Shown here one piece after another: positions 1 through 50,140 of a DNA stretch of 50,140 nt; within the stretch, counting starts at the first letter, position 1; every line of letters begins with the position of its first letter. This DNA is from Rhizobium sp. Q54 (lineage in GTDB: Bacteria; Pseudomonadota; Alphaproteobacteria; Rhizobiales; Beijerinckiaceae): positions 1-50,140 of the forward strand of contig CAMCUC010000018.1 in assembly GCA_945878875.1 (NCBI GenBank). Direction: 5' to 3'. The position numbers and the translations under genes are program-made. Under the pieces are notes generated by a model, which worked only from the letters and a program-made list of their open reading frames with translations, was not told the DNA's origin and ran no database searches.

Positions 1-765
1 TTTGTCTCCGTCACCTACGGCGCCGGCGGCAGCACGCGCCAGCGCACGCATGCAACGCTCGCGCGCCTGATGAATGAGACCAGCCTGAAGCCCGCCGCGC
101 ACCTGACTTGCGTGGGTGCCAGCCGGGCCGAGGTCGACGAGGTCGTGACTGGCTATAAAGACATTGGCGTGCGCCATATCGTGGCTTTGCGCGGCGATCC
201 GCCGGGCGGTATCGGCACGGCGTTCGCAGCCCATCCCGAGGGCTACGCCACTTCCACCGATCTGGTGGCGGGCGTGCGCAAGATCGGCGATTTTGAAGTC
301 AGCGTTTCGGCCTATCCCGAAAAGCATCCCGAGAGCGCGACCTTCGACCAGGACATCGACGTTCTGAAGGCCAAGATCGACGCGGGCGCCACGCGCGCGA
401 TCACGCAATTCTTTTTCGAGAACGACATGTACCTGCGCTATCTCGACCGCGTGCGCGCCAAGGGGATCAACATCCCGATCCTGCCCGGCCTGGTGCCGGT
501 GCAGAACTTCCGTCAGACCGCCTCGTTCGCGCAAAAGACCGGTGCCAGCGTGCCCACATGGCTGGCCTCGCGCTTTGAGGGGCTGGAGGAAGACGCCGCC
601 ACGCGCCGTCTTGTCGCCGCAGCGGTTGCCGCCGAACAGGCGCTCGATCTGATGGATCGCGGCGTGCAGGACTTTCATTTCTACACCATGAACAAGGCCG
701 ATCTCGTGTTTGCGATCTGCCACATGCTGGGCCTGCGCCCGCAGCCTGCACAGAAGGCCGCCTGA
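1..765 (+). CDS. metF: 5,10-methylenetetrahydrofolate reductase (5' end cut off by window)
   Basis: Reduces methylene-THF to methyl-THF, the methyl donor for the methionine synthase encoded next. The frame is open from base 1, so the visible 254 residues lack roughly the first 50 of the usual family length. The fragment opens with the conserved SVTYGAGGS segment of the flavin-binding TIM barrel, followed by the LRGDPP motif, ITQFFF and GLVPV, all in the family order. An ATG at position 70 lies inside the barrel and is not the start. The stop is separated from the metH ATG by one base, so the two genes are almost certainly co-transcribed and translationally coupled. Nothing looks damaged in the visible part. 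Confidence 0.96.
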
Positions 766-766
766 C

Positions 767-4487
<3,721 letters not shown>

Positions 4488-4489
<2 letters not shown>

Positions 4490-4552
4490 GGGTGTGGGGG
4501 TGGGGAGTAGCGTGTCAGAAGGCCCCTCGCTACTCCCCACCCCACCACCCCT
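4488..4552. repeat. large imperfect inverted repeat after metH
   Basis: Two arms of 25 bases (4488-4512 and 4528-4552), G-rich then C-rich, pair with only a few mismatches around a 15-base loop; both end in AGTAGCG/CGCTACT next to the loop. The left arm starts on the metH stop codon. There is no T run, so this is a structural 3' end or a dispersed palindrome and not a textbook intrinsic terminator. Confidence 0.6.
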
Positions 4553-4618
4553 AATCGCTAGACAATTGCGCGCGCCTGACTAGATTGCGGCCAACGCCAA
4601 TGAAGAAAGGGAGAAACA

Positions 4619-5446
4619 ATGAGCATCACTGTGAAGCCGCTGGACGCTGCGCTGGGCGCTGAAATCATCGGTCTTGACGTGCGTGACATTTCGCCAGCGT
4701 CGGCAACCGCCCTGCATGAGGCGTTTTTGAAGTATCACTTGCTGGTCATTCGCGACCAGCCGATCACCGACGCCGATCTTGTGCAGCTTGGGCAATGCTT
4801 TGGCGCCATCGGTAAATCGCGCATGGTCTCGCCGCTTTCGGGCCGCGACGACATTATGGTGATCTCCAACATCCGCGAAGACGGCAAGCCGGTGGGCCAA
4901 TTGCCGGACGGCGAAATGGCGTTCCATATCGACCAGATCTATCGCGAAATTCCCGCCAAGGGCGCGGCGCTCCATGCGGTCGAGATTCCCGGCGCTGGCG
5001 GCGACACGATGTTCTCCAACAATGTTGCAGCGTACGAATCGCTGTCGCCGGAGTTAAAAAAGCAGCTTGAGGGCCTGCGCGCCACGCATTCGTTTCAATA
5101 TGGCGAGACGCAGCGCGAAAACCGCGATCAGGCGCAGGAGCGGCCCCATTACACCCATCCGCTGGTGCGCCGCATTCCTGAAAACGACAATCGCTCGCTC
5201 GCCGTCTGCCGCCTGATGACGGACCAGATCCAGGGCCTGTCGGACGAGGACGGCCGCGCGCTGATAACGCAGCTTTGCGACGTTCTGGAAAACCCGGCCA
5301 ACGTCTACAGCCACCAATGGCGCGTCGGCGATACGCTGATCTGGGACAATCGCTGCACCAGCCATGCGCGCACCGATTTCCCCAGCACGCAGCGCCGGCT
5401 GATGAAGCGCGTGACAATCAAGGACGAGATCGCGCCTTTGGGTTAA
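4619..5446 (+). CDS. TauD/TfdA-family Fe(II)/2-oxoglutarate dioxygenase
   Basis: Belongs to the taurine / 2,4-D dioxygenase family, which couples oxidative decarboxylation of 2-oxoglutarate to hydroxylation of a small substrate, often releasing sulfite from sulfonates. The 275-residue length is normal for the family. Iron ligands are visible as His103 and Asp105 (FHID) and the distal His249 (TSHAR), with the 2-oxoglutarate-binding Arg in the following QRRLMKR segment. AGAAAGGGAG precedes the ATG. It stands alone between a palindrome and a two-component pair, with no tauABC transporter, so the substrate cannot be named; taurine, alkyl sulfates and aryloxyalkanoates are all possible. Confidence 0.88.
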   Translation: MSITVKPLDAALGAEIIGLDVRDISPASATALHEAFLKYHLLVIRDQPITDADLVQLGQCFGAIGKSRMVSPLSGRDDIMVISNIREDGKPVGQLPDGEMAFHIDQIYREIPAKGAALHAVEIPGAGGDTMFSNNVAAYESLSPELKKQLEGLRATHSFQYGETQRENRDQAQERPHYTHPLVRRIPENDNRSLAVCRLMTDQIQGLSDEDGRALITQLCDVLENPANVYSHQWRVGDTLIWDNRCTSHARTDFPSTQRRLMKRVTIKDEIAPLG

Positions 5447-5476
5447 ACTTCCTCCCTGACGTGACGGGAGATTTTC

Positions 5477-7153
5477 TTGGCGGGCAAAGAAGGGCAGGTT
5501 CCACAAGCTGAAAGGCCGCTGATGCGGCTATCCCGGCTTGTGGGGCTGATCGTCATCTATCTCGCGCTCGAATGGATCAGCGCCATTCAGGAATATCGCG
5601 GCGTTCCCGTCACCGCATGGAATCCGGGCCTTGGCGTGCTTTTCGCCGGGCTTTTGCGCGGCAGCAGGAACGCGGCTGTCGCGCTTTTCATCGGCGCGAC
5701 CCTGGCCGATGTCTTGCTCGGCGCTGGCGTGCCGAACATCTCGCAGGCCTTCGTCGTAGCCGCCATCATCACGCTGGGCTATGTGGCGGTGGCCGAGTTT
5801 GCGCGCGCGCTCAATCTCGATTCAAGGCTGGAGCGGGTGCGCGACGTGGCGCTGCTGCTAAGCGCGGCGATTGGCGGCGCGCTGATCGTGGGCCTGTGCC
5901 TCATCGTATTTCTGCTCGGCGCCGGGGCGTTGGGCGTTGCGCAGGCGGCGCTGGACTGGTGGCCGATGCTGGTGGGCGATCTCATCGGCATCGCCGTCGT
6001 CACGCCGCTGGTGCTGCGCTCGTCGCGCGCGCGCGTGCGGGCGCAATTAACAGATCCCTCATTTGTCGCAGGCGTTTCAGCCGCCGCTTTGGCGGCCGCC
6101 GCCTCCGTCCTGTTCATGCTGAGCCAGGGCGAGCAGAGCGCCTATCAGGCGTTCTCGTTCCTGTTCTTGCCCATTGTATTCGCCGCCTTGCGCAACGGGC
6201 TGGACGGCGCCTGCATCGCGCTGGCGGCCACGCAATTGGCGCTGCTGGCCGGGCTCAATCTGTTTGGCTATGACGCCAGCGCCTTCACAAGCTTCCAGAC
6301 TTTGATGGCCGTGCTCACGGCCGCCGGCCTGCTGGCGGGCGCGGTGTCGAGCGAGCGCGACGCCGCCAGCCGCTCCGCCCGCAACGCCCGCGCGCTGCTC
6401 AAGGAAAAAGAATCGGAAGCTGCCCGCGCCGACCGTTTCCAGCTCGTCACCGGTCTGGCCTCCGCCCTCTCGCATGAGATCAATCAGCCGATGACGGCGG
6501 CCCGCGCCTACGCCCGCACGGCGCAGAAACTGGCCGAGGCGCCGGAAGCCGACATTTCCCGCGTGCGCGATTACGTCAACCGCAGCGTTGAACAGATCGA
6601 CCACGCAGCCGCGATCTTGCGCAGCACGCGCGAGTTTCTGCGTCGCGGCGATCCTGGCCGCGCCCCCACGCAGCCTGCGACCATCGTGGCCGATTCGCTG
6701 ACGCTGATGCGCCCGCTGGCTGTGGAGAAGCGCGTGCGTATCGCCAGCGACGTTCAGCCGCGCCTGCCCGCCTGCTATTGCGACCGCATACAGATTCAGC
6801 AAGTGCTGATGAACCTGATGGACAATTCCATCGCCGCCCTGACCAGCGCAGAAATCGCAGACGGCGCCGTCACTGTGTCTGCGCACCTGGCGCCCAATGA
6901 CTCGCAGGTTGAATTTATCGTGCGCGACAACGGACCCGGCGTCGATCCAGAATTTGCCGCCCGCATGTTCGAGGCGCTGGCGACCACAAAAAAAGACGGG
7001 CTTGGACTGGGACTGGCAATCAGCGCGGGTATAGTGGAAGCTCATCAGGGACGCATCTGGCTCGAAAGCGGAGAGCCGGGCGCGACAGAATTTCGGTTCG
7101 TCATCCCGGCGGCGCCGGGTCTGCGAGAAGGGGACGTCAGTGAGCCATCCTAA
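5477..7153 (+). CDS. MASE1-type membrane sensor histidine kinase
   Basis: A 558-residue kinase. The first 290 or so residues form about eight hydrophobic segments resembling the MASE1 sensor domain, whose ligand is not known in general. The catalytic part follows: H-box with phospho-acceptor His333 (ALSHEINQP), N-box (LMNLMDNS), DNGPG and a GLGLGLAIS glycine box. The TTG start has a GGGAG six bases upstream; an ATG 15 codons later (5522) is the alternative. The H-box and single HATPase without receiver resemble FixL-type kinases, and the 3' end overlaps the FixJ-like regulator by 14 bases, so the two form a dedicated pair. No haem PAS domain is present, so it is not an oxygen-sensing FixL. 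Confidence 0.88.
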   Translation: MAGKEGQVPQAERPLMRLSRLVGLIVIYLALEWISAIQEYRGVPVTAWNPGLGVLFAGLLRGSRNAAVALFIGATLADVLLGAGVPNISQAFVVAAIITLGYVAVAEFARALNLDSRLERVRDVALLLSAAIGGALIVGLCLIVFLLGAGALGVAQAALDWWPMLVGDLIGIAVVTPLVLRSSRARVRAQLTDPSFVAGVSAAALAAAASVLFMLSQGEQSAYQAFSFLFLPIVFAALRNGLDGACIALAATQLALLAGLNLFGYDASAFTSFQTLMAVLTAAGLLAGAVSSERDAASRSARNARALLKEKESEAARADRFQLVTGLASALSHEINQPMTAARAYARTAQKLAEAPEADISRVRDYVNRSVEQIDHAAAILRSTREFLRRGDPGRAPTQPATIVADSLTLMRPLAVEKRVRIASDVQPRLPACYCDRIQIQQVLMNLMDNSIAALTSAEIADGAVTVSAHLAPNDSQVEFIVRDNGPGVDPEFAARMFEALATTKKDGLGLGLAISAGIVEAHQGRIWLESGEPGATEFRFVIPAAPGLREGDVSEPS

Positions 7154-7754
7154 AATTGCGGTCGTGGACGATCAGGAAGCCGTGCGCTCGGCGCTGGGCG
7201 ATATGCTCGGCGTCTACGGCTATCAGGTGGAATTGCATGAATCGGGCGATGCGTTTCTGGCCTCGCCCGGCGCCGCAGACGTTGGATGCGTGATCGCAGA
7301 CGTGCGCATGCCTGGCATCGACGGCATAGCGCTCGTGCGCGAACTCGCCCAGCGCGGAATTGACGCGCCGGTGGTGCTGATCTCGGGACATGCCGACGTG
7401 CCAATGGCGGTCGCGGGCCTGAAGGCGGGCGCGCAAGACTTTATCGAGAAGCCGGTGGACGACGTGCGTCTGGTGGCCGCCATCAACCGCAGCCTCGCCT
7501 CGCGCTTCGAGCGGCAGGCAGGCAGGCAGGCCAACCGCGAAGCCGAGACCCGCTTTGAGCGTCTGACCCCGCGCGAGGTGGAGGTGTTCGATCTGGTGGC
7601 CGAGGGCATGACCAGCCAGTCCATCGCCACGCAACTGGGCATCAGCGCCCGCACGGTCGAGAGCTATCGCGCGCAATTGATGGAAAAACTCCAGCTCGAT
7701 TCAGTGGCGTCGATCGTGCGGCTGGCCGTAAAGCTGGGGCGAGTGACAGCTTAA
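7140..7754 (+). CDS. FixJ/NarL-type response regulator
   Basis: A 204-residue DNA-binding regulator: receiver domain at about 5-118 with phospho-acceptor Asp54 (IADVRMPG) and Lys in IEKPV, a linker rich in Arg/Gln, and a LuxR-type helix-turn-helix at about 137-200 (LTPREVEVF through ISARTVESYR). The GTG start at 7140 overlaps the kinase stop, so expression is coupled to the kinase, which is its likely phosphodonor. Family members activate transcription as phosphorylated dimers; target promoters cannot be deduced. A perfect hairpin just downstream (7775-7805) probably ends the transcript. Confidence 0.92.
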   Translation: MSHPKIAVVDDQEAVRSALGDMLGVYGYQVELHESGDAFLASPGAADVGCVIADVRMPGIDGIALVRELAQRGIDAPVVLISGHADVPMAVAGLKAGAQDFIEKPVDDVRLVAAINRSLASRFERQAGRQANREAETRFERLTPREVEVFDLVAEGMTSQSIATQLGISARTVESYRAQLMEKLQLDSVASIVRLAVKLGRVTA

Positions 7755-10639
7755 ACTTGGGGACTGACGCAAACGCCACCTTCTCCCGCGAGGGGAGAAG
7801 GTGGCAAACGATCAGCAATTGCGCCTCTTTCTTCTACTCCCGGCTGCCCCTCTTCCTCTTCCCCTTTGGCGCGCTCAGCAAATTGGCGGTGAGCTTTTCG
7901 TAGAGCCCGAACAAATGCTCCACGCGCTCGCGGTCGTTGGCGAAGGGGGGGTGCGCGGTAGAGTTTATCGACGGCCAGATCGAGCGCGTGATGGGCTTTG
8001 CGCAAATCGGGCGGCATGGAATCAGGATCGTAGAGATCGGCCAGCGTGCAATCGGGATAAAGCGCGCGCGCATCCAGAACCGCCTGCGCCAGAGCGGACA
8101 CTTTTGCGCGCGCCTTGTCGTCGGCTTGCGGCCACGGGAAGGTGTTGTAGACGATGCCTGACGAGTATTGGTAATCGCTTTTGAGCCGACCGCCGACGTG
8201 ACGCATCCATGCCATATGCATGCGCGATATAAGCGCGCCTAACATGAACAAGTCTGCATTTTCGACAACGAGTATTTTGTTACTTGGTATGGTAGGAGGT
8301 GAGAGCCAACCTAAAGGCACGTAATCTCGTCGTTCGGAACTTACCTCAGGTACTGCCAAGAAGGGCCGCGTCGGAATGGTCATAACCTCAAAGCGTGCTG
8401 GGTAGTCTGCAAGCGCTTGGGTCGCTGGTTTCTTGCTGTCTTGGCGAAACTTGCGTACGCGCGCAAGGCGCTGTCGCACCTGTGGCATCCGCTTAATCTT
8501 GGAAGGATCAGCCCCATCTAGTGCAAGGATAAACCGCTTCTGTCCATTGATGTATTCTCTGGACCCTATCAGCGGCCTGAAATAGGTCTTGGCCTCTGGC
8601 TCAGTACATAGGAACTGTGCATATTCAGCCTCGTCGAAGATCAGATGCCCGCCATCGACTATTTTAGATCCCATGCGCATTGTCCGGACATCCACCAATG
8701 GATTTCGCGCCTCCGCGACTAGAAGGTAACGGCTGATCCCGCTCGCGGCGGTCAAGTATGCGGTCAGCGCTCCATGCTTGCTCTCCACCGCATCGCCTGA
8801 AATAGCGTCATAAGAAAACAGCCGCTTTTCCTTTGGCTCGTCGTCGCGCCGCGTCAGGCCGATGATGACGCAATGCACATTGGCGGCGCCCCTGGCGTCC
8901 GACAGCCATTGAAACGTGCGGTGCGCGAAGGCGATTTCGAGCTGATAGCGCTCGAACAAAAGCGGCCAGAGCTGCGCCACCTGCTCGCCCTGCGTGATCG
9001 AATTGGTCGCGACGAAACCAATGCGCGGCGGCGCGCTCGTTTCAGCAGTCTTTACATAGGCGCCCGCTTTCAAAAACCACGCACAGACATAATCAAGAGA
9101 GCCTGCGCGCTGATTGGCGGCCCCAAGCATTTTCCGCATCTGCTCGCGCTGCGCGGGCGCCTGATAGCTCTGCCCAATAAACGGCGGATTGCCCAAAATA
9201 TAAGAACAGCGCACTGGCGCCAGAAGTTTCGACCAATCGGCCTCCAGCGCGTCCGCATGCAGGATGTTGGGCGAGGCTTTGAGCGGTATGCGCAAATAAC
9301 TCTGGCCGAACTCGGCGGAGAGTTGCCGGTTCATAATATGGTCCATCATCCACATCGCCACTTCGGCAATGCAGGCGGGAAATTCGGCGATCTCGATGCC
9401 ATAAAACTGATCGACGTTGACCTTGGCCAGCAGGCCAATGTCCGTCACCCGCTGCGCGCCGTCGTAAAGCTCCTTGAGCACGTCAATCTCAAGCAGCCGC
9501 ACTTCGCGATAGGCGATCACAAGAAAATTGCCGCAGCCGCAGGCCGGATCAAAAAACGTCTTTGCCGCAAGCTTGTCATGAAAGGCGTTCAGCGCCCGCT
9601 CGCGGCCAGTATCGCGGCGGCCCTTGAGGCGGGTAAATTCCGCGCGCAAATCATCCAGAAACAACGGCTCGATAACTTTGAGAATGTTCCTCTCGGACGT
9701 GTAATGCGCGCCCTTCTTGCGCCGCTCGGCCTTGTTCAGCACCGATTGAAACAGCGAGCCGAAAATAGCCGGAGACACTTTCTCCCAATTAAACCCGCAT
9801 ACGTTAATCAGCTTGTCGCGCATATCCCGATCAAACGCGGGCTGCGGCAATTGGCGGGCGAACAGGTCGCCGTTCACATAGGGCAGATTGGCCAGATCAG
9901 CGTCGAGCGTGCGCTGGCGCTTGTCTTCGGGCGTGTTGAGCACCTGAAACAATTGCGACAGCAGCGCGCCAATGTCGCCGCCGTCCTCGCGCGTGCGATG
10001 CTTGACGAAATCCTCAAACGCGCCCAGCGGCTGAAAGATGCCGGTGTCGTCGGCGAACAGGCAGAACAGCAGCCGCACCAGAAATTGTTCGAGATCGTGG
10101 CCGACATAGCCCGATTCCTCAAGCGCATCATGCAGCGCGCCCATCATCTCGGAGGCGCGGACGTTGACCGGGTCCTGATCGCGAAAGACGCGTTTTTCCT
10201 GGCCGACGATGAAGCCAAAATCCTGCACCCGGCCCGGCAGCTCGGCCAGCGACAAAGTGATCGGCACGTTCGGATTGATGTCGAGATCGTAGAGTTCGAA
10301 GTTTTGGAAATCCGACAGCAGCAGATAGCGCGGAAGCTCGTCGTCCCTCAGCCCGCCGAAATAATCCAGCGCCTGCTTTTTGGCCGGCTTGAGGCTGCGC
10401 CCCAGCGTCTTTTGCTCAACAAGCAGCTTGCCCTTCCAGAACAGATCAAGATAGCCGCGCTTCTTGTCCCCAAGCTGCACGCCATGCTCAAACGAGGCCA
10501 CGCGCCGACGCGGAACGCCGAACACGTTGAAGAAATCCTCGTAAAACGTCTGGGTGTCTTCCTTCTCGCGGCCCTTGCCGTCCCAATCGCGCGCAAACAA
10601 GGCCGCCCGCGCGCTGATCTCGTTCCAATCCAACCGCAT
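7751..10639 (-). CDS. MmeI-like type IIG restriction-modification enzyme, 3' end frameshifted
   Basis: A single-chain enzyme of the MmeI class, joining a nuclease and an adenine methyltransferase. Visible parts: N-terminal PD-(D/E)XK nuclease with D65, then nine residues, then E75-x-K77, the spacing known for MmeI; helical spacer (about 155-330); methyltransferase with FDPACGCGNF (363-372) and NPPF (484-487); target-recognition domain (about 640-850, ending with VGGRLKSDYQYSSG and YNTFPWP); helical C-terminus. The ATG at 10639 fits the family. At a run of seven C (minus strand, 7951-7945, about residue 897) the frame leaves the family C-terminus and runs into the palindromic repeat, giving 962 residues. 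Skipping one base restores FANDRERVEHLFGLYEKLT and ends at 7834 (about 934 residues). Recognition site unknown. Confidence 0.88.
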   Translation of the reverse strand: MRLDWNEISARAALFARDWDGKGREKEDTQTFYEDFFNVFGVPRRRVASFEHGVQLGDKKRGYLDLFWKGKLLVEQKTLGRSLKPAKKQALDYFGGLRDDELPRYLLLSDFQNFELYDLDINPNVPITLSLAELPGRVQDFGFIVGQEKRVFRDQDPVNVRASEMMGALHDALEESGYVGHDLEQFLVRLLFCLFADDTGIFQPLGAFEDFVKHRTREDGGDIGALLSQLFQVLNTPEDKRQRTLDADLANLPYVNGDLFARQLPQPAFDRDMRDKLINVCGFNWEKVSPAIFGSLFQSVLNKAERRKKGAHYTSERNILKVIEPLFLDDLRAEFTRLKGRRDTGRERALNAFHDKLAAKTFFDPACGCGNFLVIAYREVRLLEIDVLKELYDGAQRVTDIGLLAKVNVDQFYGIEIAEFPACIAEVAMWMMDHIMNRQLSAEFGQSYLRIPLKASPNILHADALEADWSKLLAPVRCSYILGNPPFIGQSYQAPAQREQMRKMLGAANQRAGSLDYVCAWFLKAGAYVKTAETSAPPRIGFVATNSITQGEQVAQLWPLLFERYQLEIAFAHRTFQWLSDARGAANVHCVIIGLTRRDDEPKEKRLFSYDAISGDAVESKHGALTAYLTAASGISRYLLVAEARNPLVDVRTMRMGSKIVDGGHLIFDEAEYAQFLCTEPEAKTYFRPLIGSREYINGQKRFILALDGADPSKIKRMPQVRQRLARVRKFRQDSKKPATQALADYPARFEVMTIPTRPFLAVPEVSSERRDYVPLGWLSPPTIPSNKILVVENADLFMLGALISRMHMAWMRHVGGRLKSDYQYSSGIVYNTFPWPQADDKARAKVSALAQAVLDARALYPDCTLADLYDPDSMPPDLRKAHHALDLAVDKLYRAPPLRQRPRARGAFVRALRKAHRQFAERAKGEEEEGQPGVEERGAIADRLPPSPLAGEGGVCVSPQV
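7775..7805. repeat. perfect palindrome, dispersed repeat family
   Basis: A 13-base perfect stem (GCCACCTTCTCCC at 7775-7787 with its complement at 7793-7805) around a 5-base loop. It lies between two convergent genes and could serve as a common 3' end. The core CACCTTCTCCCG recurs at about 10809 and 12029, so it belongs to a repeat family and is not unique. Confidence 0.75.
7834..7951 (-). other. probable true C-terminus of the MmeI-like enzyme in the +1 frame
   Basis: Reading the minus strand one base on from the C7 run gives the segment FANDRERVEHLFGLYEKLT and then a short Lys/Arg-rich end closing with KRKRGSRE and a stop at 7834-7836. That segment looks like the helical end of MmeI-type proteins, while the frame as written gives a low-complexity Arg-rich tail that partly translates the palindrome at 7775-7805. 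Either one base was gained in the genome, the run is miscounted in the sequence, or the run is variable. Confidence 0.7.
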
Positions 10640-10705
10640 AAAATGAACCGCTGATTAAAGCGGGCACTATTACGGGTTATCTTGGGCTTGGCAATGGGGT
10701 CGATA

Positions 10706-10840
10706 CTTCCTTCTTCCCCTGCGGGAGAAGGTGCGCCTTGCGTCAGCAAGGGGCGGATGAGGGGTTTTGCACGCCCGAAAGACCCCTCATCCGTCACGCT
10801 TCGCGCGACACCTTCTCCCGCTAGGGGAGAAGGAAGGAAG
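10706..10840. repeat. composite palindromic repeat element
   Basis: A nested inverted structure. Outer arms are CTTCCTTCTTCCCC (10706 on) and GGGGAGAAGGAAGGAAG (10824-10840); further in, GGGAGAAGGTG pairs with CACCTTCTCCC; the centre holds GGATGAGGGGT and ACCCCTCATCC. It fills most of the 208-base gap between the restriction-modification start and the next gene's stop. It shares CCTCATCCGTC and CACCTTCTCCCG with the element at 12004-12057. Confidence 0.75.
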
Positions 10841-10847
10841 AAAAGCC

Positions 10848-11885
10848 CTATGGCTCCATAGCCTTGCGCGCCTTCTCGACGATCTCTGGAGGCGTGGCGT
10901 AGATCGCATTCACCTTCTTTTGCAGCTCTTCTCCAGACACCGGGTCGGCGTCGACTTTCATCTTCGCGGCCTCGGCGACAAGCTCCTTGTCGGCCATCGT
11001 CTCCATGAAAGCCTTGCGCAGCGCGGCCACGCGGGCGGGCGGCGTCTCCATCGCCACCACATAGGGGCGGCTGAAGGCGGTCTGGCTGTAGACGAGATCG
11101 AGAATCTGCTTCTGCTCGTCAGTTTTGGCGAAGGCGCGCGCCAGCGGCACGCCCTTTTTGTTGAGTTCCGGATAGCCGGTCGAATCTTCCTGCACGAGCG
11201 CCTTGATGCGTCCCTCATTAAACGCGCTCTGATAGATCGCGGCCACCGAGGACCAGCTCTGGCCGCAGCCGCCCGCCACTTCGCCCTTTTCAATCGCCAG
11301 ATTAATCTCGCGCGTGCCGGGATAGCCGGCGACGATTTTAAGCTTGGCGCCCAGCACGTTCTTCAACAGCAGCGCAAAGTCACGCGTTGAGGCGCCGCCT
11401 GCGCTGGCGCCCACCACCAGCTCCTTCTCGAATATGTCGGCGAACGATTTCACATCGGAATCGCCGCGCACGAGGCACACGTAATAATCAGTGTTGGCGC
11501 TGCCGATGTAATTGAATTTCGTGGGATGATGGGTCGCCCGCTTGGTGCCGCTGAAAAGCGGCTCCACGACGGCGCCCATAAAAATCGCGCCAATGGCCGT
11601 GCCGTCCTTCGCCGCCACATTGGCGATGTTTGCGGCCGCGACATTGCCGCCCGCACCGGGCATGTTCGACACGACGAACGAGGGCGCGCCGGGCAGATGC
11701 TTGCTCATATGGCGGCTGATGAGGCGGGCATAAAGATCATAGCCGCCGCCGGGCGACGAGCCGACCAGGATGGTGACGGTCTTGCCGCTGTAAAACGCGG
11801 CTATATCGTCCTGCTGAGCTTGTGCGCTGGCGCCAAAGAGGCAGCAGGCGACGGTTGTGGCGGCTATTGCGAGCGGCGTTTTCAT
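10848..11885 (-). CDS. TctC/Bug-family periplasmic solute-binding protein
   Basis: A 345-residue extracytoplasmic binding protein of the tripartite tricarboxylate transporter family, which captures carboxylates such as citrate in the periplasm. The signal peptide is clear (Lys at 2, hydrophobic core, cleavage near ASAQA-Q at about residue 23). Family hallmarks are GKTVTILVGSSPGGGYD near the mature N-terminus and the NMPGAGG loop that contacts the ligand. No tctA/tctB membrane genes are next to it, so it is an orphan, as most Bug-type paralogues are, and its partner must lie elsewhere. It is flanked on both sides by related palindromes. Confidence 0.88.
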   Translation of the reverse strand: MKTPLAIAATTVACCLFGASAQAQQDDIAAFYSGKTVTILVGSSPGGGYDLYARLISRHMSKHLPGAPSFVVSNMPGAGGNVAAANIANVAAKDGTAIGAIFMGAVVEPLFSGTKRATHHPTKFNYIGSANTDYYVCLVRGDSDVKSFADIFEKELVVGASAGGASTRDFALLLKNVLGAKLKIVAGYPGTREINLAIEKGEVAGGCGQSWSSVAAIYQSAFNEGRIKALVQEDSTGYPELNKKGVPLARAFAKTDEQKQILDLVYSQTAFSRPYVVAMETPPARVAALRKAFMETMADKELVAEAAKMKVDADPVSGEELQKKVNAIYATPPEIVEKARKAMEP

Positions 11886-12003
11886 ATTTCTCTCCCGACA
11901 TTATGCGAAGTTTGAACGCAGCTATCCTGAATGGGCGGGGATTGGCAAGGCGGGGGAGCGGGGAGCAGGCAATAGTCAATAGTGGGCAGGGAGCAATGGA
12001 GCG

Positions 12004-12057
12004 TCCCTCATCCGTCGCGCATTGCGCGCCACCTTCTCCCGTCGCGACGGGAGAAGG
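12004..12057. repeat. dispersed palindromic repeat
   Basis: Contains CCCTCATCCGTCGCGC, a small GCGC-rich hairpin, CCACCTTCTCCCGTCG and then CGACGGGAGAAGG, so CCTTCTCCCGTCG and CGACGGGAGAAGG form a perfect 13-base hairpin without a loop spacer. It shares blocks with the elements at 7775 and 10706. It sits between the promoter side of the TctC-like gene and the 3' end of the sensor kinase and may end the kinase transcript. Confidence 0.7.
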
Positions 12058-12083
12058 AAAACAGGGGGCCGCTACCTAATGCC

Positions 12084-13445
12084 CTAGACCGGCACGCGCA
12101 CGCTTGCACGTAATCCGCCCATGGGGCTGACGTCGAGAGACACGTCGCCGCCGTGGGCGCGGGCGATGTCGCGGGCGATGGCGAGGCCCAGCCCGGTGCC
12201 GCCTTCGTCCTGATTGCGCGCTTCGTCCAGACGGTGGAACGGGCGGAACGCATCTTCGCGGTGTTCGGCGGGAATGCCGGGGCCGTCGTCGTCAACGTGG
12301 ATAGTGAGGAAGCTTGCGTCGCAGATCGCCTCAATCGCGATGTCGTCGCCATAGCGTTGCGCATTCGCCACCAGATTGGTGAGGCAGCGCTTGAAAGAAT
12401 CTGGCCGCACGATCGCGACCGCATGCCCTGAATGGGAGATGCGCGTGGCGTGGCCATGACGCTCGGCATCGGCTTTCAGCTCTTCGATGAAAGCCAGAAT
12501 ATCGGTGGAGACCGCAGGCTCGCCGCCCGCCCCGCGCGAGAAGGCGAGATACGCCTCCAGCATGCGCTGCATTTCCTCAACGTCCTTTTGCATCGCCTCG
12601 TTGTCGGAATTTTCCGGCAACATCGCCAGCGACAGGCGAAAGCGCGTGAGGATCGTGCGCAAATCATGACTGACGCCGCTGAGCATTGTCGTGCGTTGCT
12701 CAAACGCGCGCTCGATGCGCTGTTTCATCTTGACGAAGGAATAGCCTGCCTGCCGCACTTCGCGCGCGCCGTGCGGGCGGAACTCAAAATCGCGCCCCTT
12801 GCCGAAATCCTCCGCTGCGTGCGCCAGCCGCAAGATCGGCCTGATCTGGTTGCGCAAAAACGCAATCGCCACGCCCAGAAGCACCAGCGACGTGACCACC
12901 ATCCAGACGAGGAAAATATGCGAATTGGAGGCATAGGCGGCGTTGCGATTGGTGAAAATGCGCAGCACTCCAGCCTCCGTTTGCACACGCACTTCCACGA
13001 GCTTCGAGCGACCGATGGTGTCAACCCAGAACGGGCGACGCAATTGGCCAGACAATTCGCGCGTCAACGCGCGGTCGAGCAATGCAAAAAACGGCTTGGG
13101 GAGAGCGGGCGGCAAAGGCTCGGGGCCCAGCAGTTTAACGCTGAAGCCCCAGCGGTTTTCTGCAATCTTCTCGACGGCAACCATCGAGGCGCCAGATTCA
13201 ATAAGGTCTATCGTGGCGCCGATGTCTGACACCACGGCCGACGAAAGACGCTGCGTGACAAGCTGCCAGTGCCGCTCCATGAAAAAATACGCGATGGCAG
13301 ACTGCAGCAGCACCATCGGCACAATAACGATGAGCAGCGAGCGTGCGTAAAGTCCCTTGGGCATGCGCTCGCCCAGCGCAATCATGGCGCGGCGCCAGAT
13401 TGCGCGAACCTTGTCGAGCGATGGCGGGAGCCGAACCTCCTTCAT
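12084..13445 (-). CDS. EnvZ-type sensor histidine kinase
   Basis: A 453-residue inner-membrane kinase with the EnvZ layout: TM1 at about 36-55, a periplasmic domain of some 120 residues, TM2 at about 178-197, HAMP linker (about 200-250), H-box with His260 (GVSHDLRTILTRFR), N-box (LTNLVANAQRYG), DDGPGIP and GTGLGLAIA. The start overlaps the stop of the upstream OmpR-type regulator by four bases (ATGA), so both are translated from one message and should act as a pair. The signal is unknown; the neighbouring MarR gene and divergent ilvE form a grouping often seen in rhizobial genomes. Confidence 0.9.
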   Translation of the reverse strand: MKEVRLPPSLDKVRAIWRRAMIALGERMPKGLYARSLLIVIVPMVLLQSAIAYFFMERHWQLVTQRLSSAVVSDIGATIDLIESGASMVAVEKIAENRWGFSVKLLGPEPLPPALPKPFFALLDRALTRELSGQLRRPFWVDTIGRSKLVEVRVQTEAGVLRIFTNRNAAYASNSHIFLVWMVVTSLVLLGVAIAFLRNQIRPILRLAHAAEDFGKGRDFEFRPHGAREVRQAGYSFVKMKQRIERAFEQRTTMLSGVSHDLRTILTRFRLSLAMLPENSDNEAMQKDVEEMQRMLEAYLAFSRGAGGEPAVSTDILAFIEELKADAERHGHATRISHSGHAVAIVRPDSFKRCLTNLVANAQRYGDDIAIEAICDASFLTIHVDDDGPGIPAEHREDAFRPFHRLDEARNQDEGGTGLGLAIARDIARAHGGDVSLDVSPMGGLRASVRVPV

Positions 13446-14176
13446 CGGTCAACCACGAGGCGATAGCCGGCGCCGCGCGCGGTTTGCAGATAGCGCGGCT
13501 GCGCGGAATCGTTTTCGATCTTGCGCCGCAGCCGGTTCATCTGCACGTCGATGGTGCGCTCATTGGCGGCCAGCGCTGGGTCGGATGTTCCCGCACTCGC
13601 CAGCACCTCGCGCGAGACCGGCTCCCCCGGGGTTTTCGCCAGCAATTGCATGACCTGCCGCTCACGCTCGGACAAATGCACAGGCTCGCCGTCGCGCAAT
13701 AATTCTCCGCGCTCGCAATCGAACGTGAACGGGCCAAAGCGCACGCTCTCGGGCGCAGCGGCGGGCGCAATCTTCGGCGCAGTGCGGCGCAAGATCGAAG
13801 CTATCCGCAGCGACAATTCCTTGGGCTCGAACGGCTTGGTCAGGTAATCGTCCACGCCCGCCTCAAGCCCCGACACACGGTCGGCAAGTTCGGCGCGCGC
13901 GGTCAGCATCAGGATCGGCGTCTCCGATACCGAGCGCAGCCAGCGGGCGAAATCGAGCCCGCTCTCGCCGGGCATCATCACGTCCACGACCAGCAAGTCG
14001 AAGATAAACAAGCGCAACATGGAGCGCGCCGCAAGCGCGCTGGCCGCCGTGGTGACGCGATAACCCTGCTGGGCCAGATAGCGCGACAGCAAATCGCGGA
14101 TGCGGCGGTCGTCGTCCACCACCAGCACATGGGAGGCGTCGTCAGCAGGAGGGGGCAGTCGGGGCAAAGAAATCAT
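13442..14176 (-). CDS. OmpR-family response regulator
   Basis: A 244-residue regulator with a receiver domain (about 15-130; acidic DDD at 21-23, phospho-acceptor Asp65 in VVDVMMPG, Lys in LTKPFE) and an OmpR/PhoB winged-helix domain (about 150-240, with LSERERQVM and RTIDVQMNRLRRKI). It is the middle gene of a three-gene minus-strand operon: six bases lie between the MarR stop and its ATG, and four bases overlap the kinase. The kinase is its likely phosphodonor. Confidence 0.93.
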   Translation of the reverse strand: MISLPRLPPPADDASHVLVVDDDRRIRDLLSRYLAQQGYRVTTAASALAARSMLRLFIFDLLVVDVMMPGESGLDFARWLRSVSETPILMLTARAELADRVSGLEAGVDDYLTKPFEPKELSLRIASILRRTAPKIAPAAAPESVRFGPFTFDCERGELLRDGEPVHLSERERQVMQLLAKTPGEPVSREVLASAGTSDPALAANERTIDVQMNRLRRKIENDSAQPRYLQTARGAGYRLVVDR

Positions 14177-14182
14177 GATGAC

Positions 14183-14767
14183 TTAACGCTCCCCTGTGTC
14201 TTGCGCGCGCCCGTCCGGCCACACGAGCGTCTCCACCCGGGCGCGCTCCTGCGGATCTATCATGGCCAGCAGAAACCGCACGGAACCAGCGCGCGCCCCA
14301 TCCGGCAATTCCTGCAACACGCGGGCGAACCGGCGCGATTGCAGCTTTGACAATTGCAGCGCAAGATCTTCACCCAAAGCCGTGAGCTTGAGTTGGCGCT
14401 GGCGTCGATCCTGCACGCCGGGATGGGCTTCCACATAGCCCTTGTCGAGCAGCTCTTTCAGCACCCGATTGAGGCTTTGTTTGGTGATGCGCAGAATTTC
14501 CAGCAATTCGGCGATGGTAAGGCCGGGATGGCGCAAGACGAAGTGAAGCACTCGATGATGCGCGCGACCAAAGCGCAGGCTCTCCAGCAGCCGGTCGGCG
14601 TCGGCCACGAAATCGCGATAGGCGAAGAAGAACAGCTCGATCAGCTCGTAAGCGGGCGGATCTAGTGCGGCAAGCTCTTGAACGGCAAGCTCGTGTTCCG
14701 GCGCCTCTTTATCGCTCTGGCGCGCCATAATCCCCCCGCGCAGCTTCTGGAAAAGCGCCGTGTCCAT
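14183..14767 (-). CDS. MarR-family transcriptional regulator
   Basis: A 194-residue winged-helix regulator. The DNA-binding core is at about 70-150: recognition region ITKQSLNRVLKELLDKGYVE followed by the wing DRRQRQLKLTALG. Proteins of this family bind short palindromes as dimers and often respond to small aromatic ligands. It is the first gene of the operon with the OmpR-type regulator and EnvZ-type kinase, and it is divergent from ilvE across a 161-base gap that holds a palindrome overlapping the predicted ilvE promoter. Autorepression and control of ilvE are therefore plausible but are inferred from position only. Confidence 0.9.
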   Translation of the reverse strand: MDTALFQKLRGGIMARQSDKEAPEHELAVQELAALDPPAYELIELFFFAYRDFVADADRLLESLRFGRAHHRVLHFVLRHPGLTIAELLEILRITKQSLNRVLKELLDKGYVEAHPGVQDRRQRQLKLTALGEDLALQLSKLQSRRFARVLQELPDGARAGSVRFLLAMIDPQERARVETLVWPDGRAQDTGER

Positions 14768-14799
14768 AATGGGCCTGCCGAAAGGCAGCGTACAATTAA

Positions 14800-14837
14800 G
14801 TCAGCTAGATTGACATATTTCAGGTTGGTTGTTAGTC
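14800..14837 (+). promoter_or_regulatory. candidate ilvE promoter with overlapping palindromic operator
   Basis: TTGACA (14810-14815), a 16-base spacer and TTAGTC (14832-14837) resemble a housekeeping promoter reading towards ilvE. The -35 box overlaps the palindrome GTCA-7-TGAC (14800-14814), whose size and position suit a MarR dimer site in the divergent region. Confidence 0.4.
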
Positions 14838-14928
14838 GTCAAGGTCTCTAGCGGTGCGGAAAACCCGCCAGAAATCAGCCTTGTTGCAGCGCGCGGGCGC
14901 CCGGGTCGCCTGAAGCGTGGAGGAATAC

Positions 14929-15807
14929 ATGTCCGTTCTGCCCTTCGATCAGCGTGACGGTTTCATCTGGCTCAACGGCCAATTGCTCCCATGGGGCGAC
15001 GCCAAGCTGCACGTCCTCAGCCACGGCCTGCATTACGGCTCCTGCGTCTTCGAGGGCGAGCGCGCCTATGAGGGGCGTATTTTCAAGAGCCGCGAGCACA
15101 CCGAGCGCTTCAAGAATTCAGCGCAGATCCTCGATTTTGAACTCCCATATTCGGTTGACGAGCTTGAGGCCGCAAAAGCGCTCGTGCTGGAAAAGAACGG
15201 CTGGACATCGTGCTACGTGCGCCCCGTGGCGTGGCGCGGCAGCGAGATGATGGCTGTGGCTGCGCAAGATTCCACGATCAACGTCGCGATTGCGATGTGG
15301 GATTGGCCGAGCATGTTTGACGTCAACCAGAAGATGCGCGGCATCCGTCTCGACATCGCCGATTATCGTCGCCCCGATCCGCGCTGCGCGCCGGTGGCTG
15401 CAAAGGCTGCGGGCCTTTACATGATTTGCACGCTCTCCAAGCACCGCGCCGAGCGCAAAGGCTATGCGGATGCGATGATGCTGGATTGGGAAGGCCGCGT
15501 GGCCGAGTGCACCGGCGCCAACATCCTGTTCGTCAAGGACGGCGCCATCCACACCCCGCTGGCCGATTGCTTCCTCGACGGCATCACCCGCCGCACCGTC
15601 ATCGCGCTGGCCAAGGCGCGCGGGATCGCCGTGCATGAGCGGCGCATCATGCCCGAAGAGCTGGCGGGCTTTGACGAATGCTTCATCTGCGGCACAGGTG
15701 CGGAAGTGACGCCGGTGTCTGAAGTCGGCCCCTACACGTTCACGCCCGGCGCGCTGTCGCAAGCGCTGATGGAAGATTATTCGGCGCTTGTTCGCAAGCC
15801 TTCCTGA
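14929..15807 (+). CDS. ilvE: branched-chain amino acid aminotransferase
   Basis: A PLP-dependent class IV aminotransferase that interconverts Val, Leu and Ile with their 2-oxo acids using glutamate. The 292 residues show the fold-type IV pattern: HGLHYGSCVFEG near the N-terminus, the PLP-binding Lys159 (AAKAAGLY), AECTGANIL, and the phosphate-binding GTGAEVTPV near the C-terminus. The ATG at 14929 is preceded by a perfect GGAGG five bases upstream, so a GTG at 14917, which lies on that site, is not the start. The 3' end overlaps the convergent minus-strand gene by 31 bases. D-amino acid transaminase or aminodeoxychorismate lyase activity is less likely given the sequence. Confidence 0.92.
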   Translation: MSVLPFDQRDGFIWLNGQLLPWGDAKLHVLSHGLHYGSCVFEGERAYEGRIFKSREHTERFKNSAQILDFELPYSVDELEAAKALVLEKNGWTSCYVRPVAWRGSEMMAVAAQDSTINVAIAMWDWPSMFDVNQKMRGIRLDIADYRRPDPRCAPVAAKAAGLYMICTLSKHRAERKGYADAMMLDWEGRVAECTGANILFVKDGAIHTPLADCFLDGITRRTVIALAKARGIAVHERRIMPEELAGFDECFICGTGAEVTPVSEVGPYTFTPGALSQALMEDYSALVRKPS

Positions 15808-16331
15808 ACGTTGTTCGCCTGAACGTCTAACGGCGCGGCTTCATGAAAGCTGCGCCAATCCTGCGGGCCAGGCAGATCGCAGCCTGCCGCAGCGCTGCCC
15901 TCCGCCGCAACGGCCACCGCCAATATCGAGGGCGGGCCTGGCTGGCGCAGCGCCAGAGCCAACCCATAATCCAGCATGAAGCGTACGCTGGGCGGACTCT
16001 CGTAAGCCGCGCCCAGGTGCATGAAGCGCCAGTTCACGCCCGTCATGCGCTTGAACAGCCCGCCTGCGTCGCCGCCTGCGCCAATCACTGAGACGAGCAA
16101 AGCCTGCTGGCAGCTCTGACGACGAAACAATCGCGCTGCATAATCAAAATTCGCCGTGATCGCGACGCGCTCGCCAATGGTCCAGCCGCGCGCAACCATA
16201 AAGCGCTCGACCTGCGCCTCCTCGCGCTCGACCTGCACGCCGCCTTGCTGCGTGAGAGATCGCATGACGCGCGCGCCAACGCCCGCCGCCAGCAGCACGA
16301 GCAGGATTGATAAAGAGACGCGCGCCTTCAT
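15777..16331 (-). CDS. exosortase-linked membrane-anchored protein of unknown function
   Basis: A 184-residue product I do not recognise by family. Residues 6-23 form a hydrophobic N-terminal segment after Lys/Arg, so it is probably anchored in the inner membrane with the rest in the periplasm. Cys residues occur in RRQSCQQA and AAGCDLPG. The ATG overlaps the stop of the exosortase-like gene by four bases (ATGA), which strongly suggests coupled translation and a shared job. Exosortase loci often carry an EpsI-type partner, and this protein has that position and topology, but I see no diagnostic EpsI motif. The reading frame stays open further upstream inside the exosortase gene; that part is not coding. 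Confidence 0.75.
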   Translation of the reverse strand: MKARVSLSILLVLLAAGVGARVMRSLTQQGGVQVEREEAQVERFMVARGWTIGERVAITANFDYAARLFRRQSCQQALLVSVIGAGGDAGGLFKRMTGVNWRFMHLGAAYESPPSVRFMLDYGLALALRQPGPPSILAVAVAAEGSAAAGCDLPGPQDWRSFHEAAPLDVQANNVQEGLRTSAE

Positions 16332-17155
16332 ACAGATTTCTCCACCAGCTTCGGCTCCGCATTTCTGCTGCGCGAGACGAGAAAGACGAGCATCGTCTGC
16401 GCGGCGTCGTAGAGGCTGGCGCCGTGGCCGTCGTGCATGAAAGCGTAAAGCGGCGCGGACCAGCCCATCAGCACGAGACGCAACAGATTGAGCGCGGCGT
16501 AACCCGCAGCCGCCAGCGCGCCGATGACAGCCAGCTGACGCAGCGTCGCGCGCGCGCCCAGCGCCGTCACGCTGAGCGCAATCGCGGCGAGCAGCGCCAG
16601 CGGCATGCGGTGCAGGCTCGCGCACGTAATCAGCACTACGATGTTGTTGCCGCCGCTCACCTGCACCACATTGCCCATGACCTGCGTGGGAAAGCCCAGC
16701 AGCGCCAGCGTGTGCGCGGCCAGCTGCGCATCTAGCGGCAATAAATAGCCGCCGAGAATCTTGAAGCCGATGCTCATCCATATTTCGCTGAGAGCCAGCA
16801 CGGAGAACAGCGCAAAGCCGATGCGCGCCTGACCCTGCGTGAACATGAAGCGCCATGACGCAAAGGCGCAGAGCGCAATCCACGCCAGCCCGCCGCTTGG
16901 CGCCAGCAATGCGAGGCCTGAAATGATATGCGGCGCGCCGACATCGCGCGGCTCGTCGCTTCGAAGGATCGCGCGCGTGGCGAAAAACATCACCAGCAAT
17001 TCAAGCGGCGAAAGCCCCAGCAGCAAAGTGGGCGTTGGCGCGCGCACGTCTGCGATGATGCGCCCGAGCAAGCCGCCAAGGCATGCGGCCAGACACACAA
17101 GCACGCTGGCGCCTGGGAATGGGATCGTTCGAATTGTAGCTATTGCGACTGGCAT
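16328..17155 (-). CDS. exosortase/archaeosortase-like membrane transpeptidase
   Basis: A 275-residue polytopic protein with about seven or eight membrane segments. Exosortases cut secreted proteins at a C-terminal tripartite signal and are thought to pass them to another acceptor. The catalytic pattern is present late in the protein: Cys178 (LITCASLHR), Arg226 in NLLRLV, and His241 in HDGHGASLYD, matching the family order Cys ... NxxR ... HDGxG-Y. The ATG at 17155 follows AGGA and starts a natural hydrophobic protein; a longer in-frame extension to 17443 crosses the promoter region and is rejected. It is divergent from two genes whose products end in matching sorting-type tails. The exact subfamily cannot be assigned by eye. 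Confidence 0.85.
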   Translation of the reverse strand: MPVAIATIRTIPFPGASVLVCLAACLGGLLGRIIADVRAPTPTLLLGLSPLELLVMFFATRAILRSDEPRDVGAPHIISGLALLAPSGGLAWIALCAFASWRFMFTQGQARIGFALFSVLALSEIWMSIGFKILGGYLLPLDAQLAAHTLALLGFPTQVMGNVVQVSGGNNIVVLITCASLHRMPLALLAAIALSVTALGARATLRQLAVIGALAAAGYAALNLLRLVLMGWSAPLYAFMHDGHGASLYDAAQTMLVFLVSRSRNAEPKLVEKSV

Positions 17156-17461
17156 TCGTTCATCCTGACCAGAGGTCTCTGGCTTTATGGAGCAAATGAA
17201 GGGCCAACAGGCGCCGCGTTTGCTCCACGGGTTCGCAAGGAGAATGCAATGCGCGGATTTGATCAAATGAAGCAAGAAAGCGTTAAGCCGCAGGGATTTT
17301 CGGATCCGTCTGCGGGGCGTGCGGCGCTCTTGCAGGCGCCCTGCGCGAATGCAGTGGCTCTTTGCAAAACCGCAAATCGCGAGATGCAGAGCCAAATGCA
17401 AATTGCAAAGCGTTTCGCAAATCAAAGAAAAGCAACAAAGCAAATAAACAGGAGCACTCTT
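17156..17461. promoter_or_regulatory. divergent control region between exosortase and its putative substrates
   Basis: This 306-base region must hold promoters for both directions. It contains AAGGAG (17237-17242) six bases before an ATG at 17249 that is in frame with the first substrate gene and meets no stop before it, so a 71-residue N-terminal extension is formally possible. The second half is rich in GCAAA/GCAAAT repeats. No convincing -35/-10 pair stands out. Confidence 0.4.
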
Positions 17462-18211
17462 ATGACCGTGAGGAACAAGATCGCCGCACTCGCCTTCGTC
17501 GTATTATCAGCAACCGCCGCCAGCGGCGCGGCACAGGCGCAATTGGCTCTTCAGAATGGCGCTTTCGTTTCAACGTCCGGCAGCCAGACGACGGGCTCTG
17601 GCATCACGTCGCTCAATCTGGGCGACGCCGGCTCCTATACAAATATTACAGTAGTGAACATGATGCCGATGAGTCTGACCTACGGGTCTGTGACGACGAA
17701 CATCTCGTTCACCGGACAATCAGTGCTGGTAGACGGCGGAGGTTTGGCGCCGAGCGCTAACAATTATCTTTTGGCGCAGTTGAATGGCAGCGTCACACTC
17801 GACTTCTCCCAGACGCAACGCTATTTCGCCACGCGCTGGATGACGCAAGATTCAGGAAATACGTTCAGCTTTTATAACAACAATCAACTTGTCGCATCAA
17901 CCACCGGCGCCGCCGTTAAACCTATGAGCATTGCATCGACAGGAACGATCTCAAGCTTCGTAGACTTCAACTTCACCGAACTTGGTTATGATCGCGTTGT
18001 GGTGACGGGCGCAATTGCGGGCGCGGTCGAATTTGGCGAGATCACTTTCAGCGGCGACGTGCAAGCCGCCCCCATCCCGCTCAACGCCGCAAGCCTAGGC
18101 GGGCTGATGTCGTTCCTGATGATGCTCGCCATGCGCGGCAAGGGCGGAACGCAGGTCGCGATCCGCGTGGCGTTAGCTTCGATCACGCCACGTCGGCGCA
18201 CGCTGGCGTAA
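17462..18211 (+). CDS. secreted protein with PEP-CTERM-like sorting tail (putative exosortase substrate 1)
   Basis: A 249-residue exported protein. N-terminal signal peptide with cleavage near GAAQA-Q (about residue 26); a Ser/Thr/Asn-rich beta-type middle with no Cys; then at residue 203 the tail APIPLNAASLGGLMSFLMM followed by MRGKGG and a final PRRR. Motif, hydrophobic stretch and basic end are the three parts of an exosortase signal, though PIPLNA differs from the usual PEP or VPLPA box. GGAG seven bases before the ATG at 17462, plus the signal peptide directly after it, decide the start; the in-frame ATG at 17249 is the alternative. The middle resembles PEP-CTERM surface proteins only in composition; function unknown. 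Confidence 0.82.
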   Translation: MTVRNKIAALAFVVLSATAASGAAQAQLALQNGAFVSTSGSQTTGSGITSLNLGDAGSYTNITVVNMMPMSLTYGSVTTNISFTGQSVLVDGGGLAPSANNYLLAQLNGSVTLDFSQTQRYFATRWMTQDSGNTFSFYNNNQLVASTTGAAVKPMSIASTGTISSFVDFNFTELGYDRVVVTGAIAGAVEFGEITFSGDVQAAPIPLNAASLGGLMSFLMMLAMRGKGGTQVAIRVALASITPRRRTLA

Positions 18212-18255
18212 GAGAAGAAGATCAAAATTGTTATTTATAAATTGGAGATTTCAAA

Positions 18256-18996
18256 ATGAACCATATCAAAACGATAGCCGCCGCAGCCGTTCTGTCCGGC
18301 TTTGTCTCGTTCAGCGGCGCCGCTCAGGCGCAATCAACCTCCTGGTATGTCTCGCCCGACCAAACGCCCACCTATGAGGGGCTGACGTCGCTGAATTCGG
18401 TGATCGGTTCGGCGCCGGCATGGACCAACCTGCCGATCTCTTTCACCCTCGGGAGCACATCCGGGCAGATTTCGTTCACGGGGTCGGCGGGAACGTCGGC
18501 GAATGGCTTTATCAGAAATACAGACGGATCAAACTACGCGGGAACCTATCTTGAGGCCGCAAACGGTTCAGCCGTCATTGACTTCAACACCCAGCAGAAA
18601 TTCTTCAGCATGCGTTGGGGCAGCGTCGATCCCACGAACACGCTTACGTTTTATAACGGGAACCAGCTTCTCCAGAGCATAACCGGCGCGTAGGCGATGG
18701 CTGCCCGGACTGCGTGGTCTGAGAGCGAGTCATACGACGCCGGCTTCTCCTTCGGCGAAATAGGCTTCACGCGGGTGGTAGCCTCAGCAACTGGCGCCCA
18801 TGCGTTTGAATTCGTCGACATCGCCGTCAGCGACGTCGCAGCCCCCGACGTCGCCCCCATCCCGCTCAACGCGGCAAGCCTCGGCGGGTTGATGTCGTTC
18901 CTGATGATGATCTTCATGCGCAGCAAGGGCGGAATGCAGGTCATGGTGCGGATGGCGTTCGCCTCGATCATGCCAAGGCGGCGCGGGATGGCGTGA
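18256..18996 (+). pseudogene. paralogue of the sorted protein, split by an in-frame TAG (putative exosortase substrate 2)
   Basis: GGAG eight bases before the ATG starts a 145-residue frame with a signal peptide (cleavage near GAAQA-Q). It stops at TAG 18691-18693, and the same frame then continues to 18996. Across the stop the translation follows substrate 1: FSMRWGSVDPTNTLTFYNGNQL before it and FSFGEIGFTRVV after it match FATRWMTQDSGNTFSFYNNNQL and FNFTELGYDRVV. Counting the stop, total length is about the same as the paralogue (246 against 249). The piece after the stop carries the sorting tail, which matches the paralogue at 36 of 47 positions. Possibilities are a recent nonsense mutation, a base-calling error or amber read-through; if translated only to the TAG, the product would be secreted but not sorted. 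Confidence 0.78.
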
Positions 18997-19015
18997 GGCT
19001 CAAGAGCCTCACGCC
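18990..19015. terminator. bidirectional hairpin containing both stop codons
   Basis: A perfect 12-base stem (GGCGTGAGGCTC at 18990-19001, complement at 19004-19015) with a 2-base gap. The TGA of the plus-strand gene (18994-18996) and the TGA of the minus-strand gene (19009-19011) occupy symmetric positions in the two arms. There is no clear T run, so termination strength is uncertain. Confidence 0.6.
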
Positions 19016-19698
19016 TTGAAGAGGGTCAGCGCCTCGTCCGACGTCAACACGTCGCCGAATTGCTGCACGAATGTCTCCAATGTTGCGCGGTGCTCTTCAA
19101 ACGAGAGCGCCGCGCAGCAATCTGACAGCATGATGGTTTTGAAATCGAGCATCATCGCGTCGCGCGCGGTAGATTCGCAGCACACGTTGGTCTTCGTGCC
19201 AGCAATCAGCAGAGTGTCGATCCCCATCGAGCGCATCGCGCGCTCAAGGCCGGACGAGCCTGATATCAGTGCGCTGTAGCGGTTCTTGAAAATCGTCAGG
19301 TCGCGGGCATCCTGCTCCAGTCCTGACCAAACATTCTGGGCGCCGGGCGCAAGGCTTTCAATCGTGCGTGCGCGCACCTCGTCCGCCACCACATGATTGA
19401 AGAACAGCTCCCAATCGCTGCGAAGATTTGCGCCCTCGCCTGCATGGTCATTGGCGTGCAGCACCCAGACCACCTGCCCGCCAAGCGCGCGAAACGCACT
19501 TGCAAATGCATTGATCGGCGCAATGATCTCGCGCGAGCCGGGAACTTCCGCAGGGGAGCCGGGCGCGCAGAAAGTGTCCTGCATGTCGATGACGATCAGC
19601 GCGCTTGTCTTGGGCTTCAGCTTAGCGAACCAGTGCAGGCGCCCGCGCCGCGCCATCACGCGCTCGATGATGTGGGGGCGAAGCACGGGCTCGCTCAC
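19009..19698 (-). CDS. isochorismatase-family cysteine hydrolase
   Basis: A 229-residue hydrolase of the isochorismatase/nicotinamidase fold. The likely triad is Asp38 (VIDMQDTF), Lys138 (IFKNRYSAL) and Cys173 (TNVCCESTARDA), in family order and spacing. The GTG start at 19698 overlaps the moaE stop by four bases (GTGA), which argues for coupling; an internal ATG (MARRG) would remove 14 residues. Family members cleave isochorismate, N-carbamoyl amines, ureidoacrylate or similar amides; the exact substrate cannot be read from sequence. It is the last gene of the pgsA-moaD-moaE run. Confidence 0.88.
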   Translation of the reverse strand: MSEPVLRPHIIERVMARRGRLHWFAKLKPKTSALIVIDMQDTFCAPGSPAEVPGSREIIAPINAFASAFRALGGQVVWVLHANDHAGEGANLRSDWELFFNHVVADEVRARTIESLAPGAQNVWSGLEQDARDLTIFKNRYSALISGSSGLERAMRSMGIDTLLIAGTKTNVCCESTARDAMMLDFKTIMLSDCCAALSFEEHRATLETFVQQFGDVLTSDEALTLFKA

Positions 19699-20162
19699 GC
19701 CTGTTCCCAACGCTCCGCCGCGCTGTCGTCGGCGTCTTTCGCCTCCACCCATTCGCCAACGCTACCGTCGCGGCGGTGTTCTTTCTTCCAGAACGGGGCG
19801 CGGGTTTTCAGATAATCCATGATGTATTCAGCCGCTTCAAACGCCGCGCGGCGGTGCGGCGAGGTTGCAATCACCAGCACGATGTTCTCGCCCGGCAGCA
19901 CTTTGCCATAGCGGTGGATGGCGGTCGCCCCCAGCAGCGGCCAGCGCGCTGCTGCCTGCTGCGCCACGCGGAGAATCTCGTCTTCCGCCATGCCGGGATA
20001 ATGTTCCAGCTCCAGCGCCTCCAGCGTTCCCGCCTCGTCGCGACACAGGCCCGTGAAGGTGACAAGCGCGCCAACGTCGCCGCGTCCCCGCGTCAGGCTT
20101 TCAATCTCGCGCGCGACGTCGAAATCCTCATTCTGGATCGCGACCTTGATTTGCGCGTCCAT
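19695..20162 (-). CDS. moaE: molybdopterin synthase catalytic subunit
   Basis: With MoaD, converts cyclic pyranopterin monophosphate to molybdopterin by inserting two sulfurs. The 155 residues carry the family pattern: GALVTFTGLCRD near the N-terminus, LELEHYPGMAE, HRYGKVLPGE, SPHRRAAFEA and the KTRAPFWKKE segment with the catalytic lysines. Its ATG lies one base after the moaD stop, so the two subunits are made together. The cofactor made here would serve enzymes such as MsrP encoded at 44.5 kb. Confidence 0.95.
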   Translation of the reverse strand: MDAQIKVAIQNEDFDVAREIESLTRGRGDVGALVTFTGLCRDEAGTLEALELEHYPGMAEDEILRVAQQAAARWPLLGATAIHRYGKVLPGENIVLVIATSPHRRAAFEAAEYIMDYLKTRAPFWKKEHRRDGSVGEWVEAKDADDSAAERWEQA

Positions 20163-20163
20163 G

Positions 20164-20424
20164 TTAACCGCCAGTCATGGGCGGGAAGAAGGCGATCTCG
20201 CGCGCGCCTGCGATGGGCGCGTCGTGCTTGACGTGCTGGCGGTCGATGGCGGCGCGGATCACTTTGGCGTTCTCGAAGGCGTAGGCATATTCCTCGCCGC
20301 GCCTGCTCAGCCATTCGATCAGCTCGCCGATATTCTTCACGTCGTCCGGCGGGGTCAGCGTCTCGCCGGGGCGCCCGATGCGCTCGCGCACCCAGGCGAA
20401 ATAGGACAGTTTGAGAGCGCTCAT
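20164..20424 (-). CDS. moaD: molybdopterin synthase sulfur carrier subunit
   Basis: An 86-residue ubiquitin-like protein that carries the thiocarboxylate used by MoaE. It ends in the required Gly-Gly (FFPPMTGG), and the N-terminal strand LKLSYFAWVRERIG is typical of the family. It lies between pgsA (10 bases upstream) and moaE (one base downstream), an order common in Hyphomicrobiales. Confidence 0.94.
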   Translation of the reverse strand: MSALKLSYFAWVRERIGRPGETLTPPDDVKNIGELIEWLSRRGEEYAYAFENAKVIRAAIDRQHVKHDAPIAGAREIAFFPPMTGG

Positions 20425-20434
20425 GTCGGCTCCT

Positions 20435-21031
20435 TCAATCTTCGTCCGTGATGTGCTTCAATCCTGCGCGCATATAATCCCATCCGCTGTAAAGCGTCAG
20501 GAGGGCAGCCGCCCAGAGCAGCGTCAGGCCGATGGTCTGCGTATAGGGCAGCACCTTTTCGCCAGCCGGGCCAGCGATGAGAAAGCCCAGCGACACCAAT
20601 TGCAGCGTGGTCTTGTACTTGGCGACCTGCGTCACCGGCACCGAGACGCGCAGGACCGCCAGATATTCGCGCAGGCCCGAGACCAGAATTTCGCGCGTCA
20701 GGATAATGAACGCCGCCCACAGCGAACTGCCCGCAATCTCGCCGTCGGCCGCCAGCATCAACAGGCACACCGCCACCAGCAGCTTGTCGGCGATGGGATC
20801 GAGCATCTGGCCAAGGGAAGATTGCTGCGACCAGACGCGGGCGAGATAGCCGTCGAAGAAATCCGTAATGGCGGCAACCGAGAACACGGCCAGCGCGCTC
20901 CAGCGCGCCCAATCCTCCTCCGGCCACAGCAGCAACGCGGCCACGACGGGAACCGCCGCCACGCGACCATAGGTCAGCAGGTTGGGCAGCGAGAAATTGT
21001 GCGATTTGCGTCGTGTCGGAGCAGAGGTCAT
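20435..21031 (-). CDS. pgsA: CDP-diacylglycerol--glycerol-3-phosphate 3-phosphatidyltransferase
   Basis: Makes phosphatidylglycerol phosphate, the first committed step to phosphatidylglycerol and cardiolipin, in the inner membrane. The 198-residue protein has four or more membrane segments and the CDP-alcohol phosphatidyltransferase signature DG-xx-AR-x8-G-xxx-D-xxx-D (from DFFDGYLAR to LDPIADK). The ATG at 21031 (MTSAPTRRK) was chosen because the 30 residues upstream in the same frame are unlike the family. It heads the pgsA-moaD-moaE-hydrolase operon. Confidence 0.93.
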   Translation of the reverse strand: MTSAPTRRKSHNFSLPNLLTYGRVAAVPVVAALLLWPEEDWARWSALAVFSVAAITDFFDGYLARVWSQQSSLGQMLDPIADKLLVAVCLLMLAADGEIAGSSLWAAFIILTREILVSGLREYLAVLRVSVPVTQVAKYKTTLQLVSLGFLIAGPAGEKVLPYTQTIGLTLLWAAALLTLYSGWDYMRAGLKHITDED

Positions 21032-21189
21032 AGCCACGATGGAACAGACTGGCGCCAGCGCGTCAACCCCCTCGAAGGAGGCTGGCGCTGTCCCTTCTTG
21101 AGCTTTACGCGCAAAACGCAAATAGCGTCAGGCCGCTGGCGCGCCGGCGGCAAATGCGGAATGAGCGCACGCGAAGGCGCCCCGCATGT

Positions 21190-22260
21190 TCATTCTTCGC
21201 CTTTGGCTTCCGTGCGCCGCATCCACGCGACGATGAACGGCAGGCTCATGTTGATGAGGAAATAGCGGCCCAAATGGTGCGTGGCCACGAAGATCGGGTC
21301 AACGTTCAGCACCAGAGCCAGCGCCACCATGGCCTCCTGCCCGCCCGGCGCGTAGCCTATGAGCGCAGCCCCAAACGGCACGCCAAGCCATTGCGAGGCC
21401 GCCCACGCAAACGCCACCGAAACCAGAAGCGCAGCGCCGACCGCCAGCACCGTGCCGACAATTATACGAAAGAACAGGCTCCAGTTAAAATCAACAAAGC
21501 GCGAGCCGACCCATGAGCCCAGCAGAATCTGTCCGCCATTCATCAGCCAGTCTGGTGAACGCCCCGTGGCAATTTCGCCGATATGCAGGCCGGCAGAGGC
21601 CACAATGGCGCCAAGGATCATGCCGCCGGGCACGCCCAGTTTGGTGAACAGAGCGCCGACGCCAATGCCCGCAGCCATGACGGCGGCCACCATCAGCGGC
21701 GAATCAAACGCCGGCGCTGCAAGACTGGGCGCGCCCCCGCCCTGCTCCCAGACAATCACAAACGGCAGCAGCGTGACGAGGAACACCACGCGCGACATCT
21801 GCACCACGGCGACTTTGGCGGCGTCCGCGCCCATCGTCATCGACACGGAAACGATATAGCCCATGGAGCCGGGCACCGAGGCCAGCAGCGCCATTGACGG
21901 CGACCAGCCCATCAAATAGCGCCAGACGCCAGCCGAGGCGAGCGTCATCGCCACCACGCAGAGCGCCATCAGCGCCATGCTGGCGGGATAGGCCGCGACA
22001 TGGTTGAGCGTATCCGGCCCCACCACCGAGCCAATGGCCACCCCGATCGAGGCCATGCCGAGCACCCGCAGCGGCCCACCGATGGGAGTCGCAAGCCCTA
22101 ACGCCGACAATGTGGCGACAGCGACCACGGAGCCCGACATCGCGCCGCCGGGAATGTTGAGAAGAAGAAACAGGCCCGCGCCCGCAGCGCCAACGCCCAG
22201 GGTCAGCGCCTCGCCGATCAGATTTTTCAGGTTGAAGGTTTTGGAATCGCTGCTGGTCAT
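21190..22260 (-). CDS. AbrB-family (PF05145-type) integral membrane protein
   Basis: A 356-residue membrane protein with about nine or ten hydrophobic segments in two similar halves, each rich in Gly/Ala and with a PGG-containing loop (NIPGGAMSG and GVPGGMILG). This is the family often labelled AbrB duplication or putative ammonia monooxygenase; neither label has a solid biochemical basis, and it is not related to the DNA-binding AbrB of Bacillus. A transporter role is possible. It sits alone between pgsA and two small exported proteins, with a large palindrome upstream of its start. Confidence 0.8.
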   Translation of the reverse strand: MTSSDSKTFNLKNLIGEALTLGVGAAGAGLFLLLNIPGGAMSGSVVAVATLSALGLATPIGGPLRVLGMASIGVAIGSVVGPDTLNHVAAYPASMALMALCVVAMTLASAGVWRYLMGWSPSMALLASVPGSMGYIVSVSMTMGADAAKVAVVQMSRVVFLVTLLPFVIVWEQGGGAPSLAAPAFDSPLMVAAVMAAGIGVGALFTKLGVPGGMILGAIVASAGLHIGEIATGRSPDWLMNGGQILLGSWVGSRFVDFNWSLFFRIIVGTVLAVGAALLVSVAFAWAASQWLGVPFGAALIGYAPGGQEAMVALALVLNVDPIFVATHHLGRYFLINMSLPFIVAWMRRTEAKGEE

Positions 22261-22305
22261 GCGTTCGGCTTACGCCAATTTGGCCGCGCGTAAAATAGGG
22301 ACGCT

Positions 22306-22385
22306 ATCTGGACCCCGCGCATTCTTGGGACCGCGCGCGGCCTCGCGCGCATCCTTGGGCGCACGAAGAAGCGCGCGGTCCAGAT
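22306..22385. repeat. palindromic element with TCTGGACC ends
   Basis: The left end ATCTGGACCCCGCGC (22306-22320) is an inverted copy, with one difference, of GCGCGCGGTCCAGAT (22371-22385). The middle holds two near-direct repeats, GCGCATTCTTGGG and GCGCATCCTTGGG. A related right end, GCGCGCAGTCCAGAA, is at 28732-28746, with TCTGGA at 28657, so this is a second dispersed palindrome type. Confidence 0.6.
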
Positions 22386-22391
22386 GGCGCC

Positions 22392-22688
22392 TTAGGGTTT
22401 TGGCGCCATGCTGCGCGCTTTCTCCATAAAGGCGCTGGCGGCGTCCACGCAGGACTTCATGTTGTCCAGCGGATCGCAGCGCACGGCGATTGTCGCGTCG
22501 CCGCTGCGCAGGAAAAACAGCGCCCCGCGCGAGGCGACGCCGCCCCGCCCCATTCCATCGCCAAGATCGCGCAACAGATCCTCGACACCACCATCACGTC
22601 CTCCCCTGCGATCATCGGATGGCGCCTGCGCCATGACAGGGCCAGCCATTAGCATGAGACAGGCGGAAAGAAGCAGAATACGATTCAT
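22392..22688 (-). CDS. small exported protein, unknown function
   Basis: A 98-residue product with a clear signal peptide (MNRILLLSACLMLMAGPVMAQA, cleavage near residue 21). The mature part begins with an Asp/Arg/Gly-rich stretch and then a compact segment, FFLRSGDATIAVRCDP, followed by two Cys in total (RCDP and KSCVDAA), which could form a disulfide in the periplasm. The LRS-GD-T-VR pattern also occurs near the end of the neighbouring exported protein, so the two may be distant relatives. I do not recognise a named family. Confidence 0.72.
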   Translation of the reverse strand: MNRILLLSACLMLMAGPVMAQAPSDDRRGGRDGGVEDLLRDLGDGMGRGGVASRGALFFLRSGDATIAVRCDPLDNMKSCVDAASAFMEKARSMAPKP

Positions 22689-22731
22689 CCTCTAAACTCC
22701 ATTACGAGAAAGCCCTACGGGAGAGAAGTTT

Positions 22732-23223
22732 CTAGTCGCGGCAGATGCGTCGGCGCACCAGCGCCGTCACGTCGCCATCCTCGGAACGCAGGATCCGCGT
22801 CATGTAAAAACAGCGACCGCCATCGTCGCCATAACGCGAGGCAAGGCGATCACGCACGCGATCGCGGATGCGTTCACGCAAGCCCTCGCCGCCCTCGCCA
22901 TGTTCGCCAAAACGCTCAGCCAGCCTGTCGCGAATGCGCTCGCGCTGCTCCGGGCTGATCCGTTCCATCATGTCCTGCCGTCGCTCGCGTCGCTCTTCCA
23001 TCATGTCCATCATATGCGAGCGCCGATCCTGCCGGTCGCGCATGCCCTCCATCATTGCACCGCGCATCTCGCGACGAGATTCGATCCCCTCACGCAAAAA
23101 TTCACGCAGTTCTTCGCGACTCACGCCGCCGCCGTCCTCTTGCGCGGAAGCTGCTTGCGGCATGAGCGGAAGCGCCATTGCGAGCGCAAGCGCGCCCATT
23201 GGCAAAAGCGAAAGCGTTTTCAT
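22732..23223 (-). CDS. exported Arg/Glu/Met-rich protein, unknown function
   Basis: A 163-residue protein with a signal peptide (cleavage near ASAQE, about residue 27). The centre is an uninterrupted highly charged helix-forming stretch with repeated REMR / MMEE / RRERRQ motifs and ISPEQRERIRDRL, which recalls the LTxxQ helices of Spy/CpxP-type periplasmic proteins. The end has two Cys (GRCFYMTRILRSEDGD and RRICRD). AAGGAG shortly before the ATG at 23223 fixes the start; the longer frame to 23277 is unsupported. A metal- or envelope-stress role is a guess based on the Met/His content and Spy-like helices. Confidence 0.75.
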   Translation of the reverse strand: MKTLSLLPMGALALAMALPLMPQAASAQEDGGGVSREELREFLREGIESRREMRGAMMEGMRDRQDRRSHMMDMMEERRERRQDMMERISPEQRERIRDRLAERFGEHGEGGEGLRERIRDRVRDRLASRYGDDGGRCFYMTRILRSEDGDVTALVRRRICRD

Positions 23224-23358
23224 GAAAAGCTCCTTGGCTGAACCTGATCCGTGCGGCCTCAACGCATCAAAGCGCAAAGTCGCGAACTGGTTATTGATCG
23301 GGCAAGGAGCCGCTTCATCTATGCGAAAGACGTAAGGGCGACACGCTTTTGCGCGCGT

Positions 23359-25395
23359 TCAGCCTCTGAAATAATCGTAGACGAGCTTTGCGGTCGCAGC
23401 GTTCACGCCGGGAACTTTTTCAAGGTCGCCAAGCGCTGCGCGCGAGATCGCCTTGGCGGTTCCAAACGCCTGCAGGAGAGCGCGTTTGCGCGCAGGACCA
23501 ATGCCCGCAATATCGTCGAGCGGGCTTTTGACAAAATCTTTCTTGCGCCGCGCGCGATGCGTGCCGATGGCGAAGCGATGCGCTTCGTCGCGCAGGCGCT
23601 GCACGAAGTAAAGCGCAGGATCGCGCGGCGCGAGCTTGAAGGGCGTGCGCCCCTCGATGAAAAACGTCTCGCGTCCCGCATCGCGATCAGGCCCCTTGGC
23701 GATGCCGACGATGGCGATCCCCTCGACGCCAAGCTCCGAAAGCACCTGTCGCGCAATATCAAACTGGCCCTTGCCGCCGTCGATGAGCACGAGATCGGGG
23801 CGGGAGGGAAATTCGGGCTTTGCGCTTGCAGGCGCGGCGGGATCAATCTCCGCTTCTTCTTTGGCCAGACGCGAGAAGCGGCGCGTCAGCACTTCGCGCA
23901 TCATCGCGTAATCGTCGCCGGGCGTGGTTTGAGCATCCTTGATGTTGAACGTGCGGTAATGGCTTTTCATAAAACCGCCCGGCCCCGCCACCACCATGGC
24001 GCCGACCGCGTTCGTGCCCATGATGTGCGAATTATCGTAGATCTCCACGCGCTGCAGCGGCTTCTCGATACAAAACGCCTGCGCCAGCGCCACCATCAGC
24101 CGCTCTTGCGCAGACGTTTCGGCAAGCCTGCGGCCCAGAGCCTCGCGCGCGTTTTTCTGCGCATGCTCCACCAGCTCGCGACGCTCCCCGCGTTGGGGAA
24201 CAGCCACCTCCACCTTACGGTCGGCGCGGATCGACAGCGCGTCCTGCAACATCGCGCGATTTTCGATCTCGTTCGACAAAAGCACGCAGCGCGGCGCCGG
24301 CTTGTCCTCATAGAATTGCGCCAGAAAAGCATCGAGCACTTCGCCCATCGTCAATGAGCGATCCGCGCGCGGAAAATAGGTACGATTGCCCCAGTTCTGA
24401 TAGGTACGAAAGAAGAACACTTCGATGGCGAACTGGCCCGCGTCCTCGACGATGGCGAACACGTCCGCCTCTTCCACCGTGCGGGGGTTGATGCCCTGCG
24501 CGCCCTGAATGGCTGACAGCGCGGCGATGCGATCGCGCAGGCGTGCAGCGGTTTCAAACTCCAGCTCCTCTGCCGCCGCGTTCATCTCGCCCGCCAAAGC
24601 CTCGCGCACGGCGCGGCTCTTGCCCGACAGAAAGTCGCGCGCCTCAGTCACAAGTTCGCCGTAAGCCTCGTGCGAGATTTCTCCCGTGCAGGGGCCCGAG
24701 CATCGCTTGATCTGGTAGAGCAGGCACGGACGCGTGCGGTTCTCGTAAAACGAATCCGTGCAGGAGCGTAAAAGAAACGCGCGCTGCAAAGCGTTCAGCG
24801 TGCGGTTGACCGCCCATACGCTGGCGAAGGGGCCAAAGAAATCACCCTTGCGGTTGCGCGCGCCGCGATGCTTGGTGAGCTGCGGCGCAGCATGATCGCC
24901 GCTGAGCAAAATATAGGGAAACGATTTGTCGTCGCGCAGCAGCACGTTAAAGCGCGGCTTCATTTGCTTGATGTAATTCGCCTCAAGCAGCAGCGCCTCG
25001 GTCTCGGTGGCGGTCGACACGAACACCATCGAGCAGGTGAGCCCGATCATGCGGGCGATGCGGTTGCTGTGCCCGGCCTCGCGCGCATAGGAAGCGATGC
25101 GCTTGCGAATGCTGCGCGCCTTGCCGACGTAGAGAACCTCGCTCGCCTCGCTCAACATGCGATAGACGCCGGGGCCTTCGGGCGCATGTTTCAGATTGGC
25201 CTTGATAACCTCGACCCCGCGCGCCAGCGAGGCGGGCGCAACGTCCTCCTCCAGCTCAACGGGCGCAAGCTCCAGAGCAGGCTCGGAAGGTTCATCGTCG
25301 CTGTCGTCGAAAGCTTGCACGGTAAACGGCTCCGCAAGCTCGCTCTCTGGAGGCGAATCATGCGCAGGCGCTGCAATGCGGGGCGGACGGCTCAT
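23359..25395 (-). CDS. uvrC: excinuclease ABC subunit C
   Basis: Makes both incisions in nucleotide excision repair together with UvrB. The 678 residues contain a 60-residue acidic N-terminal extension, the GIY-YIG nuclease (from GVYRM at 76 through VLYVGKA at 88), a Cys-rich segment with [13 protein letters not shown], the UvrB-interacting UVR motif (about 255-290), the RNase H-like second nuclease (with DNSHIMGT and [10 protein letters not shown]), and tandem helix-hairpin-helix motifs near the end ([22 protein letters not shown]). The acidic extension is common in alphaproteobacterial UvrC. Here four genes' worth of space, not the usual direct contact, separates it from pgsA. Confidence 0.97.
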
Positions 25396-25562
25396 AGGCG
25401 CTATTTAGGGCTCCACGAAGCGCGACGAAAGCGCTTTAATGAACCGAACCGGGAAAGCGTTTTATGTTGGCGCGCTGGACCAGACGCTGCTTCCAAGTTA
25501 CCTCTTTTTCCTGGGCGCGGCTATGTGGATGCCGGGAACGCGATAGCTTGAGTACGAGCACA

Positions 25563-26132
25563 ATGGGCAGGCTTCTTCGACTGAGACGGATGGCGATGCT
25601 GGCGCTCTGCCTTGGCTTAACTGGCTGCGGCGAGGCGCTGCCGGGACTTGTGGCCAGCGCGCCCGCTTCCGGCCAGTCAGTTGAGCTGGCGCGGCCCGGC
25701 CTGACGGCGGCTCCGGGAATCAGTCCCGCAGGCGCAACGCTCGCCTTCATCAGTCTCGACGGCCCCGATCCGGCGGCGGCAGGCCGCCTCTATGGCGCGA
25801 TGTCGCGCGCGCTGGCGGCACACGATGTGACGACCGCCCCGTCCGCCAGCGCGAATTATCTCGTGCAAGGCCATATGAGCGCGTGGCGCACCGACAAGGG
25901 CATTGCGATTTCATGGGTGTGGGATGTGTATAATTCCAGCCGTCGGCGCCTGCACCGTCTGGAAGATCAAGTTGAGGCCGCCGCTGCGGGGGCTGACTCA
26001 TGGGCAAGCCTTGACGGTGCAGCGCTGGAGAGCGTGGCCTCGGCGACTGCGCAGGAACTTGCCGCATTCCTGAGCAATACGCCGGAAGCTGCTGCCGCCA
26101 AGGGGCCGCCATCAACCACAGCTGTGCGTTAA
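25563..26132 (+). CDS. putative lipoprotein, unknown function
   Basis: A 189-residue product starting at ATG 25563. After [10 protein letters not shown] comes a short hydrophobic run and the lipobox LTGC, so it is likely lipidated at Cys19. The rest is Ala-rich with a compact central part ([22 protein letters not shown]) that looks like a folded domain found in rhizobial hypothetical proteins. A longer in-frame start at 25464 gives an Arg/Cys-rich leader with no signal character. It is divergent from uvrC and 116 bases before prs. No function is assigned. Confidence 0.75.
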
Positions 26133-26248
26133 GCTTCTATCGCAGTTGTCGCATTACGTCAGGCTTGCTAAGGAGCGCGCAAGTAGCGCCTTCAAGCAGC
26201 GCCTTTATGGCAATAAGCGCCAAAATGTTTGGCGATACGGGGACAGGC

Positions 26249-27190
26249 ATGGCTGGTTTCAAGATTTTGGCGGGCAATTCGAACCGCTCGCTCACCGAAG
26301 CCATCGCAGCCTATCTGGGCCAGCCGCTCACGCGCTGCCAGGTGCGCCGCTTCGCCGATATGGAAATCTTCGTCGAGATTCAGGAAAACGTGCGCGGGGC
26401 GGACGCTTTCATCATCCAGTCCACATCCTTTCCCACCAACGACCACATGATGGAGCTGCTCATCATGTGCGACGCCTTGCGCCGCGCCTCGGCCAAGCGC
26501 ATCACCGCCGTCATCCCCTATTTCGGTTACGCCCGGCAGGACCGCAAGCCCGGTCCCCGCACGCCGATCTCGGCCAAGCTGGTCGCCAATCTCATCACCC
26601 GCGCTGGCGCCGACCGCGTTTTGACGGTCGATCTGCACGCCGGGCAGATTCAGGGCTTTTTCGACATTCCGGTGGACAATCTGTTCAGCGCCCCCGCCAT
26701 GGTGAGCGACATCAAGGCGCATCTTGATCTGAAAAACGTGATGGTGGTCTCGCCCGACGTCGGCGGCGTGGTGCGCGCCCGTGCGCTGGCCAAGCGCATT
26801 GACGCCCCGCTGGCCATTGTCGACAAGCGCCGCGAGCGCGCCGGCGAATCCGAAGTCATGAACATCATCGGCGACGTCGAGGGCAAGAGCTGCATTCTGG
26901 TGGACGACATCGTCGATTCGGGCGGCACGCTGTGCAACGCCGCCGAAGCGCTGCTGGCCAAGGGCGCCCGCGACGTCTCTGCCTATATCACCCACGGCGT
27001 GCTGTCCGGCGGCGCCGTCGCGCGCATTTCCGCCTCCAAGCTCAAGGAGCTGGTGCTGACCGACACGATCGAGCCCACCGCCGCCGTGCGCGTGGCCAAA
27101 AACATCCGCGTGATCTCGGTCGCGCCGCTACTGGGGGAAGCGATCAGCCGCACGTTCAAGGAAGAAAGCGTTTCCAGCCTGTTTGACTGA
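26249..27190 (+). CDS. prs: ribose-phosphate pyrophosphokinase
   Basis: Makes PRPP from ribose 5-phosphate and ATP for purine, pyrimidine, histidine and NAD synthesis, and for the apt-encoded enzyme at 46.8 kb. The 313 residues match the usual length and show [16 protein letters not shown] near the N-terminus, [25 protein letters not shown] with catalytic His130, and the PRPP loop DDIVDSGGT (219-227). The ATG at 26249 matches the family N-terminus ([12 protein letters not shown]); earlier in-frame ATGs at 26207 and 26225 would add unrelated residues. It is followed by rplY and pth. Confidence 0.96.
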
Positions 27191-27212
27191 CGTCACAAAG
27201 GCGCCTCTGCAC

Positions 27213-27241
27213 TTGAACCGCCCTTCCCGCCCGGCTATAAG
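27213..27241 (+). promoter_or_regulatory. candidate rplY promoter
   Basis: TTGAAC (27213-27218), a 17-base spacer and TATAAG (27236-27241) form a good housekeeping promoter match. Transcription would begin near 27248 and leave a 5' leader of about 60 bases before rplY. Confidence 0.55.
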
Positions 27242-27246
27242 CCGCA

Positions 27247-27289
27247 CGCGCGCTGCTCCGACACCCCTGGAGGCGATGGCGCGTTTTTT
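27247..27289 (+). terminator. terminator-like hairpin in the rplY leader
   Basis: CGCGC (27247-27251) pairs with GCGCG (27279-27283), with an inner CTCC/GGAG pair, followed directly by six T (27284-27289). It lies between the predicted promoter and the rplY ATG at 27310, so it could end prs transcripts or act as an attenuator of rplY. Confidence 0.45.
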
Positions 27290-27309
27290 AACGTAAAAGG
27301 AACATCGAC

Positions 27310-27948
27310 ATGGCAGCGAACAAACAACTCGCGGCCACGGTGCGTTCCGGGACCGGCAAGGGGGCCGCCCGCAGCATTCGCCGTGACAACCGCGTACCTG
27401 GCGTGATTTACGGAGGCGGAGAAGCCCCGCAGCCGATCAGCCTGGATTACAAGACCCTCAACACCCTGATCTACGCCGGCCACTTCCTCACCACGATCTT
27501 CGAGATCGATCTGGGCGACGGCAAGAGCGAGCGCGTGATCCCCCGCGATTACCAGCTCGACGTCGTTCGCGACACGCCGCTGCATGTCGATTTCCTGCGT
27601 CTAAGGCCTGGCTCCAGCCTGCGCGTGGATGTGCCTGTGCATCTGAAGGGCGCGGACATCGCTCCGGGCGTGAAGCTCGGCGGCTCGATCAACCTCGTCG
27701 TACAGACGATTGAAATGCGCGTGCCTGCCGACAACATCCCCGAGTCCATCGACGTGGACGTCAGCGGCATGACCATCGGCGCCTCGCTCGTCATTTCGGA
27801 AGTGAAGCTGCCGGAAGGCTGCAAGCCGATCATCGCGCGCGACTTCACGGTCGCCACGCTGGCCCCGCCCGCCAAGGTGGACGAGCCGGTCGCCGCTGCC
27901 GCCGCTCCTGCCGGCAAGGGCGCACCCGCCAAGGGCGCCAAGAAGTAA
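27310..27948 (+). CDS. rplY: 50S ribosomal protein L25/general stress protein Ctc
   Basis: Binds 5S rRNA in the large subunit. The 212-residue product is the long, two-domain form: N-terminal L25 5S-binding domain (about 1-95, with GKGAARSIRRDNRVPGVIYGG) and the C-terminal TL5/Ctc-type beta domain (about 100-190), ending in an Ala/Lys-rich tail. Start is supported by AAAAGGA before the ATG. The order prs-rplY-pth is typical. A strong terminator follows at 27962. Confidence 0.95.
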   Translation: MAANKQLAATVRSGTGKGAARSIRRDNRVPGVIYGGGEAPQPISLDYKTLNTLIYAGHFLTTIFEIDLGDGKSERVIPRDYQLDVVRDTPLHVDFLRLRPGSSLRVDVPVHLKGADIAPGVKLGGSINLVVQTIEMRVPADNIPESIDVDVSGMTIGASLVISEVKLPEGCKPIIARDFTVATLAPPAKVDEPVAAAAAPAGKGAPAKGAKK

Positions 27949-27961
27949 CCTACAAAACGTC

Positions 27962-27992
27962 CTCTCCCCCGCACGCGCGGGGGAGAGTTTTT
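27962..27992 (+). terminator. intrinsic terminator after rplY
   Basis: An 11-base perfect stem (CTCTCCCCCGC and complement, 27962-27972 with 27977-27987), loop ACGC, followed by five T. It would stop rplY transcription before pth, so pth probably relies on read-through or its own promoter. Confidence 0.85.
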
Positions 27993-28029
27993 GAAGCGGG
28001 TCTCTTGTCCGCATCTCCAGAAGGCCGCT

Positions 28030-28644
28030 ATGCCGCTCTTTGTCGGATTGGGAAACCCCGGCGCGAAATACGCGCACAACCGGCACAACATCGGCTTCAT
28101 GGCGATTGACGCCATCGCGCGCGAATACAACTTCCCGCTTCTGCGCAAACGTTTTCAGGGGCTGGCGAGCGAAGGCTCCATCGGGCCTGCGCGCATTCTG
28201 CTGCTTGAACCTCAGACATACATGAACGAATCCGGCCGCGCCGTGGCCGAGGCTGCGCGGTTTCACAAGATTGACCTGGCCGACATCGTCGTCTTCCACG
28301 ATGAGCTCGATCTGCCGCCCGGCAAGTTGCGCGTCAAAACTGGCGGCGGCGACGCCGGGCACAATGGCTTGCGCTCAATCACAGCCCATCTTGGCAAGGA
28401 TTACCGCCGCGTGCGGCTGGGCATCGGCCATCCCGGCGACAAGAGCATGGTGCATTCCTATGTGCTGAACGATTTCGCAAGATCCGAACAGGCCTGGGTC
28501 TCCGCGCTCTGCGACGGCATCGCCCGCAATTGCGCCATGCTGACAAAGCGCGACGACGCCGGATTCCAGAACAAGCTGCATCTGTTCATGGAGGCCGCGG
28601 GCTTTGGCGACGTGAAGACAATCGGGGATGAACGGAAGGCGTGA
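28030..28644 (+). CDS. pth: peptidyl-tRNA hydrolase
   Basis: Frees tRNA from prematurely released peptidyl-tRNA. The 204 residues have the family core: [19 protein letters not shown] with Asn9 and catalytic His19, [40 protein letters not shown] and [10 protein letters not shown]. The ATG at 28030 gives the standard N-terminus; the longer frame from 27991 runs into the rplY terminator. In many alphaproteobacteria ychF follows directly; here ychF is 20 kb away. Confidence 0.95.
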
Positions 28645-28751
28645 GTCTGGCGCCTGTCTGGAGCCCACGTGCAGCCTCCACTTTCAAAACATAGCGCCGG
28701 ATGGAGCTTTGCGCCGCTTGCGCGCTCGGAGGCGCGCAGTCCAGAACAGAA

Positions 28752-28779
28752 AAAAGGCCCCGTTTTCACGGGGCCTTTT
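28752..28779. terminator. bidirectional intrinsic terminator between pth and cytochrome c1
   Basis: AAAAGGCCCCG (28752-28762) and CGGGGCCTTTT (28769-28779) form a perfect 11-base stem with a 6-base loop. A run of A before and T after makes it work for both convergent transcripts. Confidence 0.9.
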
Positions 28780-28798
28780 GCGTTCGATAAAACCAGAT

Positions 28799-29605
28799 CT
28801 AGTGGGCGTCGGCCCAGATGCGCTTCTTGGTGAAGTACAGCAGACCCACGAACACGAACAGGAAAAGCATAACGTTCAAACCGGTGCGCTTGCGCGCTTC
28901 CAGCTTGGGCTCGGCGGTCCACATCAGGAACGCAGAAACGTCGCGCGCATATTGCACCACGGTCTGCGGAGCGCCGTCGCCATATTCAACCTGACCGTCA
29001 GACAGCGGATTGGCCATCTTGATCATGTTGCCGGGGTAATAGGCGTTCCAGTTCGGATCGTCTGCCTTGGTGTAGCCGTTGAGCAGGGCTACGAGATAAT
29101 CGACGCCGTGCTCCTGATAGGCGATGCCGGGGAATGCATCGAACACGAACATCGGAAACCCGCGCGAATAGGAGCGGGCCTTGGCCATTACAGACAGGTC
29201 TGGGGGCGCAGCGCCGTGGGTGGCGGCGGCGGCGTCAGCGTTGGCGAACAATTTCGGGAAGCGATCTGCAGGGCGACCATCGCGCTCGACAGGCTCTCCC
29301 TTGTCGTCGAAATCCTTGATCTTGTATTCAGCGGCCAGCGCCTTGACCTGTGCCTGCGAAAACTCCGGACCGCCGGGCTCCGCCAGATTGCGGAACGACA
29401 TCAGATTGATCGAGTGGCAGGCCGCGCAAACCTCACGGTACACCTTGAACCCGCGCTGCACCTGCCCGCGATCAAACTGACCAAACGGACCGGCGAACGT
29501 CCAGCTCTGGCGCTCGGGCGAGGGTCCCGCCCCTGCAGCCAGCGCCGGGGTGATCGAAGCCCCCGCAAGAGCGAGCGCCAGACAAATCGACTTGAAGCTT
29601 TTCAT
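28799..29605 (-). CDS. petC: cytochrome c1 of the bc1 complex
   Basis: Carries electrons from the Rieske protein to soluble cytochrome c. The 268 residues have a signal peptide (MKSFKS start, cleavage near ALAAG), the haem-binding CAACH at 60-64, an axial Met in the YYPGNMIKM segment, and a C-terminal membrane anchor (LNVMLFLFVFVGLLYF) with basic end. AAGGA seven bases before ATG 29605 and the signal peptide favour this start; an upstream ATG at 29629 overlaps the cytochrome b stop by four bases and would add eight residues. Cytochrome b and c1 are separate genes here, unlike the fused fbcH of Bradyrhizobium. Confidence 0.93.
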   Translation of the reverse strand: MKSFKSICLALALAGASITPALAAGAGPSPERQSWTFAGPFGQFDRGQVQRGFKVYREVCAACHSINLMSFRNLAEPGGPEFSQAQVKALAAEYKIKDFDDKGEPVERDGRPADRFPKLFANADAAAATHGAAPPDLSVMAKARSYSRGFPMFVFDAFPGIAYQEHGVDYLVALLNGYTKADDPNWNAYYPGNMIKMANPLSDGQVEYGDGAPQTVVQYARDVSAFLMWTAEPKLEARKRTGLNVMLFLFVFVGLLYFTKKRIWADAH

Positions 29606-29625
29606 GGTCATGTCCTTAAGCTCGC

Positions 29626-30876
29626 TCATTCCGCCGGCTGCAATTTGGCCCCGCCCTGCGGCAACACCGAATCCGCAATAGTGGCGGGCAATGGCTTCGT
29701 CGTTTCGTACAGGCCAAGCAGCGGCAAGATCACGAGGAAGAAACCGAAGTAATAGAGCGTCAGCAAGCGCGAGGCGAGCACGTAACCGCCCTCTGCCGGC
29801 ATAGCGCCCAGATAGCCAAGGCCAATGCAGGTGAGCACGAACACGATGAAGAACACGCGATAAACGGGGCGATAATTGGCCGAACGTACCTTTGACGTAT
29901 CAAGCCAGGGCAGGAACGCGAGGATCGCAATCGAACCGAACATCGCGATGACGCCACCGAGCTTGGAGGGGATGGCGCGCAGGATCGCGTAGAACGGCAG
30001 GAAATACCATTCCGGCACGATGTGCGCGGGCGTCACCAGCGGGTTGGCCTCAATGTAATTGTCGGCGTGGCCGAGATAGTTCGGCACATAGAAAATCCAC
30101 CACGAGAAGAAGATCAGGAACATGACCAACGCGAACGAATCCTTCACCGTCGCAAACGGCGTGAAGGGAAGCGTATCGCGCTGGACGTTCTTGACCTCAA
30201 CGCCGGTTGGATTGTTCTGGCCAGACACATGCAGAGCCCAGACGTGGAGAATAACCACGCCGATCAGCATGAACGGCATCAGGTAATGCAGCGCGAAAAA
30301 GCGGTTCAGCGTCGGGTTGTCAACGGAATAGCCGCCCCAGAGCCAAGTCGTGATCGCGTCGCCGACCAGCGGGATCGCCGAGAACAAATTGGTGATGACG
30401 GTAGCGCCCCAGAAGCTCATCTGGCCCCATGGCAGGACGTAGCCCATGAAGGCGGTCGCCATCATGACGAGGAAGATCACGACGCCCAAAATCCAGAGCA
30501 CTTCGCGCGGCGCCTTGTAGGAGCCGTAATAGAGCCCGCGGAACATGTGGATGTAGACCGCGATGAAGAACATCGAGGCGCCGTTCGCATGCGAATAACG
30601 CATGAACCAGCCCCAGTTCACGTCGCGCATGATGTGCTCGACAGACTGGAAGGCGTGATCGACATGCGGCGTATAATGCATCGCCAGCACGATGCCGGTG
30701 ATGATCTGGGCGACCAGCATGAAACTCAGGATCGCGCCGAAGGTCCAGAAATAATTCAGATTGCGCGGCGTCGGATACGCAATGAACGAGCTGTGGACGA
30801 GGCCGCCAATGGGAAGCCGGCTCTCAAACCAGCGCCCGAGGGCGCTCTGGGGAACGAAGGTCGATGGTCCGCTCAT
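29626..30876 (-). CDS. petB: cytochrome b of the bc1 complex
   Basis: The membrane core of ubiquinol-cytochrome c oxidoreductase, holding two b haems and both quinone sites. The 416-residue length and eight or so membrane helices fit bacterial bc1 (not the shorter b6). Visible landmarks are [10 protein letters not shown], the haem-ligand helices with [12 protein letters not shown] and [39 protein letters not shown], and the Qo-site [13 protein letters not shown]. It is the second gene of petABC, 61 bases after the Rieske gene. Confidence 0.97.
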
Positions 30877-30937
30877 GTGACTGTCTCTTCTGGCGGCGAG
30901 TTATGGGGCGCGAATGGAATTGGCTGCAGCTTTCCGC

Positions 30938-31465
30938 TCAACCGATCCGCAGCTTCGTGTCCGAAAGGAAATCATAGGTTGGAACGGCGAGGTTCGTGGG
31001 GGCCGGGCCTTTGCGAATGCGTCCCGACGTATCGTAATGCGATCCGTGGCACGGGCAGAACCAGCCGTCATATTCGCCGCGGCTGCCGGGCGCGCCAAGG
31101 GGTACGCAGCCAAGATGCGTGCAGACCCCGACGACGACCAGCCATTCGGGCTTCTTGACGCGGGCGGCGTCCGTCTGCGGATCAGGAAGCTGGGCGAGCG
31201 GCGTGGCCAAAGCCTCGTCGATTTCCTTCTTCGTGCGATGGCGCACGAAAACGGGCTTGCCGCGCCATTTCACCGTCAGGCTGCCCCCCTCGGGAATGGC
31301 GCTGATGTCCACTTCCGTCGAGGCGAGCGCCAATGTGGAGGCGTCGGGATTCATTTGGCTGACCAGAGGCCATGCCACAGCGCCGGCGCCGACGGCGGCT
31401 ACCGCTCCGGTAGCTATGAAAAGCATGTCCCTGCGGGTCGGTTCGACCGTAGATGGATTGGCCAC
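30938..31465 (-). CDS. petA: Rieske iron-sulfur subunit of the bc1 complex
   Basis: Takes an electron from ubiquinol at the Qo site and passes it to cytochrome c1. The 175 residues show a twin-arginine-type N-terminus ([11 protein letters not shown]) that stays as the membrane anchor, and the 2Fe-2S ligands in CTHLGC (115-120) and CPCHGSH (137-143). It is the first gene of the petABC operon, which would be read from the 343-base gap shared with the divergent trmL. Confidence 0.96.
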
Positions 31466-31808
31466 GTCTATTCCCCCATCCGTTTGTCCCGCACGGTCCC
31501 GCCCGGATGCTGGACGGGAACGACGCGCATTTTACGCGCCGGACGGGCCGAGTTGTCATAATATTTTGCGTCGCCAAGGTGAATGCGACGGATCGCCACT
31601 TGTAAACGCCCGAAAAGGCTGCCGGACGGATGCCTCAACCAGCGCTCTAGAGCGCGCGGTATTTCGCACCGATCCGGACTGTTGTCCATAGCGCGGCAGG
31701 CCAATCCACCTCTTAATGACGCTGACAAGGCGCCCAAATGCGCTATGAGCAGGCAAATTCGACGATGGCGCCTGCTGTTGCATGGCCGCCGATAACTGGA
31801 GACAAACC
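31466..31808. promoter_or_regulatory. divergent petA/trmL intergenic region
   Basis: No gene is seen in these 343 bases; short open frames there have no family resemblance. On the plus strand CTGACA (31722-31727), a 16-base spacer and TATGAG (31744-31749) make a candidate trmL promoter. On the minus strand an AT-rich stretch near 31555 (AATATTATGACA) is the best place for the petABC promoter, but no convincing -35 is visible. Confidence 0.35.
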
Positions 31809-32273
31809 GTGTCCGACCTGACTTTGGCGCTGTTTCAGCCCGATATTCCGCAAAACGCGGGCACAATGCTGCGCGCCTGCGCGTGTCTGGGCGTCGATGC
31901 GGCGATTATCGAGCCGGCGGGCTTTCCCGTCTCCGACCGCCATTTCCGCCGCTCGGGCATGGACTACCTCGACCAATTGAACATCGAGCGCCACGTCTCG
32001 TGGGCCGCTTTCGAGGATTGGCGGGCGTGCAAAGGCCGCCGACTGGTGCTGCTGACCACGAAAGGCGCGCAGCCCTATTCCCGATTCGTCTTTGCGCCGG
32101 GCGACGTCTTGATGGTGGGGCGCGAATCTTTGGGCGCGCCGGACGAGGTGCACGAGGCCGCCGACGCGCGGCTGCTGATTCCGCTGCGCCCGCCAGCGCG
32201 CTCACTCAACGTGGCGTTCGCCGCCGCGATGGCGATGGGCGAGGCGCTGCGGCAGATCAGACGGGAAGATTGA
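31809..32273 (+). CDS. trmL: tRNA (cytidine(34)-2'-O)-methyltransferase
   Basis: Methylates the ribose of the wobble base of leucine tRNAs using AdoMet. The 154 residues are a minimal SPOUT (TrmL/YibK) domain: LALFQPDIPQNAGTMLR at the N-terminus, a central GMDYLD, and the AdoMet-binding knot with GRESLGAPDEV and LIPLRPPARSLNVAFAAAM. GGAG seven bases before the GTG at 31809 decides the start; an in-frame ATG at 31782 lacks such a site. It is divergent from the bc1 operon, a common neighbour in rhizobia. Confidence 0.93.
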   Translation: MSDLTLALFQPDIPQNAGTMLRACACLGVDAAIIEPAGFPVSDRHFRRSGMDYLDQLNIERHVSWAAFEDWRACKGRRLVLLTTKGAQPYSRFVFAPGDVLMVGRESLGAPDEVHEAADARLLIPLRPPARSLNVAFAAAMAMGEALRQIRRED

Positions 32274-32284
32274 ACGGTCGCCCC

Positions 32285-32530
32285 TCAGCGCTTGGCCGGG
32301 GTGGGCTTTCCCGGAGGTTGCGGCATGAGCCGGATTTCGCATTCGCCCTTCACCGGAATGCGCAGCTTCACGACGGCGCCGGGCTTGTAATAATGGCAGA
32401 TGCGGTTCCAGCGATCTTTCGAAACGGTGCTCCCGACGTAAACGCCCTGTCCGGTCAGATACAATTGCAGATGGGCCGCCCCGATGAGCCAGCCTCCAAT
32501 CAGCATTGCGATTCCCGACACAGAATTCAT
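32285..32530 (-). CDS. small exported or membrane-anchored protein, unknown function
   Basis: An 81-residue product with an N-terminal hydrophobic segment (IAMLIGGWLIGAAHL) that could be a signal or anchor, then a polar, Tyr/Lys-rich domain with two Cys (NRICHYYKPG and KGECEIRL) and a Pro/Lys-rich end. The cysteines suggest a periplasmic location with a disulfide. It faces trmL with a 12-base gap. No family is recognised. Confidence 0.65.
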   Translation of the reverse strand: MNSVSGIAMLIGGWLIGAAHLQLYLTGQGVYVGSTVSKDRWNRICHYYKPGAVVKLRIPVKGECEIRLMPQPPGKPTPAKR

Positions 32531-32606
32531 TCAGGCTCGCCGCTTCCTTCAACCAAAACTCCGGTCAGCATAAGCGCGGCTTATTTATAAAATCTGAACA
32601 GTCAGG

Positions 32607-33002
32607 CTAAAGACGCCGCGCAGGCTTGGCGCCGAACGTCCAGAGCTTGTGGGCGAGAAAGCTCCACACGAGCACAGCGCCGGTCGTGGCCAATTGCGCG
32701 GGGAGGTAATGCAGGCCAAGCCAGCCGTGCAGGAGCGACATCGACAGATAGGTCAGCCCGAACCCCACGCCCGCCACCAGCGCAAACCGCCACCCGGCTT
32801 CTGCGTGCGGGCGGTCGCTGACATAGGTATGGCGCCGGTTGAGCGCATAGGAGACAATCCCGCCCGCGACGTAGCCGACAAGCGTGGCGGGCTCCGGCGC
32901 CCAGCCGCCCGCCTCGACGAGCCCGATGAGCGCGCCAAAATGGGCGATGGCGGCGGCTATGCCGACGACGACGAACAGGGTGAATTGGCGGGACAGGGTC
33001 AC
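32607..33002 (-). CDS. GtrA-family membrane protein
   Basis: A 131-residue protein with four membrane helices in the GtrA pattern: FTLFVVVGIAAAIAHFGAL first, then VGYVAGGIVSYALNRRHTY with the typical N-R-x-x-T, and VWSFLAHKLWTFG at the end. GtrA-like proteins are thought to move undecaprenol-linked or other lipid-linked sugars across the inner membrane for surface glycan building. No glycosyltransferase partner is adjacent, so the pathway is open. Confidence 0.87.
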   Translation of the reverse strand: MTLSRQFTLFVVVGIAAAIAHFGALIGLVEAGGWAPEPATLVGYVAGGIVSYALNRRHTYVSDRPHAEAGWRFALVAGVGFGLTYLSMSLLHGWLGLHYLPAQLATTGAVLVWSFLAHKLWTFGAKPARRL

Positions 33003-33082
33003 GGCGACTTCCTAACGCGGCGGCACGAATCTGTCACGGGGCCTATAACTTGATCTTAAGCTTTATATTGCATCGTTTGGCC

Positions 33083-33715
33083 ATGTTGCACATTCCGTCC
33101 AATTTATCGGCCGATGCAGAGCCTTGCCCGCCCCGATGGGCGCTGGTGCCTGGATTGCGATTTGGACGCAGGGGCGGTTTGAGACGCACCCGTCGCTTCA
33201 TTCAGGACAAATCCGGCGCCGCCGCGCTGGAGTTTGCAATGGTGTCGCTGCCTTTTTTGGCGATGATCATCTGCATCATCGAGGTCGGCGTGGACTTCCT
33301 CTTCTTTTCGCAGATTGACTACGCCACGCACAAAGCTGCGCAAGAGATCCGCTCCGGCAGCGTGCAGATGCAAAATCTAACGGCGACGCAATTCAAAACG
33401 AACGTGATCTGCCCCAAGATCACCGGGCTGACGTGCTCTTCGCTTCAAGTCAACGTGGGGGTTGTCAGAAACACCTATGAATGGAGCGCCAATTGGACGT
33501 GGTGGCCCAACACAGTTAACCCGGCTACGGCCAAATGGTGTCCCGGAGGAGCTGCCGACACTATCCTCATACAGCTCGCCTATCCAGTGCCGCTGGCTTC
33601 GATGATCTGGGCGGGGGCCGCCAGCAATGCGAACAGAGTTCGGTATTATCTAAGCGCAGCAGCCTTCAGGAACGATCCGTTCGGGCTTCCGGCGCCTGCC
33701 ACGGCGGGGTGCTAA
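33083..33715 (+). CDS. TadE-like pseudopilin/pilus assembly protein
   Basis: Contains the TadE-type motif GAAALEFAMVSLPFLAMIICIIEVG: a short polar lead, a Glu, then one long hydrophobic helix that both anchors and is the prepilin processing region. The rest is periplasmic with Cys in ICPK and LTCSS. The start is uncertain: ATG 33083 gives 210 residues with a long lead; a TTG at 33179 would start MRRTRRFIQDKSG, closer to typical TadE N-termini. It is the first of three Tad-like genes, four bases before the next. No tadA/B/C or cpa genes are in the window. Confidence 0.83.
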   Translation: MLHIPSNLSADAEPCPPRWALVPGLRFGRRGGLRRTRRFIQDKSGAAALEFAMVSLPFLAMIICIIEVGVDFLFFSQIDYATHKAAQEIRSGSVQMQNLTATQFKTNVICPKITGLTCSSLQVNVGVVRNTYEWSANWTWWPNTVNPATAKWCPGGAADTILIQLAYPVPLASMIWAGAASNANRVRYYLSAAAFRNDPFGLPAPATAGC

Positions 33716-33718
33716 ATT

Positions 33719-34384
33719 ATGCGCAATCCTCTGAAGCGCTTTGCACTGGCGCAGAACGGCGTCGCCGCCATCGAGTTCGCACTCTTGCTGCCGCTGCTTG
33801 CTCTGATGCTGCTTGGCAGCGTTGAATTGCAGCGTTATCTGCGCATTGAGCGACAACTATCGCTTTCGGCAAGCAATATCGCGGCAATGGTGGCGCAGCA
33901 ACAGGCGACGGACGTCGAGACGTTAATTTTCGATTTCAACGCTGCGATCCATATGTTTCCAGCCAGCAGAGCCGAAGCAATATGGTTTCAGGCCCTGCTG
34001 CATCAAATTACCAATGTAGCGTTCACGCCAACGACGGCTGGCTGTACGCAAAACTGCACGTATAACGCAAACGTGGCGTGGGTTTGGCCAGAATACGACA
34101 TGGGCTTCGGGTTGGGAAACATGCGCCGTCAATGTGGAACCTTAAATGGGGCTGCCGCCGGAGCGACGCCCACGGGTGCCACGATCCCTGCGTCCATGTT
34201 TGGCCCCGGTTCCATGGTGATCGTTAATCTTGGTTACAGATTCACACCATTGTTTGGATCGAATTTTGTTCCCTCAATCGACCTGTTTCGGCACGGTTAT
34301 GCAAACGCCCGCTTTGCTTCATCCCATATCAAGATTACTAACGAATCTGGAGCTGGATCACCCATTCGCTGTCCCGGATATTGA
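33719..34384 (+). CDS. TadE/TadG-like pilus assembly protein
   Basis: A 221-residue protein that starts MRNPLKRFALAQNG and has the TadE-type helix VAAIEFALLLPLLALMLLG. The exported part has paired Cys (GCTQNC) and further Cys near RRQCG and the C-terminus. Its ATG lies three bases after the previous stop, so the two are coupled and likely form a pseudopilin pair in a Flp/Tad-type system. It is followed by 109 bases without a gene before the TadG-like gene. Confidence 0.85.
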   Translation: MRNPLKRFALAQNGVAAIEFALLLPLLALMLLGSVELQRYLRIERQLSLSASNIAAMVAQQQATDVETLIFDFNAAIHMFPASRAEAIWFQALLHQITNVAFTPTTAGCTQNCTYNANVAWVWPEYDMGFGLGNMRRQCGTLNGAAAGATPTGATIPASMFGPGSMVIVNLGYRFTPLFGSNFVPSIDLFRHGYANARFASSHIKITNESGAGSPIRCPGY

Positions 34385-34493
34385 CCGTTAGCATTGGCTT
34401 AAAGCGATCATTAGACTTTGCCGCCTGTAACGCACGCAGCGTTAGCGCGAGGCCGCTAAACTGATTTTACCGACCTCCAAGCGAGTGCGACTC

Positions 34494-36485
34494 ATGACAA
34501 CGACCCGCCTTCAAGGATTTCTCGCCAACGTCCGTCGCATGCATACGGACGAACGCGGCAATGTCGCCATGATTATGGCGCTCCTCCTCGTTCCGCTTGT
34601 CGGCGCCGTTGGATACGGGATCGATTACACCCGCGCCGTCAGTTATAAAATGAAACTGGATTCCGCCGCCAGCGCAGCGGCGTTGGCGGGCTTGGATACA
34701 GCGCGCGCTCTGCTGCTGTCGAACCCCAACATGTCGCCCGACAGCGTCAAGGCGGCTGCGGACGCGCGCGCGCTGCAGGTCTTCACAGGACTTGCGCCGA
34801 CCGAGGCGCCTTATATTTTTAAAAGCCTTGGCTTCAATCGCGTCGGAGAAACAATGAGCGGCTCCGTCAGCTATTCCGCCAGCGTGCCGACGACCTCCAC
34901 AAACGTCGTCGGCTTGCAGAATATCGCAATCGACGGCGGCTCGGAAAGTCAGGGGCCGCTGGCGCAGGGGACGACAAATCCAACCAATCCTGACATATTG
35001 GTTGAAGAGAATTTTGACTCGGCGGGGAGCGCAACGCCCTATACAAACTACGTCATGACCGATGGTCGCAGTTTCGGCATGTACAGGAACTTCAATAATT
35101 GGAAGACAACTTCAAACGGAATTGAAATAGGCTCCAGCTCGCTTTATGGCGTCACGCCGCCCAATGGCGCCCCCTACGTCGGCGAGTTGGACTCTACTAG
35201 CAAAGCCTATATAGCGAAGAAAATTTATCTGCCCGTTGGTACTTACGAATTACGTTACTTTTATAGTGATCGAGTATCATATAACGTATATTCACCTACA
35301 AATATTTGCGGGTCCACTAGTACAGATGTCGAGTGGGCGACGGCAGCGGGGGGAAACTTCAATTACGATGCGCGTGGTAGAGATCTCGGGGCGCAAAGCA
35401 ATAGACTGGGAGTTTATCTTGACCTTGCGTCAGGCGACGATCCGCCAGCGAAGTTCTCGGCGAATATGATCGACATCTGCGTTTTAAGTCATCGCCAATG
35501 GATCGAACGCAGCGTCAAAATATCGGTGACCGCGCCGGGCAGCTATTGGCTTGCGTTCCAGGCAGAAGGGGCGTCTGACTTGTTCGGCGCCGTCGTTAAC
35601 AATATCCGCTTCTGCAAAAACACCTGTCCGGGCGAAGTTATGGCAGAGACGTTTCCATGGTCGGCGAATACGTTGCTTTTTACCGATAATTTCACTCTGC
35701 CGTCCGGCATCTGGCCGGCGGATTATTTTACCCAGCACATGCTGAATAATTCCGGAGCGGCCACGGCGGCCAGTAAATGGCAAAACGTTTCGGCGGGCTG
35801 GACGACGACTCCCGTCAACCAGGTCGAGTTCGTGAAAGTTTCGGGCTACGACTACGTCTTGCCATTGGACGCCTCCTCCTCCGGCGGCAGCTCCAATCGC
35901 TCGATCCACAGGAAGTTTCTGCTGGCTCCCGGCTATTACAAGCTTACCTATGAATATTCGCCCTTCAATGGACTGGGCACGTTTGGCACATGGTGCGGAG
36001 CGTTGACGGCTTCAGAAATAAATTTGCAGGTGTCACAGATAAACGCGGCGAAATCGGATTCCGCGAAAGCAGCGAACACAAATCAAATGAGCGTTTACGT
36101 CGATGCGGATGTCAGCTTCAGCCATCCTGAAACGACGACCACGCTCTCCAACGCGGCCGTCTGGAAAGCATGGGATGGATCAAGCCCAGCCTCGGGCGCG
36201 ACTAAACTGCCGAACACGCGGATCGATTCTTGCGTCCATTCAACGGCAAAGCCAATTCGCTCCGTTTATTTCAGGATATCCAAGACCGGCTATTATTGGC
36301 TGACCTTTGCAGCCGAAGGCGCCGCAGACGGGTTTGGAGCCCGCGTCGATTCCATTGCGCTTTCCGCCGTGGGAGGGTTGTCGAGTGCGGCGCCGAGCTC
36401 ATTTGTCTCCATCCCTCCGCAAGGCGTTGCGCCCGGCTCGAAGATCAAGTCGAAGCAAGGGGGTTATGAGTTCACCTCGAACTGA
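34494..36485 (+). CDS. TadG-like protein with two tandem copies of an unrecognised exported domain
   Basis: A 663-residue protein. The first 60 residues are the TadG/TadE-like Flp assembly N-terminus (DERGNVAMIMALLLVPLVGAVGYGIDYTRA, a single helix). After a Ser/Thr-rich linker come two related blocks, about 167-373 and 395-628. Matching landmarks in order are GTYELRYFY / GYYKLTYEY, NRLGVYLDL / NQMSVYVDA, IDICVLS / IDSCVHS, and GSYWLAFQAEGASDLFGA / GYYWLTFAAEGAADGFGA. The pattern of short strands suggests a jelly-roll (lectin-like) fold, which is inference. There is no von Willebrand A domain as in many TadG proteins. Bases 35220-35320 are distinctly AT-rich against the neighbours. ATG 34494 is chosen over a GTG at 34485. 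Confidence 0.78.
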   Translation: MTTTRLQGFLANVRRMHTDERGNVAMIMALLLVPLVGAVGYGIDYTRAVSYKMKLDSAASAAALAGLDTARALLLSNPNMSPDSVKAAADARALQVFTGLAPTEAPYIFKSLGFNRVGETMSGSVSYSASVPTTSTNVVGLQNIAIDGGSESQGPLAQGTTNPTNPDILVEENFDSAGSATPYTNYVMTDGRSFGMYRNFNNWKTTSNGIEIGSSSLYGVTPPNGAPYVGELDSTSKAYIAKKIYLPVGTYELRYFYSDRVSYNVYSPTNICGSTSTDVEWATAAGGNFNYDARGRDLGAQSNRLGVYLDLASGDDPPAKFSANMIDICVLSHRQWIERSVKISVTAPGSYWLAFQAEGASDLFGAVVNNIRFCKNTCPGEVMAETFPWSANTLLFTDNFTLPSGIWPADYFTQHMLNNSGAATAASKWQNVSAGWTTTPVNQVEFVKVSGYDYVLPLDASSSGGSSNRSIHRKFLLAPGYYKLTYEYSPFNGLGTFGTWCGALTASEINLQVSQINAAKSDSAKAANTNQMSVYVDADVSFSHPETTTTLSNAAVWKAWDGSSPASGATKLPNTRIDSCVHSTAKPIRSVYFRISKTGYYWLTFAAEGAADGFGARVDSIALSAVGGLSSAAPSSFVSIPPQGVAPGSKIKSKQGGYEFTSN

Positions 36486-36537
36486 AATCCCTGCAGAGAT
36501 TGCTTGCCGGCAGATGCATCGCCAACAGGCAAGCCAT

Positions 36538-36563
36538 GCGGGGGTTCACATCCTCCCGCTTTT
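36538..36563 (+). terminator. terminator after the TadG-like gene
   Basis: GCGGGGG (36538-36544) pairs with CC-T-CCCGC (36552-36559, one bulged T) across a 7-base loop, then TTTT. It lies 52 bases after the stop codon. Confidence 0.6.
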
Positions 36564-36628
36564 GGTCTAGACAAGCTCATCTTTTGGATCGGTTCGCCGG
36601 TCTGAACGCCCCCAGGGTCTTCGGAGGG

Positions 36629-36670
36629 CGCGCTCCGGCCTTTACTGGCCTCAAGCGCGGCCTCTTTTTT
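36629..36670 (+). terminator. terminator-like hairpin upstream of carB
   Basis: CGCGCT (36629-36634) pairs with AGCGCG (36654-36659), and GGCC (36637-36640) with GGCC (36647-36650) inside, then GCCTC and six T (36665-36670). It lies 41 bases before the carB ATG, so besides ending upstream transcripts it could attenuate carB. Confidence 0.5.
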
Positions 36671-36711
36671 GTGCGCCTGCTCCCACGGGGCAATGGCGCG
36701 GATGGAAGCTC

Positions 36712-40200
<3,489 letters not shown>

Positions 40201-40245
40201 GCTTACCGGTCTGCACGGCTTCGGTCCTGCTTGACCTATCACGTT

Positions 40246-40281
40246 GGCGGGGCTCTCCTTTGAGACCCGCCGGCTTATTTT
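40246..40281 (+). terminator. terminator after carB
   Basis: GGCGGG (40246-40251) pairs with CCCGCC (40266-40271), with a 2-base bulge and an inner TCTC/GAGA, loop CTTT, followed by GGCTTATTTT. It separates carB from greA. Confidence 0.6.
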
Positions 40282-40385
40282 GATTCAATCGTCCGTATAG
40301 GGATTCAAACCGGCGGCTGCCGGCCCGGCGGGCTTTTGGCCACTTCAACCGAGGAGCCCGGCGGCTCCGTTACGGGAAGGGTACG

Positions 40386-40859
40386 ATGGAAAAGTTTCCG
40401 ATGACTGTCGCGGGCTATGCAGCCCTCGAGGAAGAGCTGAAGCACCGTCAGCAGGTTGAGCGTCCGCGCATCATTCAGGCGATCGCAGAAGCGCGCTCCC
40501 ACGGCGACCTTTCCGAGAACGCGGAATATCATTCCGCAAAGGAATCGCAATCGCTGAACGAGGGCCGCGTCGCCGAGCTTGAGGACCGCATTTCGCGCGC
40601 CGAGGTGATCGACGTCTCGAAACTGGGCGGAGACACCATCAAATTCGGCGCGACCGTGACGCTGATCGACGACGACACCGAGGAAGAAAAGAAATACCAG
40701 ATCGTCGGCGAGAACGAGGCGGACGTGAAGAGCGGCAAGGTGTCGATCACCTCGCCCATAGCGCGCGCGCTCATCGGCAAGCGCGTCGGCGACGCCGTTG
40801 AAGTGAACACGCCCGGCGGCGGCAAGAGCTACGAGATTCTGGGGATCGTCTACGTTTGA
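40386..40859 (+). CDS. greA: transcription elongation factor GreA
   Basis: Rescues backtracked RNA polymerase by stimulating cleavage of the RNA 3' end. The 157-residue product is standard: N-terminal coiled coil (1-75) whose tip [14 protein letters not shown] carries Asp41 and Glu44 that reach the polymerase active site, and the C-terminal FKBP-like domain (80-157, with [20 protein letters not shown]). GGGAAGGG before the ATG. Its stop overlaps the TTG of the next gene. Confidence 0.97.
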
Positions 40860-41860
40860 GCGCGGCCTCATCGGGACTTCTGCCGCCTGATACGCGCATT
40901 CTGGTGCTGAGCTGCGGCAAGGCCGGGCATGACATCAACAGCCTTGGCATCGCCGCCGCGCTTGGCGGCGACGTCTTGGTGATGCGCGTCGAGCCCCATC
41001 CGCTGTTTGCGTTTTTCGCGCCCTGGGGTCCGCCCGATCCAAGCGAGATGCTCGATTTTAACTGGCCCGATATCATCATCGCATCGGGGCGCGTCACCGC
41101 CCCTGTTTTGCGCGTGATGGGCGCAAAGTCGAAGGGCCACGCCTTCACGCTCTACCTGCAAGACCCGCGAGCCTGGCGCTCGCGCTTCGACATGATCTGG
41201 ATGCCGGAGCACGATCAGGCGACAGGCCCCAACATCGTCAAGACGCTGACCTCGCCGCACGGCTTGCGTCCCAATGATCTGGCGCAGGCGCGGAGCTGTC
41301 CCGATCCGCGCATTGCAGCGCTGCAAGGCCCGCGCCTCGCCATCAGCCTTGGCGGCCCCAGCGGCGCCCATGTTTTCACGCCCGCCGATTACGAAGCCCT
41401 TGTGGCTATCGCGCGCAGCGGCGCGCAGGCTGGCTTCTGCCTGACGATAACGCCCTCGCGCCGCACCCCGCCCGAGCTGATGCAGACCTTGCGTCTGGCG
41501 CTGGCCGATCTGGCGCCCGAGCGCTGTTTCATCTGGGACAGGACGGGCGACAACCCCTATGTCGCCATGCTCGCGAACGCTGATTGCATTGTCGTGACCG
41601 CCGACAGCGTCAACATGGTTGGCGAGGCGGCGGCCACCGGCGCGCCGATCTACTTTTATGAGCCGGGCGGCGGCTCGCCCAAGATCACGCGCTTTCTCAA
41701 CACCATGATCGCCAGCGGCGCCGTGCGACGTTTTGCGGGCGCGTTCGAGCGCTGGACCTACGAGCCCATCGACGCCACCCACGAGATCGCCAGTGAAGTC
41801 GCCAGGCGCTATCTCGCCCGCAAGGCGAGCCTGCCGCCAAAGACGCGGCGGGCGGAATAG
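40856..41860 (+). CDS. ELM1-like (DUF1022) glycosyltransferase-fold protein
   Basis: A 334-residue member of the family named after plant mitochondrial fission protein ELM1, common in alphaproteobacteria and of unproven function. Features are [16 protein letters not shown] near the N-terminus, the central LQDPR and PEHDQ motifs, [12 protein letters not shown] starting the second Rossmann-like half, and [25 protein letters not shown] near the end. The overall layout suggests a GT-B-type glycosyltransferase, which is inference. The TTG start overlaps the greA stop (TTGA), so it is coupled to greA. Confidence 0.83.
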
Positions 41861-42017
41861 GAGAGCGCCTCTTTCTTCCTTAGCCCGCAAGGGACGAAGG
41901 GTAAGCGGCGGCTCAGCGGCCTTGCAGCGCAAGCCCTGCGTCGCGTACATATCATACACAGGATTGTCACGCGGAGCGCATAGCTTCGCTGCTCCAGAAA
42001 CCGCCACAGAGATTCAC

Positions 42018-42956
42018 ATGCACGCGAAAATGATCATCATCGGCTCGGGACCAGCCGGCTACACCACCGCCGTTTACGCAGCCCGCGCGATGCTGGAGCC
42101 GGTGCTGATTTCCGGCTACGAGCCCGGCGGCCAGTTGATGATCACGACAGACGTCGAAAATTATCCGGGCTTTGCCGATCCCATTCAGGGGCCGTGGCTG
42201 ATGGAGCAGATGAAGGCGCAGGCCGAACACGTCGGCACGAAAATGGTCTCCGATCACGTCACCGCCGTCGATCTCTCCAGCCGCCCCTTCAAGCTGACCT
42301 GCGACAGCGGCGACAGCCACACCTGCGACACGCTGGTGATCGCGACCGGAGCCAAGGCCAAATGGCTGGGGCTGGCCACGGAAGAAAAGTTCAAGGGCTA
42401 CGGCGTTTCGGCCTGCGCCACCTGCGACGGCTTTTTCTATCGCGGCAAGGAGGTCGTGGTGGTGGGCGGCGGCAATTCGGCGGTCGAAGAAGCGCTTTAT
42501 CTGGCCAATCTCGCCTCCAAAGTCACCATCGTGCATCGGCGCGATTCGTTCCGGGCGGAGCGCATTCTGCAAGAGCGGCTGTTCAGGCATCCCAAGGTCG
42601 AGGTGCTCTGGAACCACGCGCTTGAGGAAGTCGTGGGCGACGAGAACCCGCTTGGCGTCACCGGCGTGACGCTGAAAAACGTCGAGACCGGCGCGCTGCG
42701 CGATCTGAAGACCGACGGCGTGTTCATCGCCATCGGCCATGCGCCCGCGTCCGAATTGTTTAAGGGCCAGGTCGAGATTCGCCCCAACGGCTACATCAAG
42801 ACCGCGCCGAACTCGACTGCGACCAACGTGCCCGGCGTGTTCGCCGCCGGCGACGTGGCCGACGACGTGTTCCGGCAGGCCGTCACGGCGGCTGGCCTTG
42901 GCTGCATGGCCGCCCTTGAGGCCGAGCGCTTTCTGGCCGCCAACGAGCACGCATAA
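42018..42956 (+). CDS. trxB: thioredoxin reductase
   Basis: Uses NADPH and FAD to reduce thioredoxin. The 312 residues show the FAD site GSGPAGYTTAVYAARA, the redox-active pair Cys133/Cys136 (CATC), the NADPH-binding VVGGGNSAVEEALYLANLA with the HRRDSFRA 2'-phosphate pocket, and the second FAD motif GVFAAGDVADD with RQAVTAAGLGCMAALEA. The ATG at 42018 is the family start; the longer frame upstream runs into the previous gene. The adjacent lysR gene follows in the same direction, a conserved rhizobial pair. Confidence 0.97.
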   Translation: MHAKMIIIGSGPAGYTTAVYAARAMLEPVLISGYEPGGQLMITTDVENYPGFADPIQGPWLMEQMKAQAEHVGTKMVSDHVTAVDLSSRPFKLTCDSGDSHTCDTLVIATGAKAKWLGLATEEKFKGYGVSACATCDGFFYRGKEVVVVGGGNSAVEEALYLANLASKVTIVHRRDSFRAERILQERLFRHPKVEVLWNHALEEVVGDENPLGVTGVTLKNVETGALRDLKTDGVFIAIGHAPASELFKGQVEIRPNGYIKTAPNSTATNVPGVFAAGDVADDVFRQAVTAAGLGCMAALEAERFLAANEHA

Positions 42957-42977
42957 GAGCGACGACAGGAGCTGATT

Positions 42978-43868
42978 GTGGATTGGGACAAGCTGCGGGT
43001 TTTCCATGCCGCCGCCGAGGCCGGCTCCTTCACCCATGCGGGCGAGATTCTGGGGCTCAGTCAATCGGCGGTCAGCCGTCAGGTCAGCGGGCTTGAGCTG
43101 GATCTACAGGCGCCGCTGTTTCACCGCCACGCGCGCGGGTTGATCCTCACCGAACAGGGCGAGGTGCTCTACCGCACCGTGCGCGACATGGTGATGAAGC
43201 TCGACGCCGCCCGCACCCGATTGTCGGACACGCGCGAGCGCCCGCGCGGCGAATTGCGGGTCACGACGACGGTGGGCATCGGCACCAATTGGCTGACGCC
43301 GCGCATCGGCGAATTCATCGAGCTTTATCCGGACATCAAGCTCACGATCCTGCTGTCCGACGACGAGCTGGATTTGTCGATGCGCGAGGCGGACGTGGCC
43401 ATCCGTGTGCGCGAGCCGGTGCAGCCGGACCTGATTCGTCGCCGCCTGTTCACGATGCATTTCCACGCCTACGCGTCGGCGGTTTATCTGAAGCGGTTTG
43501 GCGAGCCCAAGACGCTCGACGATCTCGATTCGCACCGCATCCTGACCTATGGCGTGTCGGCGCAAAGCTATCTGAGCGCGATCAATTCGCTTCATTTTGC
43601 CGGGCGCGATTCCAAGGAACCCCGCCCTTCGACGCTGAAGGTGAACAATATCAGCGCGTTGCGCCGCGCAGTGGAGAATGGCGTGGGCATCGCGATCCTG
43701 CCAGATTATCTGGCGTTGTCCGACACCAGCCTTGTGCGGATTTTGCCCCAGGCGGACATGCCGGAGCTTGAATGCTTTCTGGTTTACGCGGAAGAGCTGA
43801 AAAACGTCGCCCGCGTCCGGGTTTTCCGGGATTTTCTCGTCGCTAATGCGCAACGCTGGGATTACTGA
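42978..43868 (+). CDS. LysR-family transcriptional regulator
   Basis: A 296-residue regulator: winged helix-turn-helix at 1-60 (MDWDKLRVFHAAAEAGSFTHAGEILGL is split between the first helices, then SQSAVSRQVSGLE as recognition helix) and a periplasmic-binding-protein-like effector domain (about 90-290). AGGAG six bases before the GTG at 42978 defines the start. It lies 21 bases after trxB and is probably on the same transcript. The effector and targets are unknown; the trxB-lysR pairing hints at a redox link, which is inference. Confidence 0.92.
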   Translation: MDWDKLRVFHAAAEAGSFTHAGEILGLSQSAVSRQVSGLELDLQAPLFHRHARGLILTEQGEVLYRTVRDMVMKLDAARTRLSDTRERPRGELRVTTTVGIGTNWLTPRIGEFIELYPDIKLTILLSDDELDLSMREADVAIRVREPVQPDLIRRRLFTMHFHAYASAVYLKRFGEPKTLDDLDSHRILTYGVSAQSYLSAINSLHFAGRDSKEPRPSTLKVNNISALRRAVENGVGIAILPDYLALSDTSLVRILPQADMPELECFLVYAEELKNVARVRVFRDFLVANAQRWDY

Positions 43869-43923
43869 CGATATTATGACAACCGCATGCACCATACGCA
43901 TAGCATGCATGCATAATACGCTA

Positions 43924-43952
43924 TTGCCTTGCGCTCGGCGCGGGGCTATTGT
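43924..43952 (+). promoter_or_regulatory. candidate promoter of the small RNA
   Basis: TTGCCT (43924-43929), a 17-base spacer and TATTGT (43947-43952). It would start transcription near 43959. Just upstream, GCATGC occurs repeatedly (about 43886-43914), a possible regulator-binding region. Confidence 0.4.
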
Positions 43953-43958
43953 GGCGAC

Positions 43959-44081
43959 GGCTGGGGATTAACGCTGCACCTCCTCCCTTCCGGCGCAGTT
44001 TCGCAGGTCCCCATGCCAACCCCTCTTGAGAAGCCCGTCTTTATCGGGCTGTCGGCCGGGCAGAAATGTCCGGCCTTTTTT
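43959..44081 (+). ncRNA. candidate small RNA with anti-Shine-Dalgarno motif CCTCCTCCC
   Basis: Between lysR and a convergent small gene lies a compact RNA-like unit of about 123 bases. It has a promoter-like start, then a first hairpin (GGGGA 43963-43967 with TCCCC 44008-44012, inner CTGC/GCAG) presenting CCTCCTCCC (43979-43987) in a loop, a second hairpin (AGCCCG 44032-44037 with CGGGCT 44045-44050), and a strong intrinsic terminator at 44054-44081. Hairpin-exposed CCUCCUCCC is the hallmark of the alpha-r14/CcsR (cuckoo) small RNAs of alphaproteobacteria. Open frames crossing this region show no family resemblance. The 5' end is inferred. Confidence 0.55.
44054..44081 (+). terminator. intrinsic terminator of the candidate small RNA
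   Basis: GGCCGGGCA (44054-44062) and TGTCCGGCC (44067-44075) form a nine-pair stem with one G-U pair, closed by a GAAA tetraloop and followed by six T. Confidence 0.85.
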
Positions 44082-44108
44082 GTGTGCGGATCCGGCCTTA
44101 TAACTAGG

Positions 44109-44303
44109 TTAGACGACAGAGCGTCTGTTGTCGGCTCCCCGAAAACCATGCGACGCAAGACGATCCTTGATCGCGAGGCGAAGCTTCTTCAGCCGCGCGA
44201 CACGCAAGGAGTCCGGGAAGCGCTGCTTCAACTCCCGGCTGATCGCATCCTGCAGGCGGGCATGGGTGAGACTCAAACGATAGACGTAGGCGCTCATGCT
44301 CAT
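44109..44303 (-). CDS. DUF465/YdcH-family small protein
   Basis: A 64-residue basic protein. The pattern LTHARLQDAISRELKQRFPDSLRVARLKKLRLAIKDRL is split over a two-helix coiled coil typical of DUF465: a first helix with HxxL-D-I and a second starting at D-S-L-x-x-x-x-L-K-K with L-x-x-K-D. GGGAG seven bases before the ATG at 44303 supports the start; ATG 44297 is two codons later. Family function is not established. It is convergent with the candidate small RNA, 27 bases from its terminator. The 218 bases upstream to msrP show no gene. Confidence 0.78.
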   Translation of the reverse strand: MSMSAYVYRLSLTHARLQDAISRELKQRFPDSLRVARLKKLRLAIKDRLASHGFRGADNRRSVV

Positions 44304-44521
44304 AAACAATCTCCCTTCGACGTGAACATCGATCGGGTCGTCGTCTCGCAGAAGAATGGGGATTCATCAGCCCGTCTAAACCTGCATCGAGATGACCCGA
44401 TGCGGTCCGACATGATGAGCGTCTTTCAAGACAGCTCACCAGAGGGGCCCGGTCCGCTCCACCAATATCGGGGGCGGCGAATGTTGCGTCAATTCGTGGC
44501 TTTGGGACAGTAAAACTCCCG

Positions 44522-45481
44522 TCAGATGAAGAGCTTCTCGCCTTCCATCCCCTTGTACATATCCGCCACGAACTCCCCGTATCCGTTCCAGATCAGGGTG
44601 GGCACGCGCCTGCCCTCCCCCAGCACTTCCTCGGTCGCCTGGCTCCAGCGCGGATGGGCGATTGCGGGATTCACATTGGCCCAGAACCCGTATTCTGATG
44701 CCTGCGCCTTCTCCCAGAAGCTCACCGGACGCTCATTCGTGAACGTAATTCGGCGGATGGATTTCACCGCCTTGAAGCCGTATTTCCACGGCATGTGAAC
44801 GCGCAGCGGCGCGCCAAACTGATTGCCAAGCGGCTTGCCGTAAGCGCCCGTCACCATGAAGGCGAGATCGTTGCGCGCTTCCTCAATCGTGCAGCCGTCC
44901 ACATAGGGCCACGGATACCAGACTTGCCTCTGGCCCGGCGCTATCTTGGGGTCCATGAACGTCTCGATGCGGATGAATTTGGCGCCCGATGCGGGCTTGG
45001 CCAAATCCACCAGCTGCTTCATCGCAAAGCCGCTCCACGGCACGGTCATCGACCACGCCTCAACGCAGCGCATACGGTAGAGCCGCTCCTCCAGCTGAAC
45101 AACCTTCAGCAGATCGTCGATACCGATCTCGCGCTCTTTCTCGACAAGCCCGTCGATCTTGATCGTCCAGGGGCGGATTTGGAGACGCTGCGCTGCCGCT
45201 GCGATATTTTTCGTGGTCCCGAACTCGTAGAAATTATTATAGCGCGCATTCACGTCTTCGGGCGTCAGCGCACGATCAAGCTTGAAGTTCTCGTTGCGGG
45301 GCACGGGATAAAGATGCGCGGAGGGGTCAGCCTTCTGTGCAAACGCTGCGCCCGGCGCCAGCATGGCGCCTGCGCCAATCGCGCCGGCTCCGGTGAGCAG
45401 CGCACGGCGGTTGAGAAACACGCTCTCTGGCGTCGCGAGACTCTCGGGGATTTCCCAGCCTTTGCGGGCAATGACATGCAT
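44522..45481 (-). CDS. msrP: protein-methionine-sulfoxide reductase catalytic subunit MsrP
   Basis: A periplasmic molybdoenzyme that reduces methionine sulfoxide in exported proteins. The 319 residues begin with a twin-arginine signal (NRRALLTG at 24-31, cleavage near AFAQK), so it is exported folded with its molybdopterin. The SUOX-type core has the molybdenum ligand Cys139 in MRCVEAWSM, and the family end GEKLFI. AGGAG before the ATG at 45481 sets the start. The membrane partner MsrQ is normally adjacent but is not seen on either side. Cofactor supply links it to moaD/moaE at 20 kb. Confidence 0.94.
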   Translation of the reverse strand: MHVIARKGWEIPESLATPESVFLNRRALLTGAGAIGAGAMLAPGAAFAQKADPSAHLYPVPRNENFKLDRALTPEDVNARYNNFYEFGTTKNIAAAAQRLQIRPWTIKIDGLVEKEREIGIDDLLKVVQLEERLYRMRCVEAWSMTVPWSGFAMKQLVDLAKPASGAKFIRIETFMDPKIAPGQRQVWYPWPYVDGCTIEEARNDLAFMVTGAYGKPLGNQFGAPLRVHMPWKYGFKAVKSIRRITFTNERPVSFWEKAQASEYGFWANVNPAIAHPRWSQATEEVLGEGRRVPTLIWNGYGEFVADMYKGMEGEKLFI

Positions 45482-45589
45482 GGGTCCATCTCCTTTTGAC
45501 GAGAACATCTGATGCTACGCCGCATTCCATGCGTCGTGATATAGGCTAATCTATGCTGGATGCCGGCACAGGAAAGCGGTGACTGAATC

Positions 45590-46471
45590 ATGACCAGAGC
45601 GATAGTGGGAATCATTGGCGGTTCTGGCGTCTACGATCTGCCGGGCCTTGTGGATTTGCATGAGCGGGTCGTCGATACGCCATGGGGGCCACCCTCGGAT
45701 ACGCTGCGCTTTGGCCGCATCGGCGAAGTCGAGGTTGTGTTTTTGCCCCGTCACGGGCGCGGCCACCGCCTGTCGCCGTCTGGCATCAATTACCGCGCCA
45801 ACATTCACGCACTCAAAAGCGTCGGCGTCACCGATCTGATTTCCGTGTCCGCATGCGGATCGTTCAAGCCCGAGCTTCACCCCGGCCTGTTCGTGCTGAT
45901 CGACCAATTCGTGGATCGCACGATTGGCCGCGACAGTTCGTTCTTTGGCGACGGCTGCGTCGCCCATGTGTCGATGGCCCGTCCCGTCGCGCCGCGTTTG
46001 CAGGATCGCATCGTTGCGGCGGCGCGCGCAGAAGACATCGCGTTCTCGCGCGGGGGAACCTACGTTTGCATGGAGGGGCCGCAGTTTTCCTCCTACGCCG
46101 AATCCATGACCTACAAGGCCATGGGCTATGACGTCATCGGCATGACTGCGATGCCGGAAGCCAAACTCGCCCGCGAGGCTGAATTGTCCTACGCGATTAT
46201 CGCCATGGTGACGGATTTTGATTGCTGGCACCCCGATCACGACGCCGTGGAAGTGGCCGCTATTCTGCAAGTGGTGCGCGAGAACGCAGTCAACGCTGCC
46301 CGCCTGCTCGCCCGCCTGCTGCGCGACTTCCCCGCATTGCACGAGCCCTGCCCGTTGGGTTCGGATCGCGCGCTCGATTATGCGCTGATTACGGCGCCAA
46401 ACGCGCGCGATCCTGACCTGTTACGCAAGCTTGATGTCATTCTGGCGCGGGTCAATAAGGCGCAAAGCTAG
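45590..46471 (+). CDS. mtnP: S-methyl-5'-thioadenosine phosphorylase
   Basis: Splits methylthioadenosine, a by-product of polyamine and quorum-signal synthesis, to adenine and methylthioribose 1-phosphate. The 293 residues carry the nucleoside phosphorylase pattern: IIGGSGVYD at the start, PRHGRGH with phosphate-binding residues, GRGGTYVCMEGP-like CMEGPQFSS, and GYDVIGMTAMPEAKLAREAE with the MTA-specific M-T-x-x-P-E. The adenine released is the substrate of the apt product encoded 320 bases downstream. Its stop overlaps the convergent small gene by four bases. Confidence 0.95.
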   Translation: MTRAIVGIIGGSGVYDLPGLVDLHERVVDTPWGPPSDTLRFGRIGEVEVVFLPRHGRGHRLSPSGINYRANIHALKSVGVTDLISVSACGSFKPELHPGLFVLIDQFVDRTIGRDSSFFGDGCVAHVSMARPVAPRLQDRIVAAARAEDIAFSRGGTYVCMEGPQFSSYAESMTYKAMGYDVIGMTAMPEAKLAREAELSYAIIAMVTDFDCWHPDHDAVEVAAILQVVRENAVNAARLLARLLRDFPALHEPCPLGSDRALDYALITAPNARDPDLLRKLDVILARVNKAQS

Positions 46472-46719
46472 AGATCGTGCATACCCCATCGGCCCCAGCC
46501 GCCCCAAAATTCCCAGCCGCCAAAGCCAAAGACGAGGCGCACAAGCATCCCGATCAGCATCAGAATCAAGCCGACGATGATGGCAGCGGGAATTGCCGCA
46601 AGGCTCGCCTTGACGAAGAACAGCACCAGCCGCCAAAAGGAAACATCGAGATCGACCAGCACCATCTGAGTTCGGACCGGGGCCGTTTGCTGCGTGCTTC
46701 TGTCACGGATTTCGGTCAT
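46468..46719 (-). CDS. small single-pass membrane protein, unknown function
   Basis: An 83-residue product with one or two hydrophobic segments (LVLFFVKASLAAIPAAIIVGLILMLIG is split across about 29-56) and a Trp/Gly-rich end (FGGWEFWGGWGRWG). It lies between mtnP and apt on the opposite strand. AGGAG seven bases before the ATG supports translation. I know similar small proteins in rhizobia only as hypothetical. Confidence 0.65.
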   Translation of the reverse strand: MTEIRDRSTQQTAPVRTQMVLVDLDVSFWRLVLFFVKASLAAIPAAIIVGLILMLIGMLVRLVFGFGGWEFWGGWGRWGMHDL

Positions 46720-46793
46720 GAACTTCTCCTCAGGGCTGTCTGCCTGAAACAGGCGAGGCCTGAATCCAGCGCCATTCCAATGCGAGCCGCTTT

Positions 46794-47333
46794 ATGAACA
46801 TCGACAGCGATCTGAAGAATTCCATCCGCACCATCACAGATTACCCCAAGCCCGGCATTATGTTCCGCGACATCACCACGCTATTGGGCTCGGCCCATGC
46901 GTTTCGCCGCGCAGTGGATTTGCTCGTGCAGCCGTGGGCGGGACAAAAGATCGACAAGGTGGCGGGCGTCGAGGCGCGCGGCTTCATCCTTGGCGGCGCC
47001 GTCGCACATCAATTGTCGGCAGGCTTTGTGCCGATCCGCAAGAAAGGCAAACTGCCGCACGCGAAAGTCTCCATCGCCTATTCCCTCGAATATGGCGTTG
47101 ACGAAATGGAGATGCACAGCGACGCCGTGGCGCCGGGCGAACGCGTCATCCTGATCGATGATCTCATCGCCACCGGCGGCACAGCGGAGGGCGCAGTGAA
47201 AATGCTGCAATCCATGGGCGCCAATGTAGTGGCCGCATGTTTCGTGATCGACCTGCCAACGCTCGGCGGCGCGCAAAAGATCGAAGCGCTGGGCGTGCCG
47301 GTGCGCACGCTGATGTCGTTCGACGGCCATTGA
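46794..47333 (+). CDS. apt: adenine phosphoribosyltransferase
   Basis: Converts adenine and PRPP to AMP. The 179 residues show the type I PRTase pattern: [16 protein letters not shown] near the N-terminus, [23 protein letters not shown], and the PRPP loop [12 protein letters not shown]. With mtnP it completes adenine recovery from methylthioadenosine. The start is the first ATG after the divergent small gene. Confidence 0.96.
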
Positions 47334-47354
47334 GGGGAAAGCGTTAGAGGCTCC

Positions 47355-48602
47355 TCACCCGTACCGGCGCTGCGCCTCGACCGTCAGGCCCAGTCCGACG
47401 GAGCCGAAGGTGTCGCCCTCAACCAGTTTGGCGGCGCCCAGAGCCTTGGTCACGGCGGCTCGAACATGCGGGATTTGCGTTGTGCCGCCGGTCAGGAACA
47501 GCGCGTCGATGGCGCCCGCTTTCAGGCCCGCTTGCGCCAGGCACGAGGCGATGGCGCCCATGATGCGGGCGGTGAGTTCCTTTGAGCTGGCGATCAGCGC
47601 GTCGCGATCAGGCTGCGCGCACAAATCGGGCTCCAGCCAGTCGAGCGGGATATTCGCTTTGGCGTTGTGGGAGAGGGCGATCTTGGCGGCCTCCACGTCC
47701 ATGGCGATGGTGTGGCCGCGCTGGCTGTCGATCACCTGCACCAGCCGCTCGATGAGATCGGGCCGCGCCGATTCGCGGCGCACGTCCCGCACCTCGCGCA
47801 AGGTGTGCTGGTTGTAGAGCCGGTTGATGCTCGACCAGGTGGCGAGATCGTGGAAATATCCCGATGGGGCGTCAACGCCGGCCTTCTTCATCGGGCTGCG
47901 GAAGCCCAGCAGCGGCATGGCGGTCTCAAGGCTCAGGCGCCGGTCAAAATCGACGCCGCCGACGCGCACGCCGTCGTTGGCCAAAACGTCATCGGCGCGC
48001 TCGGCTTTCGCGTGGCGCTGCGGGCTCAGGCGCACGATGGAGAAGTCCGCCGTGCCGCCGCCGATGTCCACAACAAGCGCGATCTCTTCGGACGTTACGC
48101 TGCGCTCATAATCGAGCGCGGCGGCGATGGGCTCGAACTGGAACGACACGTCCTTGAAGCCGACGCTTGCGGCGATGGCGCGCAGCGAATCCTCGGCTTT
48201 GCGGTCCCCTTCGGCATCGCCGTCGACGAAATGCACCGGGCGCCCGTGGACGACCTGCGTCAGCTCCAGCCCCGTGCGCGCCTCCGCCCGCGCTTTCACG
48301 AGCGCCAGATAGCGGCCAATGATCTGGCTGAAGCGCAGCCGCGTGCGCCCGACCTGCGTCGTCTCCTCGATCAGCGCGCTGCCGAGCGCCGATTTCAGGC
48401 TGCGCAGCAGGCGGCCCTGCGCGCCCTCCACATAGGCGTCCATGGCGGCGCGGCCGATCTGCGGATTGGCCGCCCAGTCGAAGAAGATGGCGCTGGGAAT
48501 GGCGACGTGCTCGCCCTCCAGCGCAACTAGTGCGGGGCCTTTGGAAGACTGGAAACCAAGAGTCGTGTTCGACGTGCCAAAATCGAGGCCGCAGCTCGCC
48601 AT
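47355..48602 (-). CDS. YegD-like Hsp70-family protein
   Basis: A 415-residue actin/Hsp70 ATPase-fold protein: phosphate-1 motif LDFGTSNT at the N-terminus, DIGGGTADFS as phosphate-2, and LTGGTTQIPHVRAAV near the end. It has only the nucleotide-binding domain, with no substrate-binding domain or lid, as in E. coli YegD. A chaperone-like role is assumed, not shown. The gene is convergent with apt and divergent from ychF. Confidence 0.88.
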   Translation of the reverse strand: MASCGLDFGTSNTTLGFQSSKGPALVALEGEHVAIPSAIFFDWAANPQIGRAAMDAYVEGAQGRLLRSLKSALGSALIEETTQVGRTRLRFSQIIGRYLALVKARAEARTGLELTQVVHGRPVHFVDGDAEGDRKAEDSLRAIAASVGFKDVSFQFEPIAAALDYERSVTSEEIALVVDIGGGTADFSIVRLSPQRHAKAERADDVLANDGVRVGGVDFDRRLSLETAMPLLGFRSPMKKAGVDAPSGYFHDLATWSSINRLYNQHTLREVRDVRRESARPDLIERLVQVIDSQRGHTIAMDVEAAKIALSHNAKANIPLDWLEPDLCAQPDRDALIASSKELTARIMGAIASCLAQAGLKAGAIDALFLTGGTTQIPHVRAAVTKALGAAKLVEGDTFGSVGLGLTVEAQRRYG

Positions 48603-48789
48603 TGTCTGATCCTTGGGGATTTGCCCGGAAGCGGCGCAACGGCCGCAAGCGGCGGCACGTTGGCGATTGGGGCGCAGATGTCAAATCTGCGAGGCTGCGG
48701 GCGCTGCGACAATTGACACGGGTTCGCCGCTTGGGGTCTATGCAAACCATATTCGCGGCGTGTGGCCGCCCAGAGACGAGATTGATCCC

Positions 48790-49887
48790 ATGGGCTTCAA
48801 ATGTGGCATCGTCGGCCTGCCGAACGTCGGCAAGTCGACCCTCTTCAACGCGCTCACCCAGACGGCGGCGGCGCAAGCGGCCAATTATCCGTTCTGCACG
48901 ATTGAGCCCAACGTCGGCGACGTGGCGGTGCCCGATCCGCGCCTTGACGCTTTGGCCAGGATCGCCGGCTCGAAGGAAATCATCCCGACGCGCCTGACGT
49001 TTGTGGACATTGCGGGCCTCGTGCGTGGCGCCTCGAAGGGCGAGGGGCTGGGCAACCAGTTTCTGGCCAATATCCGCGAGTGCGACGCCATCGCACATGT
49101 GGTGCGCTGTTTTGAGGACGGCGACATCACCCATGTCGAGGGCAAGATTGATCCCCTGAGCGACATTGAGACGATTGAGACCGAGCTGATGCTGTCCGAT
49201 CTCGACAGCCTTGAGAAGCGCATCGTGCCGCTGGAAAAGAAGGCCAAGACCGGCGACAAGGAATCCAAGGAAGCCTTCGATCTGATGAGCCGCTGCCTCG
49301 CCGTGCTGCGCGAAGGCAAGCCCGCGCGCACCGCCAAAATAGCCGACGACGAGAAGAAAGCCTTTGCAGCGCTGGGGCTTTTGTCATCCAAGCCGGTGCT
49401 CTACGTCTGTAACGTGGAGGAGGCCTGCGCCGACAAGGGCAATGCGTTCTCGGACAAGGTGATGGCGCATGCGGCGTCCGAAGGCGCGGTGGCCGTGGTC
49501 GTGTCGGCGAAGATTGAAAGCGAGATCGCGGTTCTGCCCTTTGCCGAGCAGAAGGATTATCTCGACGCCATGGGCCTTGAAGAGCCCGGCCTCAACCGCG
49601 TCATCCGCGCCGGTTACGCGCTGCTGCATCTGGTGACGTATTTCACCGTGGGACCGAAGGAGGCGCGCGCCTGGACCATTGAGCAGGGCACGCGCGCCCC
49701 GCAGGCGGCGGGCGTCATCCACACCGATTTCGAGAAGGGCTTCATCCGCTCGGAGACGGTAGCATATGCAGACTACGTCGCCTTCAACGGCGAGGCGGGC
49801 GCGCGCGAGGCGGGGAAATTCCGGCTGGAGGGCAAGGAATATGTGGTGCAGGACGGCGATTGCCTGCACTTCCGGTTCGCCAATTAA
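48790..49887 (+). CDS. ychF: redox-regulated ATPase/GTPase YchF
   Basis: An Obg-family P-loop protein that binds ribosomes and, unusually, prefers ATP. The 365 residues show G1 GLPNVGKST (9-17), switch motif D-I-A-G-L-V-R-G-A, NVEE in place of the GTP-specific NKxD, and the C-terminal TGS-like domain (about 280-365, with YFTVGPKEARAWTI and GYALLH). The ATG at 48790 gives the standard MGFKCGIVGLPNVGKST start; the longer upstream frame is not coding. Confidence 0.96.
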   Translation: MGFKCGIVGLPNVGKSTLFNALTQTAAAQAANYPFCTIEPNVGDVAVPDPRLDALARIAGSKEIIPTRLTFVDIAGLVRGASKGEGLGNQFLANIRECDAIAHVVRCFEDGDITHVEGKIDPLSDIETIETELMLSDLDSLEKRIVPLEKKAKTGDKESKEAFDLMSRCLAVLREGKPARTAKIADDEKKAFAALGLLSSKPVLYVCNVEEACADKGNAFSDKVMAHAASEGAVAVVVSAKIESEIAVLPFAEQKDYLDAMGLEEPGLNRVIRAGYALLHLVTYFTVGPKEARAWTIEQGTRAPQAAGVIHTDFEKGFIRSETVAYADYVAFNGEAGAREAGKFRLEGKEYVVQDGDCLHFRFAN

Positions 49888-49916
49888 GGCGCGCAAGCCC
49901 TCTGCAAGAGGCAATG

Positions 49917-49948
49917 CCGTCATGGGCGGACTTATCCGGCCATGACGG
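49917..49948. repeat. long hairpin downstream of ychF
   Basis: CCGTCATGG (49917-49925) and CCATGACGG (49940-49948) pair perfectly; after one G-G mismatch CGGA and TCCG continue the stem to a CTTA loop. No T run follows, so it is a stabilising 3' structure or a repeat, not an intrinsic terminator. Confidence 0.5.
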
Positions 49949-50109
49949 ATCCGGGATCGTAAAAAGCCAGGGTTTAGCGTTCTGCAATTCACGCTTGCAT
50001 TTTGCGCAGCCTGAGCCGCGCAATCCCGATTTCTCAATGCATTTCAGCTCTCCAAAATGGCGCGATCATTGCATTGACCTTCGCTCTGATTTCCATACCG
50101 GAGCGCCCT

Positions 50110-50140
50110 GTGCCCGACGATTTGCAAGTTATCCCACGTG
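50110..50140 (+). CDS. possible start of the next gene (cut by window edge)
   Basis: GGAG (50100-50103) six bases before a GTG at 50110 opens a frame MPDDLQVIPR that runs off the window. TTGACC at 50074-50079 could be a -35 box, but no good -10 is seen. Ten codons are too few to identify a product. Confidence 0.35.
   Translation, partial: MPDDLQVIPR

Follow-up and report, generated by a model that had tools for sequence, protein, structure and literature searches.

An apparent dedicated exosortase module with its own tailed substrates in an uncultured alphaproteobacterium

Within the window, the whole 50,140-nt stretch of DNA that was analysed, a compact module (Table 1) combines the genes of an exosortase-family membrane protein (P0001) and a small accessory protein (P0002) with two frames for tail-bearing substrates that run divergently from them. 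At the corresponding position, the relatives G007 and G041 have an empty site of 3–4 nt. No exopolysaccharide gene product is found among the ten flanking proteins scanned (12087–23277), nine of which fall into other Pfam families and one of which has no match, in agreement with an earlier note on this DNA. The four-gene dedicated system envisaged in that note stands with three intact genes, the fourth being an interrupted substrate.

Table 1. Features of the module and their positions in the window.
Feature	Position	Strand	Basis
Accessory protein P0002, 184 aa; N-terminal hydrophobic helix, alpha/beta domain, invariant C74 and C151; ATGA-coupled to the exosortase	15777..16331	-	homologues, model
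Whole module, 3201 nt	15808..19008	.	between aminotransferase IV gene and isochorismatase-fold gene
Exosortase-family membrane protein P0001, 275 aa; C178, R226, H241, G245	16328..17155	-	conservation, profile homology, AlphaFold2 model
Divergent promoter region between enzyme and substrates; GCAAA/TTTGC cluster 17361-17461; conserved leader 17249-17461	17156..17461	+	sequence comparison
Substrate 1 (P0003), 249 aa; signal-peptide-like start, Npun_F0296 domain, sorting tail	17462..18211	+	NF050191 38.1 bits, cut-off 29
Sorting tail of substrate 1; A-P-I-P-L box, ~18 uncharged residues, 25-residue basic end	18068..18208	+	tail comparisons
Substrate 2 frame, cut by in-frame TAG 18691-18693; Npun_F0296 domain spans the stop	18256..18996	+	reading frame, domain search
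Sorting tail, second copy, downstream of the TAG	18853..18993	+	tail searches

Substrate 1 is a member of the Npun_F0296 family of exosortase-dependent surface proteins, scoring above the cut-off of model NF050191, and substrate relatives reach 50.7 and 38.4 bits. The domain occurs in six of 12 genomes tested, which are the six with a P0001-type enzyme, and all listed copies lie inside the module. The claim of two secreted paralogues divergent from the enzyme is half right: both plus-strand frames are there, but the second is not one open gene, its TAG splitting it into a 145-aa product that has a signal peptide but lacks the tail and a 99-aa ORF for which the reverse is true (signal peptides were assessed only by eye and with a simple hydropathy rule), so that just one intact tagged substrate is left in the window genome. 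An intact relative is present in G049, and G022 and G049 carry three tagged paralogues each. In this draft assembly the TAG may be a sequence error or a strain variant; no supporting evidence was found for its recoding.

Both frames finish in the same way, with APIPLNAASLGGLMSFLMM, a basic stretch and PRRR, followed by TLA in one and GMA in the other, as had been described. PIPLNA had been proposed as the recognition box, of which P-I-P-L stands, being the sole part common to P0003-type tails and those of genome G001, whereas the rest is not shared with G001. Because of this, and because homologous modules have boxes of the form A/V-P-x-P or G-P-L-P, the core is taken as P-x-P-[L/I/V], and the box is, judged from its sequence, better read as A-P-x-P-L / P-x-P-[L/I/V], related to VPLPA and hence not far from the VPLPA form, contrary to what had been thought. 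Nor is the hydrophobic part short, since its ~18 uncharged residues exceed the 14 described for PEP-CTERM in the available text of PMC1569441; the basic end, on the other hand, is as long as the note had claimed (about 25 residues) and is unusual. Up to E 10, P0003 matches none of the sorting-signal models, TIGR02595 included. The tail is better conserved than the body, with mean identities of 77% versus 40% (36 pairs without G001) and 65% versus 39% (all 55 pairs), in a comparison that leaves out the window's substrate 2 and the contig-start fragment of G049:C63.

P0001 is polytopic and carries C178, NLLR226 and H241DGHG in exosortase order, just as first read from the sequence. Across 24 divergent enzyme homologues, the only residues kept in every sequence are C178, R226, H241 and G245, placing Cys, Arg and His in the order that marks the exosortase/archaeosortase superfamily. 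Curated models (NCBIfam 20.0 and Pfam) place the protein less readily: it scores 8 bits against TIGR04178 (cut-off 23) and has no Pfam match, its best curated model is XrtN TIGR04476 at 26.4 bits (cut-off 200), and the XrtD model TIGR04152 gives no match up to E 10. Searched at E 0.001, TIGR04178 and PF09721 have 0 matches in the module's own genome and thus miss P0001. A search against Xrt-subfamily models, which the earlier note had proposed as a check, therefore takes P0001 over no curated cut-off, but there is profile homology to homologues that do pass: the six-sequence clade of P0001 (A6) aligns in hhalign with six TIGR04178-passing exosortases (A7) at 99.4%, E 7.4e-22 over 229 columns, with C, R and H in register. 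Among the homologues, L013, L014, L072, L073, L075 and L081 pass the TIGR04178 cut-off. On these sequence grounds P0001 is an exosortase within the superfamily. The suggestion of an undescribed pair holds insofar as P0001 stays below the cut-off of every enzyme model in either collection, P0003 is without a sorting-signal match and both go unnamed there; it does not hold insofar as the enzyme falls inside a described superfamily. The AlphaFold2 model of P0001 has a mean pLDDT of 84.5, and no solved relative was found, by sequence or by fold.

The gene of P0002 overlaps the exosortase gene by 4 nt (ATGA, 16331–16328), and its product, with a single N-terminal hydrophobic segment and a structure model of mean pLDDT 86.7, is the small, anchored, coupled protein that had been described. 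It belongs to an unnamed two-cysteine family, with homologues in 7 of 101 genomes, namely the six carriers of the close enzyme clade and G099. A partner is coupled by 4 nt after 17 of the 24 enzymes; among the other long frames in these loci, 25 of 338 are followed in this way. Any downstream ORF of at least 100 aa would be weak evidence of partnership, since 225 of those 338 frames have one, and the case is therefore built on the overlap of 4 nt together with the cysteine pair. EpsI models exist in NCBIfam or Pfam; up to E 1, none of the 20 accessory proteins searched has a match to an exosortase-associated model, the EpsI type included. The accessories of L022, L076 and L080 were left out of A3 on account of uncertain starts.

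Both tails in the window's own genome (2/2; genome 92.8% complete) lie inside the module, such that the enzyme adjoins its few targets and none was found elsewhere. Across the genus, 6 of 51 genomes have the tail, and these are precisely the carriers of the close enzyme clade, with the enzyme adjacent every time; a tail without the enzyme, which would speak against the pairing, was looked for and found in 0 of the 45 others. The co-occurrence that the note had asked about is thus real, but it does not amount to six independent events, because all six genomes share one syntenic locus. Homologues of the enzyme and accessory protein in G022 and G049 are 79–87% identical to those of the window. 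Of 13 tails listed, 12 are distinct: G049:C106 ends and G049:C63 begins with one and the same tail, the two contigs, both with module copies, overlapping exactly by 149 nt. The tail was found in 0 of 396 other genomes sampled from the order with a single tail sequence as query, one that overlooks the diverged tails of G001; the latter were found by a profile containing G001's own rows. Weak single-sequence matches in G040, G042, G048, G050 and G049:C36 (E 0.005–0.065) did not recur with the tail profile at E 0.01. G020, with an enzyme 33% identical to P0001 (E 1.2e-94 with a profile that contains G020's own sequence), carries another kind of tail and does not figure among the six. Any such enzyme is present in just 12 of the 51 genus genomes, so the system is dispensable.

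Several known systems invite comparison. The exosortase/archaeosortase superfamily (TIGR04178, PF09721) has in common with the module a polytopic enzyme with Cys-Arg-His order and substrates ending in motif, helix and basic stretch, with P0001 under both cut-offs. The PEP-CTERM/EpsH (XrtA) system, according to the available text of PMC1569441, has a tripartite tail, a signal peptide, an enzyme with invariant Cys, Arg and His and conserved DNA upstream of its substrates, all of which recur here. It differs in its near-invariant Pro-Glu-Pro (P-E-P versus P-I-P-L), its five-residue basic end (versus 25) and its median of eight tagged substrates per genome (versus one to three), and exopolysaccharide genes lie near 90% of EpsH homologues whereas none was seen among the ten proteins scanned around the module. 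The substrate body passes the cut-off of the Npun_F0296 family (NF050191), whose Nostoc namesake figures among the PEP-CTERM proteins in the available text of the cyanoexosortase B paper (PMC12188702); the tail here is instead PIPL plus a long basic end. As in the rhombosortase genomes with a single target in the available text of PMC3237569, the enzyme adjoins few targets, but the enzyme family is another one and the coupled two-cysteine partner is additional. By title or abstract start, no paper naming the module was found among the matches listed in the exosortase/sorting literature, from which subscription journals are mostly missing.

Overall, this uncultured alphaproteobacterium appears to have a real, dedicated exosortase module that cuts and anchors its own surface proteins, a reading to which we give a probability of about 0.88 and for which substrate domain, co-occurrence, profile homology and invariant residues all speak. 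Cys178 would cut the substrate near the box with the help of Arg226 and His241, and the enzyme would then transfer the newly made C terminus onto an acceptor, which would free the cleaved protein from the inner membrane and let it reach the cell surface or the medium. The two-cysteine protein coupled to the enzyme probably faces the periplasm, as a partner holding enzyme, substrate or acceptor.

Since substrate 2 is interrupted, the system may be decaying in the window genome, with the enzyme intact and the substrate set being lost. The three tagged paralogues each in G022 and G049 and the two relatives without any of the module would fit such a course; enzyme, accessory and substrate 1 are nevertheless all open, the first two have close homologues in G022 and G049, and the TAG may belong to the assembly or the strain, so we consider decay possible but rather doubtful. 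It is unlikely that the module is a diverged local version of the VPLPA-CTERM/XrtD system (TIGR04152, from whose title the motif name is taken) and no distinct pair: the P-x-P box is common to both, and two wider-family enzymes have weak XrtD-model scores (L010, 16.0 bits; L081, 20.2 bits), but these lie far under the cut-off of 400, P0001 (275 aa versus 486 model positions) has no XrtD match, P0003 has no sorting-signal match, and the basic end is 25 residues long. That the tail serves simply as a bitopic membrane anchor beside an inactive exosortase relic doing something else, as sub-cut-off scores and the broken second substrate might suggest, is very improbable given that C, R, H and G245 are the sole invariant residues across 24 divergent enzymes, that the tail and the close enzyme clade share their 6 genomes out of 51, and that the tail is more conserved than the body.

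To our knowledge, the acceptor and partners of exosortases are still unsettled, and, compared with genomes in which tens of proteins are tagged, a cassette of three genes that pairs a conserved small partner with one private substrate or a few makes a much simpler test case. The module also shows that an entire exosortase clade can escape curated models, and surface-protein sorting in the order is thus probably under-annotated. Of the 17 new enzyme places at order level, 12 were examined. Around wider-family enzymes, tail-like substrates gave 17 matches in 92 kb, as against 2 in 227 kb far from them, both also in modules; 6 of the 24 enzymes have no visible tail-like neighbour. We would tentatively, and at somewhat less than even odds, see in the order's loci an unnamed class of self-contained exosortase cassettes, each with a small exosortase, a coupled two-cysteine partner that contributes to catalysis or to acceptor transfer, and a private substrate with a P-x-P tail, in many cases a micro-protein of ~50–100 residues with little beyond signal peptide and tail; in the window's clade, the tail would have acquired a second basic segment, located in the cytoplasm, to which the pair owes its specificity.

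Upstream of substrate 1, an N-terminal extension of the protein was considered and rejected. Its frame, starting with a ribosome-site-like AAGGAG at 17249, is open in the window, G022, G049, G044 and G001, yet the substitution pattern is not protein-like, with changes at codon positions 1, 2 and 3 numbering 4, 8 and 8 (window–G022), 4, 12 and 12 (window–G049) and 8, 13 and 8 (G022–G049), and with 12–19 nonsynonymous as against 1–5 synonymous codons. From these counts, the region looks like conserved untranslated DNA.

Judged from sequence, P0001 (a predicted exosortase), its ATGA-coupled two-cysteine partner P0002 and two substrate frames, of which P0003 is the first, form a real, compact and dedicated exosortase module. 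Its enzyme clade is missed by public models, and its partner family has no name in NCBIfam or Pfam, the two libraries searched.

Features of the module, its flanks and the empty site
Feature	Position	Strand	Remark
Whole module	15808-19008		between class IV aminotransferase and isochorismatase-fold genes
Class IV aminotransferase gene	14917-15807	plus	left neighbour of module
P0002, 184 aa	16331-15777	minus	ATGA overlap with P0001
P0001, 275-aa membrane protein	17155-16328	minus	
P0003, substrate 1	17462-18211	plus	
Second substrate frame	18256-18996	plus	cut by TAG at 18691-18693
Isochorismatase-fold gene	19752-19009	minus	right neighbour of module
Empty site in relatives, aminotransferase directly beside isochorismatase-fold gene	L082:2470-2510, L083:2565-2605		stop codons 3-4 nt apart

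The earlier note had read P0001 as an exosortase from the order of its motifs, a reading that the curated models do not reach: the best NCBIfam scores were 26.4 bits for XrtN (cut-off 200) and 8 bits for TIGR04178 (cut-off 23), Pfam gave zero matches, and a search of its own genome with PF09721 and TIGR04178 at E 0.001 found no match. What stands is homology at the level of profiles and invariant residues. TIGR04178 is passed by two of nine homologues scanned singly (L013, 29.9 bits; L014, 26.7 bits) and by four of 10 order-level homologues (L072, L073, L075 and L081), and a profile of six passing homologues aligns with one of six close enzyme sequences at 99.4% (E 7.4e-22, 229 columns), with the C, N-x-x-R and H-x-x-x-G motifs all in register. 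Among the 24 enzymes examined, C178, R226, H241 and G245 are the sole invariant P0001 residues; conservation of Cys, Arg and His in the exosortase family is described as absolute (PMC1569441). Structure prediction gave a good model of P0001 (mean pLDDT 84.5), and a solved counterpart was sought and none found. On the strength of residues and profile homology we therefore count P0001 as a superfamily member, though it is below every curated cut-off, and the module is predicted to work as an exosortase system.

The substrate side has a named relative. The body of P0003 passes NF050191 (“Npun_F0296 family exosortase-dependent surface protein”), with 38.1 bits where 29 are required. Twelve genomes were tested for this domain, and the six that have it are those carrying the close enzyme clade; all 12 copies listed lie inside the module, including that on G049:C63, which has an exact 149-nt overlap with G049:C106. 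Nostoc Npun_F0296 itself is classed among PEP-CTERM proteins in a study reporting that, in a cyanoexosortase B mutant, the Npun_F0296 expression group was lower outside the cell, although Npun_F4801 alone stayed significant once corrected (PMC12188702). The P0003 tail, its C-terminal sorting signal, consists of APIPL, about 18 uncharged residues from this box to the first arginine, and then 25 residues including six basic ones. Across 11 tagged proteins from six genomes (55 pairs), mean identity is 65.4% for tails against 39.0% for bodies, with the tail more alike in 46 pairs; leaving out G001 gives 77.2% and 39.9% (36 pairs).

A search of 101 relatives found P0001 homologues in 12, at 52–100% identity in six of these (G000, which is the window's own genome, G001, G022, G044, G047 and G049) and at 24–35% in the remaining six. 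A tail profile gave 13 matches, 12 of them distinct, in six of 51 genus genomes, exactly those six; because the profile itself has rows taken from all but one of the six (two from G049:C63, none from G049:C106), the informative part is the absence of the tail from the other 45. The proposed pairing of tail and enzyme held, with no tail without enzyme in those 45 genomes. When the sampled genomes of the order were searched with a single tail sequence (E 0.01), the other 396 gave no match, but this query would miss divergence like that of G001. Homologues of P0002 occur in the same six genomes plus G099 (7/101). A random draw from the 51 would pick these six again with odds of 5.6e-8, which is no test of independent events, since the six genomes have one ancestral locus in common. 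Two G049 contigs (L017:11718-11866 and L084:1-149) overlap by exactly 149 nt at the sorting-tail repeat, where the assembly broke; this repeat is likely behind contig breaks and double counting.

Both flanking genes are kept in G000, G001, G022, G044 (where a contig end cuts the locus) and G047, and in G049 the left flank alone is seen. In G041 and G007, the two genomes covered by the empty-site comparison, only 4 and 3 nt separate the tail-to-tail flanking stop codons, against 3201 nt in the window, and neither enzyme nor tail is found. Since the flanks meet directly there, we infer that the whole module is gained or lost together.

An enzyme profile matched 18 of 397 order genomes at 20 places, and 24 loci were examined: the window, 11 homologue loci from the 101 relatives and 12 of 17 new order-level places. 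At 17 of 24 loci, an ORF of 100 aa or more has its start overlapping the enzyme stop by 4 nt, an arrangement shared by 25 of the 338 other long frames at these loci; a looser rule (ORF start from -30 to +120 nt) takes in every locus except L025 (23/24; controls 225/338). An alignment of 20 partner proteins has just three invariant positions (20/20), the start Met and two cysteines (C74 and C151 of P0002), and these proteins match no above-cut-off family and no exosortase-associated model in NCBIfam and Pfam. The accessory gene 3′ of the G020 exosortase (L022:6710-7224) does not form a single ORF when read from ATGA, the usual start; sequence resembling the body lies in another frame.

Judged by eye, a P-x-P motif, helix and basic tail adjoin 18 of the 24 enzymes and were not seen beside L025, L072, L073, L075, L080 and L081, with box variants APLPG, APAPL, APVPL, GPLPL, PGPIA and PGPVA across the wider loci. 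A stricter detector, which also requires a signal-peptide-like start, has a match within 2 kb of the enzyme at 12 of 24 loci, and gave 17 matches in 91.9 kb near enzymes against two in 226.5 kb far from them, both of which are also module members. Tiny size is common among these substrates. Four tandem frames adjoining the G322 exosortase (L077:6707-7628), of about 54–62 residues each and three of them ATG-started, although start codons are uncertain, comprise little beyond signal peptide and P-x-P sorting tail; small tailed ORFs likewise lie next to exosortases at L021, L023, L024, L026, L070, L071, L074, L078 and L079.

The 306-nt divergent region holds nine GCAAA/TTTGC sites (2.94 per 100 nt against 0.27 elsewhere in the window), seven of them within 101 nt (17361-17461), the window's densest stretch. 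G022 and G049 conserve this cluster as a block, and the rate is also elevated in G001 and G044, making five of six loci, with one site only in G047; the cluster is likely a regulator binding site. Between the window and G022, the leader upstream of substrate 1 (17249-17461) shows higher conservation than the protein body; it is open in frame with a ribosome-site-like AAGGAG before an ATG at 17249, yet has no codon-position bias. PEP-CTERM genes have been reported with a common upstream DNA sequence (PMC1569441).

By analogy with the exosortase family, the substrate would be exported and held in the membrane by its tail with the box outside; Cys178 would attack near the box to form a thioester, from which the substrate would pass to an acceptor and leave the inner membrane. 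Lipid anchoring has been reported for archaeosortase substrates (PMC7157517). In the P0002 model, one N-terminal helix is followed by an alpha/beta domain. The pair of invariant cysteines points to a periplasmic disulfide, and the gene coupling suggests a stable enzyme partner.

The window corresponds to contig C18 in an assembly of 2.84 Mb (92.8% complete), and the close relatives, all assembled from metagenomes, carry the labels Beijerinckiaceae, Rhizobium sp. and Hyphomicrobiales. An intact relative of the second substrate is present in G049, and the TAG in the window's copy may be a nonsense change, a strain variant or an assembly error. A perfect 12-nt inverted repeat (GGCGTGAGGCTC; 18990-19015) spans the two stop codons where substrate 2 and the isochorismatase-fold gene converge, and is possibly a terminator common to both.
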